DNA from: an uncultured Desulfomonile sp.
GTDB taxonomy: Bacteria; Desulfobacterota; Desulfomonilia; Desulfomonilales; Desulfomonilaceae
Direction: 5' to 3'
DNA length: 64,000 bases
Assembly: GCA_903952205.1 (NCBI GenBank)
Contig: CAJBEZ010000015.1
Coordinates: 1-64,000 of the forward strand
The notes under the pieces are model-generated. The model made no database searches and was not told where the DNA came from. It saw nothing but the letters and a program-made list of their open reading frames with translations. Within the stretch, counting starts at the first letter, position 1; each line of letters opens with the position of its first letter. Both the position numbers and the translations under genes were made by a program. This document shows, one piece after another, positions 1-64,000 of this stretch.

Positions 1-135
1 CGCCAGTATTCTAGAAGCAGGCAAATCGGATATGTTTAAAAGAGTGCGGTGCCGTACCTTGCCTTTTTCACGGAAGGATTCACGGATCAGGGCGCAAGGT
101 CTGGAATTTCTGTTTGGGACTATATCGACATGCAT
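1..135 (-). mobile_element. IS1634-type transposase, N-terminal fragment cut by window edge
   Basis: The minus strand is open from an ATG at 133-135 to the window edge, giving 45 residues beginning MHVDIVPNRNSRPCALIRES and continuing with a basic FREKGKVRHRTLLNISDLP stretch. This matches the usual N-terminus of IS1634/IS4-like transposases (V-x-N-R-N-S-x-x-C-x-L-R-E-S-x-R-E-x-G-K-V-x-x-R-T-L-x-N-L-S). The rest of the element lies to the left of the window, so completeness is unknown. No Shine-Dalgarno is visible before this ATG. It is a different sequence from the transposase relic at 56254-56986. Confidence 0.72.
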
Positions 136-142
136 GTAGACT

Positions 143-170
143 AATATATCATAACTTAATTCATTGTCAA
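143..170 (-). promoter_or_regulatory. Probable sigma70-type promoter of the edge transposase
   Basis: On the minus strand TTGACA (165-170) is followed after 16 bases by TATATT (143-148), five of six matches to the -10 consensus. Transcription would begin only one or two bases before the ATG at 135, which implies a nearly leaderless message or a start further inside. Confidence 0.45.
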
Positions 171-306
171 GCTTATTATGACCATATTACATGTATACTA
201 ATAAAAAATCCAGTCTCATCCTTTTTCTAATTATATCCGAAATTTAAACCTTGTATATTACCTCTGTGTCGGTGAAGATCCGTTGAAGGCTCAGGAAAAC
301 AAAGGC

Positions 307-669
307 CTATGAAAAAAACATTTCCAATGGACGTCTCTCAGGGACAAATTTCTTGGGGATCTCTCCACTGTTCCATTCCTTTGAAACATACAGGGCGCAA
401 TAGCAGCTTCCGTAATCTTTAAAGTCCGCTTCCCGATAGACGCATGGACAAATGATATCCTTGTCTTTCTCCCTGTTACCCGATGCCAGTCTACATGGAC
501 ATGACATGTGCCCGTATCTGTTTTTGTTTTTTATCAAGGACTCGAGAAGGTCAAAAACCTTCTCCTGATCAGTATTGAAATAATAGCCCTTGGCCTCCTG
601 CAATTTCTGCAGCGTCTCATAAAGTCGTTTTATTTCTTCTTTTTCAGGCAATTTCCAATCTCCTAACAT
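307..669 (-). CDS. Ferredoxin-thioredoxin reductase catalytic-subunit-like protein
   Basis: 120-residue protein with the cysteine layout of the FTR catalytic chain: CPCR (C57, C59), CPC (C74, C76) and CYC (C89, C91). In the family four of these bind a [4Fe-4S] cluster and two form the redox-active disulfide that reduces thioredoxin-type partners with electrons from ferredoxin. Length is normal for the family. The third motif is CYC instead of the plant/cyanobacterial CHC, so the catalytic histidine position is a tyrosine. No FTR variable subunit or thioredoxin gene is nearby, as is usual in non-phototrophs. The gene lies 36 bases downstream of the HAD gene on the same strand and may share its transcript. 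The soluble redox role is inferred from family; the exact partner is unknown. Confidence 0.88.
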   Translation of the reverse strand: MLGDWKLPEKEEIKRLYETLQKLQEAKGYYFNTDQEKVFDLLESLIKNKNRYGHMSCPCRLASGNREKDKDIICPCVYREADFKDYGSCYCALYVSKEWNSGEIPKKFVPERRPLEMFFS

Positions 670-705
670 TCATCTTAAGGTTAAGGGATATAAGGCCTAT
701 TTTAA

Positions 706-1482
706 TCAAAACAAATCCTCCAACATTGCAATACTCTCAATGACGTGTTCCGGCGAGAAAGCATATCTCGGAATGTCCTCAAGAGATGTCGATCCCGTCA
801 GCACGAGCGTTGAAGACATGCCCGCTTTGATCGCAAATTCTACGTCGGTGTCCATGCGGTCTCCGACTACAAGACATTCTTTGCTGGGAATTCCCAACCT
901 TTCCAAGGCAATCTCCGCCATGTCGGTCGCAGGTTTCCCAAAAACACGGTCAGGCTTTTTACCCGCCGCTGTCGCTATCGAAGAGACAACGCTGCCGGCT
1001 CCTGGACTAAATCCGTCAGCTTCCGGGTAAGTAGGGTCCATATTCGTCGCCCAGAATAGAGCCCCTTCTTGAATCGCTTTGTGGGCTCGTTTCATTTTCT
1101 CATAAGTGAAGTCCCTGTCAAGCGCTACCACCACAACTTGCGCTGCCGTCGGACTATCAGAAATTCTGGCTCCTGCAGCCTCTAACCCCTGTATCAGTCT
1201 TTTCGATCCAACAACCATGACATGGGCCCCTGCAAAGTTTTTTTGAACCTCTCGCAAAAGGGCGGAAGCTGAAGTTATGACCTGATCCTTGGAAACAGGC
1301 AGCCCCATATTTGTAATTTTCTCAGCCAAGTCTTCGGCCAGAGTGGTTGCGTTATTTGATAGAAACAGCCACTGGATTCCAGACTCTGCGAGTTTCCGAT
1401 AAACCATTTCAGCGCCTGATATTAACACTGAACCGTGGTAAAGAGTTCCATCTAGGTCAGCCAGGATAGCTCTATATTTCAT
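706..1482 (-). CDS. HAD-superfamily phosphatase, NagD/class IIA-like
   Basis: 258 residues with the HAD motifs in order: DLDGT (motif I, nucleophile Asp near residue 9), SNNAT (motif II), a lysine in FGKPA (motif III) and GDRMDTD (motif IV, Mg binding). The cap arrangement and length fit the NagD/4-nitrophenylphosphatase/phosphoglycolate phosphatase-like class IIA group, which dephosphorylates small sugar or nucleotide phosphates in the cytoplasm. The start overlaps the stop of the upstream TPR gene by four bases (ATGA type), so the two are almost certainly co-translated. The substrate cannot be read from the sequence. Confidence 0.88.
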   Translation of the reverse strand: MKYRAILADLDGTLYHGSVLISGAEMVYRKLAESGIQWLFLSNNATTLAEDLAEKITNMGLPVSKDQVITSASALLREVQKNFAGAHVMVVGSKRLIQGLEAAGARISDSPTAAQVVVVALDRDFTYEKMKRAHKAIQEGALFWATNMDPTYPEADGFSPGAGSVVSSIATAAGKKPDRVFGKPATDMAEIALERLGIPSKECLVVGDRMDTDVEFAIKAGMSSTLVLTGSTSLEDIPRYAFSPEHVIESIAMLEDLF

Positions 1483-3113
1483 TTTGTACCATCAACGTCT
1501 TGTCCCAGGCCAAGAATAAAATTCCCTTCAAGCTCCCGGGAATCGACTAGTCTAAGGTTCCACCTGGCATTGACAAAAGATGGCGACAAGTTTAGGGCCG
1601 CTTCAAAATCAGCCCTCGCCGCAGTATAGTTCCCCACCTTGAAAAAAAAGAAACCTCTATTATTCAAAACTAGTGGATCTGTTGGGGCCAAAGAGACGGA
1701 CTTCTCCAGATCCTGGATAGCCCGTTCAAGATCTCCCAGAAAAAAACTCGCCACGCCTCTCATGCTCAAAGATCTTGGCTCATCCGGGCTGAGTTTGAGG
1801 ACTTGTTCAAGTTCTTTGAAAGCCTTCTTATAATCATCCTTTCGCAGATGAACCAAAGCTTTGTCGTAGATTACCCTTGGGTCATCTGTCAGGGTTTCCA
1901 GAGCCCTCCCAAAATCGGTTTCCGCTGCATCATACATACGTCTTTGGTATTGAGCTTCCCCTCTCAACATATAGATTTCACCGTCCGCTGGATCCACTTC
2001 ACAGGCTGTGGTCAAATCATTGACCGCTCTTACATATTCTTTGAGTTGGAGGAGAACCTTTGCTCTTGCCCTATATGGTTCCACAAGCTTTGGGTCGAGT
2101 TCGATAGCGGTATTGAGACTGGCCAACGAATCATCCAGCTTCCCATTCTGACTGTATAGTTCCCCTTTTAATAATTTTCCTTCCGCATTATTTGGGCATT
2201 TACTGTCAATCTGTCTTAGGATTGACTCCGCCTCTTTCCAATTCTTGGAAAGGATATACGCTTTGGTCGATAGTAGCAAAACCTCTGGACTGTTGTTCTT
2301 GTCTTGAAATTTCGATAACAAATCAAGGGCCTTCTCTGGTTTGTTGATCTTCAAATATAATACAACCCTCTCTCTTCTCAATCTCTCGTCATTAGGACGT
2401 AGAGCTTCCGCCCTAGTGTAATCGGCCAACGCCCCCGAATAATCTCGCATTTTCGAGCGGACACCGGCCCTTAGAATGAATCCTTCCGGCCTTTCTGGGT
2501 TAAGATTGGTGAGAATATCCAAATCCTCTAGGGCCTTTCGAGGCTTACCTTCTTTCAAGAATACATTAGCTCTGGATTCCAATGCGGAGGGAAAACCTGG
2601 ATCATAAACTAAAGCCCTGGTATATTCATCATGGGCCTTCAGATAGGCCCCACCCTTGTCATATATCATGCCCTTCAATGTATACGCCCGAGCCGTTCCG
2701 GGCCTAGTCCTAAGGAAATTTTCCAATGCCAGGGAAGCCTGGTCTAATTGATCGATCATGACCAAACACTCGGACTTTTCAAGCAATATGTCAGGAAAAC
2801 GTTTTGATAAGCCCATTGCAGTGTCTAGATCTTCTAGCGCCCTGAAAAAGTCCTTGATTTCTTTAAAGGCAAGGGCTCTTTGGAAGTACAAAGACGCTAG
2901 TTTCTGAGACGTCAACCCCGGTTCCTGAAGGTGATCATCAAGTAATTCAATCCTCTTCAACGGTTCAGTGAATTCCAAGTTCCCTATATCCAACTTGGAT
3001 TCCGCCCGAACAAATTTCTCAAATGGAGGTAGGTTCAGAAAGAGAACAACGGTTAACAATATTGAACGTTGAATAACCGCATGAAATTTCGAGAGGTTAC
3101 ATCTCCCTTCCAT
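1479..3113 (-). CDS. Exported TPR-repeat protein
   Basis: About 544 residues from the ATG at 3113. An upstream in-frame ATG at 3164 exists, but the start at 3113 gives a conventional basic-hydrophobic signal sequence (R-S-I-L-L-T-V-V-L-F-L-N-L) and has a GGAAG just before it. After residue 45 the whole protein is built of tandem 34-residue tetratricopeptide units, around a dozen, with the A-G-Y-A-P pattern (for example ALEDLD, PEAL, NRGFFFFKVGNYTAARADFEAAL). TPR arrays are protein-binding scaffolds; export suggests a periplasmic or membrane-attached assembly role. It overlaps the HAD phosphatase gene downstream and lies 88 bases after the cbpM-like gene. The partner is not predictable. Confidence 0.82.
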   Translation of the reverse strand: MEGRCNLSKFHAVIQRSILLTVVLFLNLPPFEKFVRAESKLDIGNLEFTEPLKRIELLDDHLQEPGLTSQKLASLYFQRALAFKEIKDFFRALEDLDTAMGLSKRFPDILLEKSECLVMIDQLDQASLALENFLRTRPGTARAYTLKGMIYDKGGAYLKAHDEYTRALVYDPGFPSALESRANVFLKEGKPRKALEDLDILTNLNPERPEGFILRAGVRSKMRDYSGALADYTRAEALRPNDERLRRERVVLYLKINKPEKALDLLSKFQDKNNSPEVLLLSTKAYILSKNWKEAESILRQIDSKCPNNAEGKLLKGELYSQNGKLDDSLASLNTAIELDPKLVEPYRARAKVLLQLKEYVRAVNDLTTACEVDPADGEIYMLRGEAQYQRRMYDAAETDFGRALETLTDDPRVIYDKALVHLRKDDYKKAFKELEQVLKLSPDEPRSLSMRGVASFFLGDLERAIQDLEKSVSLAPTDPLVLNNRGFFFFKVGNYTAARADFEAALNLSPSFVNARWNLRLVDSRELEGNFILGLGQDVDGTK

Positions 3114-3252
3114 AACTTCCAAATTTTTGACGCAACAAAAAAGTTTCAAGATGAATTCCGACAACTGGAGGTTAGTGTAGAGTATTTCTGCATCTTGATC
3201 GACAAGAGAAAATTAGATGGGTTTAATTGAAGAATCGCTATCGCCGGATCGT

Positions 3253-3561
3253 TTAGGTTAACTTGATCTTGATCTCCTCGATCAAAGCTTCCAGAATCTG
3301 GTCGAACTGGCGCCTCATCGTCATCATGTTATGCCTCATCTCCAAGATCACTTCAACCCCCGGCAGGTTTACTTCAAGTTCATTTACCAGATTGGATATA
3401 ATTCTAATCCGTTCAATCTGGTCCAAATAGTACACTTTCTCCTGGCAACGCTCCACTGCCGAGCATTTGATAAGTTCTTCTCGTTCCAACTCATCAAGGA
3501 AACTCTCCTGAACACCAAAGATCTCAATGACCTGCTGTTTGCGGTAGTAGTTTTCATCCAT
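3253..3561 (-). CDS. cbpM: CbpM-like chaperone modulator (MerR-type fold)
   Basis: 102 residues: an N-terminal MerR-like helix-turn-helix (YRKQQVIEIFG then FLDELEREELI), a Y-Y-L-D-Q-I-E-R-I-R-I box typical of CbpM, and a C-terminal amphipathic helix with EVILEMRHNM. In enterobacteria CbpM binds the J-domain of CbpA and inhibits it. Here the gene sits 92 bases downstream of a dnaJ-type gene on the same strand, the same partnership. It is too short to be a full MerR regulator. The neighbour is a zinc-finger DnaJ rather than a CbpA, so the exact target is an inference. Confidence 0.78.
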   Translation of the reverse strand: MDENYYRKQQVIEIFGVQESFLDELEREELIKCSAVERCQEKVYYLDQIERIRIISNLVNELEVNLPGVEVILEMRHNMMTMRRQFDQILEALIEEIKIKLT

Positions 3562-3653
3562 GTTTCAATCTCGGACTTTCTGAAGGTTTTGTTCCGACCA
3601 TGTCAGGATTATTATCCCTTAGAAATTCTTAGGCTCAGGTTGATGAGTCATCC

Positions 3654-4805
3654 TCAGAGTTTAATAGATTGACGTAGATCGCCTTTGTAAAAACGATCAA
3701 GGGTCTGGGCCGCTGCGACCGCTTCCTCTGCATCGGTTTCCGGAACCTGAATCTTAACTGTCACATAAAGATCACCGGGAACCTTAGTCTTGAGATTGGG
3801 GGCTCCCTTGCCTTTAAGTCGAAAACGCTGCCCACCCCGTGTTCCTTTGGGGATCTTGAGTTGCACTGTCCCCGTTGGGGTATCCACAGGAATGTCCGCG
3901 CCATTAATTGCTTCGCTAACTGTCACAGGTATTTCTACCTTGAGGGAATCTCCATCTCTCTTGTAAACAGGATGAGGCGCCACACGCGTTATTATGTATA
4001 AATCGCCAGGTGAGCCTCCATTACTGCCTGGAGCTCCTTTACCAGCCAATCGAATTTTTGATCCATCCTTGACTCCGGCTGGAATATTCACATCTATTGT
4101 CTCAGTTGAAGGTTTGAATCCAGAGCCTCCGCAATCCGTGCATGCGTCTCCTGCCCTACCAGTTCCACCGCAGTCCTGACATGTTCTACTAAAGTGTAAA
4201 GGCCCCTGAGCCACACTGGTTTGTCCTGTTCCATTGCAGGTGCGGCATACATCTCCCCCTGGCGGGCTGATTCGCCCGATTCCGGCGCAGGACTGACATT
4301 GTCCGCTGGATTGAATAGTTACCCTTCTGGATCCTCCATGGATAGCTGTGGTGAAATCAAGTTCAAGAGTCGACTCGACGTCCCTACCTTTCGAAGGGCC
4401 TTTGGAAGTCTGAGTTCCTCCGAAGAGATCGGTAAAAACGTCTTCAAAGCCGGAATATCGAGATCCTCCAGCATCATAGGATGTGGAGCCAAACCCTGAG
4501 AAGCCTCTTGATCCTCCAGACCGACCACCTTGATGGGTCCATTGTTTGTATTGTCTAGCCTGTTCGGGGTCGAAACCGGTCCTGAGTCCTTCCTCTCCAA
4601 ATTCATCATAGATTTTTCTTTTTTCAGGGTCAGACAATGCTTCGTAAGCCTGCGATATAGTCTTGAATTTCTCCTCGGCTTGCTTGTCGCCCGGATTAAT
4701 GTCAGGATGGTGCTTTCTCGCAAGTTTCCTGTAAGCTTTCTTTATGTCCCCTTCCGCAGCGTCTTTCTTGACGCCCAATACCGAGTAATAATCGCTACCA
4801 GCCAT
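3654..4805 (-). CDS. dnaJ: Molecular chaperone DnaJ, zinc-finger (type I) form
   Basis: 383 residues. J-domain at 1-70 with the HPD tripeptide near residue 33, a G/F/S-rich linker (about 75-135), four C-x-x-C-x-G-x-G zinc-finger repeats ([32 protein letters not shown], about 170-235), and the C-terminal substrate-binding beta domains with the GDLYI and GDLYV strands. DnaJ delivers unfolded proteins to DnaK and stimulates its ATPase. The segment [12 protein letters not shown] after the J-domain resembles the CbpA/DnaJ2 linker. First gene of a minus-strand pair with the CbpM-like gene. No dnaK or grpE is adjacent and no CIRCE element was seen upstream. Confidence 0.93.
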
Positions 4806-4928
4806 TTTTATTTCCCATCAGCGAGGAGTGACTCGAAACGAAACATCCGTGTAACTATTATTGGAAAACTATTCAAAACATTTTGCGCATAAATTTATTG
4901 ACAGATTGCTAAATTCTGATCGTCTCAG

Positions 4929-4957
4929 ATAATTAATTATGGATTCTTGTTTGTCAA
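4929..4957 (-). promoter_or_regulatory. Candidate promoter of dnaJ-cbpM
   Basis: Minus-strand TTGACA (4952-4957), 17-base spacer, AATTAT (4929-4934, four of six matches). It would give a 5' leader of about 120 bases before the dnaJ ATG. Confidence 0.35.
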
Positions 4958-4990
4958 GCTCGGGCCAAGAAATTATCACGCCAAAGATTC

Positions 4991-5019
4991 TTGCCAAACA
5001 ATTATTCTACTTCTAATAT
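4991..5019 (+). promoter_or_regulatory. Candidate promoter of the amidohydrolase gene
   Basis: TTGCCA (4991-4996, five of six) and TAATAT (5014-5019, four of six) separated by 17 bases, ending 34 bases before the ATG at 5053. Confidence 0.45.
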
Positions 5020-5052
5020 TGCGGAAATTTAAATCGTAAGGTAGATTGAAGC

Positions 5053-5898
5053 ATGATCATAGACTGTCACACGCATCTGCTGCCCCGCCGGGTAAAGACC
5101 GACCGGACAGAATGCGTTAGGAAAGACAAAGCGTTTGGAGCGCTTTTTTCCTCTGCCAAGGCTAAAGTTGCTTCTCCAGAGGAAATACTGACTTATCTCG
5201 ACAATTCAAGAGTTGACAAGGCCATAGTGTTTGGGTTTCCGTGGGAAGACTATGAAACCGCGGCCCAAAATAACGACGAGATATGGGATTTTTATGAGAA
5301 ATATCCCGATAGAATTATTCCTTTTGCCACTTTCTCAGTGCTAGATCCAGGGTTGGCGCATAAAGAATGCACTCGCACTCTTTCCGGGGGATTCGCAGGG
5401 GTTGGAGAGTTGGCGATGTACAGGAATGGATGGGCCACCGCTGACTTTGAAGCTCTGAGACCCTGTCTTGATCTGGCGGAGCATTTCAGAGTTCCAGTCA
5501 TGATTCATGTAAATGAGCCCGTTGGTCACGATTACCCTGGCAAGATCTTTGTGGATCTCAAGGCTCTTTTTAAGACGGTGTCTGACTTTCAGGAGATAGA
5601 TTTTATTCTTGCGCATTTTGGCGGAGGTTTTTTCATTTACTCTCTCATGCCTGAGATAGGGCCAAAAATGAAAAGGGTTTACATAGACACAGCAGCGGCT
5701 CCTTTCCTTTATGACAGCCGGATATTCTCCGTTGCCGTTCAATCATTAGGAGAAGACAAAGTGCTTTTGGGAACCGATTTTCCTTTGCTGGGATTTTCTC
5801 GGTATGAGCTAATGCTGGATCAAGCTAATATTCAGGGGTATTTAAGGGCCAAGATATTGGGCGGCAATGTTCAGACAATACTGAACAGGAAACGCTGA
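5053..5898 (+). CDS. Amidohydrolase_2-family metal-dependent hydrolase/decarboxylase
   Basis: 281 residues forming a TIM-barrel amidohydrolase. The metal-binding H-x-H is at the very N-terminus (MIIDCHTHLLP), a strand-ending histidine is in VMIHVNE, another in ILAHFGGG, and the catalytic aspartate is in LLGTDFPLLG. This is the Amidohydro_2 group (PF04909), which includes decarboxylases of the ACMSD/OHCU type and hydrolases, so the reaction is not fixed. It is a single gene between the dnaJ operon (divergent) and the SAM hydrolase gene (convergent), with no pathway context. Weak Shine-Dalgarno AAGGTAG. Confidence 0.82.
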   Translation: MIIDCHTHLLPRRVKTDRTECVRKDKAFGALFSSAKAKVASPEEILTYLDNSRVDKAIVFGFPWEDYETAAQNNDEIWDFYEKYPDRIIPFATFSVLDPGLAHKECTRTLSGGFAGVGELAMYRNGWATADFEALRPCLDLAEHFRVPVMIHVNEPVGHDYPGKIFVDLKALFKTVSDFQEIDFILAHFGGGFFIYSLMPEIGPKMKRVYIDTAAAPFLYDSRIFSVAVQSLGEDKVLLGTDFPLLGFSRYELMLDQANIQGYLRAKILGGNVQTILNRKR

Positions 5899-5960
5899 GC
5901 AAAAGTCAACAATCAGTCTTGGCCAAGTTTGGCTTCAACCCTGGCTGACGTTTATCATTC

Positions 5961-6767
5961 TTAGGTTATTTCCTGATTTTCAACTTTGTCGCTTCTCCAA
6001 ATGACTTTAACCTTGGCCCCCTCCCCTATTCCAAGTCTTTCGAAGGCTGAGGCTTTGTTTATAGCGATCTCCATAAAGCCAAAACTGTTAATGAGGGCCA
6101 CCGGATCGTAATCAGGAACATCTTGGTAGGTTTTACACAATTTTTTGATACTCAATGAACCCACGTTAATTTCCTGAATAGGTTTCATGAGCATCTCAGG
6201 TTTTATGTTGACACACAAGTTGCCGAATCTGTCGACGTAAATAACCTTCCCTTGCAGAGCATAATCAGTCGAGGTTGCTTCCGGAAGCGGCAGACTCTTT
6301 GGGTCATCAACAATTGGACCGATGTCATTGAAACGGCTGCCTTTTGAAAGATACGCTGCGACGGGGGCGAAGAGGTCCCTTCCATGAAAGGTTGGATGGG
6401 GTTCGGGCATAAAAAATGAAGGATTACTGACTCTCCGGACATGAAACGGGTAAGCGTCTCCGTAAAATGGCGAGAAAACTCCATTGTCAGGTCCCACGAA
6501 TAAATGTCCTTTATAGCTGACGACTATGCAACGCCTCTCAGAACCAACACCAGGATCCACTACGACTACATGAATAGTCCTTTCAGGATAATATCCAAAG
6601 AATCCATTGACAACCAGAGCCGCTTCCTTTGAGCAGAAGGGTTCAATGTCATGAGTAGCGTCAATGATTAGCGCATTGGGGTTTATGTTGAGGATAACCC
6701 CCTTCATTTGCGCCACATATCCGTCCCTTGTGCCGAAGTCAGTGGTTAGTGTTATGACCTGAGACAA
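5961..6767 (-). CDS. S-adenosyl-L-methionine hydrolase (SAM hydroxide adenosyltransferase, DUF62)
   Basis: 268 residues of the DUF62/SAM_adeno_trans family, which cleaves SAM to adenosine and methionine using water. Family motifs are present: an N-terminal TLTTDFGTRDGYV, VDPGVGSERR (the conserved Asp and Arg) and FHGRDLFAP (the conserved His), making up the Asp-Arg-His set that activates water. The halogenase relatives (chlorinase/fluorinase) differ in a halide-binding loop, and nothing here suggests halogenation. Strong ribosome-binding site AAGGAGATTAAATG. Divergent from comF across 191 bases. Confidence 0.9.
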   Translation of the reverse strand: MSQVITLTTDFGTRDGYVAQMKGVILNINPNALIIDATHDIEPFCSKEAALVVNGFFGYYPERTIHVVVVDPGVGSERRCIVVSYKGHLFVGPDNGVFSPFYGDAYPFHVRRVSNPSFFMPEPHPTFHGRDLFAPVAAYLSKGSRFNDIGPIVDDPKSLPLPEATSTDYALQGKVIYVDRFGNLCVNIKPEMLMKPIQEINVGSLSIKKLCKTYQDVPDYDPVALINSFGFMEIAINKASAFERLGIGEGAKVKVIWRSDKVENQEIT

Positions 6768-6917
6768 TTTAATCTCCTTGAACCGTTGCGATTTATTTGA
6801 CTAATATTACAGTTTTTCGGGAATATACGGCAAGGGCGACAATTTCAGGCGATCTTAGGTTCTAGAGTTCTTGCTGCGATGGCGTCGGCTAAATTCAGAT
6901 CGGCAATAGCGTCGTAC

Positions 6918-6931
6918 GCATTTTAAAATGC
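6918..6931. promoter_or_regulatory. Perfect 14-bp palindrome upstream of comF
   Basis: GCATTTTAAAATGC is fully self-complementary and lies 27 bases before the comF-like start, in the divergent gap with the SAM hydrolase gene. It could be an operator; no regulator is identifiable. Confidence 0.3.
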
Positions 6932-6958
6932 AGCACGTTATTTTTATTGGAGTAAATT

Positions 6959-7744
6959 TTGTCATGGCGTAAAGCGTTGTCTCTGATAACTAATTCGGTT
7001 TTCTCCGCGCTCATCCCGGAAGTCTGTCTTCTGTGCGGCTCTGGAAATCTGGAGGGCTTGACTTCTATTTGCCCCGAATGCCGAACTTCTTTAAGATGGG
7101 TGTTGTCTCCCATCTGCAAGGTTTGCGGTAGGCCTCTGTCGACCTTCGAGAAAGAAAGGTCAAATCTGTGTGGAGCTTGCCTTTCAAATCCACCTGTTTA
7201 TGACATGGCAAGATACGGTCTATATTATGAAAACTTAGTGCGCGTAGCGATAACACGATTCAAATTCAACGCGTCCTTATACAGTTCCAGGCCACTTGCA
7301 GATCTCCTAATCGAAACTTTTAACAGATATTATGTCAACGAAAAGTTCGATGTGATTCTTCCTGTCCCTGTTCACACTAGACGTCTTATGGCTCGTGGAT
7401 TTAACCAGGTGACGATACTTTCTGAAAAACTTGCGAAAGCCACAGGAATACCTTTGGACAGGACGAGTTTAGTAAAGACAAAGAATACAGAGCCTCAAGT
7501 CAGGCTTTCGCGTGCGAAACGGCTTTTAAACCTCACCAACGCCTTTCAAATCAAGCAGCAGAAGACAATAGTAAACAAGAGGGTTCTTGTCGTGGATGAT
7601 GTATCGACAACGGGAGCGACAATAAACGAGGCCTCAAAAGTGTTGCGAAAGGCTGGAGCCAATTATGTGGGGGTAATCATTTTGGCCTTTAGGATGCATA
7701 ACGGAGCTATCAAAGCCATAAATGACGACACGAAGAATTCGTAA
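6959..7744 (+). CDS. comF: ComF-family phosphoribosyltransferase
   Basis: 261 residues. The N-terminal half carries four paired cysteines (CLLCGSG, CPECR, CKVCGRPL, CGACL) forming a zinc-ribbon pair. The C-terminal half is a PRTase domain with the PRPP-binding loop VLVVDDVSTTGATINEA. This is the ComF/GntX layout, linked to DNA uptake and recombination in other bacteria, although the biochemical substrate is not settled. The start is a TTG at 6959 with GGAG six bases upstream; the nearby ATG at 6964 is in another frame and stops after two codons, so the TTG is supported. Confidence 0.88.
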   Translation: MSWRKALSLITNSVFSALIPEVCLLCGSGNLEGLTSICPECRTSLRWVLSPICKVCGRPLSTFEKERSNLCGACLSNPPVYDMARYGLYYENLVRVAITRFKFNASLYSSRPLADLLIETFNRYYVNEKFDVILPVPVHTRRLMARGFNQVTILSEKLAKATGIPLDRTSLVKTKNTEPQVRLSRAKRLLNLTNAFQIKQQKTIVNKRVLVVDDVSTTGATINEASKVLRKAGANYVGVIILAFRMHNGAIKAINDDTKNS

Positions 7745-7832
7745 CTAGAGCCATACATGAACATTTGCGGCGTTCATCATTGTCGTTTAGAATTCACTTG
7801 CGGATTGCCAAAATGATAAGGAGAGTTAAATC

Positions 7833-9293
7833 ATGGCGCTGAAAACACCTGAAGAATTTGAAACAAGTCTTAGGACTAGAAGTCCTAAAGTATTTATGAA
7901 CGGGAAGAGAGTTGAGAGTATTTTTGAAAACCCGAATACCCGGACTGTTTTAGAATCGAACAAGGCCAGTTATCGATGGGCCCTCGATCCGGAATATTCA
8001 AAGATCATGACCTGCCATTCGCCTCTTGTAAATGACACTGTCAACCGTTACACCCACGTTAGCTCAAGTGTTGAAGATCTGGTCGCAAAGGCTGAGGCGG
8101 GAACTTTTACAGCCGAGAATTTGGGAACCTGTATTTACAGGTGCGCCGGTTATGACGCATTTCACTCATTGGCTGCCACAACATGGGAAATGGACCGAGA
8201 TTTGGGTACAAAATATCATCATAGGTTCTTGGATTACCTGAAAATGGTTCAGATCGAAGACCTTTCCGTAGCTGGTGCGCTTACGGAACCAAGAGGTCAC
8301 CGCATGAAAAGGGCCATAGATTGGCCGGACCCCTACCTCGCCTTGAAAGTGATTGAGAAGAATTCCAAGGGCATTGTCGTGAGGGGCGCAAAAATCAATA
8401 TAAGCGGAGCGTACGCCTGTCACGAACTGGTGGTGCTGCCTCAGGGGACAAGGACTGAAGAAGAGGCGGATTACGCTTTAGCGTTTGCCGTTCCTTCCGA
8501 TGCTGATGGGATTACTTATGTATGTCAGTACTCACCATATTCGGCTGAGAGAGATTTGGCTGAGGATCTCCATGAACTGGGCAATCCTGTCTTTGGTCAA
8601 CGGGAGACCGCTATGGTGGTTTTCGACAATGTATTCGTCCCTTGGGAGAGGGTCTTCCACTGCGGAGAAACGCCATATTCATGGAATCTCGTGTCCCGTT
8701 TTGCCCGCACCCATCGAATGACTTGTGGTGGCACCTGTAAGGTAGGCTTCATGAATCAAATCATCGGAGCATGCAAACTCATCCAGGAATACAAGGGACT
8801 TGAGCTGGTTCCACACATCAACGAAGAATTGACCGAGATGATAGTGCTTCGGGAAACGGGGCGGGCTTGTGGACTCGCTGCCGCCCGCTTGGGGACTGAG
8901 GATCCAGTGGGATCAGGTGTGTTTCTCCCTGACGAATTGATGGGCAATGTCTCGAAGCTCAACATTGGCAACGCTTTTTGGCGGGTAATGGCCCTTGCTG
9001 GAGACATCGGAGGAGGTCTCATTGTTACAATGCCATCTTTGAAAGAACTCAAGAATCCCGAAACCAAGCGTTATGTGGAGGAATTTTTCAGCTTTGGTTC
9101 TGATAGTCCCACCGAAGATATTTTAAAGACCCACAAGTTGCTGCAAAACTGGACGGCCGGACAGCATGGTGTTGGAACATGGCATGGAGCCGGCCCGGTA
9201 ATGGCCCAGAAAATAATGATAGAAAGAATTGCCGATTTCGAGCACGAGAAAAATCTGGTCAGAAAACTCCTCAATCTGAAAGGAACTTCTTAA
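7833..9293 (+). CDS. 4-hydroxybutyryl-CoA dehydratase / 4-HPA hydroxylase-family flavoprotein, divergent paralogue
   Basis: 486 residues aligning over the full length of the 4-hydroxybutyryl-CoA dehydratase/vinylacetyl-CoA isomerase family (AbfD), which uses FAD and a [4Fe-4S] cluster. Two cluster cysteines are present (C100 and C104 in GTCIYRCAGYD, matching C99/C103 of Clostridium aminobutyricum), as is the HETMTVF-like glutamate (RETAMVVFDNVFVPWERVF). The rest of the site is altered. The family H-x6-C pattern (H292/C299) becomes H294-x7-C302 with an inserted residue. The family tyrosine (Y296) is C298. The H-A-E-G glutamate (E455) appears as alanine in HGAG (451-454). A redox-cofactor flavoprotein is likely, but AbfD activity should not be assumed. 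Good ribosome-binding site AAGGAGAG. No CoA-transferase or other 4-hydroxybutyrate gene is adjacent. Confidence 0.72.
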   Translation: MALKTPEEFETSLRTRSPKVFMNGKRVESIFENPNTRTVLESNKASYRWALDPEYSKIMTCHSPLVNDTVNRYTHVSSSVEDLVAKAEAGTFTAENLGTCIYRCAGYDAFHSLAATTWEMDRDLGTKYHHRFLDYLKMVQIEDLSVAGALTEPRGHRMKRAIDWPDPYLALKVIEKNSKGIVVRGAKINISGAYACHELVVLPQGTRTEEEADYALAFAVPSDADGITYVCQYSPYSAERDLAEDLHELGNPVFGQRETAMVVFDNVFVPWERVFHCGETPYSWNLVSRFARTHRMTCGGTCKVGFMNQIIGACKLIQEYKGLELVPHINEELTEMIVLRETGRACGLAAARLGTEDPVGSGVFLPDELMGNVSKLNIGNAFWRVMALAGDIGGGLIVTMPSLKELKNPETKRYVEEFFSFGSDSPTEDILKTHKLLQNWTAGQHGVGTWHGAGPVMAQKIMIERIADFEHEKNLVRKLLNLKGTS

Positions 9294-9331
9294 CAACTCT
9301 AATTACAAACAAGTTTTTGGATTTATTAGAT

Positions 9332-10123
9332 CTATTTCTCTAAGCCCTGATTCTGAGAAAAATGGTAAACAGCGTCCAGGGCTTGGTATGGGCTAACCTG
9401 CGCTCCATATTGCGAGATAGGGTATCGTATGCCTCGCCTGAAAAGCGTGTCAAGATTCTTTAGTATCCTGCCGCAATCTTCAGGCGGAAGCCCTATGGCG
9501 AGTTCATCGTCAGAGGCATGGCCAAATCTTCTTTCCCCATAACAGGGAATTGAGATAGCTGGTTCACGATCTACGAAACATCGGCCTATGACATCTGAAC
9601 ATGAAGTTTCTCCCACGGAATAAAAAACGAGTCTCTTAAATTTGTCGTACTGGATTGCGTTTACCATCAGAGACATTTGCGCTGGATTCCCGTAAATGAG
9701 CGCCAGGTCGGGCTCAAATGGATCGTATGCTAGAGGAGCGAGCATGAACGCTTTATATTTGCCGTATGGTATACGCTGTATAATTGATTCGCAAAGAGCA
9801 GCGTCCTCCTGTTTTTCCAACCAGACCTTGCTCCGCATCTCACCACTGGTCACAAACGGGTCGAGTTCCGACAAACCGAGAACAGACGAACATCCCTGTG
9901 TGACAAGGTCATCAGCCGTCCCGCCAATCGTCCAGTCGAAGGTCCTTACTATAGTTATTAATTGACAAAGGGAGAGCTTCTCCGTTGGACGCCTCAACCA
10001 TTTGTTGGATTTGAGCTCCTCCTCGGTTTCCAATAACTTCAATCCCACGGGGAAAGACTTTAAACGCAAAAAACGCTCTATGCCTCGGGTCCATTCGGAC
10101 CATTTGATCTTTTCGTTTTCCAT
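9332..10123 (-). CDS. DUF169-family protein
   Basis: About 263 residues. It matches the DUF169 pattern: an N-terminal FPVGLKLL segment, LCQLI, a cysteine in VTQGCSSVLGL, PYGKYKAFMLAPL, and a C-terminal ERRFGHASDDELAIGLP. DUF169 proteins are small cytosolic proteins of unknown function, common in anaerobes and methanogens. The frame is open from a TTG at 10150; the ATG at 10123 has GAGAGG nine bases upstream and is the better start. Last gene of the minus-strand run with the PHP and DUF2889-like genes; 15 to 43 bases separate it from the PHP gene depending on the start. Confidence 0.82.
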   Translation of the reverse strand: MENEKIKWSEWTRGIERFLRLKSFPVGLKLLETEEELKSNKWLRRPTEKLSLCQLITIVRTFDWTIGGTADDLVTQGCSSVLGLSELDPFVTSGEMRSKVWLEKQEDAALCESIIQRIPYGKYKAFMLAPLAYDPFEPDLALIYGNPAQMSLMVNAIQYDKFKRLVFYSVGETSCSDVIGRCFVDREPAISIPCYGERRFGHASDDELAIGLPPEDCGRILKNLDTLFRRGIRYPISQYGAQVSPYQALDAVYHFSQNQGLEK

Positions 10124-10165
10124 TTCCATCTTCCTCTCTAAATGGTTCAAGCAGGTTCCAGCGAA

Positions 10166-10792
10166 TTATTTGGCCCGCTCCAGAGAGAACTGGCGATTTA
10201 GGATGGCAGCAATCAATTCCCTCTCATTCCTTGCAGGATTGTGTAGGATGGTAACGCATGCGCCGACTGCTTCAGATGAGTGAGCGTCGCTTCCTCCAAC
10301 CTTTATGAGACCCAACGCGTCCGCTACCTGTCCAGCAAAATTGTTCTCCTCATCTGTCACTTTTCCGTTACATACTTCTACCGCATGAACCTGTGACAGA
10401 GTGGGATTGTCAAGAGCGTCGGACACATTCATCTGAAGCATGCCGAAGCCAAACAACAAGAATCCTCGAAATGGATGAGCCGCGATGGCAAGCCCGTTTT
10501 CCGCGTCAACAATCATCTTGAGTTGTTGGGGGGTTAAAAGTCCTTCAGGTTCGGTTTCAGTTCCAAAAACCAGTATGTCTCCTCCCGTTGTTGTGACTTC
10601 TATGCCCCTGAATACTGCAATTCCATATTTCTGGCTGAGTTCATCGGCTTTTTCAGCACTCCAGACCCGATTGTGTTCAGTCAGACAGATTCCCTCGAGG
10701 CCGACATTAACAGCGGCGGCCATCATTTCATCCGGAGTCATCTCGCTGCACGGTGATAACGCGCTAGTATGACAATGAAGGTCTATCCTCAT
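10166..10792 (-). CDS. PHP-domain phosphoesterase
   Basis: 208 residues. PHP metal-site motifs are visible in order: DLHCHTSA (residues 4-9), TEHN (about 39), AAHPFR (about 104) and GSDAHSS (about 166). These histidines and aspartates bind two or three metals in PHP phosphoesterases such as histidinol phosphatase and the 3',5'-nucleoside bisphosphate phosphatase (YciV/TrpH) group, which this short form resembles. It lies between a DUF2889-like gene (13 bases upstream) and the DUF169 gene in one operon. The substrate is unknown. Confidence 0.88.
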   Translation of the reverse strand: MRIDLHCHTSALSPCSEMTPDEMMAAAVNVGLEGICLTEHNRVWSAEKADELSQKYGIAVFRGIEVTTTGGDILVFGTETEPEGLLTPQQLKMIVDAENGLAIAAHPFRGFLLFGFGMLQMNVSDALDNPTLSQVHAVEVCNGKVTDEENNFAGQVADALGLIKVGGSDAHSSEAVGACVTILHNPARNERELIAAILNRQFSLERAK

Positions 10793-10805
10793 GGGTTCAG
10801 TAACC

Positions 10806-11282
10806 TCATAAATTTTCGGGGTTAATTTTCATTATGGTTTTCAATTCAGGGTTTTCCTGAAAAAATGTTCGTACAAAGTTAACAGAATCCAGATTTGGAT
10901 TCGACCGCATCTCTGAAGTCAAATTTCTTACAAGTTCCGCCCTGACTAGGCTCCTTATGCTGTCGACCATCAATATGGCCAAATGTCTACACCCATTGCG
11001 GCCAAGCTCTTTCTTTATTCTTCCCTCGACCTGCGAGTCAATCTTCCAACCCTCGGCTTTTAGGAAAACAGGTTCGGCAAGAACGCATCTGACAGTTGTA
11101 AAGCGCTTAATTCTTGCATGGACCGACTCGATAGTCCGGCTGGGCCAATCCACATTGATCTCGCATTGCATTGCATAGAGTTCGTCTTCCAGCACGCCGG
11201 ACGCCACTCTTCGTGATTCTCCTTGTTTTTGAACTCCACATGACTTCATCCTGGAATATATAGGCATATTGTTTAAATCCAA
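10806..11282 (-). CDS. DUF2889-like protein (copy 1)
   Basis: 158 residues. A beta-rich N-terminal half with a conserved H-A-R-I motif and W-P-S-R-T, then GWKIDSQVEGRIKKELG followed by NGCRHLAILMVDSIR, resembling the GCxHL signature of DUF2889. Function unknown. The start is a TTG at 11282: GGAGG lies eight bases upstream, while the first ATG, five codons in, is too far from any ribosome-binding site. It is the first of two tandem proteins of this type; the neighbour at 11297 shares the domain outline, suggesting a duplicated pair that could form a heteromer. Confidence 0.62.
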   Translation of the reverse strand: MDLNNMPIYSRMKSCGVQKQGESRRVASGVLEDELYAMQCEINVDWPSRTIESVHARIKRFTTVRCVLAEPVFLKAEGWKIDSQVEGRIKKELGRNGCRHLAILMVDSIRSLVRAELVRNLTSEMRSNPNLDSVNFVRTFFQENPELKTIMKINPENL

Positions 11283-11296
11283 TTTCAGGTCCTCCC

Positions 11297-11809
11297 TCAG
11301 TCAATGTTTTGGAAAGCGGCGCAACTATCTTTCAGGCGGGGGTTGGCTCCAAGGACTTTGATCATCTCCGAGCCTATGACCACATCATTGAGAAATATTT
11401 TAGGGCCATCACCACAAGCCCTGATTTGCTCCCCTCCTTTAATAGCCGCTTTTTCGAGTTCTTGTACTGTTATGGCGTTTACAAGCATTTCCATGGCTTC
11501 CAGTACTAGATCAGATATCCAGTCGGAGCCTTGAGGGCCCCCAAGCAGTTCTCGGACAATTTTTGTCATTCCTGGCCCCACTCTAACTCCAATGAGTTTC
11601 TGCGCCAACGGAAACATCTCTGGAATTACACATAGAACGTCTCTCTTAACAGTGATGTCTGATTTTCTGATATCTAGTGTTGGGGCCTTGATTTCAAGAC
11701 CTATTGAAACCCCAAGGATATTGTCCCCTGCAGTCAACTCCACTGACCAGGTTCCAGGTCCTAATTCGGTTACAGTTGTGAGGCTGTTCATCTGAAAATC
11801 CACTATCAT
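11297..11809 (-). CDS. DUF2889-like protein (copy 2)
   Basis: 170 residues with the same outline as copy 1: an N-terminal beta region with the IGLEIKAPTLDIRKSDITVKRDVLCVIPE segment split around a short loop, then LIGVRVGPGMTKIVRELLGG, QGSDWISDLVLEAMEMLVNA. The family cysteine-histidine pair (GCxHL) is replaced by GSDWI, so any residue-specific chemistry of the family is probably lost here. Very good ribosome-binding site GGAGGTGA six bases before the ATG. It is 14 bases upstream of copy 1 and 46 bases downstream of mntP, all on the minus strand. Function unknown. Confidence 0.55.
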   Translation of the reverse strand: MIVDFQMNSLTTVTELGPGTWSVELTAGDNILGVSIGLEIKAPTLDIRKSDITVKRDVLCVIPEMFPLAQKLIGVRVGPGMTKIVRELLGGPQGSDWISDLVLEAMEMLVNAITVQELEKAAIKGGEQIRACGDGPKIFLNDVVIGSEMIKVLGANPRLKDSCAAFQNID

Positions 11810-11855
11810 TTCCGATCACCTCCCAGGGGATCAATAAATTGGTTCGGTTTATTTT

Positions 11856-12413
11856 TCATAACATGCTTCCAACGAGGATTCTTGCTCCTATTATTATCAG
11901 GACTACTCCTCCGGCCCATTCCGCCCATTTACCCAGACGTTTTCCGGCTTGATCGCCAATTTTCATGCCGACCAAAGTCATCAGGAATGCGATTAATCCA
12001 ATGAGAGCGACGGGAGCCATAATTTCCATGCCGATTAAACTAAACGAGATACCTACCGCCAAGGCGTCCAGACTAGTAGCTACTGATAGACCAACAAGAC
12101 TCCATCCTTTAGTTGGGTCAAAACCCTCAAGGCGCTCTTCCTCTTTTCCAGAGTCCCTAAACATTTTCAGTCCGATGAATGTCAATAGTCCAAAGGCTAT
12201 CCAATCGTTCAGTCCCCAGAACACATTGAAAATAGCCACTCCACCCAACCAGCCAATGAATGTCATCAGTGATTGAAAAAGTCCAAAATGCCACGTAAGC
12301 CTGAAAATATGGCGGAATGTTACATTGACCAAACCGCTGGAAACAGCGAGCGCAACAGCGAACGCATCCATGCCCAAAGCGATGGCTACACCTAAAAGAG
12401 CCAGATTATCCAC
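11856..12413 (-). CDS. mntP: Manganese efflux pump MntP-like
   Basis: 185 residues with six predicted membrane helices. The two inverted repeats each carry the family acidic motif: ALGMDAFAVALAVSSG (helix 1) and VATSLDALAVGISF (helix 4). These aspartates are required for Mn(II) export in MntP. Length is normal. The start is GTG (12413). No yybP-ykoY manganese riboswitch was recognised in the leader. It heads a minus-strand run that continues into the two DUF2889-like genes. Confidence 0.9.
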   Translation of the reverse strand: MDNLALLGVAIALGMDAFAVALAVSSGLVNVTFRHIFRLTWHFGLFQSLMTFIGWLGGVAIFNVFWGLNDWIAFGLLTFIGLKMFRDSGKEEERLEGFDPTKGWSLVGLSVATSLDALAVGISFSLIGMEIMAPVALIGLIAFLMTLVGMKIGDQAGKRLGKWAEWAGGVVLIIIGARILVGSML

Positions 12414-12457
12414 TAGTTAATATTCCCATGATTTGATGTGTGTATTCCCTCAGTTTG

Positions 12458-12487
12458 AATGTAACAAATGCTCCCAGCCTGCGTCAA
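12458..12487 (-). promoter_or_regulatory. Candidate promoter of mntP
   Basis: Minus-strand TTGACG (12482-12487), 18-base spacer, TACATT (12458-12463, four of six). The leader before the GTG start would be about 35 to 40 bases. Confidence 0.35.
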
Positions 12488-12651
12488 TAAAGGATCGAAC
12501 AAATGTAGACAAGGATAGATTTTAGAACAACTTGACAGCGATGTTCTGTATGATGAATTCATGTTGGACATGTTAACTATAGGACTCTATGTTGCCGTAT
12601 GGACATTTTTTGTGGTAATTGCTTCAATCATCAGCAACGGAAGTAAAGCCT

Positions 12652-13611
12652 ATGGCAATCCAACACTCTCACTCTGACAAGATTTCCGATGGAAAATCTG
12701 AAAATCGAGCGCAAGATCGTATCGCTATAGCCTTTTCGATTACTTGCGCATATACGGTGGTGGAGACAGTTGGTGGAATCCTATTCAACTCTTTGTCTCT
12801 ATTGGCCGATGCGGGACACATGTTTTCGGACGCAATGGCTCTTGGTCTTTCCTGGGTCGCTATCCGAATCGGGAAACGTCAAGCAAGTGATCGCCTAACC
12901 TATGGGTTTTCAAGGTCGGAGATCCTTGCCGCTCTTTTAAATTGTATCGTTCTTTGGGCAATAGTAGGTTTGATCTTTTACGAGGCGATTCAGCGGATAT
13001 TTAATCCAGGAATAGTCCAAGGTTTTGGTGTGTTTTCAGTAGCCACGGTAGGTTTGATATTGAATCTAGCCATGGCGGCAATCCTTTTTTCAAAACGGCA
13101 CGAAAGCCTCAATGTCAAAGCCGCATTTCTCCATGTGTTGTCTGACGCTCTTGGTTCAATAGGGGCACTGGTGGCGGGGCTTGTCATACTTTGGACAAGC
13201 GCTTTCTGGATCGATCCGGTCATCAGCATTCTCATTGGCGTCCTTATATTGATTTCATCATGGAGTCTTCTCCACGAAACCGTCAACATACTTATGGAAG
13301 GTGTTCCCAAGGGAATGAATGTGTCGGCCATAGAGAGCGCGATAGTTAAGATTGATGGTGTTTGCTGTGTTTACGATTTACACATCTGGAATATTTCCAG
13401 CAAACAGGTTAATCTTTCGGCTCATGTGGTCCTATCGGAAGAAGGCGTGGATTCTGTCGGAATTCTAAGGGAAATAGGGCAAATGGTGAGTAGAGATTTT
13501 GGTGTGAGCCATTCGACAATCCAGATTGAGACTTCTCACGACAACAGATCACTGTCCGACCTTGGGGTTTGCCGTCCTGGAACCTCGTGTGAAGGCCGGA
13601 ATGAGCCGTAG
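12652..13611 (+). CDS. Cation diffusion facilitator (CzcD/ZitB-type Zn/Co/Cd exporter)
   Basis: 319 residues from the ATG at 12652, which follows AACGGAAG by eight bases; an in-frame TTG at 12619 is a weaker choice. Six membrane helices with the CDF H-x3-D and D-x3-D zinc site (LLADAGHMFSDAMAL and HVLSDALGSIGAL), then a cytosolic ferredoxin-like domain with H-L-W (VYDLHIWNISSKQ). CDF proteins exchange cytosolic divalent metal for protons. The histidine-rich start (HSHS) is typical of ZitB/CzcD. Divergent from mntP, so two metal exporters share one intergenic region. Confidence 0.92.
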   Translation: MAIQHSHSDKISDGKSENRAQDRIAIAFSITCAYTVVETVGGILFNSLSLLADAGHMFSDAMALGLSWVAIRIGKRQASDRLTYGFSRSEILAALLNCIVLWAIVGLIFYEAIQRIFNPGIVQGFGVFSVATVGLILNLAMAAILFSKRHESLNVKAAFLHVLSDALGSIGALVAGLVILWTSAFWIDPVISILIGVLILISSWSLLHETVNILMEGVPKGMNVSAIESAIVKIDGVCCVYDLHIWNISSKQVNLSAHVVLSEEGVDSVGILREIGQMVSRDFGVSHSTIQIETSHDNRSLSDLGVCRPGTSCEGRNEP

Positions 13612-13669
13612 ATCAAACTCTGGATGTTGTGAAGTTTCATGACACGGGAGCAGCCAGAATATTGGAGAG

Positions 13670-15301
13670 GTGTTTGCAATATTGAGAGGTGAGTCAATTA
13701 ATGGAACTAGCGAATTCACAGAGAAAAATCTTGTTCGCCAATTTGATGACCAGAGAATGTGGGCGCCAATTTTTGTTTTGGTTGCGATATTCATCTGGCG
13801 AATCATCATAACCGTTTCAGTTAATCTTATACCGGATGAATGCAGCTATTGGGCATGGTCCAGACACTTGGACTGGTCATATTTTGACAATTCCGGAATG
13901 GTCGCTTACCTCATAAGACTGTCAACCGAATTCTTCGGACGATCCACACCCTTTACTGTTAGGTTTCCCTTCCTGTTGATCTCCATAATTTTTACTATTT
14001 TGATTTATTTGACTGGAACTCGACTCTCCGGGTCCTGGAAAGTCGGATTACTCTCGGCCCTGTTCTTCAACTTGACACCCATTTCACTTTTGGGGGGTAG
14101 CTCAGCGGTGCATGACAATCCCTTACTGATGTTTTGGTCTATGTCATTGTGGTCAATGTCAAAGTTTATAGGAACCGAGAATCATAAGTATTTCTATGTA
14201 GCAGGTTTAAGCTCAGGCCTTGCCATACTGAGCAAGTATACCGGCGCACTGCTATTGCCGTTTATATTGTTGTGGCTACTTTCTTCCAATCGGTATCGAT
14301 CCGCTTTATCAAGAAAAGAACCATGGATAGGAGCGCTAATAGCCACATTATTTGTTTTACCAATTTTGTGGTGGAACTTCACTCACGATTGGGCGTCATT
14401 CAAGCACATATTATTTATCGGAACGGGTTATTCAGGCGTTTGTAGGAAGATCTCAGACGGGCTTGGTTACCAGTTGGCGCAAATTATAACCATTTCTCCT
14501 CTATTCTTTATTTCGGTCGTGGCGTCAATCTTTGTTGCGATTGCGGCGGAATTGCGTAAAAGCGATGACAGTAAAGCGTTGCTGCTCTGTTTTGGTTTTC
14601 CACTTTTCTTGTTTTCTGTGATGTCGTTTAGAGGACACGCAGAAGCTAATTGGGGAGTGATGGGATATGTGTCAACAGGTATTCTGACAGTAATGATCTT
14701 TACTGATAGGGATAATCCTATTTCAAGGCTTTTCCCCTCATACTCGTCTTTAAGGAAATTTGCAATTGCAGGCGCTTCCGTCTCAGTTCTTATGGTCATC
14801 ATAGTCGTGTTACATGCTTGGATAGGGTTGTTGCCGGCTTCTGTCGAGAGAACTCTCGCAAAAAACGACAGAATTATCTGGGAGACGCGAGGTTGGAACG
14901 GCCTGGGAAAATATCTAGTCACAGTCATGGCCGAAGGAGATGTCCTCGCATCAGACAGCTATCAGAATTGCGCCCTATTGGAATTCAATGTCCCTGGTCA
15001 GCCATCTGTACGATATCTATCCCCATGGGACCGACCGACGCAGTTCGATGTTTGGAACAGATCCTACGATGACCTGAAGGGTAAAAATATTCTATTTGTG
15101 AGTTCAAAGCCGCTCGAACCGTCAAGCTCGGTATTAATGACCATCTATGAAAATTTTGCCAGAGTGGAACAGATCCCGGCCTATGATGTTATGTATCACG
15201 GAGAGTCAATTCGTAAGATATATATTTATCGTGGTCATGACTTTAATCCATTTGAACCGCGGCGTCTCGGGCCAAGATCTCTTTTCTATTCGGGCCTATA
15301 A
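13670..15301 (+). CDS. Glycosyltransferase family 39/ArnT-like membrane protein
   Basis: 543 residues with about 10 to 12 hydrophobic helices. The first periplasmic loop contains the acidic motif IPDECSYWAWSRHLDWSYF, equivalent to the catalytic D-E pair of PMT/ArnT-type enzymes, followed by VRFPFLL and SKYTGALLLPF typical of the GT39/PMT_2 fold. Such enzymes transfer sugars from polyprenyl-phosphate donors to lipid or protein acceptors at the outer face of the inner membrane. The start is uncertain: GTG 13670 overlaps its own GGAGAGG, while TTG 13682 and ATG 13757 are alternatives. It follows the CDF gene by 58 bases. Acceptor unknown. Confidence 0.83.
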   Translation: MFAILRGESINGTSEFTEKNLVRQFDDQRMWAPIFVLVAIFIWRIIITVSVNLIPDECSYWAWSRHLDWSYFDNSGMVAYLIRLSTEFFGRSTPFTVRFPFLLISIIFTILIYLTGTRLSGSWKVGLLSALFFNLTPISLLGGSSAVHDNPLLMFWSMSLWSMSKFIGTENHKYFYVAGLSSGLAILSKYTGALLLPFILLWLLSSNRYRSALSRKEPWIGALIATLFVLPILWWNFTHDWASFKHILFIGTGYSGVCRKISDGLGYQLAQIITISPLFFISVVASIFVAIAAELRKSDDSKALLLCFGFPLFLFSVMSFRGHAEANWGVMGYVSTGILTVMIFTDRDNPISRLFPSYSSLRKFAIAGASVSVLMVIIVVLHAWIGLLPASVERTLAKNDRIIWETRGWNGLGKYLVTVMAEGDVLASDSYQNCALLEFNVPGQPSVRYLSPWDRPTQFDVWNRSYDDLKGKNILFVSSKPLEPSSSVLMTIYENFARVEQIPAYDVMYHGESIRKIYIYRGHDFNPFEPRRLGPRSLFYSGL

Positions 15302-15344
15302 GTTGAAGCGTATTTGCTCATTATTAAGCCTGAGAATCGGCGTT

Positions 15345-16244
15345 TTAGTCGGACTCCGGGTTTGATACAGGTCTGAGAGTGAAGGTTTCGTCGTTATCTT
15401 GATCTACTGTCAATCCATAATATTCAAGAAAGTCCCTCATTGGCCGGCCAAAAAAAAGGGCCAATATCTCAGGGCCGATTCCCATCCTTTCTCCTATGAA
15501 TTCGCGAACATGATTATCAAAACTTAATAATTCTATTACTTTTTCAACCGTCTGTCCTTTTGTAGCTCCCAATCTCGAGATCTCCCGCGAGAAATTTTCT
15601 TGGGAGCACTTCTCCTCATGTCTCTGGATAACCTTCCATATTTGGTCTGTAGATTCGAACAAGTCTTTTCGATTCAGAGGTCTCGCCTGTTCTGAAACGT
15701 CTTGTCGTTCAGGGTTCCAACACTCCTGAATTCTGCACTGTACCGGTCTATCATCATAGATTACGCATTCTCTGTTCCCTTTCTGAAAAAAAATGCACGA
15801 CTTTTCACCCGGTGTTTCTCTAATTTTTATTCTTTCTTTATCATTGATGAAACTTTGTTCGTGAACAGTGTCAAAAACGATTTCGCCTTTTCTGACCGTA
15901 TATACATCTTTTGGTCCCAGTCTGCCTGATTCAAACAATCGAATATCTTCTACGTCGAGAGTAGGGCTTCCTTTTATGCAACATTCACCGCATTTTATGC
16001 AATACGGTCTGGTTTCGTAAGCCGCTTTTAAGAGTAGGCTTCGCACTTGAGCCCATATTTCTTCCTGCGTCCGCGTTTCCGTATCTTCCGACCTGGGACC
16101 TAGGTCCTGTAAATCCGGCATTACCGATTTTAGAAGGGTCTCCGGGTCAGCCGACGATCCCACTTTCCATAAAACGTCTCTGGCCTCTTCTTTCAGAGCC
16201 GTCACAAAAAAACTCCACTCTGCTTTATTAAAATCGTTTTCCAT
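15345..16244 (-). CDS. YkgJ-family Fe-S/zinc cysteine-cluster protein
   Basis: 299 residues. The cysteine cluster of the YkgJ/UPF0153 family is in the middle: CIKCGECCIKG (about 81-91), then CIFF, CVIYDDRPVQCRIQECW. In this family eight or so cysteines are thought to hold an Fe-S cluster or zinc; function unknown. The flanking regions are longer than in the minimal 100-residue members. Convergent with the glycosyltransferase gene, divergent from hisD. Soluble, no signal peptide. Confidence 0.82.
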   Translation of the reverse strand: MENDFNKAEWSFFVTALKEEARDVLWKVGSSADPETLLKSVMPDLQDLGPRSEDTETRTQEEIWAQVRSLLLKAAYETRPYCIKCGECCIKGSPTLDVEDIRLFESGRLGPKDVYTVRKGEIVFDTVHEQSFINDKERIKIRETPGEKSCIFFQKGNRECVIYDDRPVQCRIQECWNPERQDVSEQARPLNRKDLFESTDQIWKVIQRHEEKCSQENFSREISRLGATKGQTVEKVIELLSFDNHVREFIGERMGIGPEILALFFGRPMRDFLEYYGLTVDQDNDETFTLRPVSNPESD

Positions 16245-16441
16245 TAGCGCCTTCCGAAAAATCTCTAGATATGTAGAAAAATGTGATCATTTCTATGATA
16301 TAGGAAAAGAGGATATATTTAAAGAAGCCAAGGGTGAACGTCATCATTTTATGATTGAGTTCTATTAGACACTGAAACACCTAACTGAATCCGTTTGATG
16401 CGTTGATCAGTAATACTTTCAACATGGTGTACAGGAGAAAT

Positions 16442-17761
16442 ATGACCACAAATTTTATCATCACGGCAAACCTTAGCGATGATGATCGGAAAAGGCTATG
16501 CAACAGACCTGGAGTAGGATTGCAAGAATTGATCAGCCAGGTTTTTCCAATCATAGAGGATGTCAAAAAGAGAGGCGATGCGGCGCTGAGTGATTACTCA
16601 CTGAGATTCGATGGAGCTAAGCTATCCCGTGATGAATTTAGGGTAACCGACACGGCTATCGAGGAAGCAATTAGATCAATAGCGCCCGAATTAAAAAGAG
16701 CTATGGTTGGTTCCATACAAAACATAACAAAGTTTCATGAATTTCAGAAAGAACCCCTAACCCGTGAGGTAGAAATCATAAAGGGGGTAGTTGCCGGAGA
16801 AAGGACTATACCGCTTAGGTCGGTAGGACTTTACATTCCGCGCGGCAAAGGATCTTTCCCCTCTATGATGATGATGGCGGCTGTTCCTGCCAAAGTCGCC
16901 GGTGTAAAAAGAATTGTAGCCGTAAGTCCACCTGACAAATTTGGGAAAGCCGACCAGGCCACACTGGCGGCAGCGGGTATGATTGGTGTGGATGAATTCT
17001 ACACTGTTGGAGGGGCCCACGCGATTGCGGCCCTTGCCTATGGAACGGAAACCATCAAGCAGGTTGATAAAATAGTAGGCCCAGGATCAGGCTATGTTCT
17101 GGCGGCTAAACAGTGGCTTTCGAGTGAAGTTGACACGGGTTTGCCTGCAGGTCCAAGTGAAGCCGTTATTTTAGCGGACTCTTCCGCCGATGCGATCCTT
17201 GTGGCCACGGACTTATTGATAGAGGCTGAACATGGTCCCGATTCGTCTGCCTATATCGTGACGCCTGACCCGTCTCTTGCCAAAGAAGCGCTGGATATTC
17301 TTCCTCGCCTCCTAAATAATTTGCCTCAGGATCGGCGTTCCTATTGCGAAAAGGTGCTCTCCAATTCCGGAGGGATTGTGCTCGCGTCCGACATGGATGA
17401 CGCCATTAGATTTGTGAATGAATTCGCCCCGGAACATCTCCAGATAATGACAAGTAACCCAAGGGAACTCCTCGCGCGAATTTCAACAGCGGGAGAAACT
17501 CTGTTAGGCCGTTTTACCCCCGGAACATTGGCCAATTATTCTATTGGTCCCAACGCCATCCTTCCGACTTCAGGTTTTGGGCGAACAGCGTCAGCCTTGT
17601 CGGTTAGGGATTTCACCAGGAAAATGTCTTTTGCGGAGGTGACTAAGGAGGGGTTTATGGCCATGGCCCCCAACACTTTGATTCTTGCCGATTACGAGGG
17701 TTTTCCCGCTCATGCGGAAGCGCTTCGTTACAGAATGACCACAATGGAGATTAAAGAATGA
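16442..17761 (+). CDS. hisD: Histidinol dehydrogenase
   Basis: 439 residues from the ATG at 16442, which has AGGAG five bases upstream; the open frame extends further to a TTG at 16403 that lacks a ribosome-binding site. HisD oxidises histidinol to histidine with two NAD in the last steps of histidine biosynthesis. Family motifs: YIPRGKGSFPS, GGAHAIAALAYGTE, VGPGSGYVLAAKQ, AGPSEAVILAD, EAEHGPDSSA (zinc-site region) and NEFAPEHLQI. The stop overlaps the moaC start by four bases. No other his gene is in the window. Confidence 0.96.
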   Translation: MTTNFIITANLSDDDRKRLCNRPGVGLQELISQVFPIIEDVKKRGDAALSDYSLRFDGAKLSRDEFRVTDTAIEEAIRSIAPELKRAMVGSIQNITKFHEFQKEPLTREVEIIKGVVAGERTIPLRSVGLYIPRGKGSFPSMMMMAAVPAKVAGVKRIVAVSPPDKFGKADQATLAAAGMIGVDEFYTVGGAHAIAALAYGTETIKQVDKIVGPGSGYVLAAKQWLSSEVDTGLPAGPSEAVILADSSADAILVATDLLIEAEHGPDSSAYIVTPDPSLAKEALDILPRLLNNLPQDRRSYCEKVLSNSGGIVLASDMDDAIRFVNEFAPEHLQIMTSNPRELLARISTAGETLLGRFTPGTLANYSIGPNAILPTSGFGRTASALSVRDFTRKMSFAEVTKEGFMAMAPNTLILADYEGFPAHAEALRYRMTTMEIKE

Positions 17762-18234
17762 TCGAACTGACTCATTTTGACGATAAAGGCCAGGCGGTGA
17801 TGGTTGACGTCGGGGGTAAGCAAGTCACTGAGAGGGTGGCGATTGCTCGATCCCAAATCAGCCTAAAACCCGAAACTATGAGACTCATCCTGAGTGGAGA
17901 GTCCAAAAAAGGAGACGTCTTTGGTGTTGCCAGGATAGCTGGAATCATGGCCGCCAAGAATACATCAGCTCTAGTCCCCCTCGCCCACCCTCTTCCGCTG
18001 GAATCAGTCAAAATAGAATTTTTCCCCGATATCGAGCGCTGTCTCATAGAAGTCGAAGCTCGCGTCAAGGTGACAGCGAAAACCGGTGTTGAAATGGAGG
18101 CGCTTACGGCGGTTTCGGTAGCCAGCCTGACAATTTATGATATGGTCAAGGCCGTTGACAGGGGCATGGTAATTTCTGAAATCAGGCTCATGGAGAAATC
18201 GGGGGGAAGATCAGGCCATTTTGTACGGAGTTGA
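17758..18234 (+). CDS. moaC: Cyclic pyranopterin monophosphate synthase MoaC
   Basis: 158 residues, normal for MoaC, which converts the MoaA product (3',8-cyclo-GTP) to cPMP in molybdopterin synthesis. Motifs: GDVFGVARIAGIMAAKNT, LVPLAHPLPL (active-site His), GVEMEALTAVSVASLTIYDMVK and the C-terminal KSGGRSG. Translationally coupled to hisD by an ATGA overlap, which is an unusual partner. The molybdenum or tungsten cofactor it makes would serve formate dehydrogenase-type enzymes common in this bacterial group (inference). Confidence 0.96.
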   Translation: MIELTHFDDKGQAVMVDVGGKQVTERVAIARSQISLKPETMRLILSGESKKGDVFGVARIAGIMAAKNTSALVPLAHPLPLESVKIEFFPDIERCLIEVEARVKVTAKTGVEMEALTAVSVASLTIYDMVKAVDRGMVISEIRLMEKSGGRSGHFVRS

Positions 18235-18260
18235 AATAATTTTCCGCACAGGAGTTTCAC

Positions 18261-19019
18261 ATGGCGGACGTTGGGTCGTTTGAAATAGAAAATCTGGAGA
18301 ATGAAGATTTGATCAGGTTAATCGGGATTTTCTTCGGCCATGTCACAATTCATTATGGTATATGGTTCACGGAGGCAGCCAGGATCATAGGACTTGAAAG
18401 GGCCCTGGAATGCGAAAATAAAATTGTTCGCCGGCACGCTTCTGGAGCAATTAAAAGGCTCGCTCCCCACTTAAAATCCTACAATCAAGACGACATTTCA
18501 GCCATCTTTTCGAAGAAGCCTCGCAACGAATTGTTAATTTTGATCAGAGATATAGCAAAAACATGGGTTGCTGGAGACGGATTCTGGTTTCAGGCCATTG
18601 AGGGCAAAGAAGGGATGGCTTCGGCCAAGAATGTGAATGATTCATGCTGGTCTATTTTCGCAAGGTTGGAATCGTTCAAGATATTGGACTTCCTTGGCAT
18701 TGATGGTAATGGGGGATTGGGCACGCTGGACAAGGCCCTGAGATTAAGAATTTATTCGAGCATAAATTCTCATTCATCAGAGTGGGACCAGGAAGGGAAT
18801 TTGTTGTTTAGAATGACTGAATGTCGCGTACAGCAGGCCCGGAGGCGGAAAGGCATGCCCGACTACCCGTGCAAGTCAGCCGGGATAAGAGAATACACAG
18901 AATTCGCGCGTGGGATCAATCCCGACATCGTTACCGAATGCGTGTGGTGCCCGCCGGATGAAGTTCCAGAAAGCCATTTTTGCGCCTGGAAATTTAGACT
19001 GAAACTTGCCGGAACCTGA
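18261..19019 (+). CDS. DUF6125-type cytosolic protein
   Basis: 252 residues. The N-terminal half is helical (IRLIGIFFGHVTIHYGIWFTEAARIIGLERAL). The C-terminal half has a cysteine pattern, TECRVQQARRRKGMPDYPCKS, then VTECVWCPPDEVP and FCAWKF, seen in the DUF6125/L-2-amino-thiazoline-4-carboxylate hydrolase-like group of anaerobes. A metal or Fe-S site is possible; function unknown. Good AGGAG ribosome-binding site. It follows moaC by 26 bases and is probably the third gene of the hisD operon. Confidence 0.65.
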   Translation: MADVGSFEIENLENEDLIRLIGIFFGHVTIHYGIWFTEAARIIGLERALECENKIVRRHASGAIKRLAPHLKSYNQDDISAIFSKKPRNELLILIRDIAKTWVAGDGFWFQAIEGKEGMASAKNVNDSCWSIFARLESFKILDFLGIDGNGGLGTLDKALRLRIYSSINSHSSEWDQEGNLLFRMTECRVQQARRRKGMPDYPCKSAGIREYTEFARGINPDIVTECVWCPPDEVPESHFCAWKFRLKLAGT

Positions 19020-19068
19020 CCAGGAATATATAATACGGCGCTGTTTTGGGTGAAAGGTGACTGGTCTG

Positions 19069-19929
19069 TCAACCGGAACAACTTCTTTTTGCGCGCTGTC
19101 TCATCTTGTCGGCGTCATCCGGCCTGTCAACTCCCTGATAGAACTCGGCCAGGTTTTCAAAACTGTTGTTTGTCAGCGGACTGCATGGTCCAAAGTTTTT
19201 CTCGGTTATCTCATGCGCTCTCAAAAGAAGGGCTTCAGCTTCCTGATATTGCCCGACTCCAACCAGAATTGAAGCTAGATTGTTCAGAGAGGAAGCCACA
19301 TGCTGATGATATGGCCCGTAATTCTCCTCTGCTATGGATAGAGAGCGACGGTAAAGAGGCTCGCATTCCGCATATCTTTCAAGACTTTCGAATAGCCCAG
19401 CGAGGTCATTTAACGCAACGCCCACTTCCAGGCTGGAAGGCCCGTGCAACTTCTCTTGGACTGCTATGGCCTTTTCATAGTAAGGTTTCGCTGCGGGAAA
19501 ACGACCCATAGCCCTATTTACAGAAGCCAGATTGTTAAGGCATGTCGCCATGATGGGTGTCTCCGGTCCGATCGATTCCTCTACAATACGCAGGGCTCTT
19601 CTTAGCGCAGATTCCGCTTTATTAAAAATCTCAAGCTCGAAATACGCTCCACCAAGATTGTTGTAGGCCAGAGCCACTTCCGGATGCTTTTCACCAAGTG
19701 TTTTTTGGCGTATTTCAAGTGATCTTTCCCAGAAAGGTAAAGCGTCTCTCAGTTTACCTTGAGTGCGATTCATTTCCGCCAGATTGTTGAGACAACGCGC
19801 CACTCCTGGATGCTCTGGTCCCAATTCTTTTTCAGCGCGCTTCAACGCTGATTCAGCCAATTCCAAAGCTTGTTCAAGTTTTCCTTCCTGGAATAAGTCC
19901 ACTGCTTTTTTGTTTTCTTCTTCCCACAT
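19069..19929 (-). CDS. Kinesin-light-chain-like TPR protein
   Basis: 286 residues from the ATG at 19929, which has GGAGG six bases upstream; the open frame extends to 20010 without a ribosome-binding site. Six or so 42-residue TPR_10/TPR_12 units follow one another, each with the pattern A-x-x-L-N-N-L-A and L-G-x-x-H-P (LGPEHPGVARCLNNLAEM, LGEKHPEVALAYNNLGGAY). No signal peptide, so it is a cytosolic protein-interaction scaffold. Divergent from the beta-oxidation operon. Confidence 0.85.
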   Translation of the reverse strand: MWEEENKKAVDLFQEGKLEQALELAESALKRAEKELGPEHPGVARCLNNLAEMNRTQGKLRDALPFWERSLEIRQKTLGEKHPEVALAYNNLGGAYFELEIFNKAESALRRALRIVEESIGPETPIMATCLNNLASVNRAMGRFPAAKPYYEKAIAVQEKLHGPSSLEVGVALNDLAGLFESLERYAECEPLYRRSLSIAEENYGPYHQHVASSLNNLASILVGVGQYQEAEALLLRAHEITEKNFGPCSPLTNNSFENLAEFYQGVDRPDDADKMRQRAKRSCSG

Positions 19930-20286
19930 GGATTGCCTCCTAATGACGCGCAATAAAATGCTTTGCGAACAATAAGCGAAGAAATATAGCCTGTCCATCC
20001 AACAGGCCAATTTGCAAGAAACTAGGTATCTTTTGATTTCAAGTCAATGATGACGTACATTTAGTTAACTTGACTGATTCAGTAAGGAATTAATTTTCTT
20101 GAGATATTAAACTGTAAGGTGTAAACCTATTTACAAACTTGCGGGATTCATCTGGTGGAAGTCATGTCTAAAAGTTAAAACTGGATACTATTCTTGCAGG
20201 TGTCAAAGGGTTTTTCCTTAAGACATTAAATCGGATTTCTTAAAAATCGTTTACCTCGGTAAGTTACACAAGGAGGAAGAAAACTG
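19930..20286. other. 357-bp divergent intergenic region upstream of the beta-oxidation operon
   Basis: No convincing coding sequence. Two small inverted repeats stand out as possible operators: ACTGA-T-TCAGT at 20073-20083 and TTACC-TC-GGTAA at 20251-20262, the latter only eight bases before the AAGGAGGA ribosome-binding site of the first gene. No good sigma70 pair was found. Confidence 0.3.
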
Positions 20287-22149
20287 ATGGCTAATCTTCT
20301 CGTTGATGAGCGAGACGCTAAATTTGTGCTCTACGAGCAACTGAACATCGAAGAACTTTGCGAAGCTGAAACTTATTCCGAATTTTCCAGAGAAATGTTC
20401 GACATGGTGTTGGAGGCAGCGCAAAAACTGGCGGAGAAAGAACTGGCACCAACCAATGTAGAAGGTGATACGGTAGGAGTAAAACTGGAAAATGGAAATG
20501 TTTCTGTTCCACCTTCCTTCCATTCCGCCTACCAGAAATACTGTGAGGGTGGCTGGGCGGCCTTACCCATATCACCCGATCACGGTGGCCAGGGTTTCCC
20601 CAACGTCATGTACATCGCTACTATGGAGTTGTTCGTATCAGCCAATCAATCCCTGATGATGTATCCCGGCCTTACCATTGGTTCCGCCAGGTTGGTGCAG
20701 CTTTATGGTTCGGAAGAACAACAACGCATGTATATGGACAAAATGTACACTGGTGAGTGGTGTGGCACTATGTGTCTCACTGAACCTCAGGCGGGAAGTG
20801 ACGTAGGCGCGTTGAGAACAAAGGCGGTCAAGAGACCGGATGGGACATATTCGATTTCCGGTGGAAAGATTTTTATCTCCGCAGGTGATCACGACCTGAC
20901 AGAGAACATCATTCACATGGTACTGGCCAGGATAGAAGGCGCTCCGGCAGGCACCAAGGGAATCAGCATCTTCATAGTTCCTAAGTTCCGTTATGACGAT
21001 GCCGGAAATCTTGTAGACAACGACGTTTCAACTATGGCCGTTGAAAAGAAGATGGGGATTCATGGGTCATCAACATGCGCACTGAATTTTGGAGAGAAGG
21101 ATAATTGTATTGGCTATCTTCTCGGAGAAGAAAATCAGGGCATGAAGATCATGTTCAACATGATGAACGAAGCCAGGCTTTCTGTCGGTGTTCAGGGACT
21201 GGCTCAAGCCAGCACCGCGTACATGCACGCGCTTAAATACGCAAAAGAACGATTTCAGGGTCCTGAGATCTCAACCATGAAGGACCCAACCGCTCCCAAA
21301 GTTCCCATCATCCAGCATCCTGATGTCAGGAGAATGCTGATGTGGATGAAGAGCGTTACTGAAGGTATAAGGGCCTTACTTTATTACGCAGCGTATTGTG
21401 AGGACAGGATTCATGCAGCGAAAACTCCCGAAGAATCAGCCAAATACCAAGGCTTTCTGGACATTCTCATACCGATATGCAAGGCGTGGGGTTCTGACAT
21501 GGGGTTCAGGGTCACGGAACTGGCGATTCAGGTTCACGGTGGATACGGTTTTTGCCGAGAGTATCCAGTTGAACAATTCATGAGGGATTGCAAAATAGCC
21601 TCAATTTACGAAGGAACCAACGGGATACAGGCCCTCGATCTGGTTGGTCGAAAAATAGGATACAAACAGGGCCTTCTTTTTAAAAGTATCGTTGCAGAGA
21701 CAGGCGCATTGATAAAATCCGCCAAAAAGAATTACCGATTAAAAGATATAGTGGAACCATTCGAAACCGCAAGAAATCATCTTATCGAGGTCACACGCTA
21801 CTTCGGTCTCAAGAGTATCACTGAAGACTTCATGACTCCAATCCTTTACGCTAGCCCTTATCTTGAACTTTTTGGCGATGTTGCGGTTGGGTTCATGTTG
21901 TTGTGGCAGGCAGTAGTAGCCGACAGACGACTGGAAGAGCTATATGGGGATGCTAAGGCCGACACCGAGGAGAAGAAGGCCGAGTTGTTGAAATCCAACA
22001 GGAGCGCAGCCTTTTATCGAGGTAAAGTGGCTTCCGCCGAATTCTTTGCAAACACCATACTTTCTTTGGCCTCGGGCAAAGCGAGGGCAATCATGAGCGG
22101 AGAACGGTCCGCTATAGATCTTCCCGAAGAATCTTTTGCGTTAGTCTAA
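20287..22149 (+). CDS. Long-form acyl-CoA dehydrogenase (FadE/DmdC-like)
   Basis: 620 residues, the long acyl-CoA dehydrogenase form with a C-terminal extension beyond the usual 380-400. FAD/substrate motifs: CLTEPQAGSDVGALRTKA (about 163-180), SGGKIFISAGDHDLTENI, IHGSSTCALNFG and the catalytic-base region IYEGTNGIQALDLVGRK. Family members oxidise straight-chain acyl-CoA or 3-methylmercaptopropionyl-CoA, passing electrons to ETF. First gene of a three-gene operon with thiolase and FadB homologues, which points to fatty-acid beta-oxidation here. Confidence 0.92.
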   Translation: MANLLVDERDAKFVLYEQLNIEELCEAETYSEFSREMFDMVLEAAQKLAEKELAPTNVEGDTVGVKLENGNVSVPPSFHSAYQKYCEGGWAALPISPDHGGQGFPNVMYIATMELFVSANQSLMMYPGLTIGSARLVQLYGSEEQQRMYMDKMYTGEWCGTMCLTEPQAGSDVGALRTKAVKRPDGTYSISGGKIFISAGDHDLTENIIHMVLARIEGAPAGTKGISIFIVPKFRYDDAGNLVDNDVSTMAVEKKMGIHGSSTCALNFGEKDNCIGYLLGEENQGMKIMFNMMNEARLSVGVQGLAQASTAYMHALKYAKERFQGPEISTMKDPTAPKVPIIQHPDVRRMLMWMKSVTEGIRALLYYAAYCEDRIHAAKTPEESAKYQGFLDILIPICKAWGSDMGFRVTELAIQVHGGYGFCREYPVEQFMRDCKIASIYEGTNGIQALDLVGRKIGYKQGLLFKSIVAETGALIKSAKKNYRLKDIVEPFETARNHLIEVTRYFGLKSITEDFMTPILYASPYLELFGDVAVGFMLLWQAVVADRRLEELYGDAKADTEEKKAELLKSNRSAAFYRGKVASAEFFANTILSLASGKARAIMSGERSAIDLPEESFALV

Positions 22150-22169
22150 TCTTCTATGGAGCCATTAAT

Positions 22170-23375
22170 ATGAAAGCTAGAAAAGTAGTCTTAATTGACG
22201 CTATCAGAACGGCATTCGGTCGAGCGGGTGAAAAGGGTGTTTTCTGGAACACTCGAGCGGATGACATGGTGGTGAAGGTCATTAGGGAGTTGATGAGAAG
22301 AAACCCGAAAGTAAAGCCGGAAATGATCGAAGAAAACGCATGGGGGGTTTTTTGTCAGGAAGGCGATCAGGGGCTTACACTCGGCAGAACATCTGCGCTG
22401 CTTGCCGGATTGCCTGTGACCGTAGCCGGATATTCAATCGACCGCATGTGCGCTGGTGGAATGAGCGCTCTTACATCCGCCGCTTCCGAAATAGCCTTGG
22501 GCGCTTGCGATGTGGCCATAGCCGGCGGCGTTGAACATATGGGGCATCACCCAATGGGGTCCACCGCTGATCCTAACCCACGATTCGTGACAGACAAGCT
22601 CGTCGACCAGAGCGCTTTGTCGATGGGGGCAACGGCAGAAAATCTACATGACATGTTTCCTCACATTACCAAAGAAATGGCTGATAATTACTCAATGTTA
22701 TGTCAAACAAATGCCGACAACGCTGTCAAGTCCGGTAAGATCAGGGAAATGATTGTCCCTATGACAGTGTATACCAAAGGTGGTTGGGCGGTAGCTGATA
22801 AAGATGAACAACCCCGCCCCGAAACTACGTTGGAAGGCCTTGCCAAACTTCGCACGCCGTTCAGAGTGATGGGAAAAGTAACGGCGGGTAACTCTTCAGG
22901 TTTGAACGATGGAGCGGCTGGAGCTCTTCTTATGACCCTTGAAAAAGCTGAGGAGTTGGGGCTAGAGCCCAAGATGGAGCTGAAATCATTCGCGTATGCA
23001 GGGGTCAAGCCGGAAATCATGGGAATTGGACCGATTCCCGCTACTCATAAGGCGCTCAAGGTCGCTGGTTTAAGTATAGAGGACGTTGGCTTGATAGAGT
23101 TAAACGAGGCCTTTGCTGTTCAAGCTGTGGCGTTTATGGAAGAATTTGGTCTTACTTTTCCCACTGACCCGCGATTGAACATTTATGGAGGCGCAATAGC
23201 CTACGGACATCCACTTGCATCGTCCGGGGTCAGATTGTCTCTTCATCTGATGCATGGATTCAAGGAACATCCGGAAGTAAAGTATGGCTTAACCACGATG
23301 TGCGTCGGTTTGGGCCAGGGTGGCGCCGTAATCTGGAAGAATCTCCAGAGAGACGGCAAAAAGGAAAAGAAATAA
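22170..23375 (+). CDS. fadA: Acetyl-CoA acyltransferase (thiolase, FadA/FadI-like)
   Basis: 401 residues. Thiolase motifs: nucleophile Cys94 in DRMCAGGMSA, N-E-A-F-A (about 313), the H-P-L-A-S-S-G box in place of the usual G-H-P-x-G-x-S-G, and a second catalytic cysteine in MCVGLGQGGA. It cleaves 3-ketoacyl-CoA to acetyl-CoA and a shortened acyl-CoA. It lies 20 bases after the acyl-CoA dehydrogenase and 49 before the FadB-like gene, consistent with a FadE-FadA-FadB operon and a trifunctional complex with the latter. Confidence 0.94.
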   Translation: MKARKVVLIDAIRTAFGRAGEKGVFWNTRADDMVVKVIRELMRRNPKVKPEMIEENAWGVFCQEGDQGLTLGRTSALLAGLPVTVAGYSIDRMCAGGMSALTSAASEIALGACDVAIAGGVEHMGHHPMGSTADPNPRFVTDKLVDQSALSMGATAENLHDMFPHITKEMADNYSMLCQTNADNAVKSGKIREMIVPMTVYTKGGWAVADKDEQPRPETTLEGLAKLRTPFRVMGKVTAGNSSGLNDGAAGALLMTLEKAEELGLEPKMELKSFAYAGVKPEIMGIGPIPATHKALKVAGLSIEDVGLIELNEAFAVQAVAFMEEFGLTFPTDPRLNIYGGAIAYGHPLASSGVRLSLHLMHGFKEHPEVKYGLTTMCVGLGQGGAVIWKNLQRDGKKEKK

Positions 23376-23424
23376 AAACACCATTCTGAATAATCCAGTG
23401 CAATTCATATAGAAAGGAAACGTC

Positions 23425-25476
23425 ATGGCTGAAGCGCACACCTTATTCCACACGACCTACTACAATTCTCGTGTTGGCAAGATAGCGATAGTCACCATGG
23501 ACAATGGTGAGGATTACAAGAAGCCCAACACGTTCGGCGAGCACGCCCTAGCTTCTTTGCATAAAGCGGTAAGCAGGATACAAGCTGACAAAGAAGTGAA
23601 GGGAATGATGCTTTGTGGCAAACACTATATTTTCGCTGCCGGAGCTGATCTCATGCAGGTCCCTTTCATTAACACGTTTGAGCAGGGACGTAGCATAGGA
23701 GCCGCTGGTCACGCCGCAATGAAACGAATAATGGACCTCAAGGTACCGACATTGGCGGCTATTAACGGAGCCGCACTTGGAGGAGGACTCGAGATCGCCT
23801 TGTATTGCGATTACAGGACTGTCTCTAAATCGGTTCCCGCCATAGCCTTTCCGGAATGCTTTCTGGGATTGATTCCAGGCTGGGGCGGATCTTCTCTGAC
23901 CCCGAGGCTCATCGGTCCGGAGAAAGCCCTTGAGGTCATAATCTATAACCCTATGAACCAGAACCGGATGCTCGATGGGACCAAGGCTTTTCAAATCGGT
24001 CTTGCGGACAGGCTTTTCGAATCGGTTGAGTTTTTTGATGAGTCTCTCTCTTTGTTGGAAGACATAATTGAAGGCAAGACGCAGATTGAGAGAAAACCGC
24101 CTGATATGTCAAAGCTAAAAGCTAGTCTGGACGCTGCAAGAAACTTCTTGGACATGAGGGTTCATGGCGCCGCTCCCGCTCCGTATCGCGCCCTGGAACA
24201 AATTGAGTACGCCTGTGATCTCAGTCACTCCATTGAAGATTGTTTCGCAGGGGAAGATCGAGCTCTAGGTGATCTCATAAAGAGCCGACAGTGCAAAGCT
24301 GGCGTTTATAGCTTTGATCTTGTGCAGCGCCGTGCCAAGAAACCGGTTGGGAAGCCCAAGGACATCAGGGGCCGCTCCATCAAGAAGATCGGTATTATTG
24401 GCGCCGGGCTTATGGCGTCCCAGTTGGCCATGCTCTTTCTCCGTAGATATGGTGTCCCTGTTGTCATGAAGGACATAAAACAGGAATTTCTCGACAAGGG
24501 CTTAGGATACGTCAAGGGAGAACTTAGCGCGTTGGCGAGCAAAGGTAGGCTCACTCAGGCAAAAGCCGATCACTTGTATCACATCCTCATTGGAACCCTT
24601 GACTGGAACGATTTCGCTGATTGCGATTTTGTGATTGAAGCTGTTTTCGAAGAAATGTCAGTGAAGCAGCAGGTGTTCGCACAGGCGGAAGAAGTAGTTT
24701 CTCCCGCTTGTATCCTGGCGACAAACACTTCCAGCCTTTCAGTCACGGAAATGGCGTCGAAGCTCAAAAACCCCGAAAGAGTTGTTGGATTCCATTTCTT
24801 CAATCCGGTTGCGGTCCTGCCGCTGCTTGAAATAATAAAGGGTGACAAAACTGACGATCAGACCCTTGTAACCGCTTTTGACTGCGCCAAAAAACTTAAA
24901 AAGAACGCAATTCTTGTGAAAGACTCTCCTGCGTTTCTGGTGAACAGGCTTCTAACCAAACTTCTTAGCGATTGCTTTGAGATGGTTGATGAAGGGGCGG
25001 ATTTCATGCAGGTAGACGAAGCGGTGCTGTCTCTTGGACTGCCAATGGCGCCGTTTGACCTGCTTGCCTTCGTAGGCACCGCTGTTGCTTTCCATGTCCT
25101 GGAAACCTGCAACAAGGCATGGCCTGATCGTTTTCCGATCAATGACAACCTGAAAAAGATGGTGGACGCTAAAGTCGGCGCAATCTATAACGGGATGGGC
25201 CCGGGGAAATCACTCAATCCAAAAGTCGCTGAAATCTTCAAAAATAGAGCTGACAAGCAGTTCGTCAAGGAAGAAATTGTCGACAGGATTCTGACCAGCC
25301 TGACTCTCGAGATCGACAGGATCCTTCAGGAAAAGGTGGTCTCTGACCCTAAGGATATTGACACAGCCATGATTCTAGGCGCCGGGTGGCCTTTCTTTAA
25401 CGGTGGCATCACCCTGTATCTTGATGTGGTCGGAATTACCCCCAAGGTCTTGCAGAAGGTATTCTTTACATTCTAG
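23425..25476 (+). CDS. fadB: Bifunctional enoyl-CoA hydratase/3-hydroxyacyl-CoA dehydrogenase (FadB/FadJ-like)
   Basis: 683 residues. N-terminal crotonase domain (about 1-290) with the oxyanion motif NGAALGGGLEIALYCDYR and the catalytic Glu in FPECFLGLIPGWGG. Then a Rossmann NAD-binding 3-hydroxyacyl-CoA dehydrogenase (KIGIIGAGLMASQLAMLF, about 312; GFHFFNPVAVLPLLEII; SPAFLVNRLL) and a C-terminal helical domain. It carries out the hydration and second oxidation of beta-oxidation. Slightly shorter than E. coli FadB. The nucleotide-binding loop GLMASQLA differs from the common GLMGSGIA. Last gene of the operon, followed by a strong terminator. Confidence 0.94.
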   Translation: MAEAHTLFHTTYYNSRVGKIAIVTMDNGEDYKKPNTFGEHALASLHKAVSRIQADKEVKGMMLCGKHYIFAAGADLMQVPFINTFEQGRSIGAAGHAAMKRIMDLKVPTLAAINGAALGGGLEIALYCDYRTVSKSVPAIAFPECFLGLIPGWGGSSLTPRLIGPEKALEVIIYNPMNQNRMLDGTKAFQIGLADRLFESVEFFDESLSLLEDIIEGKTQIERKPPDMSKLKASLDAARNFLDMRVHGAAPAPYRALEQIEYACDLSHSIEDCFAGEDRALGDLIKSRQCKAGVYSFDLVQRRAKKPVGKPKDIRGRSIKKIGIIGAGLMASQLAMLFLRRYGVPVVMKDIKQEFLDKGLGYVKGELSALASKGRLTQAKADHLYHILIGTLDWNDFADCDFVIEAVFEEMSVKQQVFAQAEEVVSPACILATNTSSLSVTEMASKLKNPERVVGFHFFNPVAVLPLLEIIKGDKTDDQTLVTAFDCAKKLKKNAILVKDSPAFLVNRLLTKLLSDCFEMVDEGADFMQVDEAVLSLGLPMAPFDLLAFVGTAVAFHVLETCNKAWPDRFPINDNLKKMVDAKVGAIYNGMGPGKSLNPKVAEIFKNRADKQFVKEEIVDRILTSLTLEIDRILQEKVVSDPKDIDTAMILGAGWPFFNGGITLYLDVVGITPKVLQKVFFTF

Positions 25477-25509
25477 ATTTTCGAAGCCATGAATAGCTTC
25501 TAGCAAAAA

Positions 25510-25553
25510 GGGAATCCTGCTGCAATGGAATGGCAGGTTCCCTGTCTTTTTTT
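25510..25553 (+). terminator. Rho-independent terminator of the beta-oxidation operon
   Basis: GGGAATCCTGC (25510-25520) pairs with GCAGGTTCCC (25533-25542), with one bulged base, and is followed by TGTC and seven T (25547-25553). Confidence 0.85.
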
Positions 25554-25562
25554 AATCCAGTC

Positions 25563-25607
25563 AAACTAAAAAGGAAAACCCCGTATAGCAAGTTGCGGTA
25601 CGGGGTT
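25563..25607 (-). terminator. Rho-independent terminator of the PhoU-like gene/rnf operon
   Basis: On the minus strand AACCCCGTA and TACGGGGTT (plus positions 25599-25607 and 25577-25585) form a perfect 9-bp stem with a 13-base loop, followed by TTCCTTTTTAG. It lies 26 bases past the stop of the minus-strand PhoU-like gene. Confidence 0.82.
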
Positions 25608-25632
25608 CCAGAAAATACCAGAGAATCCAAAT

Positions 25633-26346
25633 CTATTTGGAGACATCCTCCAGCGAACACAAGGAATCTGATATCTTTACCGCATATTCAGCGATACCCT
25701 TAAAGGAGTCCAGAATCTTCAGGTAAATCGCTGACGCGTCGGGGGAGCAAAAACCCCTTTCCATTCGTTCCCAGTGATTCATGCGGTTTTCTTCAGCGAG
25801 TTCAGCAAGTTTGTTACTTTGGCCTTTAATGTGATCGAGGATCACCAGATTACACGTAACAAGCGAATCCCCCACATTCCGCAAAAGATCTACGGTTACA
25901 CTGAACATTTCTAAAAGTTCAGACTTAGCTTTGTCGCTAAAAGGAATCCCTTCTTTGACCTTAATCTTCTGGCAAGCCAGAATGTGCTCAAACATAACGC
26001 CAATACGTTCAACCCTACTCGGAAGCCTCACAACAGCCTTAAAGACGTTCTGGCCAAATGTCTCCGACACCTTGAGAATACCAGAGGTCGACGCCCGTTC
26101 CAGGCGTCCTATCTCCTGAATGAGCTTTTCACATACATCCTGTTGCTCAGACGACTCGCTCTGAAATCCAAGAGATATCATCTTGGTCAGTTCAGTAAGT
26201 TTACCGACCATAATGACGAGAATTTCTTCAGGAGACTTAGAAGCCAACTCATCAATATCTTCGGTCTCGTCAAATTTCCGAATTTCAGTATTGAGCTTGG
26301 GGCTAAGAATACGAAAAGGATTCCATACGTAATTTTTGTCTTTCAT
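25633..26346 (-). CDS. PhoU-like helical-bundle protein
   Basis: 237 residues, almost entirely helical. Two PhoU-like repeats are suggested by paired helices with E-R-I-G-x-M and ERMERG patterns (LPSRVERIGVMFEHILACQKIK; GDSLVTCNLVILDHIKGQSNKLAELAEENRMNHWERMERG). Stand-alone PhoU-like proteins and the C-terminal tail of Na/Pi cotransporters share this fold and regulate phosphate uptake or signalling. It is 147 bases downstream of rnfB on the same strand, then a terminator. No pho regulon gene is nearby, so the phosphate link is only an inference from the fold. Confidence 0.62.
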   Translation of the reverse strand: MKDKNYVWNPFRILSPKLNTEIRKFDETEDIDELASKSPEEILVIMVGKLTELTKMISLGFQSESSEQQDVCEKLIQEIGRLERASTSGILKVSETFGQNVFKAVVRLPSRVERIGVMFEHILACQKIKVKEGIPFSDKAKSELLEMFSVTVDLLRNVGDSLVTCNLVILDHIKGQSNKLAELAEENRMNHWERMERGFCSPDASAIYLKILDSFKGIAEYAVKISDSLCSLEDVSK

Positions 26347-26493
26347 GTCGTGAGCCTCCTTCCAGGGCTGAGCAATGTCTTGTTTTATAACAGAAATTTA
26401 GAGCCGATTCTTTATTAGCATGCCAAATTGAAGACTGGAAACCTGCAGGCAAATTGGATCAATCTGCGCAACATCCTCAGCCTGCACATGCGA

Positions 26494-27408
26494 TTACGCC
26501 GTTTTTTCTAATTCGGACTGCTGCTGGGCCTTGGACGCCGCTTTTTTTGCGGCCTGTTCAGCCTTTATGGTCTGTACCACATTGGCCTGTTTTTCGGGGT
26601 TCGTATACCTGAAAATGAACTGTTTGCTGCAAGCCCACACCGCTGCCTTAGCTGATTCTTCGTTGAGCTTTTCATAATCAACTTCTATACGGTCTCTTAC
26701 CATGGAAACAACATCCTTGGCTTTACGGGTGCAAGCGCCACAATGAATGCAACCCGCGCCGCATATACTTGAAACCACCTTTCCAGAATCCCGGCTGTTG
26801 CATGGCACATAACAAATGGCGTCTTTGGGAATGAGTTCGAGGACCTGCTTTGGACAGGCCTTCACGCAAACTCCGCAACCTGTGCACAAATCAGGATCAA
26901 TCACAGGCATGTTGTCTTTCATGTGAATAGCATGAAATGGGCAAGCCACTTCACAGTCCCCGTAACCGACACATGCGAATGTGCACTCATACGGACCGCC
27001 AAAAGCGATAGAGGCCCCCTGACAGGTGTCAAACCCAACGTATGAGTATTTCTTCTTGACGTTTCCTTCATTTCTGGAACATCGAATCACAGAAATTACT
27101 GGACTAGCGGCGCCGGCCGCCTTTCCAGTGAGGGCAGCCACCTTTTGCGCTACGACATCTTTCCCTGGCGCGCATTTGTTTGGAGGACATGCCGGGTCAG
27201 TAACCACGGCTTCAGCATAGGATTCGCAACCTGCAAAACCGCACGCTCCACAATTTGCGCCAGGCAAACATGCTCGAACAGCTTCTATCTTTGGATCAAT
27301 CTTGACAGCAAATTTCTTGGCGGCTAAAGCCAATACCAATCCGCACAAAAGGCCAAAAATTGCAAAGAAAACTGTTCCCATAAGAGCTATGCGCCAAACA
27401 TCTTCCAT
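26494..27408 (-). CDS. rnfB: Rnf complex subunit RnfB, ferredoxin-type
   Basis: 304 residues. N-terminal membrane helix (FFAIFGLLCGLVLALAAKKF), then the Fe-S domain CLPGANCGACGFAGCESYAEAV, then ferredoxin-like clusters CTGCGVCVKACP and CIHCGACTRKA plus a degenerate-looking CTFACVGYGDCEVACP region. RnfB accepts electrons from reduced ferredoxin and passes them into the complex. The C-terminus is short and alanine/lysine-rich, without the long extension of some proteobacterial forms. Ribosome-binding site AGAGGTGA. Last gene of rnfCDGEAB. Confidence 0.95.
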   Translation of the reverse strand: MEDVWRIALMGTVFFAIFGLLCGLVLALAAKKFAVKIDPKIEAVRACLPGANCGACGFAGCESYAEAVVTDPACPPNKCAPGKDVVAQKVAALTGKAAGAASPVISVIRCSRNEGNVKKKYSYVGFDTCQGASIAFGGPYECTFACVGYGDCEVACPFHAIHMKDNMPVIDPDLCTGCGVCVKACPKQVLELIPKDAICYVPCNSRDSGKVVSSICGAGCIHCGACTRKAKDVVSMVRDRIEVDYEKLNEESAKAAVWACSKQFIFRYTNPEKQANVVQTIKAEQAAKKAASKAQQQSELEKTA

Positions 27409-27459
27409 CTGAAGTCACCTCTGAGTGCCACGTTAAATATGGCCCGATTTTTCATGAAC

Positions 27460-28422
27460 TTAGAATATCGACAATCCCGAGAAACCAAGAAATGACAACG
27501 CAAACAGGCCCGCCACAACGAACGCTATAGGAAGACCTCGAAAAACCGCTGGGACTTTGCACAATTCAAGTTTCTCTCTGACGCAAGCCATCAAGAATAA
27601 CGCGAGAGCAAATCCAAGGCCAGCCCCCAATCCAAGGATCAGACTTTCCATGGGACCATTTCCACTGTCCGCGTTAATCAAGGGAACGGCAAGAATAATA
27701 CAGTTTGTAACTATCAGTACCAGGAATACACCCAGTTTCTTGAAAAGATAGGGATTGACCTTTCTCAAGATGGTATCCACCGCCTGAACAAAAATAGCCA
27801 CTGTCCCAATAAATACAATAATTTTCAAGAAACCCAAATGGAGCGGCTGGAGGACAAAAGTCAATAAAGCCCAGCACATTATTGCGCTTAATACCATGAC
27901 TATGGTGAAGGTTATTCCCATTCCGATAGATGTTTCTTTCTTCTGTGAGACGCCAAAGAATATGCAAAGACCCAAATACTTTGTGAAAACAAAGTTGTTT
28001 ATCAACATGGCTCCAAGGAATATCGTAAAAAGGATTTGGCCCTGGCTCTTTTTTACCATGAACATTACATTTCCCATGACCTTACCTTCAGATGTGACGT
28101 CCTTTGCCGTGACTTCATATTCACTTGAAAGATTAAGAGGTTCTCTGAATCTAATTAGGGCCGAAATCCTCTTAGCGTCGAGGGTCACCGACTCTACAGG
28201 CAATTGGATGTCGGGATCAGTTTTCTCGGACACCATGAAATTTGCAGTGTTTTTTGCCCATGCTTCATCTACCGGCATACCAAATGAAATCACGATTTCA
28301 TTATCTTTCTTGAATGATCCGGATCCGGTTCCCGCATCCGCAACGCCCAGCGCCATGACTGAGAGAAAGACACAAGACATGACTGTTATTATAGCCAAAT
28401 GTGATAGTTTATACTCTTTCAT
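27460..28422 (-). CDS. rnfA: Rnf complex subunit RnfA with N-terminal signal-anchor and Ig-like domain
   Basis: 320 residues from the ATG at 28422, placed one base after the rnfE stop. Residues about 128-320 are a normal RnfA (about 193 residues, six helices) with both conserved cysteines, C153 in KYLGLCIFFGVS and C241 in VTNCIIL. Before it lies an extra part absent from ordinary RnfA: a hydrophobic segment (residues 8-28, ending VADA like a signal-peptidase site) and a beta-sandwich-like domain (about 40-122) with the SbsA/Big_5 Ig-like pattern (NEIVISFGMPVDEAWA, LDAKRISALIRFREPLN, SSEYEVTAKDVTSEGKV). RnfA normally starts outside the cytoplasm, so the added domain would be extracytoplasmic (inference). 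Confidence 0.93.
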   Translation of the reverse strand: MKEYKLSHLAIITVMSCVFLSVMALGVADAGTGSGSFKKDNEIVISFGMPVDEAWAKNTANFMVSEKTDPDIQLPVESVTLDAKRISALIRFREPLNLSSEYEVTAKDVTSEGKVMGNVMFMVKKSQGQILFTIFLGAMLINNFVFTKYLGLCIFFGVSQKKETSIGMGITFTIVMVLSAIMCWALLTFVLQPLHLGFLKIIVFIGTVAIFVQAVDTILRKVNPYLFKKLGVFLVLIVTNCIILAVPLINADSGNGPMESLILGLGAGLGFALALFLMACVREKLELCKVPAVFRGLPIAFVVAGLFALSFLGFSGLSIF

Positions 28423-28423
28423 G

Positions 28424-29044
28424 TCAGTGGGCTCCTCCCGATGTTGGGATTTTTCCAGTGAGCTTGTATTCAATCCAGTTAAATATCGCCATAATAAAAC
28501 CAATCACGAAAAAACCGCCTGCTGGAAGGACCATTATAAGCAACGGGTTGAACCCTAGAATGTCAAATCCAAAAAGCTGACCAGTCCCAAAGAACTCCCT
28601 GATTGCTCCAATCAGGCAGAGACCAAACAAGAAACCAATCCCCATTCCAAGCCCGTCAAAGAAAGATGGTATTAGTGGTTCTTTTGATGCAAAGAGCTCC
28701 AGTCGAGAAATAATGATCGCAAAAACCACTATCAACTTTACGAACAACTCGACCTGCTTATAGACCTCCGGAGAGATGACCGGTAAGATCATGTCTATGA
28801 CTGTAACCCAAAGCGCAATTACTATGACGTACGCTGGTATTCTTATTCTTGGATGTATGAATGATTTGAATATCGCTACAGTGCAACTGGAAAACACCTG
28901 AACAAAAATTACGGCGAGCCCTAGCATCAAACCGTTTTGCACGGATGTTGTAACCGCAACAGCGGGACACATACTTAGCGCAAGGCGGAAGATAGGATTC
29001 TCAGGTATTAACCCGTTCCAGAGAAGTTGTACGTTCCTGTTCAC
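28424..29044 (-). CDS. rnfE: Rnf complex subunit RnfE, second metal cysteine missing
   Basis: 206 residues, six helices, homologous to RnfE/NqrD: SMCPAVAVTTSVQNGLMLG, LFASKEPLIPSFFDGLGMGIGF and GAIREFFGTGQLFG. RnfE and RnfA together hold an Fe or [2Fe-2S] centre within the membrane, using two cysteines from each in Na-NQR/Rnf. Here the first, C26, is present, but the second is lost: the usual LIVxNCIILGR reads LIVVFAIIISR, with F108-A109 replacing N-C. The DNA of this stretch (28681-28740) is unambiguous. Spacing with its neighbours is tight (12 bases to rnfG, 1 to rnfA). Confidence 0.93.
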   Translation of the reverse strand: MNRNVQLLWNGLIPENPIFRLALSMCPAVAVTTSVQNGLMLGLAVIFVQVFSSCTVAIFKSFIHPRIRIPAYVIVIALWVTVIDMILPVISPEVYKQVELFVKLIVVFAIIISRLELFASKEPLIPSFFDGLGMGIGFLFGLCLIGAIREFFGTGQLFGFDILGFNPLLIMVLPAGGFFVIGFIMAIFNWIEYKLTGKIPTSGGAH

Positions 29045-29056
29045 TTTTTACCTCCG

Positions 29057-29965
29057 CTAAAACGCAATACTTAATTGTTCTTTTCTTATAGCCTCGTCCA
29101 ATATCTCCAGCCGTTTTACGAATTTTTGCACCGTGTTTACGACTCCCTTGGTCAGGGCTCGGCTGGAAATTGTGGCTCCAGTTAGAGCGTAAATGTCATC
29201 GTTTAGGTGTTTTGTTTTGATTTCTTTGACCTGTTCAGCGGTTAGTCCCTTTTGCTTTGCCTTGACCGGATCCAACGACAACGCGTAATCAGCAGGCAAG
29301 GGTTCCTTAACCACACTGAGTTTCTTTATTAAATCCAGCGTTTTTCCGACAAATTGGTTTCTGAAAAAGTCTTTCTGGATCTCTGCGCCAAGACCGGGAT
29401 CTTCTTCAGAATAAGTAACAGCGACCCCACTAACTGTGAAATCGGGGGTCAACGACACCATCAATTTTATGAAAGTCTTGAAACCCTGTATCACTCCTGG
29501 GACTACATAACTGAGTCGTTTACCTCCACGGTCAGCCACAAATATGGTCTGAGCCCAGACCGATTTCGAGCCCTTTGGCAATGCCCCGTTTATGATGTTG
29601 TCCCTGTTGGCCTGATCAGCGAGTGACGATATTGAAGCGTCAATCGGAATTACGCGAACGGGCTTCCCCGAAAGATCAAGTTCCACGAGGACCACCTTAT
29701 CACCCTTTAATGGCAGCACGTAACCTAATGAGGTCTCACCCTGGGGTGAGGTGATTACATAGCGATAAACCGGAAAGATCTTCAAATCATCAGGCGCCTT
29801 TTCGTCAGATCCAAAGCCAAGCAGTCCCTGAATGGTTTTCTGCTCTGTCCGTTCTTCATTAAGCTTTCTGGCGTGATCCGTCTTTGCGTAAACAAAACCA
29901 AGTATCAACGAAGCCGCTATGCAGACAGCCGTCAAACTCATTGTAATTTTAAAGATTTCTTTCAT
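29057..29965 (-). CDS. rnfG: Rnf complex subunit RnfG, covalent-FMN binding
   Basis: 302 residues, longer than the usual 180-220. One N-terminal membrane helix (FKITMSLTAVCIAASLILGFVYA), then a large extracytoplasmic FMN-binding domain. The flavinylation motif is near the C-terminus: DIYALTGATISSRALT, where the Thr of T-G-A-T is linked to FMN through phosphodiester by ApbE. The extra length is in the middle, between residues 45 and 200. No apbE is in the window. Ribosome-binding site AGAGGT. Confidence 0.95.
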   Translation of the reverse strand: MKEIFKITMSLTAVCIAASLILGFVYAKTDHARKLNEERTEQKTIQGLLGFGSDEKAPDDLKIFPVYRYVITSPQGETSLGYVLPLKGDKVVLVELDLSGKPVRVIPIDASISSLADQANRDNIINGALPKGSKSVWAQTIFVADRGGKRLSYVVPGVIQGFKTFIKLMVSLTPDFTVSGVAVTYSEEDPGLGAEIQKDFFRNQFVGKTLDLIKKLSVVKEPLPADYALSLDPVKAKQKGLTAEQVKEIKTKHLNDDIYALTGATISSRALTKGVVNTVQKFVKRLEILDEAIRKEQLSIAF

Positions 29966-29982
29966 TGAAACCTCTTTCGAAA

Positions 29983-31026
29983 CTATTTAACGGCCGCAAC
30001 TGGAGCGGCCTTGGGGGGAGCAAACCGCTTCGGCTGAAACCATTCATCCAACGCGGGCGTCAAGCAGTTCATAAGAAGTATCGCATAACAAACACCTTCC
30101 GGATAGCCACCCTTTAGGCGTATCAAAACGGTCAGCCCTCCCACACCGAACCCAAACAAAAGCTGCGCTGACTTGAGGGTTGGTGACGTAACGTAATCCG
30201 TGGCCATGTAAAAAGCTCCCAGCATAAGGCCTCCGGACAATACGTGAACCAGGGGGGCGCCGCTGAACCAGGTTTCCCCACCGAAAATCCAGGCTATCAG
30301 AGCCGCAGATCCGAGTGTGGAAACGGGAATATGCCAGGTGATGATTTTTCTACTCATCAGAAACAGGCCACCCAGCAAAATTAATAGAGCGGAAGTCTCC
30401 CCGATACAACCAGGCTTGAAGCCCACAAAAAAGTTCCAATAGATGGTGTCAATTCCGCCAAACTGCTGCACAAGAGCTTTCATGCCGTATTGTTTTACAA
30501 CAGCAAGTGGTGTGGCTGTCGATATGGCGTCCAAGGCGCCGGAGCCCAGAAAAACGTCCCACACGCCTTTTGACAACTGCTGGGGAGGTATCCACGCTGT
30601 AGTTATCGCCACAGGAAAGGACGCCTGTAGAAGAGCCCGACCCACAAGCGCCGGATTCCAGACATTGTAGCCAAGTCCACCCATGAGTTCCTTGGTTATA
30701 AACATAGCGGCTACGGCGCCAATCATCGGTAAATAATATGGAACGCCTGGAGGGATAACGAATGCAAGCAGGATGCCTGTCAAAACAGCGCTTCCATCGG
30801 TAACAGTTACCGAGCGCCCCATTGCCTTCTGTGATATGGCTTCCACAACCACGCACGAAAGCACACTAACCAATGTTATGATCAGGCTTCTAAAACCAAA
30901 ATTATAGATGGATAATATCAAGACCGGCATTAAGCTGGCCGATACAGTCCACATGATCTGGGCGGTGGTGGTCCCTTTTCTTATATGCGGGGATACCGAA
31001 ACAGCCCATTCTGGCTTAGAAGTCAT
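29983..31026 (-). CDS. rnfD: Rnf complex subunit RnfD
   Basis: 347 residues, around nine helices, RnfD/NqrB family, which binds a covalent FMN and contributes to ion translocation. The flavinylation region DAISTATPLAVVKQ is present (family S-x-A-T-P). Opening SVSPHIRKGTTTAQIMWTVSASLMPVL is typical. The ATG at 31026 has no nearby ribosome-binding site; a GGGAGGA lies about 36 bases further up without an in-frame standard start. A 173-base gap, unusually long for this operon, separates it from rnfC. Confidence 0.95.
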   Translation of the reverse strand: MTSKPEWAVSVSPHIRKGTTTAQIMWTVSASLMPVLILSIYNFGFRSLIITLVSVLSCVVVEAISQKAMGRSVTVTDGSAVLTGILLAFVIPPGVPYYLPMIGAVAAMFITKELMGGLGYNVWNPALVGRALLQASFPVAITTAWIPPQQLSKGVWDVFLGSGALDAISTATPLAVVKQYGMKALVQQFGGIDTIYWNFFVGFKPGCIGETSALLILLGGLFLMSRKIITWHIPVSTLGSAALIAWIFGGETWFSGAPLVHVLSGGLMLGAFYMATDYVTSPTLKSAQLLFGFGVGGLTVLIRLKGGYPEGVCYAILLMNCLTPALDEWFQPKRFAPPKAAPVAAVK

Positions 31027-31199
31027 GTTTCTGGAATCTAACGTTTCGATGGTCCCATCCTCCCTTGTATGTAATGGGTCTCAAAATGATTGACCAGTTT
31101 TCCTCTTATAGTAGACAATTCAATTCATGGCGGTTGATCTCAGGTTTTCACAATGGGGTTGGAATGCTGGATCAGCCGCCTGATGGCGCCTCGGCTATT

Positions 31200-32543
31200 T
31201 CAGCCTCTTTTTTTGATAGCTATTTTTGCCAGTCTCGCAAACTGCACCAGGGGCCGTTTTGCGGGACAGACATAAGCGCAACAACCGCATTCAAAACAAT
31301 CAAAGATTCCGAATTTCTCTGTCAAATGTCCCCTTCCTGCTTCAACATAAAGGGCGACTTCCTTTGGGCTGAGTCCCATAGGACAGGCTTCCATGCACCA
31401 ACCACAATGGATGCAAGGACCAAATTCGCCTAGATCAGTCTCCGAACTATTCAGAAATAGAACACCTGAAGTGGTTTTCGTAACCGGCACGTCGAGCGAT
31501 GAAATTGCGAAACCCATCATGGGACCACCGGAAACTATCTTGACAACGTCCTTGGCTCCCCCCAGATAATTCACGACATCCGACAACAGGGTTCCAACCT
31601 TGATTTGAAGGTTGGCTTGTCTATGCAAAGCCCTGCCGGAAAAAGTAGCCACCTTCTCGTAAACCGGCTTCTGCATTGTAGCGGCCTCAAACACGGCCAG
31701 TGTCGTAGAGATGTTCTGCACGATTACACCAACATCGAACGGCAACCCACCTCCGGGGACGGACCTCTTGGTTAGTGAGTAAATGAGTTGCTTCTCGGAC
31801 CCTTGAGGATACTTGACGTCCATACCCTGAACCTTGATTACGTCATCATCTTTGCCGGCCAATTGTTGAGCCGCTTTGTTCATGGTATTAATGGCGTCAG
31901 GCTTGTTCAGTTCGATACCTATTATCCCCTGCTTGATCCCAAGAATTTTCAGGATAATCTTGGCGCCTTCGATTATCTTTTCCGGATATTCGAGCATGAG
32001 GCGGTGATCTGTAGTCAGATAGGGCTCGCATTCAGCGCCATTAAGAACCAATGTATCTATTTTGGCGTTTGGCGGAGGAGACAGCTTAACGAAGGTTGGG
32101 AATCCGGCCCCTCCCATACCAACTATCCCAGCGTTTTTTACCCTAGCCAAAAGCTGTTCACGAGAAAGTTTCCTCCAATCTTCGCTGTCATATTGTCTTG
32201 GAGGGGCTTCTGGATCTCGATCTATTATTACCGCGTCGCATCTTACCATTGTGGGATGAGGTCTTGGTTCTATAGCCTTCACAACTCCTGTGACGCTGCT
32301 GTGAATGGAAGCGCCCAGAGCCTTTTCCACGACCGCGATTTCCTCACCTTCCTGAACTTCCTGTTTCTTTTTTACAGTTGGTTTGGCAATAGCTCCAAAA
32401 TGCATGGACAATGGCAGTACAACCTGGCTGGGAGGGGGCATAACCTCGATCGCCAGGCCCTCAGTCAACTCTTTGTGTTCATCGGGATGAATCCCACCTT
32501 TAGCAAATGTAGTTCCGGCCATAGTACCTCTTGCTTTTGTCAA
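31200..32543 (-). CDS. rnfC: Rnf complex subunit RnfC
   Basis: 447 residues. NADH/FMN-binding NuoF-like region (VGMGGAGFPTFVKLSPP, VLNGAECEPYLTTDHRLMLE, GVIVQNISTTLAVFEA) followed by two [4Fe-4S] motifs CIHCGWCMEACP and CFECGCCAYVCPAKRP. RnfC is the soluble NADH-interacting subunit. Short C-terminus without long Ala/Lys repeats. First gene of the minus-strand operon rnfCDGEAB, the clostridial-type order. Confidence 0.95.
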   Translation of the reverse strand: MTKARGTMAGTTFAKGGIHPDEHKELTEGLAIEVMPPPSQVVLPLSMHFGAIAKPTVKKKQEVQEGEEIAVVEKALGASIHSSVTGVVKAIEPRPHPTMVRCDAVIIDRDPEAPPRQYDSEDWRKLSREQLLARVKNAGIVGMGGAGFPTFVKLSPPPNAKIDTLVLNGAECEPYLTTDHRLMLEYPEKIIEGAKIILKILGIKQGIIGIELNKPDAINTMNKAAQQLAGKDDDVIKVQGMDVKYPQGSEKQLIYSLTKRSVPGGGLPFDVGVIVQNISTTLAVFEAATMQKPVYEKVATFSGRALHRQANLQIKVGTLLSDVVNYLGGAKDVVKIVSGGPMMGFAISSLDVPVTKTTSGVLFLNSSETDLGEFGPCIHCGWCMEACPMGLSPKEVALYVEAGRGHLTEKFGIFDCFECGCCAYVCPAKRPLVQFARLAKIAIKKRG

Positions 32544-32645
32544 CGCCCGGCTAGCATATTCCGTCCAGTCTCCTGAAATCCCATCTATTCATAGACCTCT
32601 GGACGGTATCCGGATGCGTTCTGTATCATCTTATATTCTTGATTA

Positions 32646-32702
32646 CGAGAGTGCGTTCTGAACTCTCGACAGGCTGTGCGATTCTCGTCTGAACTTAGTT
32701 CA
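32646..32702. promoter_or_regulatory. Inverted repeats in the rnf leader region
   Basis: Two palindromic sites 100 to 160 bases upstream of rnfC: CGAGAGT/ACTCTCG (32646-32652 and 32662-32668) as a hairpin, and TGAACT-T-AGTTCA (32690-32702) as an operator-like dyad. A weak minus-strand promoter (TTGACA at 32742-32747) lies just upstream, so the sites fall in or near the rnf promoter. No regulator identified. Confidence 0.3.
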
Positions 32703-32791
32703 TATACAGCATTTTAGACTAATGAATAGACGCTCCAGTGTCAAGAATTTATTGGTCTTACTTGAACTCACGCTGAACGAGGAGGGGAAAA

Positions 32792-32929
32792 ATGGAAAAA
32801 AATTGTATCAATTGAGGACACAGCGCTGGAAGGTATGCGTGGTTGAAACCAGACAGTCAAAAGACTCGTATCATCTTTGCGATTGCCGATGGTTTGTTTG
32901 AGCAAACCAAACATCCAGAAGCTTTCTAG
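32792..32929 (+). CDS. Candidate small selenoprotein with C-x-x-U motif (TGA read-through)
   Basis: ATG at 32792 sits six bases after a near-perfect AGGAGG. The frame runs MEKNCIN, then a TGA at 32813-32815, then a further 37 sense codons (GHSAGRYAWLKPDSQKTRII and onward) to TAG at 32927-32929. If the TGA is selenocysteine, the product is 45 residues with C-I-N-U, a thioredoxin-like redox motif. A short hairpin CAC-(A)-GCG / TGC-GTG begins about four bases after the TGA, with GGT in its loop 17-19 bases downstream, similar in position to bacterial SECIS elements. Alternatives: a C-x-x-C zinc-ribbon pseudogene, a 7-residue peptide, or chance. No selenocysteine machinery is in the window. Confidence 0.3.
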
Positions 32930-32981
32930 CCTTAAAGACTAACGTCCAAAAGCGCATTGCACACGATGAACAGGGCTAAAT

Positions 32982-34061
32982 TCAATTAGTGAATGAGTCT
33001 TTCACGGCTTCCGTCTGGAAATGCATGATGAGCGGATCAATCAGATCGTCGAGCTTCCCTTCCATAATGTCTTCCAAACGATAAAGCGTTAGGCCTATCC
33101 TGTGATCGGAGACCCTATTTTGAGGGAAGTTATAGGTTCTGATTCTCTCCGAGCGATCCCCCGATCCAACCTGACTCTTCCTCTCCTTGCTGATTTCAGA
33201 ATCTCTTTCTTGCTCCATTTTGTCCAGGAGGCGGGCCTGAAGAATCTTGATGGCTTTTGCCTTGTTTTTGTGTTGAGATTTTTCGTCCTGGCAGGTAACC
33301 ACAATGTTGGACGGCAAGTGGGTCACTCTGACCGCTGAGTCAGTTGTATTGACACTTTGGCCGCCTGGGCCCGATGACCTGTAAACGTCTATCTTAAGGT
33401 CTTTTGGATCAATGCTGATTTCTAAGTCATCGGCCTCCGGCAAAACAGCCACGGTAATGGCTGACGTATGAATGCGTCCCTGAGATTCCGTCAGTGGAAC
33501 TCTTTGAACCCGGTGAACACCGCGCTCATACTTGAGCCTGGAAAATGCTCCATCTCCTTGTATAAGAGCTATAACTTCCTTGAGTCCTCCGGTGGCGCTG
33601 TTTGATACCGACATCATCTCAACTTTCCACTTCCTAAATTCCGCATATCGGCAGTAGGCCCTGAACAAATCGGCCGCAAAAAGGGCCGCTTCCTCTCCGC
33701 CTGTTCCGGCTCTGATTTCAAGAAATATGTTTTTCTCGTCATAAGGATCTACAGGAATCAAAAGAAAATTAATTTTGCGCTCGAACTCGCTCCTGCGTTC
33801 GATCAGCGCCGCCAGATCTTCACGAGCCATTCCGACCAGTTCAGGATCTTCCCCTTCTGAAATGATTCCTTCAAGTTCGTTGATTTCACGAACCACATCA
33901 CTGAGGTTTCGGTAAGCTTTAATTATATCGCTGAGGTCCGCCTGTTCCTTAGAAAATTTCCTTAGCAGGTTATGATCTGAAACTACTTCCGGCCTGGATA
34001 GCTCCGAGTTAAGTTCTTCATACCTCTTGCTCAGTTCTTCGAGTTTCTCAATTACTTGCAT
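32982..34061 (-). CDS. prfA: Peptide chain release factor 1
   Basis: 359 residues. GGQ motif in [21 protein letters not shown] (peptidyl-tRNA hydrolysis) and the stop-codon-reading P-x-T tripeptide region [18 protein letters not shown], here P-L-T. RF1 reads UAA and UAG. It lies nine bases after the DUF1385 gene, the last of the conserved rho-rpmE-DUF1385-prfA run. The prmC methyltransferase, often next, is absent. Confidence 0.97.
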
Positions 34062-34070
34062 AACATAAAC

Positions 34071-35039
34071 TCATGCCGAGGTTTTAACTTCGGCCCATTC
34101 TTGTTCCTTTTCAAGCGTTTTCTTCAGTGCAACTATCGCAACCTCGAGTTGATCATCGGAAGGTTCACGAGTGGTAAGTTTTTGGAGCCACAGGCCAGGA
34201 GCAAGCATTGCGGCCAGGAATACGTTGTGATGTCTATCCCCAAGACGTATGAGCTCATACGAAATTCCGGCAATTGGTGGCAGCAGAGCGATCTTAACCA
34301 GTATGAAAAAGGCATTGGTAATAATTCGGTTGCCGAAGAGTTCCTTGGGTACAAGAGGAAACACCAATGTGAAAAGAAAAATGCTGAACATCAGGACGAG
34401 CAATATAAAAGCTGTGCCACATCTTGGATGGAGAGTTGGGTATTTCCGAGCATTTTCGACAGTGAGCTCGTCTCCCTTTTCGTACGCGTGAATGGATTTA
34501 TGTTCAGCTCCATGGTACTGAAAAACCCTCCGAATTTCACCGAGCAAAGATATCAAGGCAATATACGCCACAAAAATGCTGACTTTGATTACGCCATCTA
34601 TTACATGGAACCATATACTGCTTACACCGAGATCGGCTCCTATCAGAGTCCCTATTCCCAAAGTGGCCAGGTGGGGTACAACGACAAACAGCAGAATGGC
34701 GCCTCCCAAGGCGAAAGCTATAGTCCCGGCGAGAGCCAGTGGGCTTAACTTTTCTTCTTCTTCTCCAAGAGCTTCCTGGGCTGAATAAGTTAAAGCCTGA
34801 ATGCCATTGAAAAGCGCTTCATACAATACTATGCATCCTCTTAGAAAGGGTTTTTTCAAGAAAGGCCACTTTTCCATGGGAGAATACCATCTGTCTTCAC
34901 GCACCGACAACTGTCCATCAGGTCTCCGAACGACTACAGTGAATGTCTTAGGAGCTCGCATCATGATGCCCTCGATGACAGCCTGTCCTCCGACCTTTAT
35001 CCGGCCAACCGTGGAGCAAGAATCATTGTTTAAGATCAT
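34071..35039 (-). CDS. DUF1385 membrane protein
   Basis: About 322 residues from the ATG at 35039 (the open frame begins at 35123). DUF1385 signatures: IKVGGQAVIEGIMMRAP, the Y-H-G-A-E-H-K-x-I-H-A-Y-E motif and TLHPRCGTAFILLV, plus five or so hydrophobic helices. The HGAEHK and HPRCGT segments are strongly conserved and could bind metal. The family is widely found next to prfA and rpmE, as here, but its function is unknown. Confidence 0.9.
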   Translation of the reverse strand: MILNNDSCSTVGRIKVGGQAVIEGIMMRAPKTFTVVVRRPDGQLSVREDRWYSPMEKWPFLKKPFLRGCIVLYEALFNGIQALTYSAQEALGEEEEKLSPLALAGTIAFALGGAILLFVVVPHLATLGIGTLIGADLGVSSIWFHVIDGVIKVSIFVAYIALISLLGEIRRVFQYHGAEHKSIHAYEKGDELTVENARKYPTLHPRCGTAFILLVLMFSIFLFTLVFPLVPKELFGNRIITNAFFILVKIALLPPIAGISYELIRLGDRHHNVFLAAMLAPGLWLQKLTTREPSDDQLEVAIVALKKTLEKEQEWAEVKTSA

Positions 35040-35146
35040 AAACCTAGACTTTCTAAAAATGTGTAACACGTAAGAACTTGCCAACTTGTTGTCCGGCAAT
35101 AATTGATCCGCCAGACAGAACATTTAGTTCCAACGAATCAAGTAAA

Positions 35147-35449
35147 TCATGCTGATTTTTCGCTGTCCTGTTTTTTTGCCTTGGGCGTAGCCTTATTACC
35201 GACTTCCTTTTTCTTCCCTACTTTAGAGGGCTTCTTGCCGGTTGCAATTGCCTGGTCTCCGTATTTCTTCATGAACCTCTCTACGCGCCCAGCGCTATCC
35301 ACCAATTTTTGCTTTCCCGTAAAAAACGGGTGGCATGACGAACAGATTTCCAGTCGGTACTCCGGCTGTAGGGATTCTGTATTGATTTCTGCGCCACAAG
35401 CGCATCGAAATACAGAATCTTTATATTCAGGATGAATTCCTTTTTTCAT
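35147..35449 (-). CDS. rpmE: 50S ribosomal protein L31, zinc-binding form with basic tail
   Basis: 100 residues from the ATG at 35449, which has GGAGGA five bases upstream; the longer open frame to 35611 is not supported. C+ type L31 with four zinc cysteines (FRCACGAEI ... [31 protein letters not shown]). Residues about 70-100 form an extra Lys/Pro-rich tail not present in the standard 66-70-residue protein. Located between rho and DUF1385. Confidence 0.95.
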
Positions 35450-35485
35450 GGCTGTCCTCCAAGAATTAATTCTCAAACCATATAA

Positions 35486-35503
35486 TATATCATTATCATT
35501 ATT
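35486..35503 (-). promoter_or_regulatory. Fur/Zur-box-like hexamer repeats upstream of rpmE
   Basis: Read on the minus strand, AATAAT-GATAAT-GATATA matches three successive GATAAT hexamers of the Fur-family box at five, six and four of six positions, about 40 bases before the rpmE ATG. Zinc-type L31 genes can be linked to zinc regulation; AT-rich sequence also produces such matches by chance. Confidence 0.25.
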
Positions 35504-35656
35504 CTCTGAAAAGCAAAAGTTGACGCGCCCCTCAAGAATCTGTTCTCCTCGATACTCTTTGTCGGATTGAACTCTTTTCCAGCGGCATGCCCCAGCCAAC
35601 CGATCATCCATTCAGCTTGACCGATAGCCAAGGTTTCCCTGTCATCAAGTCTCAGG

Positions 35657-36910
35657 TCATTTGTTCATGACTTGCAAGAATTCCCGATTGGAATCCGTCT
35701 GCATTATTTTATCCAGCAGGAATTCCATTGCATCGACAGAATTCATGTCCGCCAGCAGTTTGCGTAGTAGCCATATCCTCTGCAGATCTTGTGGATTGAG
35801 AAGTAATTCTTCTTTTCGAGTTCCGGAACGGTTGATATCTATGCATGGGAATATGCGGCGTTCTAGGAGGCGTCTGTCCAAATGAATCTCCATGTTGCCT
35901 GTGCCCTTGAATTCCTCATAGATGACTTCATCCATCTTGCTGCCGGTATCAATAAGAGCGGTAGCGATTATCGTAAGGCTACCTCCTTCTTCAATGTTAC
36001 GTGCGGCCCCAAAGAATCTCTTGGGTCTGTGAAGCGCATTTGAGTCCACCCCACCCGAGAGTATTTTGCCGCTTGGCGGCACCACAGTATTGTGAGCTCT
36101 GGCTAATCGGGTAATGCTATCCAATAAAATGACGACGTCCCTCTTGTGTTCGACCAGTCTCTTGGCCTTTTCGATAACCATGTCAGCTACCTGAACATGC
36201 CTTTGGGCTGGTTCATCAAAAGTTGACGAAATCACTTCTCCCCTTACTGAACGCTGCATATCGGTAACTTCTTCAGGGCGTTCGTCAATCAAAAGTACGA
36301 TCAAATATACGTCTGGATGGTTAATTGTAAGGCTGTTGGCAATTTGTTGAAGAAGCACTGTCTTGCCGGCTTTGGGAGGAGAAACTATAAGAGCGCGCTG
36401 GCCTTTGCCGATCGGCGCTACAAGGTCCATGATCCTCATAGAATACTGAGTGGGATTGATCTCAAGTTTCAGTTTCTCATCAGGATAAAGGGGTGTCAGA
36501 TTATCGAAGAGGACTTTGTCCCTAACTTTCTCCGGATCCTCTCCGTTAATTAACTCAACCTTGAGTAGGGCAAAATATCTCTCAGTGTCCTTGGGTGGAC
36601 GAATATACCCCGAAACGGTATCTCCCGTGCGCAGGTTAAACCTTCTTATCTGGCTCGGAGACACATATATGTCATCCGGTCCAGGGAGGTAGTTGTAGTC
36701 TGGCGCCCTCAGAAAACCAAAACCGTCAGGGAGCGTTTCTATAACCCCCTCACCCCGAATGGGTTGCTCCTTTTCCTGTTGCTGGTGCGCCTGTAAAATT
36801 GCAAAAATTAGTTCCTGTTTCCGCATACTGCTAGCGCCTTCAATGTCGAGGGAGTTAGCTATAGCCAGAAGTTGACTGACTTTTTTTTCTTTTAACTCTT
36901 GAACGTCCAT
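35657..36910 (-). CDS. rho: Transcription termination factor Rho
   Basis: 417 residues. N-terminal helical domain, RNA-binding cold-shock domain with [21 protein letters not shown] (about 54-75), Walker [15 protein letters not shown] (about 178), Walker B VILLDSIT, and the Q/R-loop residues around [22 protein letters not shown]. Hexameric ATP-dependent RNA translocase. Ribosome-binding site AGGAGA. First gene of the minus-strand rho-rpmE-DUF1385-prfA set, with a leader of up to about 200 bases. Confidence 0.97.
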
Positions 36911-37205
36911 GCCTTCTCCTGATCAATTGTTTTGTAATAAAATATAGTTGATTATTTTGTTTTCTTGGGATCTATAAAAAAAGTCGAAGCAATTCTTTAA
37001 GACAGGTCAAATAGGAAAACGAATTCTGAAGATCTTTCGTTGCGCCCCAACCGGTTTTGGGAATTCCTCGGGTGGTTTCTCGGGTTTAGATAGATTGACA
37101 CCCACGTAGCAGCTGTCCAAAGATTAAAGGAGCCCGTCCGAACTGTCAAGCATTTTATGAAATTTGGTTGTTGATCATTCAGCCAGACACCAATACAATC
37201 GGCGC

Positions 37206-37949
37206 ATGCGACAAATTGCCCTACCACTATTTGATTCGAAAGTCTTTTCCTTCTCTGACGTCGTTGTCCATCCAGGAATATCCAGGTCTATAGAATTGCT
37301 GGAATCTTCATTGACAGAGATTCCACATTCAGATCCCGTGTCTAAAAGAATTCTTCTGCATGGTCCATCGGGTTCCGGGAAAACCATGCTCCTCCGAGCT
37401 TCAGTCGAATACTTTAAACATGTAAGTCCCTCGATTTACGGAAAGTGTTTCTTTGTTAGTGTCGAGGATCACGGAACCAGTGAATCCACACTCAAGTCAT
37501 TGGCGCAATTTGATAATGAGGAATTCACTGGAGTCAGGTTGGTATGTGTGGATGACGTGGATAAAGTTTCAGAACAGGAATCTAACCATCTCTGGAGCTT
37601 ATGGAATAGGGTTATGGTCGCGGGGGCCCAACTCATTTGCGCTTCCGCTGTTGGTCCGGAAGAGCTATTTGCCGGAAATTCCCATCTCCGATCCAGAATG
37701 CTGTCCGGTTTGTCGCTTGAGCTGACGCCGCCCAATGACGATGTTCGGGTTCGTATTTTAGATGGGATGGCCTCAAGAAGAGGTATCAGACTCACTCACG
37801 ATGTCATAAACTATCTGTTGTCGAGAAAATCCAGAAACCTAAAAAAACTCGAAGACATGTTGGATATTCTAGATGAGAAGTCTCTTCAAGAACGCAGGAG
37901 GGTTACCCTGCGTTTTATAAAGGACCTTGAATCGGAACAAACCTTATAG
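37206..37949 (+). CDS. hda: DnaA-related AAA ATPase, Hda-like
   Basis: 247 residues from the ATG at 37206 (the open frame begins at 37164). The first residues read MRQIALPLF, matching the clamp-binding consensus Q-L-S-L-P-L-F that tethers Hda to the DNA polymerase sliding clamp, which supports this start. AAA core: Walker A GPSGSGKTMLL, Walker B LVCVDDVD, sensor region SRMLSGLSLELTPPNDDVR. No C-terminal DnaA helix-turn-helix, so it is an Hda/DnaA-paralogue that may stimulate DnaA-ATP hydrolysis (family knowledge). It is 64 bases upstream of recO. Confidence 0.85.
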   Translation: MRQIALPLFDSKVFSFSDVVVHPGISRSIELLESSLTEIPHSDPVSKRILLHGPSGSGKTMLLRASVEYFKHVSPSIYGKCFFVSVEDHGTSESTLKSLAQFDNEEFTGVRLVCVDDVDKVSEQESNHLWSLWNRVMVAGAQLICASAVGPEELFAGNSHLRSRMLSGLSLELTPPNDDVRVRILDGMASRRGIRLTHDVINYLLSRKSRNLKKLEDMLDILDEKSLQERRRVTLRFIKDLESEQTL

Positions 37950-38013
37950 GCCGTTTGTGGCATATTTATAACTCAGTTCATGGTTTTGTATTCTGCAAAA
38001 TTTCCGGGTTAGC

Positions 38014-38766
38014 ATGACAACCAGATCAATAATAATGAAAAAGATGGATAGAGGTGAAGCCGACGAAACGGTTATATTCCTGTCCCGTGAACGGGGGTGG
38101 CTTACTGGAATAGCCAAGAATTCAAGAAAGAGTCGCGTCAGATTCGGGGGGCATTTGGAGCCTTTCTGCCTGGTTGATCTGGCTGTGCGTTCCAGAAAAA
38201 AAGACAACATGGTCTGGATAGATGAGTCACACATGTTTCAAGGATTCTTGAGGATTAGGGGCAACATGAAATCTTTGGCCAGGGTTTCCTATTTTTTTGA
38301 GCTTGCTTACGTCTTCTTGCCCGAAGCCTTGCCAGACCCAAATGTATTTGATTTTCTCAAGAACTTCCTTGAAACTCTTGACTCGTCCAATCCTGGGTCC
38401 ATCGAACTGCTGGTCAGTGAAATTCATCTTCTTGGGCTCCTGGGGTTTCAACCGTCTTTTAACTGTTGCCCTTTTTGTGGCCAGGGATTCGCTTCCAACA
38501 CGGAAGCCTACTTTTCTCCGCTCTTTGGAGGCGCCGTTCATAAAGAATGCGCTGAATACGAACCTTCACCCCACATAAACATGAGTCCAGCCACGTTGGC
38601 GGCATTGCGACATGGACTGAACTCAGACTCTAGACTGGTGGGTAGGATAAAACTCAGCAGGAGCGCTGAACAAGAAATTCGAGAAAGTCTATCGGCTTTT
38701 GTTCGATGTTTGAGGGGGGAAGACATCAAGTCTTTGCGATTTATGGAGAGTGTAGGCTATTTATAA
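38014..38766 (+). CDS. recO: DNA repair protein RecO
   Basis: 250 residues. N-terminal OB-fold with FLSRERGWLTGIAKNSRKSR, a central helical region (YFFELAYVFLPEALPDPNVFDFLKNFLETLD), and a zinc motif FNCCPFCGQ ... GGAVHKECAEY. RecO loads RecA on SSB-coated DNA with RecR in the RecFOR gap-repair pathway. It is probably co-transcribed with the Hda-like gene. Confidence 0.93.
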   Translation: MTTRSIIMKKMDRGEADETVIFLSRERGWLTGIAKNSRKSRVRFGGHLEPFCLVDLAVRSRKKDNMVWIDESHMFQGFLRIRGNMKSLARVSYFFELAYVFLPEALPDPNVFDFLKNFLETLDSSNPGSIELLVSEIHLLGLLGFQPSFNCCPFCGQGFASNTEAYFSPLFGGAVHKECAEYEPSPHINMSPATLAALRHGLNSDSRLVGRIKLSRSAEQEIRESLSAFVRCLRGEDIKSLRFMESVGYL

Positions 38767-38796
38767 TTGACGGTTTTTTAATGTCCGGTCAGTTTT

Positions 38797-39807
38797 TTAT
38801 GGTTTGCCGCTACCTGCGCTTTCCAGTAGCCTGTCGATTATTGAATGCGATTTATCTACCCCTCCCGAAGCCGGAAGCTCCAACTGCTTCTTATCAACTG
38901 AAGCGGCTAAAGTCTCTTTCAATTCCCTGATCTGTTTAAGGTACGATTCCCCATTAGACTGAAGTTGGCGGTTTTGAAGATTGCTCGACGCCAATTCTTT
39001 TTTAAGACCTTCAAACTCGGCGATAATCCGCGTAGATTCGGTTCTTGATTGGTCAAGTAACCCCCTCATCTGGGCAACCTGATTCTGACATTCATTGAAA
39101 TTGTTATTAATCTGAGACAGTCTCTCTTCGGCGTTGTTCTTGAGTTGAGTAGCGTCAGACCATGCCTTCTTGAGGGTAGTCAAGAGTTGTTCTTTATCGT
39201 TAAGTTCCGCTTCTATTTTTGAAACCAAGTCGCTTTTTTCCGCCAGTCTGGCTTCCAGTTTGCTCAGAGTATCTTCCGTCTGTGATTGCGTATTCATGGA
39301 ATCCGCTTTCAGGGATTCAAATTCTCTTTTCAGTCCTTCCCGTTCTTGCGAAACAATTTCAAAATTTACCAGCGCTTTCTTGAGATCGTCGTCCCTTTTT
39401 GAAAGATCGGATGTTAAGGATTCCATCCTTCTGAGCGCCTGATCGGCTTTAAATTCTGCGATGGCCTTGGCCCCAATAAGCGCTATTCTATTCTGATTGG
39501 AAAGACCAACATTTTCGTTATCTGGGGTCCTATCCGATAGCCCCCCCCCTGTTTCTCGCAGGGCGGCTTCCTGAAGTTCTTTTAGCTTCTCTAAGAGCAT
39601 TTTATTGGATGCCGTCAATTCCATATTTTCGGATTCTAAGGATGATAGCCTTGCTTCAGTAAGTTTCAATTCAGATTCGAGGCTCGCCGGCGTTCGAGAG
39701 GTCTTGTCAGTCGCAGATGTGGATGCCTGGTCGGTTTTGCCTCCGCAGGATTGAAGAGCCAGTGATACAAATAAGAATAAGATTGAGAACAATTTTAAGG
39801 TTTTCAT
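38797..39807 (-). CDS. Coiled-coil lipoprotein with a G9 tract
   Basis: 336 residues from the ATG at 39807, with AGGAGAG six bases upstream. Signal peptide MKTLKLFSILFLFVSLALQSC ends at a lipobox L-A-L-Q-S-C, so the mature protein is lipid-anchored at the following cysteine. The rest is a long heptad-rich coiled coil (about 45-310, e.g. ELKLTEARLSSLESENMELTAS split by a G-G-G-L-S-D turn). The turn is encoded by nine consecutive G on the coding strand (plus 39541-39549), a length prone to slippage. No enzymatic motif; a spacer or tether in the envelope is likely. Confidence 0.85.
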   Translation of the reverse strand: MKTLKLFSILFLFVSLALQSCGGKTDQASTSATDKTSRTPASLESELKLTEARLSSLESENMELTASNKMLLEKLKELQEAALRETGGGLSDRTPDNENVGLSNQNRIALIGAKAIAEFKADQALRRMESLTSDLSKRDDDLKKALVNFEIVSQEREGLKREFESLKADSMNTQSQTEDTLSKLEARLAEKSDLVSKIEAELNDKEQLLTTLKKAWSDATQLKNNAEERLSQINNNFNECQNQVAQMRGLLDQSRTESTRIIAEFEGLKKELASSNLQNRQLQSNGESYLKQIRELKETLAASVDKKQLELPASGGVDKSHSIIDRLLESAGSGKP

Positions 39808-39876
39808 TCTTGGCTCTCCTTTCAACATAAACAATCTAAGCTAAATACCAACGAAGAAACTTGATTCATTTAAATA

Positions 39877-39905
39877 ATTCTATTGTCAAAATATCATAAT
39901 GTCAA
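39877..39905 (-). promoter_or_regulatory. Strong sigma70-type promoter of the lipoprotein gene
   Basis: Minus-strand TTGACA (39900-39905), 17-base spacer, TAGAAT (39877-39882, five of six). The leader to the ATG at 39807 would be about 63 bases. Confidence 0.65.
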
Positions 39906-40351
39906 TTTAAATATAATGAATATAGCATGTTATTAGAATAATGATATTATGATTATAAATTATAGCGTTACCGTATGTTAGGAGAATGAAGAACCGGCAT
40001 TATGTTGATGGTAAACCTGTTGCGAAATCAAGTTCATGAAAGCGCTAAACTCATCGAATTTATAGGATTCAGTCTGACACAAGTTCTACCTCATTCGCCT
40101 TGACAACTTTCTTTGTTATTTGCTATCTATCAACCATAAGCTATTCTTTCTCCACATTGGCGAGATCCGAAAATATAAACCGTATAAGGCGGGAAACCTT
40201 GTTTGACACGATTCCCTACCAGTTTGTTGGATGTCGAACAATTCCTTTATTTTTTAAAACAGAACCGAGTCGATCAGTGCCTACAGCGTTTTTGAATTTT
40301 TGCGATAACGCTCTTGTTCACAACTAATGAATCCCAGAAGGGGGCCAGAGA
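39906..40351. other. AT-rich divergent intergenic region
   Basis: About 446 bases without a supportable gene. A TTGACA begins at 40099 but no matching -10 was found at the right distance (TATCTA at 18 bases is weak). The ACAD gene that follows has a usable GAAGGGGG ribosome-binding site. Confidence 0.3.
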
Positions 40352-41521
40352 ATGTCGTTAAATTTTGATCTACCCAAGGATGCCGAGCTAACCAGAAAAG
40401 TAGTGAGGGAATTCGCCGAGAAGGAAATTGCGCCGATAGCGCAGGAACTTGACGATAATGAAGAGTTTTCTGAGGCGTTGACGCGAAAAATGGGCGAACT
40501 TGATTTTTTTGGACCCTTTGTGTCCGAAGAGTACGGCGGCAGCGATGTAGGTTACTTGAACTACATCATCATGGTTGAAGAAATAGCCAGGATAGATGGA
40601 TCCCAGGCTGCTACAATCGCCGCCGGCAATTCATTGGGTATTGCTCCTATCTTTTATTTTGGAACCGAGGAACAAAAGCGAAAGTGGTTACCCGATTTGT
40701 GCAAAGGAAATATTTTGGCCTCTTTCGGTCTCACAGAACCGGACGCCGGTTCAGACGCTGGGGCTTCAAAGACCTCTGCGTTTCTAGATGGAAATGAATG
40801 GGTCATAAACGGCAGCAAGATTTTTATTACCAATTCGGCTACTGACATGAGCGCAGTATGCGTCGTGCAATGCGTTACTGACAGTTCTAATCCCAAAAAA
40901 CCCCAAATTAGCTGCATTCTTGTTGAAAACGGCACTAAGGGATTTACAGCGGAAAAGATGCACGGGAAAATGTGCTGGCGGTCATCAAACACTGGTTTGC
41001 TGACGTTCCAGGATTGTAGGGTCCCTAAGGAAAACTTACTGGGCGGACTAGGAGAAGGTTTTCATCAGATGCTTAACACTTTGGATGGGGGTCGGCTCTC
41101 GATAGGAGCTATGGGGCTCGGTGGAGCACAGGGGGCCTTTGAGCTTGCCTTGGACTATTCTAAGAAACGACAGCAATTCGGACGCCCTATAGGATCATTT
41201 CAGGCCAATGCGTTCAAACTGGCGGATATGGCTACTGAAATCGAAATGGCAAGGTTGCTTCTGTACAAGGCCTGCTGGTTGAAGGACAACGGTAGACTTT
41301 CCCCTAAACATGGAGCAATGGCCAAATTGGTCTGTTCTGAAACCTACTATCGGGCCGCCAACCACGCTGTTCAGATGTATGGTGGGTATGGCCTTATGAA
41401 AGACTATGCGGTAGAAAGGCACTATCGAAATCAGAAACTGTTGGATATAGGCGAAGGAACCTCTGAAGTTCAAAGGATTGTAATAGCGAGAAATATTGGT
41501 GTGCCAGGCAAGTCGATGTGA
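40352..41521 (+). CDS. Acyl-CoA dehydrogenase, short/medium-chain type
   Basis: 389 residues, standard ACAD length. FAD/substrate motifs SFGLTEPDAGSDAGASKT and INGSKIFITNS, the LSIGAMGLGGAQGAFELALDYSKKRQQFG signature, and the catalytic Glu in LDIGEGTSEVQR. Oxidises acyl-CoA to enoyl-CoA, passing electrons to ETF. It opens a plus-strand set that includes an XRE-cupin regulator, an EMO-type oxidoreductase and EtfBA, so it is likely the dedicated donor to this ETF. The chain length or ring-acyl preference is not readable. Confidence 0.94.
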   Translation: MSLNFDLPKDAELTRKVVREFAEKEIAPIAQELDDNEEFSEALTRKMGELDFFGPFVSEEYGGSDVGYLNYIIMVEEIARIDGSQAATIAAGNSLGIAPIFYFGTEEQKRKWLPDLCKGNILASFGLTEPDAGSDAGASKTSAFLDGNEWVINGSKIFITNSATDMSAVCVVQCVTDSSNPKKPQISCILVENGTKGFTAEKMHGKMCWRSSNTGLLTFQDCRVPKENLLGGLGEGFHQMLNTLDGGRLSIGAMGLGGAQGAFELALDYSKKRQQFGRPIGSFQANAFKLADMATEIEMARLLLYKACWLKDNGRLSPKHGAMAKLVCSETYYRAANHAVQMYGGYGLMKDYAVERHYRNQKLLDIGEGTSEVQRIVIARNIGVPGKSM

Positions 41522-41578
41522 TATTTGCGCATCGTGCCGGATTAACTTGGAAAGGATATCTAGCTGAAAGGATAGGAC

Positions 41579-42265
41579 ATGGACCAAGAGTTCAAAGAGA
41601 CTTCATATCAGTCTTTTCGCGACACGGTTGATGGATATGGAGAAGATAAAGGGAGTGACTTTCTGACCGACCCGGCGGCGGTTGAAGCGGCAAGACTGGA
41701 ATCCCAGACCGAGATGGAAACCAATCACGGTTCTAAGCTAAAATCGGCCAGGGAGAATCTGGGGTATTCAATTAAAGAACTTGCGGCCAAGGTTGGGATT
41801 TCACTTGAATTGCTCGAAGAAGTTGAAGAAGGCAGGAGGATTCTGCCACTTGGACAACTAATCAAAGTGAGTAAAGCCTTGTCTCTCAAGATGGCCGACT
41901 TTATATCCGAAGGCGATAAGCCCTTTACTATTGTGAGGGCGAAGGAAAGAAAAAGCTTCAAACGCTTTGGGAAGTCGAGAGAAGAGCACCGAGGCTATGA
42001 ATACGAATCTTTGGCCTCAGACAAGAAAGACAGGCTCATGGAGCCGTTTATCGTGACTCTCCATCCTACAGACGCAGACGAGCCATCGTCTCACGATGGA
42101 CAGGAATTCATCTATGTCCTCGAAGGTCAGATGGATGTCCTGGTAGGAGAAAAAAGAGAAGTTCTAGACCCTGGCGACGCCGTTTATTATGACTCGGGCG
42201 ACATTCACTTGGTCAAGGCGCACGGCGACAACCCGGCAAAAATTCTCGCTGTCCTGATAAGTTAG
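41579..42265 (+). CDS. XRE-family regulator with cupin domain
   Basis: 228 residues. Helix-turn-helix XRE domain at about 52-106 (LKSARENLGYSIKELAAKVGI then LEEVEEGRRILPLGQLIKVSKAL) and a C-terminal Cupin_2 domain about 150-225 (SSHDGQEFIYVLEGQMDVLVG ... DPGDAVYYDSGDIHLVKAHG) that would sense a small molecule. Such HTH-cupin proteins are usually repressors or activators of adjacent catabolic genes; here the target is probably the acyl-CoA dehydrogenase/EMO/Etf set. It lies 57 bases after the acyl-CoA dehydrogenase. Confidence 0.9.
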   Translation: MDQEFKETSYQSFRDTVDGYGEDKGSDFLTDPAAVEAARLESQTEMETNHGSKLKSARENLGYSIKELAAKVGISLELLEEVEEGRRILPLGQLIKVSKALSLKMADFISEGDKPFTIVRAKERKSFKRFGKSREEHRGYEYESLASDKKDRLMEPFIVTLHPTDADEPSSHDGQEFIYVLEGQMDVLVGEKREVLDPGDAVYYDSGDIHLVKAHGDNPAKILAVLIS

Positions 42266-42341
42266 CGTCAGCGTCATGAGTGAAAAACATGGATCGACAG
42301 GACTGAATAAATGCCTCTCCCCTTTTTTGTATATCTTTAAT

Positions 42342-42367
42342 AGAACCCGAAGGAATCACCGGGTTCT
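42342..42367 (+). terminator. Hairpin after the XRE-cupin gene (weak terminator or attenuator)
   Basis: AGAACCCG (42342-42349) and CGGGTTCT (42360-42367) form a perfect 8-bp stem with a 10-base loop, followed by TCTAATTCTC. The T-run is poor, so partial termination before the downstream oxidoreductase is plausible. Confidence 0.4.
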
Positions 42368-42436
42368 TCTAATTCTCAGAGACATTCGTGAGTTTTTTCC
42401 GTTATCTGCTCTTGCCTAAATGAGATAAGGCCACCT

Positions 42437-44503
42437 ATGGTTCAACGAGGTTACTTGCCCATGGACATCCTTAAGCCGGCGGACACTCCACTTTTGGGGA
42501 TTCCTGCCCCCGTTATAGCGCTTTGCGTACTTGTCCTGGCCGCCATCTTTTTTTCATACGTCATGTACAAGCGCATCGATCTGATGCGGAAAGCGGCTCC
42601 GGACCCCCGGTTTTCGAACATCCCCGCTCGCGTCTGGCGTGCGCTTTTATACGGTTTTGGACAGTGGAGACAGCCACGATATCTGGGCGCCGGCATACTC
42701 CACATCCTTCTGTTCGCAGGTTTCATGATACTCTCCCTGCGATCTTTGACATTGATAGGCAGAGGGTTTTCGTCAACATTCCATCTCCCCTTCCTGACAG
42801 GGCCGATTGGGTTCGCTTACGAATCGTTGAAGGACTATACGGTATTGGTAGTACTGATAGTTTGTGTGATAGCGATTCTAAGGAGGGCGATCTTTCATCC
42901 ATCTCGCTATCAGCATCCAGGTGTCCCGGGTCACGAATATGAGGCGTACGTTATTCTGGGATTAGTTGCGGCCCTTATGGTCACTGACATGGTGCACGAT
43001 GGCAGCCTCTTCAAGCTGGAATCCGTCCCCGGGGCATACCATTGGTTCCCTGCGGCCGCCTTTGCCTCGCTCTTTATGCCATCTCATGACTCTTCTGTTT
43101 TAAACGCATTGCACGTTGGTGGGTACTGGGCTCATATCCTGGTATTTTTCGGACTCCTAAATTATCTCCCGATATCAAAGCATTTTCACGTTATTACAGC
43201 CATTCCCAACGTCTACTTTTCAAACCTGAACCGGGGGGCCATCAAACCTGTCAGATACGGCGTTGAGGACTGGATGACACTCGACCAATGCGGCGTCAGT
43301 GATCTGACCAGTTTTACGTGGAAACACATTCTCGACTTTTATTCTTGCGCGGATTGTGGCCGTTGTACTGACAATTGTCCAGCCAATGCCGTCGGCAGGA
43401 CTCTGTCACCCAAAATGATCAGTGTTAAAGCCAGGGACTACGCTTACGAGAATTATCCCATTTTTGGCAAAGCGCATTCAGGCGGTAGCGAAAACAAGAA
43501 ACTCGTCGGGGACATTATTACGGAGAGTGAAATATGGGCTTGCACGACTTGTGGAGCTTGTGAGGCTGAATGCCCAATCTTTATAGAGTATATTGACAAG
43601 ATTGTCGATATGAGACGCTATCTCATTGATCGGGGAGAAATACCTCAATCGCTGCAAAAACCGCTTCAACAAATAAAGAAAAAGGGCAACGCTTACGGCG
43701 CCATGAAGTCCAAAAGGGCGGCGTGGGCCAAAGGACTCGAAGATGCGGAGGTTCGTATTCTTTCCGAAGGTGAGTCCTGCGACCTCCTTTTTTTCGTAGA
43801 TAGTTGCGGTTCGTTTGATCCCCGTATCCAGGAAATAAGCAAGTCTTTTGCCAAGATTATGTCACGAAACAATCTTGATTTTGCCATTCTGGGCCAGGAT
43901 GAGAACGATTCAGGCAATGAGGTTAGAAGACTGGGAGAAGAGGGGCTTTTTGAGCAGGTGTCGGCCAAGAACATAGAAGCGTTCAAGTCCCGCAACTTTA
44001 ACGAAATAGTCTCATTTGACCCCCATGCGTTGAATGCTATTAGAAACGACTATCCGGAGACTTTCCCGGTTATTCACTCCAGTCAGTTGATATCACGTTT
44101 GTTGAACCGAAAAACGATGTCATTGAACCGGGACTGGGTTGGAGACAGGGTTGTAACCTATCATGATCCTTGTTACCTGGGGAGACATAATGGTGTGTAC
44201 GATGAGCCGCGCGATGTCCTGAAATCCATACCAGGTATTAAATATAAAGAAATGGAACGTTCTTTTTCGAGAAGTTTCTGCTGCAGTGGCGGTGGTCTTT
44301 TACTCTGGTATGAAAACGAGGACGAAAAGGAACGGATGGGAGAGGTTCGTGTAAGAATGGCTGCGGAAGTGGGGGCGCAAGTAATTGTGACTGCCTGTCC
44401 CTTCTGTCTCATCAATCTTGAAGACGCCATAAAAACGACAGGAAATGAGGGTAAGATTGAGGTTATTGATCTGATCGAACTTGTCGATAGATCTATGTCC
44501 TAA
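42437..44503 (+). CDS. Membrane Fe-S oxidoreductase of EMO type (ETF:menaquinone oxidoreductase-like)
   Basis: 688 residues. N-terminal membrane domain (about 20-270, five or six helices, NarI-like, with histidines in GAGILHILLFAGF, DMVHDG and GYWAHILVFFGL suited to heme b). Then two [4Fe-4S] motifs CADCGRCTDNCP (C304, 307, 310, 314) and CTTCGACEAECP (C369, 372, 375, 379), then two CCG-type domains. The second CCG domain is intact (HDPCYLG, FCCSGGG, ACPFCL). In the first, EKCCGD is ENDSGN (489-494) and CPHCFN is DPHALN (528-533), so four cysteines are gone. In syntrophs this protein passes electrons from EtfAB to menaquinone. EtfB follows 59 bases later. Confidence 0.85.
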   Translation: MVQRGYLPMDILKPADTPLLGIPAPVIALCVLVLAAIFFSYVMYKRIDLMRKAAPDPRFSNIPARVWRALLYGFGQWRQPRYLGAGILHILLFAGFMILSLRSLTLIGRGFSSTFHLPFLTGPIGFAYESLKDYTVLVVLIVCVIAILRRAIFHPSRYQHPGVPGHEYEAYVILGLVAALMVTDMVHDGSLFKLESVPGAYHWFPAAAFASLFMPSHDSSVLNALHVGGYWAHILVFFGLLNYLPISKHFHVITAIPNVYFSNLNRGAIKPVRYGVEDWMTLDQCGVSDLTSFTWKHILDFYSCADCGRCTDNCPANAVGRTLSPKMISVKARDYAYENYPIFGKAHSGGSENKKLVGDIITESEIWACTTCGACEAECPIFIEYIDKIVDMRRYLIDRGEIPQSLQKPLQQIKKKGNAYGAMKSKRAAWAKGLEDAEVRILSEGESCDLLFFVDSCGSFDPRIQEISKSFAKIMSRNNLDFAILGQDENDSGNEVRRLGEEGLFEQVSAKNIEAFKSRNFNEIVSFDPHALNAIRNDYPETFPVIHSSQLISRLLNRKTMSLNRDWVGDRVVTYHDPCYLGRHNGVYDEPRDVLKSIPGIKYKEMERSFSRSFCCSGGGLLLWYENEDEKERMGEVRVRMAAEVGAQVIVTACPFCLINLEDAIKTTGNEGKIEVIDLIELVDRSMS

Positions 44504-44562
44504 CTACTGGATTATATATATGCGGTTCCTTTATGAATCACTTAGAATCTTTGGGAGGACCT

Positions 44563-45354
44563 ATGAACATCATTGTCTGCATGAAGTGGATACCCGACAC
44601 TTCCGAGGCGGATCTTACGGTGGCCGCTGGGGCGAAGGATATTAAGAAGGACGATCTTGATCATGATATTAACGATTGGGATCGGTTTGCAGTAGAAGAA
44701 GCCGTACAGATCAAGGAAAAAGTAGGCGGCAAGGTTACAGTGGTGTGTGTTGCGCCGGAGGACTCTGAAGAAACTCTCCGTGAGTGTTTGGCTCGAGGCG
44801 CCGACGAGGCTTTTCAGGTTTGGTCGGATGAAATGGAGGGCGGTGACGGATACTGCACAGCGTCGATACTGGCAAAGTTCATCAAGAACAGGGACTTTGA
44901 CTTAGTTCTAACCGGAACACTCGCAGAGGATGATGGCGCAGGTCAAGTTGGAGGCATGCTGGCCGCAATGCTTGACATCCCCTCGTCAACCCTTGTTTCC
45001 AAGATCGAGATCCACGATAAAAAGGCGTCATTCTTGCGAGAGCTTGAAGGAGGTCTTTATGAATCCGTCGAGACGGACATTCCGTGTCTCATATCAGTCG
45101 CTACCGGTTTGAACGAACCCAGGTTCGTATCCATTAGAGCGGTCAGAAAAGTTGCTTCAATAGATATTCCCAACATGGGGATTGAGGAACTTGGCATGGA
45201 TGCCGGCCAAGTGGGACAAGCGGGGGCTAGACTCGTAATGGAAGAGGTGTCACTCCCTCCTGAAGGTGAAGGGGCGGAAATTATAGCTGGGAAGCCTGAA
45301 GAATCGGCAGCCCGACTAGCGGAGATTCTCAAGGAAAAGGGGGCCCTAGGATGA
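44563..45354 (+). CDS. etfB: Electron transfer flavoprotein subunit beta
   Basis: 263 residues from the ATG at 44563, which has GGGAGGA four bases upstream; the open frame begins at 44533. Family signatures MNIIVCMKWIPDTSEA, DLVLTGTLAEDDGAGQVGGMLA and PCLISVATGLNEPRFVSIRAV. EtfB binds AMP (or a second FAD in bifurcating ETFs) and docks acyl-CoA dehydrogenases. The start of etfA overlaps the stop by four bases. Confidence 0.95.
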   Translation: MNIIVCMKWIPDTSEADLTVAAGAKDIKKDDLDHDINDWDRFAVEEAVQIKEKVGGKVTVVCVAPEDSEETLRECLARGADEAFQVWSDEMEGGDGYCTASILAKFIKNRDFDLVLTGTLAEDDGAGQVGGMLAAMLDIPSSTLVSKIEIHDKKASFLRELEGGLYESVETDIPCLISVATGLNEPRFVSIRAVRKVASIDIPNMGIEELGMDAGQVGQAGARLVMEEVSLPPEGEGAEIIAGKPEESAARLAEILKEKGALG

Positions 45355-46331
45355 TAAAGAATATATACGTAATAGCAGAGCAAAGGAAAGGCTCCTTACG
45401 GGACATTACGTGGGAAGCTGTTGCGGCCGGAAAAAAGTTAGCGACTGACTTGGGAGCCGAATTAACCTGCGTATTGCTATGCGGTAAAGGTGGACTTATA
45501 GCTGAGCAATTAGCTGTTGAGGTCCCGAAAGTCCTATTGGTAGAAAATCCTGTCTTTGAATCGACGAATTCCGAAGCAGTGATATCAACCCTTAAAGAGC
45601 TGATAAAACCCCAGGGGTCATATTTGGTGGTCATGGGAGCCTCAAACTCGACACTGGATTTCGCTCCCGGTCTTTCTGTAGCTTTGGACGCAGCGCTGGC
45701 TACTGATTGTTTCAGCCTCGAGGTTAAAGATGGAAGGTTGCTGGCTTCGAGGCAAATCTACAGTTACAAGATAAATTCAGTCGTGTCTTTCAAGAACTCC
45801 GACAGAGTTGTTCTGACGCTTAGAGCGGGGTCTTTCCAATTCAGCCCTGCCGGAGAAGCGAAAGGAACAATCACCAATGAGCCTTGCCCGATTGATGAGA
45901 GCAAACTCCGGAAGCGTTTTATAAAGTATGTCGAAGCTGAAAAGGGCGACGTAGACGTTGCGTCAGCCGACATCATTGTTTCTATAGGCAGGGGCATTGG
46001 AGATGAACCGGATCTGGAAATGTTTCAGTCTCTCGCTGACACTATGGGCGGAGTGTTGGCCTGTTCCCGGCCAATTGTGGACAAGAACCTGCTGCCCAAG
46101 TATCATCAGGTAGGCACTTCAGGAATAGAAGTTAAACCAAAGGTGTATTTGGCCCTGGGAATAAGTGGCGCATTTCAACACCTGGGAGGCATTAAAGGGT
46201 CTCCACTGCTGATAGCTGTAAATAAAGACGCTCGAGCTCCTATTTTCCGTGTTGCCAACTATGGCATCGTAGGCGATCTCAACGAAGTGGTCCCCGCTCT
46301 CGAAGAGAAGATTAAGAGCTTGAAAGGATGA
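45351..46331 (+). CDS. etfA: Electron transfer flavoprotein subunit alpha
   Basis: 326 residues. C-terminal FAD-binding domain with the signature SIGRGIGDEPDLEMFQSLAD, VDKNLLPKYHQVGTSGIEVKP and GISGAFQHLGGIKGS. EtfA holds the FAD that accepts electrons from the dehydrogenase and passes them on, here most likely to the EMO-type oxidoreductase encoded two genes upstream. Overlaps etfB (ATGA). A terminator follows. Confidence 0.96.
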   Translation: MIKNIYVIAEQRKGSLRDITWEAVAAGKKLATDLGAELTCVLLCGKGGLIAEQLAVEVPKVLLVENPVFESTNSEAVISTLKELIKPQGSYLVVMGASNSTLDFAPGLSVALDAALATDCFSLEVKDGRLLASRQIYSYKINSVVSFKNSDRVVLTLRAGSFQFSPAGEAKGTITNEPCPIDESKLRKRFIKYVEAEKGDVDVASADIIVSIGRGIGDEPDLEMFQSLADTMGGVLACSRPIVDKNLLPKYHQVGTSGIEVKPKVYLALGISGAFQHLGGIKGSPLLIAVNKDARAPIFRVANYGIVGDLNEVVPALEEKIKSLKG

Positions 46332-46390
46332 GAATCTGATCCAGCCGGAAAAGAAAGAATTAAAAGAATCTGGATTATTGATTTGTTAGT

Positions 46391-46443
46391 AGCCGGGTTT
46401 GAGGAGTGAGGTCCATTTTCGCTGTTCCATCCCGGCTGTTTTT
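46391..46443 (+). terminator. Probable terminator after etfA
   Basis: AGCCGGG (46391-46397) pairs with CCCGGCT (46431-46437) across a 33-base loop, followed by G and five T (46439-46443). It overlaps an open frame extension of the next gene, arguing that the next gene starts later (46486). Confidence 0.5.
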
Positions 46444-46485
46444 GTGTCGGAACCTGCAATTCAGATCCGTCGGTTTGCATTGAGA

Positions 46486-47337
46486 ATGATGGAAAATATC
46501 TACAATAAGGTATCCGAAGCTCACAGATTCATTGTGGAGCGGAGTCGCCACTTCGTTCCCGAAGTAGCAATGATTCTAGGGACTGGTTTGGGAGGCATGG
46601 CTGCACGCATAGACCCCGTATGCGTGATACCTTATCAGGATATTCCCCATTTTTGTCTTTCCACTGTTGATGGTCATAAGGGAAGCCTCATTTTGGGTGG
46701 CTTTGGCGGAAAACAGGTTGCAGTCATGCAGGGCCGGCTTCATTTCTACGAGGGATACTCACTTGAGCAGGTTACCTTCCCCGTAAGGGTCTTGAGGTCA
46801 CTGGGAGCGGAGTTTCTCGCCGTCAATAGCGCTGCTGGAGGTCTGGACTCGGGATTCAAACCCGGAGATGTGATGCTGGTTACTGATCACATTAATCTTA
46901 TTGGATCGAGCCCCCTTCGTGGAGGCGCCGACCCTCGACTGGGTGACAGATTCCCTGACATGAGCCGGGTTTACGACAGGCAAATGGCAACTCTCGCGTT
47001 AGATGTCGCTAAGGAAGCGGGCTTAGGGATAAAAAGCGGCGTATACGTAGCAGTTCACGGTCCAAATCTGGAGACACCCGCCGAGACCAGAATGCTCAGA
47101 CTTCTTGGAGCCGATGCCGTTGGAATGAGTTCGGTTCCTGAAATAATCACGGCTGTGCAGGCAGGTTTTCGCATACTTTTCTTAGTGGCGATAACCAACG
47201 TGAATAATCCCGAAAACATGTCACAACTCTCAATTACGGATGTCATAAGCCACGCGAGACTAGCTGAACCCACGCTAACTTACATTCTCGAGAATACAGT
47301 AGCCCGAATGACAGGCGCTTGGGTTGAGTCAGGTTGA
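46486..47337 (+). CDS. Purine nucleoside phosphorylase / possible methylthioinosine phosphorylase
   Basis: 283 residues from the ATG at 46486. PNP/MTAP family motifs: ILGTGLGGMAARI, PHFCLSTVDGHKGSLILG, QGRLHFYEGYSLEQVTFP, NSAAGGLDSGFKPGDVMLVTDHINL, HGPNLETPAETRMLRLLGADAVGMSSVPE. The base-site residue is Asn (AITNVNNPE), which in the family favours 6-oxopurines; MTA phosphorylases have Asp there. The next gene is an MTA/SAH deaminase, so a natural substrate is 5'-methylthioinosine (inference). Cytosolic purine/methionine salvage. Confidence 0.88.
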   Translation: MMENIYNKVSEAHRFIVERSRHFVPEVAMILGTGLGGMAARIDPVCVIPYQDIPHFCLSTVDGHKGSLILGGFGGKQVAVMQGRLHFYEGYSLEQVTFPVRVLRSLGAEFLAVNSAAGGLDSGFKPGDVMLVTDHINLIGSSPLRGGADPRLGDRFPDMSRVYDRQMATLALDVAKEAGLGIKSGVYVAVHGPNLETPAETRMLRLLGADAVGMSSVPEIITAVQAGFRILFLVAITNVNNPENMSQLSITDVISHARLAEPTLTYILENTVARMTGAWVESG

Positions 47338-47339
47338 GT

Positions 47340-48686
47340 ATGTGCGCCAATAGTGACAAACCTATTGAACTCAGGAATGGCCTAATACTCTGCTTTCCGG
47401 GAATTTCAGATCCGGTTCCTCACTCACGAACTTTGATCTCGGGTGGATCTATTGTTGAGATAAATTCTTTTCAATACCCCAACTATCCTGACACCGAAGT
47501 TATAGATTGCTCGAACTGCCTCATCATGCCAGGGCTTGTCAATTGTCACGTTCATGCAGCCATGAGCCTGTTTCGGGGCCTAGCGGACGATGTTCCGTTG
47601 AAAAGTTGGCTGGAACAATTCATATTCCCTTCGGAAGCTCGTCATGTTTCGCCAGGAATGGTTCGTCTTGGAACCACTCTTTCTGCAGTAGAAATGGCGC
47701 TTTCAGGGATTACGACATTCGCTGACGCATATTTTTTTATGGAGGAATCTGCGCTAGCCACATTAGATGTAGGCCTAAGAGCTGTCATAGCTCAAGGTAT
47801 TCTTGATGCGCCGACTCCTGACACCAGGATTAAGTCCTCCTGGAAAGAACGGGTAACAGAATTTCTGGAATCTGTTCCGGTGAATCCACGAATCACCCCG
47901 GCTCTTTTTTGTCATTCTCCATATTTGTGCGGATCGGATACATTTAGATCCGCATTCGAGATATCACAATCTCACGGATTGAAATTATTTTCTCATGTGG
48001 CTGAAACTAAACTAGAAATAGACGAGATACATAAACTCTACGGAATTACGCCTATTGAGTGGTTGTATTCTCTGGGAGTTCTCGGCGACAACTTTGTGTT
48101 GGTTCACGGTGTTCATCTCTCGGATAGGGACTGCCGAGTTATCATGGACTCATCTTCAAGATTAATTCATTGCCCTGAATCGAACATGAAACTTGCCTCA
48201 GGAGCGGCTCGAATACAGTATCTTCTGGAAATGGGCGTAAAAATCGGACTCGGCACAGACAGCCCCGCCAGCAATAATAATCTTGATTTTTTTGAAGAAA
48301 TGAGGTCAGCTTCTTTTCTGTCTAAATTGTCTTCAGGCAACCCTGAGGCGCTTACCGCTCGTCAGTCCCTGTACATGGCGACTACTCAGGGGGCGCGGAT
48401 ACTGGGGCTTGAAGACACTATAGGTTCGCTGGTTCCCGGAAAACAGGCGGACATCATTGTTGTGGATCTGGATCAGCCTCACCTAACCCCTTTGTACGAT
48501 CCCGTTTCGCAAATGGTTTATTGCGCCAAAGCATCCGACGTGAGAGATGTTTTCGTTTCAGGGAGGGTCGTTGTTCGTAATCGAAAGATTTGCACAGTGT
48601 CCTATGAGGATGTGCGTGAGAGTGTGAACGAATTGGCCGCCAGAATATGCGCACACACAGGAAAGAGACTTTTTCGGGGAGAGTAG
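47340..48686 (+). CDS. mtaD: 5'-methylthioadenosine/S-adenosylhomocysteine deaminase
   Basis: About 449 residues; a TTG at 47334 and an ATG at 47340 are both possible, the ATG having AGG six bases upstream. Amidohydrolase TIM barrel of the MTA/SAH deaminase (ATZ/TRZ) group: HVHAAMSLFRGLADDVPLKSWL (H-x-H metal ligands and the family loop), FSHVAET, LVHGVHLSDRD, GTDSPASNNNLD. Converts MTA to methylthioinosine or SAH to SIH. It follows the PNP-type gene by two bases, so deamination and phosphorolysis are co-produced. Confidence 0.9.
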   Translation: MCANSDKPIELRNGLILCFPGISDPVPHSRTLISGGSIVEINSFQYPNYPDTEVIDCSNCLIMPGLVNCHVHAAMSLFRGLADDVPLKSWLEQFIFPSEARHVSPGMVRLGTTLSAVEMALSGITTFADAYFFMEESALATLDVGLRAVIAQGILDAPTPDTRIKSSWKERVTEFLESVPVNPRITPALFCHSPYLCGSDTFRSAFEISQSHGLKLFSHVAETKLEIDEIHKLYGITPIEWLYSLGVLGDNFVLVHGVHLSDRDCRVIMDSSSRLIHCPESNMKLASGAARIQYLLEMGVKIGLGTDSPASNNNLDFFEEMRSASFLSKLSSGNPEALTARQSLYMATTQGARILGLEDTIGSLVPGKQADIIVVDLDQPHLTPLYDPVSQMVYCAKASDVRDVFVSGRVVVRNRKICTVSYEDVRESVNELAARICAHTGKRLFRGE

Positions 48687-48690
48687 TATA

Positions 48691-49737
48691 ATGTCTGACA
48701 AAATCACGTACAAAGACGCCGGGGTCGATGTTGACCTTGCCGAAAAATCCCTCCAGTCTGTGGAGAACAGAATTCGCTCCACCTTCACCCCTGGAGTCAT
48801 CGGTAATCTTGGAGGATTTGCTGCGACATTTAGACCCGAATGGCCGAAATTCGTCGATCCTGTCCTTGTGTCAGCTACGGATGGAGTAGGAACCAAACTA
48901 AAAATTGCCTTTATGATGGGGATTCACAACTCAGTTGGAATAGATCTTGTCGCAATGAGTGTTAACGACATTATTGTCACAGGAGCGGAACCTCTTTTTT
49001 TCCTGGACTACTTCGCTACCGGCAAAATTAAGCCGGAAACCTTTCAATCGGTTGTTTCAGGGATAACAGAGGGATGCAAGATGGCTGGATGCGCCCTGAT
49101 TGGGGGCGAAACAGCCGAAATGCCCGATTTTTATTCCGAAGGGGAATACGATTTGGCTGGTTTTTGTGTAGGCATACTGGATCAGGCCGCGGTCATAGAC
49201 GGCTCTCGAGTCGCCGGAGGTGACGCTGTGATCGGCATTGGATCATCCGGCCTTCATAGCAATGGATACAGTCTTGTTCGAAGAGTTCTTCTAGATAATA
49301 AGAAATATTCCCTAGATCATAAATTCTCCGATTTGGAATCTACGCTCGGGGAAGAGCTTTTGAAGCCCACAAAAATTTACGTTAAGCCGATGCTATCGCT
49401 AATGAAGAAATTGTCGATTAAGGCAATTGCGCATATTACCGGAGGTGGTTTTTACGGGAATATACCGAGGATAATTCCAGATCATATTCAAGTGATCATC
49501 AATTCCTCGACGTGGGAAATCCCCCCGATTTTCAAAATTCTCAAGAGGGCCGCTCTGCTGGACGACAGGGAGATGTTTGAGACTTTTAATATGGGTGTAG
49601 GAATGATCCTTATCCTCAATGAATCTGATGTTGACCAGGCAATCTACGGTTTGCGTGAAGCAGGGTTGAATGCCTGGAGCATGGGACATACGCTAACCAG
49701 ATCCAGTGACTGCGAAAATCATGTTATAATAAACTAA
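48691..49737 (+). CDS. purM: Phosphoribosylformylglycinamidine cyclo-ligase
   Basis: 348 residues. AIR synthetase (step five of de novo purine synthesis): TYKDAGVDVD, ATDGVGTKLKIAFMMG, VNDIIVTGAEPLFFLDYFATGK, GCALIGGETAEMPDFY, HITGGGFYGNIPRI. Length normal. It is four bases after the deaminase gene, suggesting co-transcription of purine salvage and synthesis. Confidence 0.97.
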   Translation: MSDKITYKDAGVDVDLAEKSLQSVENRIRSTFTPGVIGNLGGFAATFRPEWPKFVDPVLVSATDGVGTKLKIAFMMGIHNSVGIDLVAMSVNDIIVTGAEPLFFLDYFATGKIKPETFQSVVSGITEGCKMAGCALIGGETAEMPDFYSEGEYDLAGFCVGILDQAAVIDGSRVAGGDAVIGIGSSGLHSNGYSLVRRVLLDNKKYSLDHKFSDLESTLGEELLKPTKIYVKPMLSLMKKLSIKAIAHITGGGFYGNIPRIIPDHIQVIINSSTWEIPPIFKILKRAALLDDREMFETFNMGVGMILILNESDVDQAIYGLREAGLNAWSMGHTLTRSSDCENHVIIN

Positions 49738-49764
49738 AGGCCAACCAAAATTACTGATTTTAAC

Positions 49765-52700
49765 ATGATAGACCAAAACAGATTTCTAGATCTCCCCCTG
49801 TTGCAAGCCCCCCTGCTGAATATTCTTATCGGACAAACCGACGCCAACAACAGAGAACCTCTACTTGAATGCATTCTTGAAACTCCGGATCCCCGGCTGA
49901 CCGTCATTCGAATCGAGGAGTTGCTGGGACTGGATAGGGAAAGCCTCATTTCCGCATTGGCGGCGCAATTGGACGCATGGAAATTTTTCGTAAGGGCCGT
50001 CGGAGGTTCCTCCTTCCTATTTGCAACCATTAAACGATCTATTGAATTGATAAGATACGTGTTTCTTGAGAGGCGTTGCAATCAAGGCAAGACACTTATG
50101 GAGAAGGACAAGGAGCTGAGAAATAGACTTTCCAGCGCTGGAAGTTCTTCTCTGGTCGAACTCAGTCGTGAATTGAGGAGATACAAAGAACAAGAGTTTC
50201 TTAGAATTGGGTGTAGAGACCTTACAGGAGCCGCTGACGTCGTTGAAATCATGGCTGAACTTTCAGATCTCGCAGCCGCTTCACTTGAGGTTACCCTGGA
50301 TTATTCATTTAAATGGCTTGCGGCAAAACATGGCGCGCCGGAAGGGTTGTCGCCCGGTTCTAAGGGGCTGGTAATTCTAAGCATGGGAAAATTGTCGGGC
50401 CATGAACTGAATTTTTCTTCAGACATAGATTTGATCTATCTCAGACATCCCGAAGATGGTTGGACATCCGGTCCAGACAGGGTTTCGGTCTCTAAGTTCT
50501 ACGAACTCCTTGCAAGGTCAGTCAGCAAAGCCATGTCCGATGTCACCGAAGATGGATTTGTCTTCAGGGTAGACCTTCGGCTGAGACCGGAAGGTGACAA
50601 GGGAGAACTTGTTCCTTCATTGAGAAACGCAGTGGAATACTATTTGTCCTGGGGCAGGACATGGGAAAGAGCAGCGCTCATGAAGGCGCTACCTATAGCG
50701 GGTGATGTAATGTTGGGACATGATTTCCTGAAAGAAATTGAGCCCTTTGTCTATCGTAAACACCTGGACTATTCAACATTGGATGACATGCGTTCAATGA
50801 AAAAGCAAATCGAAACGCAACTCAAAAAAAAGCCCGGGTTGAACATAAAGCTTGGACAAGGAGGAATAAGAGAAATTGAGTTCTTCGTGCAGACCCTTCA
50901 GCTGATCAACGGGGGTAAGAATAGGAAATTGCGTTCACCTTCGACATTGAGGGCTCTTGATCTCCTAAGTGAGGCTGGTTTGCTGGCCGTATCAACGGCA
51001 GCGAGCTTGCGCGACGCATATCTTTTTTTTCGTAATGTTGAGCATAGAATTCAGATAAACCACCAGTTACAGACACACGACCTTCCCATTAGACATGAGG
51101 AACGTTACGATCTAGCAAGACGCATGGGTTATCTTGACGCATCAGCTCTTGATCAATTTATTGCGGATCTGGACAGACGCCGCAAGTTGGTTGAAGATCT
51201 CTTTTCTTCACTTTTCTATCATTCATCCGAAGATGACGTCGAGCGATCTTCCTCCCTGACTAATCACCTTATAGAATCAATAGAAGACCATGCTGAGACC
51301 GTGGCAATTCTCACAGATCTGGGTTTCAGGAACCCTTCATCAGCCTATCCGCTTCTAAAGCGATTGATATACCCATCTTCCGGAGGGCCGATTTCAGAAA
51401 AAACTCGCGATTTGCTTGAACGGCTGGCTCCTATATTTATTGATGAACTGCTAAAAGCGTTTGAGCCAGAGAAAGCCCTTGTTACCCTCGATACCTATAT
51501 AGAATCTCTACAAAGCGCTCCTAACTACTATTCCACATTCCTAGAAAATCCTGCCACTGTGAGTTTCCTGATTCGAATCCTTGGAGAGAGCCGTTTTTTT
51601 ACGGACCTTCTCATAAGGCATCCTGATTCTATTGACTCACTTATCGGTAGAGGATTGCAAAGCCTTCAGATGGGTTACGAAACTCTTCGGAAAGAAATTC
51701 TGGAACGACTCAACTACACAGGGACTCTTGAGGAAAAACTGGATGTTTTGAGAAGATTCAAGAATGAAGAGAGTCTGCTGATTGGAGTTAGGCAACTTAC
51801 TGGAGAAATAGACTCTCCTGTTGCAAGACGCCATATATCTGAGCTTGCGGATGTCTGTCTTTCCGTGGCGGTTGAAATAGCGCACAGAGAGATGGAACGT
51901 CGATTTGGCTCCGAAGGATTAGAAGATCCGTTGCCTTTCGTTGTCCTGGGAATGGGGAAACTCGGGGGTATGGAAATGACATATCTGTCAGACCTCGATG
52001 TAATCTTTGTCTTTGATTCGCCAAACGATCAAATAGGTAAATTGTCGTCAAGAGAGTGGTTCACGAGGCTGGCCAATCGGATGATCTCTATTCTCAGCGT
52101 CCCGACATCTGAAGGAACAGCATATTCCATTGACACCCGTCTAAGGCCGTCAGGCAATAAAGGCGCTCTCGTTTCCACACTTAGATCGTTCGAAGACTAT
52201 CACAGGGAATCATCGGCTTTATGGGAAAAACTAGCCCTCATAAGATCCAGAGTTGTGACCGGGCCGGAAGTTTTGGGACAAAAAATTCAGTCAATCATCA
52301 AAGACTGTATATTGAGGACTAACCTGAACGAGACGGATATTTCCGAGATATCAAGAATTCGACAGAGAATGGAAAAAGAAATTGCGCTCGAGGACAAAGC
52401 AAATGTCGATTTAAAAACTGGGCAGGGAGGATTGGTAGACGTAGAATTCTTTACCCAAGCAAAGATACTTGCTCATGCGAGCGAATACCCCGAAATCTTG
52501 CAATCCAACACTTTGGAGGCATTGTCAAAACTTAGGCAAAACGGACTAATCCAAAAAGAAATATTCGATACTCTTGATTCTGGCTATCGATTCCTAACCA
52601 ACCTCGAGGACAGGCTCAGAATAATGGAAAACCGGAGTATAGACAGGCTACCCCTTGCAGGAGATAAACTGAAGGGATTGGCGAAAAGACTTGGCTACGG

Positions 52701-52794
52701 TCATAATGGAGACACGCTCATTGATGATTATTTGCGCATTCGCAATGATATCAGGGAGATTTATAGTTCTTTCTTCTCGTCAGCCAGTTCATAG
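49765..52794 (+). CDS. glnE: Bifunctional glutamine synthetase adenylyltransferase/adenylyl-removing enzyme
   Basis: 1009 residues, slightly longer than E. coli GlnE (946). Two nucleotidyltransferase halves each with the G-M-G-K-L motif and S-D-x-D: SMGKLSGHELNFSSDIDLIYL (about 210) for deadenylylation and GMGKLGGMEMTYLSDLDVIFVF (about 730) for adenylylation. The first has S-M-G-K-L-S in place of G-M-G-K-L-G. It controls glutamine synthetase activity in response to nitrogen through PII. Weak ribosome-binding site; 27 bases after purM. No glnA or glnB nearby. Confidence 0.95.
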   Translation: MIDQNRFLDLPLLQAPLLNILIGQTDANNREPLLECILETPDPRLTVIRIEELLGLDRESLISALAAQLDAWKFFVRAVGGSSFLFATIKRSIELIRYVFLERRCNQGKTLMEKDKELRNRLSSAGSSSLVELSRELRRYKEQEFLRIGCRDLTGAADVVEIMAELSDLAAASLEVTLDYSFKWLAAKHGAPEGLSPGSKGLVILSMGKLSGHELNFSSDIDLIYLRHPEDGWTSGPDRVSVSKFYELLARSVSKAMSDVTEDGFVFRVDLRLRPEGDKGELVPSLRNAVEYYLSWGRTWERAALMKALPIAGDVMLGHDFLKEIEPFVYRKHLDYSTLDDMRSMKKQIETQLKKKPGLNIKLGQGGIREIEFFVQTLQLINGGKNRKLRSPSTLRALDLLSEAGLLAVSTAASLRDAYLFFRNVEHRIQINHQLQTHDLPIRHEERYDLARRMGYLDASALDQFIADLDRRRKLVEDLFSSLFYHSSEDDVERSSSLTNHLIESIEDHAETVAILTDLGFRNPSSAYPLLKRLIYPSSGGPISEKTRDLLERLAPIFIDELLKAFEPEKALVTLDTYIESLQSAPNYYSTFLENPATVSFLIRILGESRFFTDLLIRHPDSIDSLIGRGLQSLQMGYETLRKEILERLNYTGTLEEKLDVLRRFKNEESLLIGVRQLTGEIDSPVARRHISELADVCLSVAVEIAHREMERRFGSEGLEDPLPFVVLGMGKLGGMEMTYLSDLDVIFVFDSPNDQIGKLSSREWFTRLANRMISILSVPTSEGTAYSIDTRLRPSGNKGALVSTLRSFEDYHRESSALWEKLALIRSRVVTGPEVLGQKIQSIIKDCILRTNLNETDISEISRIRQRMEKEIALEDKANVDLKTGQGGLVDVEFFTQAKILAHASEYPEILQSNTLEALSKLRQNGLIQKEIFDTLDSGYRFLTNLEDRLRIMENRSIDRLPLAGDKLKGLAKRLGYGHNGDTLIDDYLRIRNDIREIYSSFFSSASS

Positions 52795-52912
52795 ACATTG
52801 CAATTCCGGTTGCCAAGCCCGAAGTTCACGCCGGACGAAGCGGAGTGCAAATTTGGACTGGGGCGGAAGCGAAAATCAGAATTTGTAGATTTTACGCCTC
52901 CACCATAGACTA

Positions 52913-53473
52913 TCACTCAAAAATCTGGGCGTCCTTGAGTATGTTTGCTACCCTAGCGATATGCATACCATGATGTTTGGATGATACAAGTTGATCATCA
53001 GACAGGCCTTTGGGGCTTAAATCCTCTGCGTGCGCTCTTCCATATGGACCCCATTGCAATCCGGCGACTTTATATCCAGGAGTTTTCTTGGGCAGGGGAA
53101 CAATCAGAAGGCCGAGTTCCGCTATATTGTTCAACACAGAAAGCATGGCCAATTCGCAGCCTCCGCCTCCGTTTCCGTATCCCGATCCTGATGCGAACAC
53201 AGCCCCCACCTTCCCTATCAGCTTATCCTGCATCCAGGCTCCACTACAGACGGTGTCGATGAATTTCTTCACCCTCCAGTCGATGCTGCCCATGTGAACT
53301 GGAGTGCCAATTACCAAGGCGTCACAAGACAGTAAATGTTCTATTCTTGCGTCATCGGCCTTTACCAATTCCGCAATAGAATCTTCAACTGATTTGACGC
53401 CATCAGCCAGAGCTTTCGCCATTTTTTCCGTACTGCCGTGGTCACTGGCGTAAACTATTAGGACCCTGACCAT
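52913..53473 (-). CDS. Flavodoxin/FMN reductase-family protein
   Basis: 186 residues from the second ATG (53473), which has AGGAGG seven bases upstream; the first ATG is adjacent to the ribosome-binding site and unlikely. Flavodoxin fold with the FMN phosphate loop YASDHGSTEKMAKALADG, IGTPVHMGSIDWRVKKFIDT and FASGSGYGNGGGGCELAMLSV, like WrbA/NAD(P)H:quinone reductases or FMN-dependent electron carriers. Cytosolic. Downstream of the UspA part of the NRAMP-UspA locus on the same strand. Confidence 0.85.
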   Translation of the reverse strand: MVRVLIVYASDHGSTEKMAKALADGVKSVEDSIAELVKADDARIEHLLSCDALVIGTPVHMGSIDWRVKKFIDTVCSGAWMQDKLIGKVGAVFASGSGYGNGGGGCELAMLSVLNNIAELGLLIVPLPKKTPGYKVAGLQWGPYGRAHAEDLSPKGLSDDQLVSSKHHGMHIARVANILKDAQIFE

Positions 53474-53494
53474 TTCCATACCTCCTTAATTAGT

Positions 53495-53887
53495 TTATCG
53501 AATAACCATGATAGGGATATTGAGTCTGTGGCGAACCGGAGCCACGGTGCTGCCAAAGACAAGATCACTCAATCCCCTGTGGCCATGCCCCCCCATGATC
53601 AAAACATCAATAACGTTCTCGGTTGATAACCTTATTAACTCGTCCGGGACATTTCCGTATCCCAGGAATGTTTCCACCTCTACGCCCCTGTGGCCAAGCG
53701 CTACCGCCAACTTGGCAAGTGATTCTTCATCCTCGCGTGCTTCGGTGTCAAGGGTGTATTCACCATACACTGATCCCCCAGCGCTTTCTACAACGTGGAA
53801 CAGAAAAAGATCCGCATTATGCTGTTTTGCTAGCGGCAACGCATGGCTCAGGACTTTGATATCCTGCTCGGTAAGAGCTAGCGCCAC
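53495..53887 (-). CDS. Universal stress protein domain, detached part of an NRAMP-UspA fusion
   Basis: About 130 residues of UspA fold: SHALPLAKQHNADLFLFHVVE, LGHRGVEVETFLGYGNVPDELIRLS, DVLIMGGHGHRGLSDLVFGSTVAPVRHRLNIPIMVIR with the ATP-binding G-x-x-G-H-G-x9-G-S/T motif (GGHGHRGLSDLVFGST). Apparent GTG start at 53887 has no ribosome-binding site and omits the family's first strand; that strand (PHYKKVGVALALTEQD) is present just upstream in this frame, and the frame is open further to a stop near 53933. It looks like the C-terminal domain of a transporter fusion whose frame was broken. Confidence 0.8.
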   Translation of the reverse strand: MALALTEQDIKVLSHALPLAKQHNADLFLFHVVESAGGSVYGEYTLDTEAREDEESLAKLAVALGHRGVEVETFLGYGNVPDELIRLSTENVIDVLIMGGHGHRGLSDLVFGSTVAPVRHRLNIPIMVIR

Positions 53888-54917
53888 CCCTACTTTTTTG
53901 TAGTGAGGTGGCGCTAGCTCTAATTGATCCTCCTCTGCCCTCCATCACAATTTGGCCGGCTAAAGTTCCTGTTAGAGTGGAAGCCTGTCCTGAACAAACG
54001 AGCGCTAAAGCGAAAGCTATTCCAGCCAGAGCTGTCCCAAGTATGGGCGTGAGGAGGCTGTGGGCTTGCTGCAATTCAGTTACAACGATCCCGTTCCTGT
54101 AAAAAGTTGCGGCCGCAACTATTAAGATCGCAGCGTTGACGAGAAATGCGCAATTGAGAGCGATCACTGAATCGACAAAATTAAACTTGCAAGCCTGACG
54201 TTTGCCCTCGATCGATGAGTCGAAAGCCCTGCTCTGAAGCAAGGACGAGTGAAGATAGAGGTTGTGAGGCATCACAGTAGCGCCTATGATGGCGATCGCT
54301 ACGAAGAGTGCCCCGTCGGGAAGTGATGGAGCCAACCCATAAGCCACCTGCGTCCAATCCGGAGAGGAGTTGACTACTTCAAATATGAAGCACGACCCAA
54401 TCACGGTTATCAATACCATGATTATGAACTCGAATCTTCGTACCCCGAAATTCTGGATAGCCAAAAAAACGAAAGTGTCCAGAGTCGCTATACATACGCC
54501 CCACATCAACGGGATTTTGAACAAAAGGTTTAAACCTATTACGAAGCCCAACACTTCTGCAAGGTCACAGGCGACAATCGCGATTTCCGCCAGTACCCAA
54601 AGCATGTAAGTAACGGGTCTTGGGTAATGGTCCCTGCACGCCTGAGCGAGATCTCTCCCCGTAACGATCCCTAATCTTGCCGACAGTACCTGTAGAATTA
54701 GAGCCATACCGTTGGACATCAACAAGACCCATATCAGTGCGTAACCAAATCGTGATCCTCCTTCCAAGTCCGTTGCCCAGTTTCCGGGATCCATATAACC
54801 GACGCTGATCAAATAAGCTGGGCCCAAAAAGGCGAACATCCTTTTGAAAAGGCTGGCCTGGGTTGGGATGTTTACCGTTCGATACACTTCCGATAAAGAT
54901 TTTGTCGTCTTTGCCAC
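53817..54917 (-). CDS. mntH: NRAMP (MntH-like) divalent metal transporter, truncated and frameshifted
   Basis: 366-residue open frame. Residues 1-327 are NRAMP: helix 1 with the metal motif MDPGNWATDLEGGSRFG (DPGN), helix 6 with MPHNLYLHSSLLQSR (MPH), and the conserved CSGQASTLTGTLAGQIVMEG. Homology stops right there: the last two helices are missing and the remaining 39 residues (RGGSIRASATSLQKS ...) are an out-of-frame reading of a UspA linker. NRAMP-UspA fusions exist in this bacterial group; this one has lost about 80 residues and its frame. Transport is doubtful, since the fold needs ten helices. Confidence 0.8.
   Translation of the reverse strand: MAKTTKSLSEVYRTVNIPTQASLFKRMFAFLGPAYLISVGYMDPGNWATDLEGGSRFGYALIWVLLMSNGMALILQVLSARLGIVTGRDLAQACRDHYPRPVTYMLWVLAEIAIVACDLAEVLGFVIGLNLLFKIPLMWGVCIATLDTFVFLAIQNFGVRRFEFIIMVLITVIGSCFIFEVVNSSPDWTQVAYGLAPSLPDGALFVAIAIIGATVMPHNLYLHSSLLQSRAFDSSIEGKRQACKFNFVDSVIALNCAFLVNAAILIVAAATFYRNGIVVTELQQAHSLLTPILGTALAGIAFALALVCSGQASTLTGTLAGQIVMEGRGGSIRASATSLQKSRGGASSYRAGYQSPEPCVAASKTA
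53875..53920. repeat. Inverted repeat at the NRAMP/UspA junction
   Basis: GAGCTAGCGCCACC (53875-53888) and GGTGGCGCTAGCTC (53907-53920) are perfect 14-bp inverted arms. A CCTAC/GTAG continuation surrounds an A6/T6 loop. It lies exactly where the reading frame changes between the transporter and the UspA domain. Confidence 0.8.
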
Positions 54918-55160
54918 TTTTATTATTTCCTAAGGTTGGTATGCACGAATCACTTATATTTCAAAACCGTCGGGGTTATCAACATAGAATAGCGCCAATT
55001 GAGTTTGTCATCGTAATTCATTTAAAAAGTCCGTGTTGTGCAATGGCTGGTCACAGGTATTTGACTTTACAATGAATTACTGGGTTTTCCTCCGCGCCGA
55101 TTATTGGGCTTCTCTGTGAGCTTCAATAAGAGTATATAAGATATGCGCAAAATCTCACCA

Positions 55161-55166
55161 TATAAT
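55161..55166 (+). promoter_or_regulatory. -10 element TATAAT upstream of the cytidylate-kinase-like gene
   Basis: A perfect TATAAT lies 34 bases before the ATG at 55201. No TTGACA-like -35 is found at 16-18 bases, so an activator would be expected. Confidence 0.4.
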
Positions 55167-55200
55167 GGCTGGGTCAAGCTACACAAAAAGGAGAGACAAG

Positions 55201-56013
55201 ATGGCAATAATAACAATATCTAGGGGATCTTACAGCAAGGGTAAAGAAGTAGCGGAAAAAGTAGCGGCAAGACTGGGCTACGAATGTATAGCTCGAGAAG
55301 TACTTTTGGATGCCTCCGAGCACTTCAACATCCCTGAAATAAAACTTGTCAGGGCTCTTCACGACGCCCCTTCGGTCTTGGAACGATTTACTTATGGAAA
55401 GGAGAGATATTTGACCTTTCTGGAATCGGTATTCCTTGAGCACGTACAGAAAGATAACGTAGTATACCATGGTCTGGCGGGACATTACTTTCTGAAGGGA
55501 ATTAAGCATGTATTTAAGATAAGGATATTGGCCGATATTGAAGACAGGGTTAAATGGGAGATGGAGCGAGAGAGCATATCGGCCGAAGAAGCCTTATATA
55601 CCCTAAAGAAGGATGATCACGAGCGAAGGCAGTGGGGCCTAAGAGTTTTTGGCGTAGACACTTGGGACCCAAGCCTTTATGACATGGTCATTCACATTCA
55701 CAAAATAACCGTCGACAGCGCTGTAGACATAATTTGCAACGCGGTAGCGTCAGAGCAGTTCAAGGCAACGGCGGAATCTGAAAAAGCTCTCTCTGATTTG
55801 GTTTTGGCTTCTCGGGTGAAGGCAGCGCTTGTCAGCACATGTCCGAGTGTTAGAGTCTCCGCCAAGGAGGGGGTTGTTTTCGTTGATACGATGGTAGGTC
55901 CAGCGGTGGCGGAACCTCTTGCTCAAGAGTTACGCTCTCTTGCAAATGAAATCCAGGGTGTCAAGAAAGTCACAATAAGTGTTAGTCCTGCAGCTTCATT
56001 CTTCAGCGATTAG
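55201..56013 (+). CDS. Cytidylate-kinase-like protein with C-terminal BON domain
   Basis: 270 residues from the ATG at 55201, with AAGGAGAG five bases upstream; the open frame begins at 55165. N-terminal part (1-190) fits the Cytidylate_kin2 family: MAIITISRGSYSKGKEVAEK, a P-loop-like start where GSYSKGK departs from G-x-x-G-S-G-K-S/T, followed by YHGLAGHYFLKGIKHVFKIRI and REWGLRVF-type sequence. The C-terminal 75 residues form a BON domain (VLASRVKAALVSTCPSVRVSA ... VKKVTISVS). BON domains bind lipids or small ligands. A nucleoside monophosphate kinase activity is not assured. Next to the UspA-fusion locus, divergent. Confidence 0.78.
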   Translation: MAIITISRGSYSKGKEVAEKVAARLGYECIAREVLLDASEHFNIPEIKLVRALHDAPSVLERFTYGKERYLTFLESVFLEHVQKDNVVYHGLAGHYFLKGIKHVFKIRILADIEDRVKWEMERESISAEEALYTLKKDDHERRQWGLRVFGVDTWDPSLYDMVIHIHKITVDSAVDIICNAVASEQFKATAESEKALSDLVLASRVKAALVSTCPSVRVSAKEGVVFVDTMVGPAVAEPLAQELRSLANEIQGVKKVTISVSPAASFFSD

Positions 56014-56253
56014 CCTATCCATATTGGTGTGTCGTCCCGTGTTTAGCAGGAAGAACTGTTCTTGGATGTTTAAATTATTCCAGGGAAATCATGGACGCAG
56101 TTGAGCGCTAGTGTCTAACAATTGTTATTTTTCACAATCTATGGACAGAATCGGAGTAATTTTTTTGACTTTGACACTTTTGTTATGAAAACACTTATAT
56201 ATCAGCATGTTGCCTTTTGGCTGGGGCATTACCGCTTGTTTCCCTGGGAAAGG

Positions 56254-56986
56254 TTAAGTCATGGGTCTGGGAACCTCTGAACGTTTTAGTCCAAAGATGC
56301 GATAAAGCTTTTTCTGTACATGTGAGGTTTTCGAAGGCAGGATGTATTTCTTGCCGGTGGAAGTATCTATGAGGATAGAGGCCTGGGCGTGTAACAGTTC
56401 GTTTCTGATCTTCTCGAAGCTCATAGGCTCATGCTGACGGCTGACCCTGTACATCGCCTGCCTGACAAGAGTGTACGCGATGAAGCAGATTAGTACAATA
56501 ACACAGGCTTTGAGTATCTCATTCCACGAGTCGTCTTTCCTGGAATCTCCCAACGCCTTTTTTAAGCCCAGATCGTCATACAGTTTCCCGAAAACGTCTC
56601 CAATGCCCTCAATTATCCTCTGCTCTTCCCTGAGCCCGGCTTATGTTAACCTTGTCATCGATTGCCTCATTACAAGGCCTGGATCCGTATATGTCCTCAG
56701 GGGAGAAGATCGGAAGGACAGGGCTTCGCTGGTTCTTCATCTCAACGATGATCTTTTGGGCAAGCTTCCTGAGTTCCTCGATCTCCATCTCAGTGACAGC
56801 CTGTCTGACATGCCTTATAATCTTCTGGCTGACCTTGTCGGCCTTTCGATGGCTTTCGACTATCTGGACTGAAGTCTTTCCGTTATCTTTGAGTTTGGTA
56901 CGTACGAACACGTTATGAGGGTATGATGGGCCTGAACCCATGTCAGCTAAATGAACTACCCGCGGCACTACATCCGAAGCAGCCAA
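56254..56986 (-). pseudogene. IS1634-type transposase relic (frameshift plus internal deletion)
   Basis: The N-terminal part (56609-56986) reads VFVRTKLKDNGKTSVQIVES and KVSQKIIRHVRQAVTEMEI in one frame, then runs into a stop. The continuation LREEQRIIEGIGDVFGKLYDD is in another frame (56254-56553 and just upstream), marking a frameshift near 56635. Then NEILKACVIV joins directly to the family C-terminus LICFIAYTLVRQAM ... KKYILPSKTSHVQKKLYRIFGL. The central catalytic DDE portion (some 300 residues) is missing. No target-site duplication or terminal repeats could be fixed by eye. Inactive scar. Confidence 0.82.
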
Positions 56987-57163
56987 TTCAGGCCCCTCCC
57001 ATTACAAACAGTTAGGCTGATGAACCGAAAAAAAGTTTCAAAGTCGGGAGAATATTTGGACAACACTTCCAGAACAAGATGTGGTAGAGATAATGCATAA
57101 CTACTCAGCTTTGTTCCTTATAAGGACATTTGCCTCATTCAAATCCATAACCGGGAAAAACTC

Positions 57164-60100
57164 ATGGATGAAAGAACTGTCACGACCTCGGACAAAGAAG
57201 CTGTTTCCAAAGGGAAGCCAGCCATTCCTGCTGACATATCAACCCTTTCTTCCAGTGAACTACAGAAACTGGTTCACGAACTCTATATCCGTCAGGAATA
57301 CATGGAAGCTAAGACTAAGGAAATGGGCATATTTAGGGATAAATATCTTAACCTGTATGACTCTGCTCCGGTTGGTTACCTTACGGTCAGTAAAGGGTGC
57401 AACATTCTGGAGGCGAATTTAACGGCGGCTAGTCTGCTGGGCATGGGACGCGATGAACTGATAGGTCAGTCTATGTACTCCTTGATTTCTGAGGAAGACA
57501 AAGATTTGTTTTTTGAACTCCTGATGGCTGTTTTCAGAAGTCAGTCTCCGACGACATGTGAACTCAAACTAAAAAAAACTGATAAAACTGAATTTATTGC
57601 AGAACTCCGGGGCATTTCTGAAAAGAGCGCTAATGGCCAATATGACAGGTTCAAAGTAATTCTTTCCAATATCACTAAACGCAGGCAATCGGAAATATTA
57701 CAACGGAAACTCAGGGATAATCTTGAGTCACTATGGGAATTGCCAAAAACCCAACAAACTGATTTGAAAGTCCTCGCTGACCACGTGCTTGAAGAAATCA
57801 AGCGAATCAGTGAAAGCAGATACGCTTTTTATGGTTTTATAGACGACGAAGAAACCGAGATGGAAATCTATTCATGGTCTAGAGAAGCCATGAATCAGTG
57901 TAAAATTGTTGATAAACTTGAAAAGTTTCCTATTCCAACATCCGGAATATGGGGGGACGCAGTAAGGAAACGTCAAAGCATCGTGGTTAACGATTATAAT
58001 GAAAATCATGAATGTAAAGTTGGATTGCCCCAAGGTCATGTTGAGCTTACAAGGGTTGTTTCCGTCCCAGTTTTTAGTAGAGGTAAAATTGTGGCAGTAG
58101 GAGCGGTTGCCAATAAGGAATCTGAATACACAGAGGATGATGTCAAACAACTTGAGGTGTTTCTTTCCCATGCCCAGATAATATCCAACCAGATTCGATT
58201 GCAGGAGGCGCTTAGTAAGAGCGAGACAAAATTCCGTACCGTGGCTGATTTCACTCATGACTGGGAATACTGGATCAATCCAGACGGGGCATTAATCTAT
58301 GTCTCTCCGTCTTGTGAAAGAATTACGGGATACGATCCTGACGAATTTATTAATGATCCAGGGCTGCTCGTGAAAATTGTCCATCCTGAAGACCTTTCGC
58401 TTGTGGGCGAACAACTTAAATCGATTGATTCCGGTCCCCCGCTCCAATGTGAGTTTCGGATTGTTAGCAGTAAGGGGGAGACGCGTTGGATCGGCCAAGT
58501 GTCGCAAACCGTTTATAACCTAGACGGAGCCTGGTTGGGGCGGCGAGTCAGCAATCGCGACATTACTAAACGTAAGCTAGCGGAGTTGGATTTACGGGCA
58601 AGCGAAGAAAAATTTAGCAAGGTCTATTTATTAAATCCGGATTCCATGTCAATCACAACGCTTGCTGATGGCAAATTTGTTTCTGTAAATGACGGATTCG
58701 AGCGGATCCTGGGTTTTAAGGAACGGGAAGTTATAGGTAAGACTTCAGCGGAACTGAATCTATGGGGTGACACTGAAGACCGGCAGAAAATTTCAGAGGC
58801 TCTCAAAAAAGAGGGGAGAATTTATAACCTTGAGACTCGTGTTCGTACCAGGAATGGAGATATACGATATGGGCTTATGTCATGCTCCATCATCGAACTC
58901 AACGGGGAACAACATATACTAACTATTGGAAGGGACATCACTGACAAGAAGGCCGCTGAAGATGCGTTGCGGGCGAGTGAAGGGCGTTGGCAGTTTGCCC
59001 TCGAAGGCGCCAGAGATGGTGTTTGGGATTACAACCTCACGACTAATGAGGTTTTTTACTCTAGGCAGTGGAAGGCCATGTTGGACTATGAAGAACATGA
59101 AATCGGAAATACCCTAGACGAATGGGTAAACAGACTTCATCCCGAAGACAAAAGACGCCTCAAGGAAATTAAGGACAAATTTTGCGCCACTGATATGACA
59201 TCTTATGAAGCTGAATTTCGAATGCTGGGTAAGAACGGCGCCTATAAATGGATTCTAAGCAGAGGCAAATCCACAGAGTGGACAGACGATGGCAGGCCTT
59301 CGAGATTTATCGGCACCCATGCGGACATCACCACCCGGAAGCTGATGGAGGAGGCCCTGCGCGAACGTGAACGTGAATGGACTACGTTGATAAACAACCT
59401 CCCGGGATTCGTGTATCGTTGCGCCAACGATCGTTACTGGACCATGGACTATATAAGTCACGGGTGCAAAGAAGTTACTGGGTATGCTCCAGATGATTTC
59501 ATTGGAAACAAAAGCCTTTCATTCAATGACATTGTAGATCCAAATTATCGTGAACCCCTTTGGGAAAAATGGCAGGAAATCCTTGCCCACAATAGTGTTT
59601 TTGAGGAAGAGTATCCAATAATTACCAGAGGAGGAGAGACACGTTGGGTATGGGAAAGAGGGCGGGGAATCTTCTCGGATGACGGGCGCCTACTTTTCCT
59701 GGAAGGATTCATTACAGACGTCACTGAGCGCAAGAAAATTCAAGAAGATCTTCGAGAAAGCCATGAGAATTTCCGAACCTTCTTTGAATCGATTGATGAC
59801 GTTATAGTGGTTGGCGCCCCAGATGGTAAAATAATGCACTCAAATTCGGCTTTGACCCGCAAACTGGGCTACAGTCGCGAAGAAATAGAGAACATGCACG
59901 TGCTAGATCTGAACTGTAGATCTCAACGGCAGGAAGCGGAAACAATCTTCTCCGATATGTTTACAGGCCATAGAACGAGTTGTCCGCTTCCACTGGAGAA
60001 AAAGGATGGAACGCTGCTTCCGTCGGAAACGCGAGTTTGGTTTGGTAAATGGAGCGGGGTGGACGCAACATTTGGTATTTGCAAAGACCTCAGCAAGGAG

Positions 60101-62758
60101 CAGGACGCGCTACAAAGATTTGACAGGCTCTTTGAATTTAACCCTAACCCTCTTGCAGTCAACAGTACGGAGGATGGAAGAATTGTCTTGGTAAACGAAG
60201 CTTTTCTCTCCACCCTGGGGTTCTCTAGAGATGAAGTCATAGGGATGACAAGCGAAGAACTGGATCTTTTTACTGACCCAGAAGCACAAAGAGAGGTCGC
60301 TACTAGACTTGAGGTTCACGGAGTAATTAGAAATATAGAACTACAGGTAAAAAAGAAGAATGGAGATCTTGTCGAAGGCCTTTTTTCCGGCACGATAATA
60401 GTTATTCAGGAAAGGAAATACCTCCTGACGACTATGCTCGACATCACGGAACGCAAACAAGCGACAGAGGCGCTCAAACAAAGCGAGAAAAACCTAAGGT
60501 CTTTTTTCCAGACTATCTCTGAGTCAGTCTTCCTCATGAAACCCGATGGCGAGATACTTGAGGCTAACGAAACCTTTGCGTCTCGTCTCGGCAAGAATCC
60601 GGAAGATGTCATAGGCCATTGTGTTTTTGACTTCCTGGAACCTGAAACAACTATTAAACGTAGGGGGTGGATTGACGAAATTGTCCTCAGCGGCAAACCA
60701 GTGAGGATTGAGGACAAAAGGCAGAATTCTATCTTGGTTCATAATATCTATCCGATCTTGAATTCTGAAGGGGTTGTGGATCGATTGGCAATTTATGCCA
60801 ACGATGTTACTGCGGCCAGACTATCAGAAACAGCTTTGAGAGAGAGTGAAGCCAGATTCAGGCTCATTGTAGAGGCCGCCAACGAGGGTATATGGTCAAT
60901 GGATGGCAAGTTCAAGACAACTTTCGTCAATCGGAGAATGGCTGATATGCTCGCTTACAGCCCTGATGAAATGCTCGGTCGGACAGTGGACTCGTTCATG
61001 TTTGAAGAAGACTTACCAGATCACAGCGCCAGAATGGCTGGACGTCTCGCAGGAACGAATGAATCCTATGAGCGGCGGTTTAGAAAGAAAAATGGTGAGG
61101 AAATATGGACGCTGGTTTCCGCAACGGCTCTGATAGATGGAAAGCTGGGATTCCAAGGTTCCTTCGCCATGTTCACGGACATAACAGAGCGAAAACGCGC
61201 GGAAGAGGCTCTGACTGAAAGGGAAAGTTATTTGAGAAACCTCTTAATGAGCATGATCAATGGGTTTGTCCTATTCGAGTCTGTGTTTGATGAAAGGGGA
61301 AATTTTCTAAGCTGTAAGTTTATTATGATCAATCAATCTTTTGAAAGAATAACCGGCGTCAAAGGTGAAGACATCATTGGACATTCAATTCATGAAGTAT
61401 GGCCTGAAACTGAGCAGGAATGGATTGAAGCTTTTGGCAGGGTAGCTCTAACTGGAACACCATCCTCTTTTGAGATGTTTCATCATCCCACCAGAAGCCA
61501 TTATTATTGCAACGTATACAGACCGGAGAACAGCAGAAAACGATTTTGCGTAGTTTTTGAAGATATCACTGATAGGGTACGTGTGGCACAAGAAAAGGAA
61601 GCTTTTCAGGCTCAGGTTCTGCAAGCTCAAAAGATAGAAGCCATTGGAACAATGGCAGGGGGCATAGCCCACGATCATAACAATATTGTCCAGGCGATAT
61701 TAGGCTATACGGAACTCGCTATGCAAGATGTAGCCCCGGGAAGTCCGGTTTATTCCAGTCTGGAAAGAGTGTTGGAGGCGGCAAAACGTTCTGGGAACAT
61801 GATGAAGCAGATATTGACCTTTAGTCGCCGATCCACGCCCAAGGTCACTACAATTGATGTCAGTCCGTTGGTGAAGGAAGGACTGAAATTCTTGCAGGCC
61901 GCAATACCATCCACTATCGAAATCAAGGGAAGAATCAAACCTGGTCTAGGGAAGATTCTTGCTGATCCCACGCAAATACATCAAGTTTTGATGAATTTGT
62001 GTATCAACGCTTCGCAAGCCATGAAAAATGGTAAGGGTAAGATTTACGTAGAATTGTCAGAGCTTAATGTTGTAGATAACTGCGTACCGCCGCATCATGA
62101 GATTACACCTGGGAAGTATCTCTTACTGAAGGTTTCTGACACAGGAGTAGGGATTCCAGCAGAGATTTTAGACAAAATATTTGATCCTTATTTCACCACC
62201 AAAGAGTCAGGAGAGGGAACGGGTCTTGGGTTGTCCGTAGTTCATGGAATCGTTCGCAGTTCTAATGGGGTTATAACAGTAGAAAGTACGCCAGGCGCAG
62301 GGTCCACCTTTAATGTGTTTTTCCCTCTTGTGAAAGAACCGATGGATGTTAAACAAGAGTGCGAGACAACTACCATCTTGCCGGGAACTGAGCATATTCT
62401 TTTTGTTGACGATGAAGTTTCACTTCTGGAAATGTATGAACGCCAACTCAAAAGATTGGGCTACCATATAACCGCCGTGGACAATCCCGACGCCGCATTG
62501 GAAATACTATCCCAGCATCCCCAAAAGTTTGATGTGATAGTCGTAGACATGATCATGCCTAAGATGACAGGACTTGAACTTTCAGAGAAAATACGTCTGG
62601 GATGGCCAAACATCCCGATCATCATGTGCACTGGATGGATGCAAGATTTATCTGATGACGATTTAAGGCGAACTGGAATTCGGGCTGTTGTGACTAAACC
62701 TACAAGGAACAATGAAATAGCTGATGCTGTTAGAAAAGTGATGGATCAGAGTCGCTAA
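57164..62758 (+). CDS. Hybrid sensor histidine kinase with ten PAS and one GAF domain
   Basis: 1864 residues, no membrane helices seen. Domains in order: PAS1 (about 60-170), GAF (about 198-346), then nine PAS units of about 120-128 residues each (352-1473), most ending with the D-I/V-T-x-R-K linker. Then HisKA with phosphorylatable His1503 in IGTMAGGIAHDHNN, HATPase with NLCINASQAM (about 1611), DTGVGIP (about 1660) and GTGLGLSVVHG (about 1686), and a receiver domain with Asp1795 in VVDMIMPKMTG. The H-box reads HDHNN instead of HDFNN. Cytosolic redox, gas or ligand sensing is likely but no cofactor can be assigned. No DNA-binding partner gene is adjacent. Confidence 0.93.
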   Translation: MDERTVTTSDKEAVSKGKPAIPADISTLSSSELQKLVHELYIRQEYMEAKTKEMGIFRDKYLNLYDSAPVGYLTVSKGCNILEANLTAASLLGMGRDELIGQSMYSLISEEDKDLFFELLMAVFRSQSPTTCELKLKKTDKTEFIAELRGISEKSANGQYDRFKVILSNITKRRQSEILQRKLRDNLESLWELPKTQQTDLKVLADHVLEEIKRISESRYAFYGFIDDEETEMEIYSWSREAMNQCKIVDKLEKFPIPTSGIWGDAVRKRQSIVVNDYNENHECKVGLPQGHVELTRVVSVPVFSRGKIVAVGAVANKESEYTEDDVKQLEVFLSHAQIISNQIRLQEALSKSETKFRTVADFTHDWEYWINPDGALIYVSPSCERITGYDPDEFINDPGLLVKIVHPEDLSLVGEQLKSIDSGPPLQCEFRIVSSKGETRWIGQVSQTVYNLDGAWLGRRVSNRDITKRKLAELDLRASEEKFSKVYLLNPDSMSITTLADGKFVSVNDGFERILGFKEREVIGKTSAELNLWGDTEDRQKISEALKKEGRIYNLETRVRTRNGDIRYGLMSCSIIELNGEQHILTIGRDITDKKAAEDALRASEGRWQFALEGARDGVWDYNLTTNEVFYSRQWKAMLDYEEHEIGNTLDEWVNRLHPEDKRRLKEIKDKFCATDMTSYEAEFRMLGKNGAYKWILSRGKSTEWTDDGRPSRFIGTHADITTRKLMEEALREREREWTTLINNLPGFVYRCANDRYWTMDYISHGCKEVTGYAPDDFIGNKSLSFNDIVDPNYREPLWEKWQEILAHNSVFEEEYPIITRGGETRWVWERGRGIFSDDGRLLFLEGFITDVTERKKIQEDLRESHENFRTFFESIDDVIVVGAPDGKIMHSNSALTRKLGYSREEIENMHVLDLNCRSQRQEAETIFSDMFTGHRTSCPLPLEKKDGTLLPSETRVWFGKWSGVDATFGICKDLSKEQDALQRFDRLFEFNPNPLAVNSTEDGRIVLVNEAFLSTLGFSRDEVIGMTSEELDLFTDPEAQREVATRLEVHGVIRNIELQVKKKNGDLVEGLFSGTIIVIQERKYLLTTMLDITERKQATEALKQSEKNLRSFFQTISESVFLMKPDGEILEANETFASRLGKNPEDVIGHCVFDFLEPETTIKRRGWIDEIVLSGKPVRIEDKRQNSILVHNIYPILNSEGVVDRLAIYANDVTAARLSETALRESEARFRLIVEAANEGIWSMDGKFKTTFVNRRMADMLAYSPDEMLGRTVDSFMFEEDLPDHSARMAGRLAGTNESYERRFRKKNGEEIWTLVSATALIDGKLGFQGSFAMFTDITERKRAEEALTERESYLRNLLMSMINGFVLFESVFDERGNFLSCKFIMINQSFERITGVKGEDIIGHSIHEVWPETEQEWIEAFGRVALTGTPSSFEMFHHPTRSHYYCNVYRPENSRKRFCVVFEDITDRVRVAQEKEAFQAQVLQAQKIEAIGTMAGGIAHDHNNIVQAILGYTELAMQDVAPGSPVYSSLERVLEAAKRSGNMMKQILTFSRRSTPKVTTIDVSPLVKEGLKFLQAAIPSTIEIKGRIKPGLGKILADPTQIHQVLMNLCINASQAMKNGKGKIYVELSELNVVDNCVPPHHEITPGKYLLLKVSDTGVGIPAEILDKIFDPYFTTKESGEGTGLGLSVVHGIVRSSNGVITVESTPGAGSTFNVFFPLVKEPMDVKQECETTTILPGTEHILFVDDEVSLLEMYERQLKRLGYHITAVDNPDAALEILSQHPQKFDVIVVDMIMPKMTGLELSEKIRLGWPNIPIIMCTGWMQDLSDDDLRRTGIRAVVTKPTRNNEIADAVRKVMDQSR

Positions 62759-62904
62759 ACCGACTACGAAATGGTTGTCTTGATTGAATGCATTCTTCAA
62801 AAAACCAACAACCTTTCGCTCTAGAATTGTCTGAAACATTACCTTATTAAACTTTGATACCAGTTGGTTAACCCCTAAACAGCCAAAAAACTTATGTCGT
62901 TACG

Positions 62905-62926
62905 CAGGATGTTTCCTGGCTATTTT
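62905..62926 (+). terminator. Probable terminator after the hybrid kinase
   Basis: CAGGA (62905-62909) pairs with TCCTG (62914-62918) around a 4-base loop, then GCTA and five T (62922-62926). Flanking AGCCA/TGGCT offers a second, larger pairing usable from either strand. Confidence 0.5.
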
Positions 62927-62994
62927 TGTTTATACGGGGTCTCTTGCCCTCCAACAATTTCAGCAATTTAGAAAAATGGTTAGCTTAGCTTTGT

Positions 62995-64000
62995 TCAGAA
63001 GTTCGCTTGAATTGCAACACGCATACCAAAAATCGAGTCAATTTCACGATCCGGATTTATACCCCAGTTGTTACTAGAGTTCGGGGTGTTCCAGGAAGAT
63101 TGTCTCCTGTCCACACACGCGTATTTGAACCAGGCACCGGGCTTCCAATAGGCCGCCCTGGCCATTAACGTGTATCCTTCGATGAGTTTCCAATCAAATC
63201 CGCCGCCGATTTCATAACCAAGGTCTCTCTCCAGAATGTTGGGAGCATTCGTAAGATTTCCGTTGTTGTCAGCGAATGAAATGTCCACTAGGTTACCTAT
63301 TGGGAAGGAATTACCTCTACTACCGTTACCGTATTGCAGCGCTGGCTGGGAGGCTGTTTCGGTAGGATCTGGCCTTATCCATCCCCATCCATATCCTTGG
63401 GACACCCTGCTGGCGTACAAGAAGGTTGCGTATGCATTTAGATTAGCTGCTATAGCGTAATCCAATCTTACGCCATACGTGCTGGCATCGGTAATGTAAC
63501 CGTGGTTGCAAGAGCGAGATATGGAATCGTTTCCCGATCCGTAGTTATAACCAAGCAACAGGCTGTAGGGAAGATACAGGTTTACACCGCCATTAGGGGA
63601 AAGTATGGGAACAATGGTAGGCTGTCTGTCGATCAGTTTGCCTCCGCGTCTGTCCGGACCCGGATAGTAGGCCCAGAGAAAGCTGATCTTTGCTGGGCCG
63701 GCCATAGCGCCGCACTCGACCATACCAGCCCACAATTCCCAGTAACGAGTTTGAGGCTTGATATAATCCCCGTTTATTCGTTTAAGAGAAAGGCCGTTCT
63801 GTCGAAAGAATTCCTGATAAAAGCCGACTTCAGTATTAAAGAAGAAGCGTCCGTCAAAATACCTGAAATTTGTGAATCCAAAGACCTGCGAGTCGTCCGT
63901 CGCAAAGATCGGGTGATCTGTTGGTAAATTGGTGTTTGAAAGAATCAGCGATTCCGGTCCCTTGTGACCGTTGGTGTATTCGACAAAGGTCTCGGAACTG
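62995..64000 (-). CDS. Outer-membrane porin-like beta-barrel protein (C-terminal part)
   Basis: The minus-strand frame is open from the window edge to TGA at 62995, giving about 334 residues of the C-terminal region; the apparent TTG start at 63735 is internal. Alternating hydrophobic strands with many Tyr/Phe/Trp and Asn/Gly turns (NFRYFDGRFFFNTEVGFYQ, YDAIAANLNAYATFLYAS-type, ERDLGYEIGGGFDWKLIEG) and a C-terminal IFGMRVAIQANF ending in phenylalanine, the BAM recognition signature. It resembles large porin/channel proteins of Desulfobacterota. Solute unknown. Confidence 0.7.
   Translation of the reverse strand, partial: SSETFVEYTNGHKGPESLILSNTNLPTDHPIFATDDSQVFGFTNFRYFDGRFFFNTEVGFYQEFFRQNGLSLKRINGDYIKPQTRYWELWAGMVECGAMAGPAKISFLWAYYPGPDRRGGKLIDRQPTIVPILSPNGGVNLYLPYSLLLGYNYGSGNDSISRSCNHGYITDASTYGVRLDYAIAANLNAYATFLYASRVSQGYGWGWIRPDPTETASQPALQYGNGSRGNSFPIGNLVDISFADNNGNLTNAPNILERDLGYEIGGGFDWKLIEGYTLMARAAYWKPGAWFKYACVDRRQSSWNTPNSSNNWGINPDREIDSIFGMRVAIQANF

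Follow-up and report, generated by a model that had tools for sequence, protein, structure and literature searches.

The window analysed here, a stretch of 64 000 nucleotides from an uncultured Desulfomonile sp., carries on its minus strand a complete set of rnf genes (rnfCDGEAB) in the order rnfC-D-G-E-A-B: rnfC (31200..32543, with the start probably at 32522, which gives a product of 440 aa as in homologues), rnfD (29983..31026, 347 aa), rnfG (29057..29965, an enlarged gene of 302 aa), rnfE (28424..29044, 206 aa), rnfA (27460..28422, 320 aa) and rnfB (26494..27408, 304 aa). No second Rnf was found in the genome to which the window belongs (99.99% complete). The C-terminal ferredoxin segment of RnfB appears to be devoid of several cluster cysteines (CGACTRKAKD...) in the window and in the related operon L129; the related operons L128 and L084 keep them. 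Long plus-strand open reading frames antisense to rnf (31065-31433, 31788-32576 and 27896-28558) are probably mechanical and not genes. Also on the plus strand, genes of acyl-CoA dehydrogenase, thiolase and FadB-like type adjoin the operon (20287-25476), pointing to fatty-acid oxidation that would need Rnf for electron balancing; an ORF of 1864 aa is situated further on (57164-62758).

The rnfA gene encodes, in a single open frame, an export leader, an Ig-like domain and the RnfA membrane core. Its ATG (28420-28422) is preceded by a Shine–Dalgarno-like GGAGG (28434..28438, minus strand) 11 bases upstream, and most homologues with the same fusion have a similar GGAGG. A first-pass annotation of this DNA had put the ATG at 28422 directly after the rnfE stop; the position is correct, with one base separating the ATG from the TGA (28424-28426). 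The core (residues 128-320; 27463..28041, minus strand) is intact downstream of the extension and retains the [2Fe-2S] ligands Cys153 and Cys241. Residues 132-317 match Pfam Rnf-Nqr (E 1.4e-50), the closest solved chains are 7zc6_A, 8ahx_A and 9eri_A, and the protein scores 204 bits against TIGR01943 (below the cut-off of 229) and 134 against the nqrE model. Judged by these scores, the window RnfA is a member of the Rnf-Nqr family closer to RnfA than to NqrE.

Among close relatives, dN/dS was about 0.11 in the Ig-like domain, 0.02 in the RnfA core and about 0.57 (0.4–0.6) in the leader. The value for the domain points to a translated sequence under selection, while the leader drifts as a signal peptide would. 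The 320-aa ORF, its conservation and the dN/dS values agree with the first-pass view that the frame is unbroken and that the fusion is no annotation artefact, and we hold the architecture of leader, Ig-like domain and RnfA core to be real with hardly any reservation.

The domain had been described as an SbsA/Big_5-like beta domain at residues 40-122. The assignment stands; the limits have to be moved to residues 32-123 (28054..28329, minus strand). When the N-terminal part of the window RnfA is searched alone, residues 33-107 match Big_5 below Pfam's cut-off (E 0.022–0.025); 27 of the 38 homologous domains match Big_5, with a best E of 1.9e-6, and a profile built from the homologous domains finds the S-layer protein Sap in PDB (E 0.00036). 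The AlphaFold2 model of the whole RnfA is modest (mean pLDDT 67, pTM 0.44). It has eight strands in residues 32-123, where pLDDT per ten-residue block is mostly 74–81. Structure comparison of the modelled domain gave Z 14.7 with SbsC 2ra1 (1.5 Å over 92 residues), Z 14.9 with SbsC 4uic (rmsd 1.9 Å) and Z about 12–13 with Sap, and Foldseek was concordant; the remainder of the model matched RnfA of Acetobacterium woodii with Z 15.1. Thus structure prediction of the extension did yield an Ig-like fold, and on this model residues 32-123 are a beta-sandwich of the Big_5/SbsC type. A chance beta-like sequence was ruled out by fold and conservation.

Two motifs of the domain, PVD and DPDI, are strictly conserved; it has no cofactor motif. 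As no further copy of the domain was present in the window genome at E<=10, no donor protein was identified, and a search of plasmids returned matches to the RnfA core only. The Big_5 domains of SbsC and Sap share fold and sequence pattern with the window domain (Z 12–15), but they are repeats in surface proteins, whereas here a membrane subunit of a respiratory complex carries one copy as a fusion. CopC/PcoC are also exported Ig-like domains (Z 7–9); unlike them, the window domain has no evident copper ligands, and the membrane partner is unrelated. CopC-CopD fusions are a comparable case of an exported Ig-like domain with a membrane partner.

The leader (residues 1-30; 28333..28422, minus strand) is hydrophobic, looks to be of the signal peptidase I type, and ends in V-A-D-A; A-x-A-like sites end the leaders of Desulfomonilaceae generally. 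A lipobox cysteine at the leader end is absent in the window and in the other Desulfomonilaceae, and in Desulfobacterales a lipobox Gly-Cys closes the leader at the same position in all 27 loci (26 by pattern; L047 has LTTGC). RnfA and RnfE are described as having opposite (inverted) membrane topologies, and the first RnfA helix must be N-out (Saaf et al. 1999, cited in PMC12174285). Leaders of both types place the mature N-terminus outside, consistent with these opposite topologies. The leader sequences thus make it almost certain that the Ig-like domain is exported, as the first-pass annotation had proposed; its term 'signal-anchor' should be given up in favor of a cleavable signal peptide, since the leader, by its sequence, is probably cleaved.

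Among RnfA homologues, the extension was present in 17 of 17 further genomes examined from the same family, Desulfomonilaceae (65–91% whole-protein identity; a contig end truncates one copy). Scanning named genomes with the domain only found 42 named loci, including Desulfobacterales, Desulfonema magnum and two further families; at each of the 42, RnfA continues in frame after the domain. A survey of 395 genomes of the phylum had an RnfA match at E<=1e-20 in 148, and in 13 of these, from five families, RnfA was fused. The score gap was clean: at least 287 bits for fused RnfA, at most 173 bits for the rest. Phyla beyond Desulfobacterota were covered by a single pattern scan, a method that can miss divergent copies (as it did with those of groups f17 and f93), and the records it returned were labelled as Desulfobacterota or Deltaproteobacteria relatives.

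In a tree computed from the RnfA core only, with the N-terminal extension left out, all 34 fused rows formed one clade with support 100/100, whose stem is long (2.1 changes per site). By sequence conservation, the extension is old and selected. Operon L129 (genome G183, group f17) is fused, whereas other sampled members of its family carry canonical Rnf, which suggests transfer or differential loss. In D. magnum (L069) rnfC is apart from rnfD: a good RnfC match is located some 20 kb upstream, and the ORF before rnfD is methyltransferase-like. We found no description of an N-terminal extension of RnfA in open-licence papers.

The membrane partner of RnfA has changed as well. The RnfA/E cluster of Clostridium tetanomorphum is ligated by RnfA Cys25 and Cys113 and RnfE Cys26 and Cys109, which were called invariant (PMC9588780); in A. 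woodii the RnfE ligands are Cys25 and Cys108 (PMC11889175). The window RnfE retains Cys26, and Phe108-Ala109 (28718..28723, minus strand) replace the canonical Asn-Cys, so that one of the four cysteine ligands of the [2Fe-2S] cluster is lost at RnfE 109. Both substitutions, N108F and C109A, occur in 44 of 44 fused operons; L128 and L129, the most distant pair, have them too. Canonical RnfE has the cysteine in 14 of 14 sequences and in 38 of 39 more (the 39th is without a readable motif), and two Nqr-like copies carry it too. The alignment around residues 108-109 is free of gaps (LIVVFAIIISRLELFAS in fused versus LIVVNCIILGRAEAFAS in canonical RnfE). RnfA keeps both of its ligand cysteines in 34 of 34; these (Cys153 and Cys241 in the window) and RnfE Cys26 are the three other ligands, invariant in the fused clade. 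From the alignments, the loss of the fourth cysteine ligand in RnfE appears close to certain, and a metal site with three cysteines probably remains in RnfA/E. Open-licence papers contained no match for an unconserved RnfE cysteine other than a review of ApbE.

The half-helices are altered too: the canonical proline at RnfE position 103 is Lys or Arg in all 44 fused operons, Pro107 of RnfA (A. woodii numbers) is Val in 34 of 34, and RnfA Thr110 (A. woodii numbers), a transient Na+ contact in that organism, is Ile or Val in 30 of 34. S24, Q49 and H64 are further RnfE changes invariant in fused operons. Residue 54 of RnfE was considered as a compensating cysteine; it is Cys in 40 of 44 fused operons. 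L033, L128 and L129 lack a cysteine there, so it is not a universal replacement ligand.

A third change affects RnfG. Its length is 298–307 aa in complete fused operons versus about 190–210 aa in canonical ones; among fused genes a few with upstream-extended starts are longer, and two are shorter, the first truncated by a contig end and the second by a late start, while the canonical exceptions are start extensions. Alignment attributes the difference to two inserts: one of about 75 residues follows the stalk, and the other, of about 38, precedes the FMN motif. In the window, these are insert 1 (about residues 58-133; 29567..29794, minus strand), a beta region on the periplasmic side that canonical RnfG lacks, and insert 2 (about residues 217-255; 29201..29317, minus strand). 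For the window RnfG, AlphaFold2 gave a good model (pLDDT 88.5, pTM 0.82), which matches RnfG and NqrC chains and folds insert 1 mostly into beta strands. By eye, insert 1 resembles a partial repeat of the FMN_bind-like segment that follows it. Against the NCBI curated rnfG model the protein scores 72, below the cut-off of 102; low scores of this kind, for rnfA and rnfG alike, may explain why nobody has set the group apart.

Fused RnfA, an RnfG of about 300 aa and RnfE C109A co-occur in every readable fused operon and in no canonical one. What had been noticed as an oddity of RnfA is a genuine fusion, but it does not stand alone: together with the two changes linked to it, it sets a clade of Rnf operons apart. 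Four fused-Rnf genomes (G141, G264, G376 and G394) also have a canonical Rnf (L112-L115) with an RnfB of roughly 700 aa and an adjacent 4-heme cytochrome-like gene; the linkage holds within these genomes, where the RnfG of the canonical operons is also short. Since the fused clade has a single origin on the tree, the linkage counts as one association on one long branch and not as many. We have very little doubt that the fused operons are a distinct clade of Rnf. As the operon is Rnf by gene set and family and lacks the four-Cys site, we read it as a divergent sub-type of Rnf, not a standard one, whose periplasmic module has been rebuilt and whose metal site within the membrane is altered.

The Rnf complexes of A. 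woodii, C. tetanomorphum and Azotobacter vinelandii (9eri, 7zc6 and 8ahx) share with the window operon the six rnf genes, the RnfA core fold, the RnfB/C/D families, the covalent-FMN motif of RnfG and three of the four RnfA/E cysteines. They have four Cys ligands, an RnfG of about 190–207 aa and no Ig-like domain in RnfA, in contrast to the added domain, the RnfG of about 300 aa and the C109A change in the window. Na+-NQR (NqrE, NqrC, NqrD) has a homologous membrane core, and NqrC, which matches the window RnfG model, is also longer than canonical RnfG. However, NqrD keeps the cysteine lost in the window RnfE, NqrE is without an N-terminal domain, the window operon has RnfB and RnfC, and its RnfA core fits the RnfA model far better than the NqrE model; the curated Na+-NQR models all score below their cut-offs (nqrE 134 versus 247.55, nqrD 123 versus 244.85, nqrC 39.5 versus 144). 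Rnf of the Desulfovibrio type with a cytochrome (D. alaskensis) comes from the same phylum and resembles the second Rnf of some fused-Rnf genomes; it differs by canonical RnfA, RnfG and RnfE and a long RnfB, with the 4-heme cytochrome adjacent in L112-L115.

In known Rnf, the RnfD flavin receives electrons from the RnfA/E cluster through RnfG, a shuttle on the periplasmic side whose main contact is in the RnfA/E cavity (PMC11889175, PMC12174285). We propose that, once the leader has been cleaved (and, in Desulfobacterales, the new N-terminus lipidated), the Ig-like domain would stand near the periplasmic entrance of this cavity and pack against the enlarged RnfG; the earlier placing of the domain beside RnfG is upheld here. 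It could then hold or guide the FMN domain of RnfG over a metal site with changed coordination and perhaps changed potential, while the complex would still couple electron transfer between ferredoxin and NADH to ion transport. With distances of RnfC, RnfD and RnfE removed, distances of the Ig-like domain correlated weakly with those of the periplasmic segments of RnfG (0.20–0.33); the same test gave 0.23 with the N-terminal part of RnfC, 0.08 with RnfB and −0.10 with the RnfA core, and the preference for RnfG was not seen inside two subgroups. That the domain braces or guides the enlarged shuttle over RnfA/E is the simplest of the mechanisms considered and the likeliest among them, but a tentative suggestion, somewhat short of probable. 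The explanation as a whole, an Rnf sub-type whose periplasmic half has been rebuilt plus the brace, blends parts of different strength and appears to us evenly poised between right and wrong.

The first-pass annotation had suggested that the domain might gate electron entry or dock a partner. Together with the RnfG insert, it could instead bind a redox protein of the periplasm, a cytochrome for example, so that electrons would also enter or leave Rnf outside. Its periplasmic location and the strict conservation of PVD and DPDI would suit such docking, as would the 4-heme cytochrome of some Desulfobacterota Rnf operons; yet fused operons have no adjacent multiheme cytochrome, the 4-heme gene lies beside the canonical Rnf of the same genomes (L112-L115), and the domain has no cofactor motif, which makes docking unlikely. 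We regard as similarly improbable that leader and domain merely aid insertion of the N-out RnfA into the membrane or its assembly as a scaffold, with no catalytic role, the lipid anchor of Desulfobacterales fixing the domain at the outer leaflet. Cleavable signal peptidase I or lipoprotein leaders would fit an N-out first helix, but canonical RnfA inserts without any extension, and the linked RnfG inserts and the loss of the RnfE cysteine would be left unexplained.

The invariant RnfE substitutions, the half-helix proline changes and the replacement of Thr110 could also be taken to mean that the metal site of RnfA/E has been lost or has degenerated, with electrons following another route or no pumping at all. 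This is very improbable: a dead site would not keep three other ligand cysteines invariant across a deep clade, and the operon is complete and is the sole Rnf of the window genome. Finally, translation from an internal start near residue 122, with the extension not made, could use in-frame ATGs of the window at residues 116, 120 and 122, but it is scarcely credible, and with it an annotation artefact was ruled out by dN/dS (about 0.1 in the domain) and by a start-site survey, in which an ATG near the core start occurred in 8 of 42 homologues and an SD-like site was internal in 7 of 42, whereas 27 of 42 had one before the upstream ATG; the conserved lipobox speaks against it too.

Returning to the sub-type with a brace, one could speculate further that the fused operons form a class of Rnf of their own, where an intramembrane Fe-S site held by three cysteines and a non-Cys or open ligand serves an RnfA-Ig/RnfG module handing electrons to the periplasmic flavin, possibly with another ion specificity or a periplasmic exit of electrons; we consider this conceivable but on balance doubtful. 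The Rnf/Nqr field has still to explain how electron transfer at the RnfA/E cluster is coupled to the movement of RnfG and to ion pumping. The fused clade breaks the ligand invariance stated in PMC9588780, and in it the ligand set of the cluster, the RnfG shuttle and the docking side of RnfA have changed together, with the canonical Rnf of some fused-Rnf genomes as a natural control.
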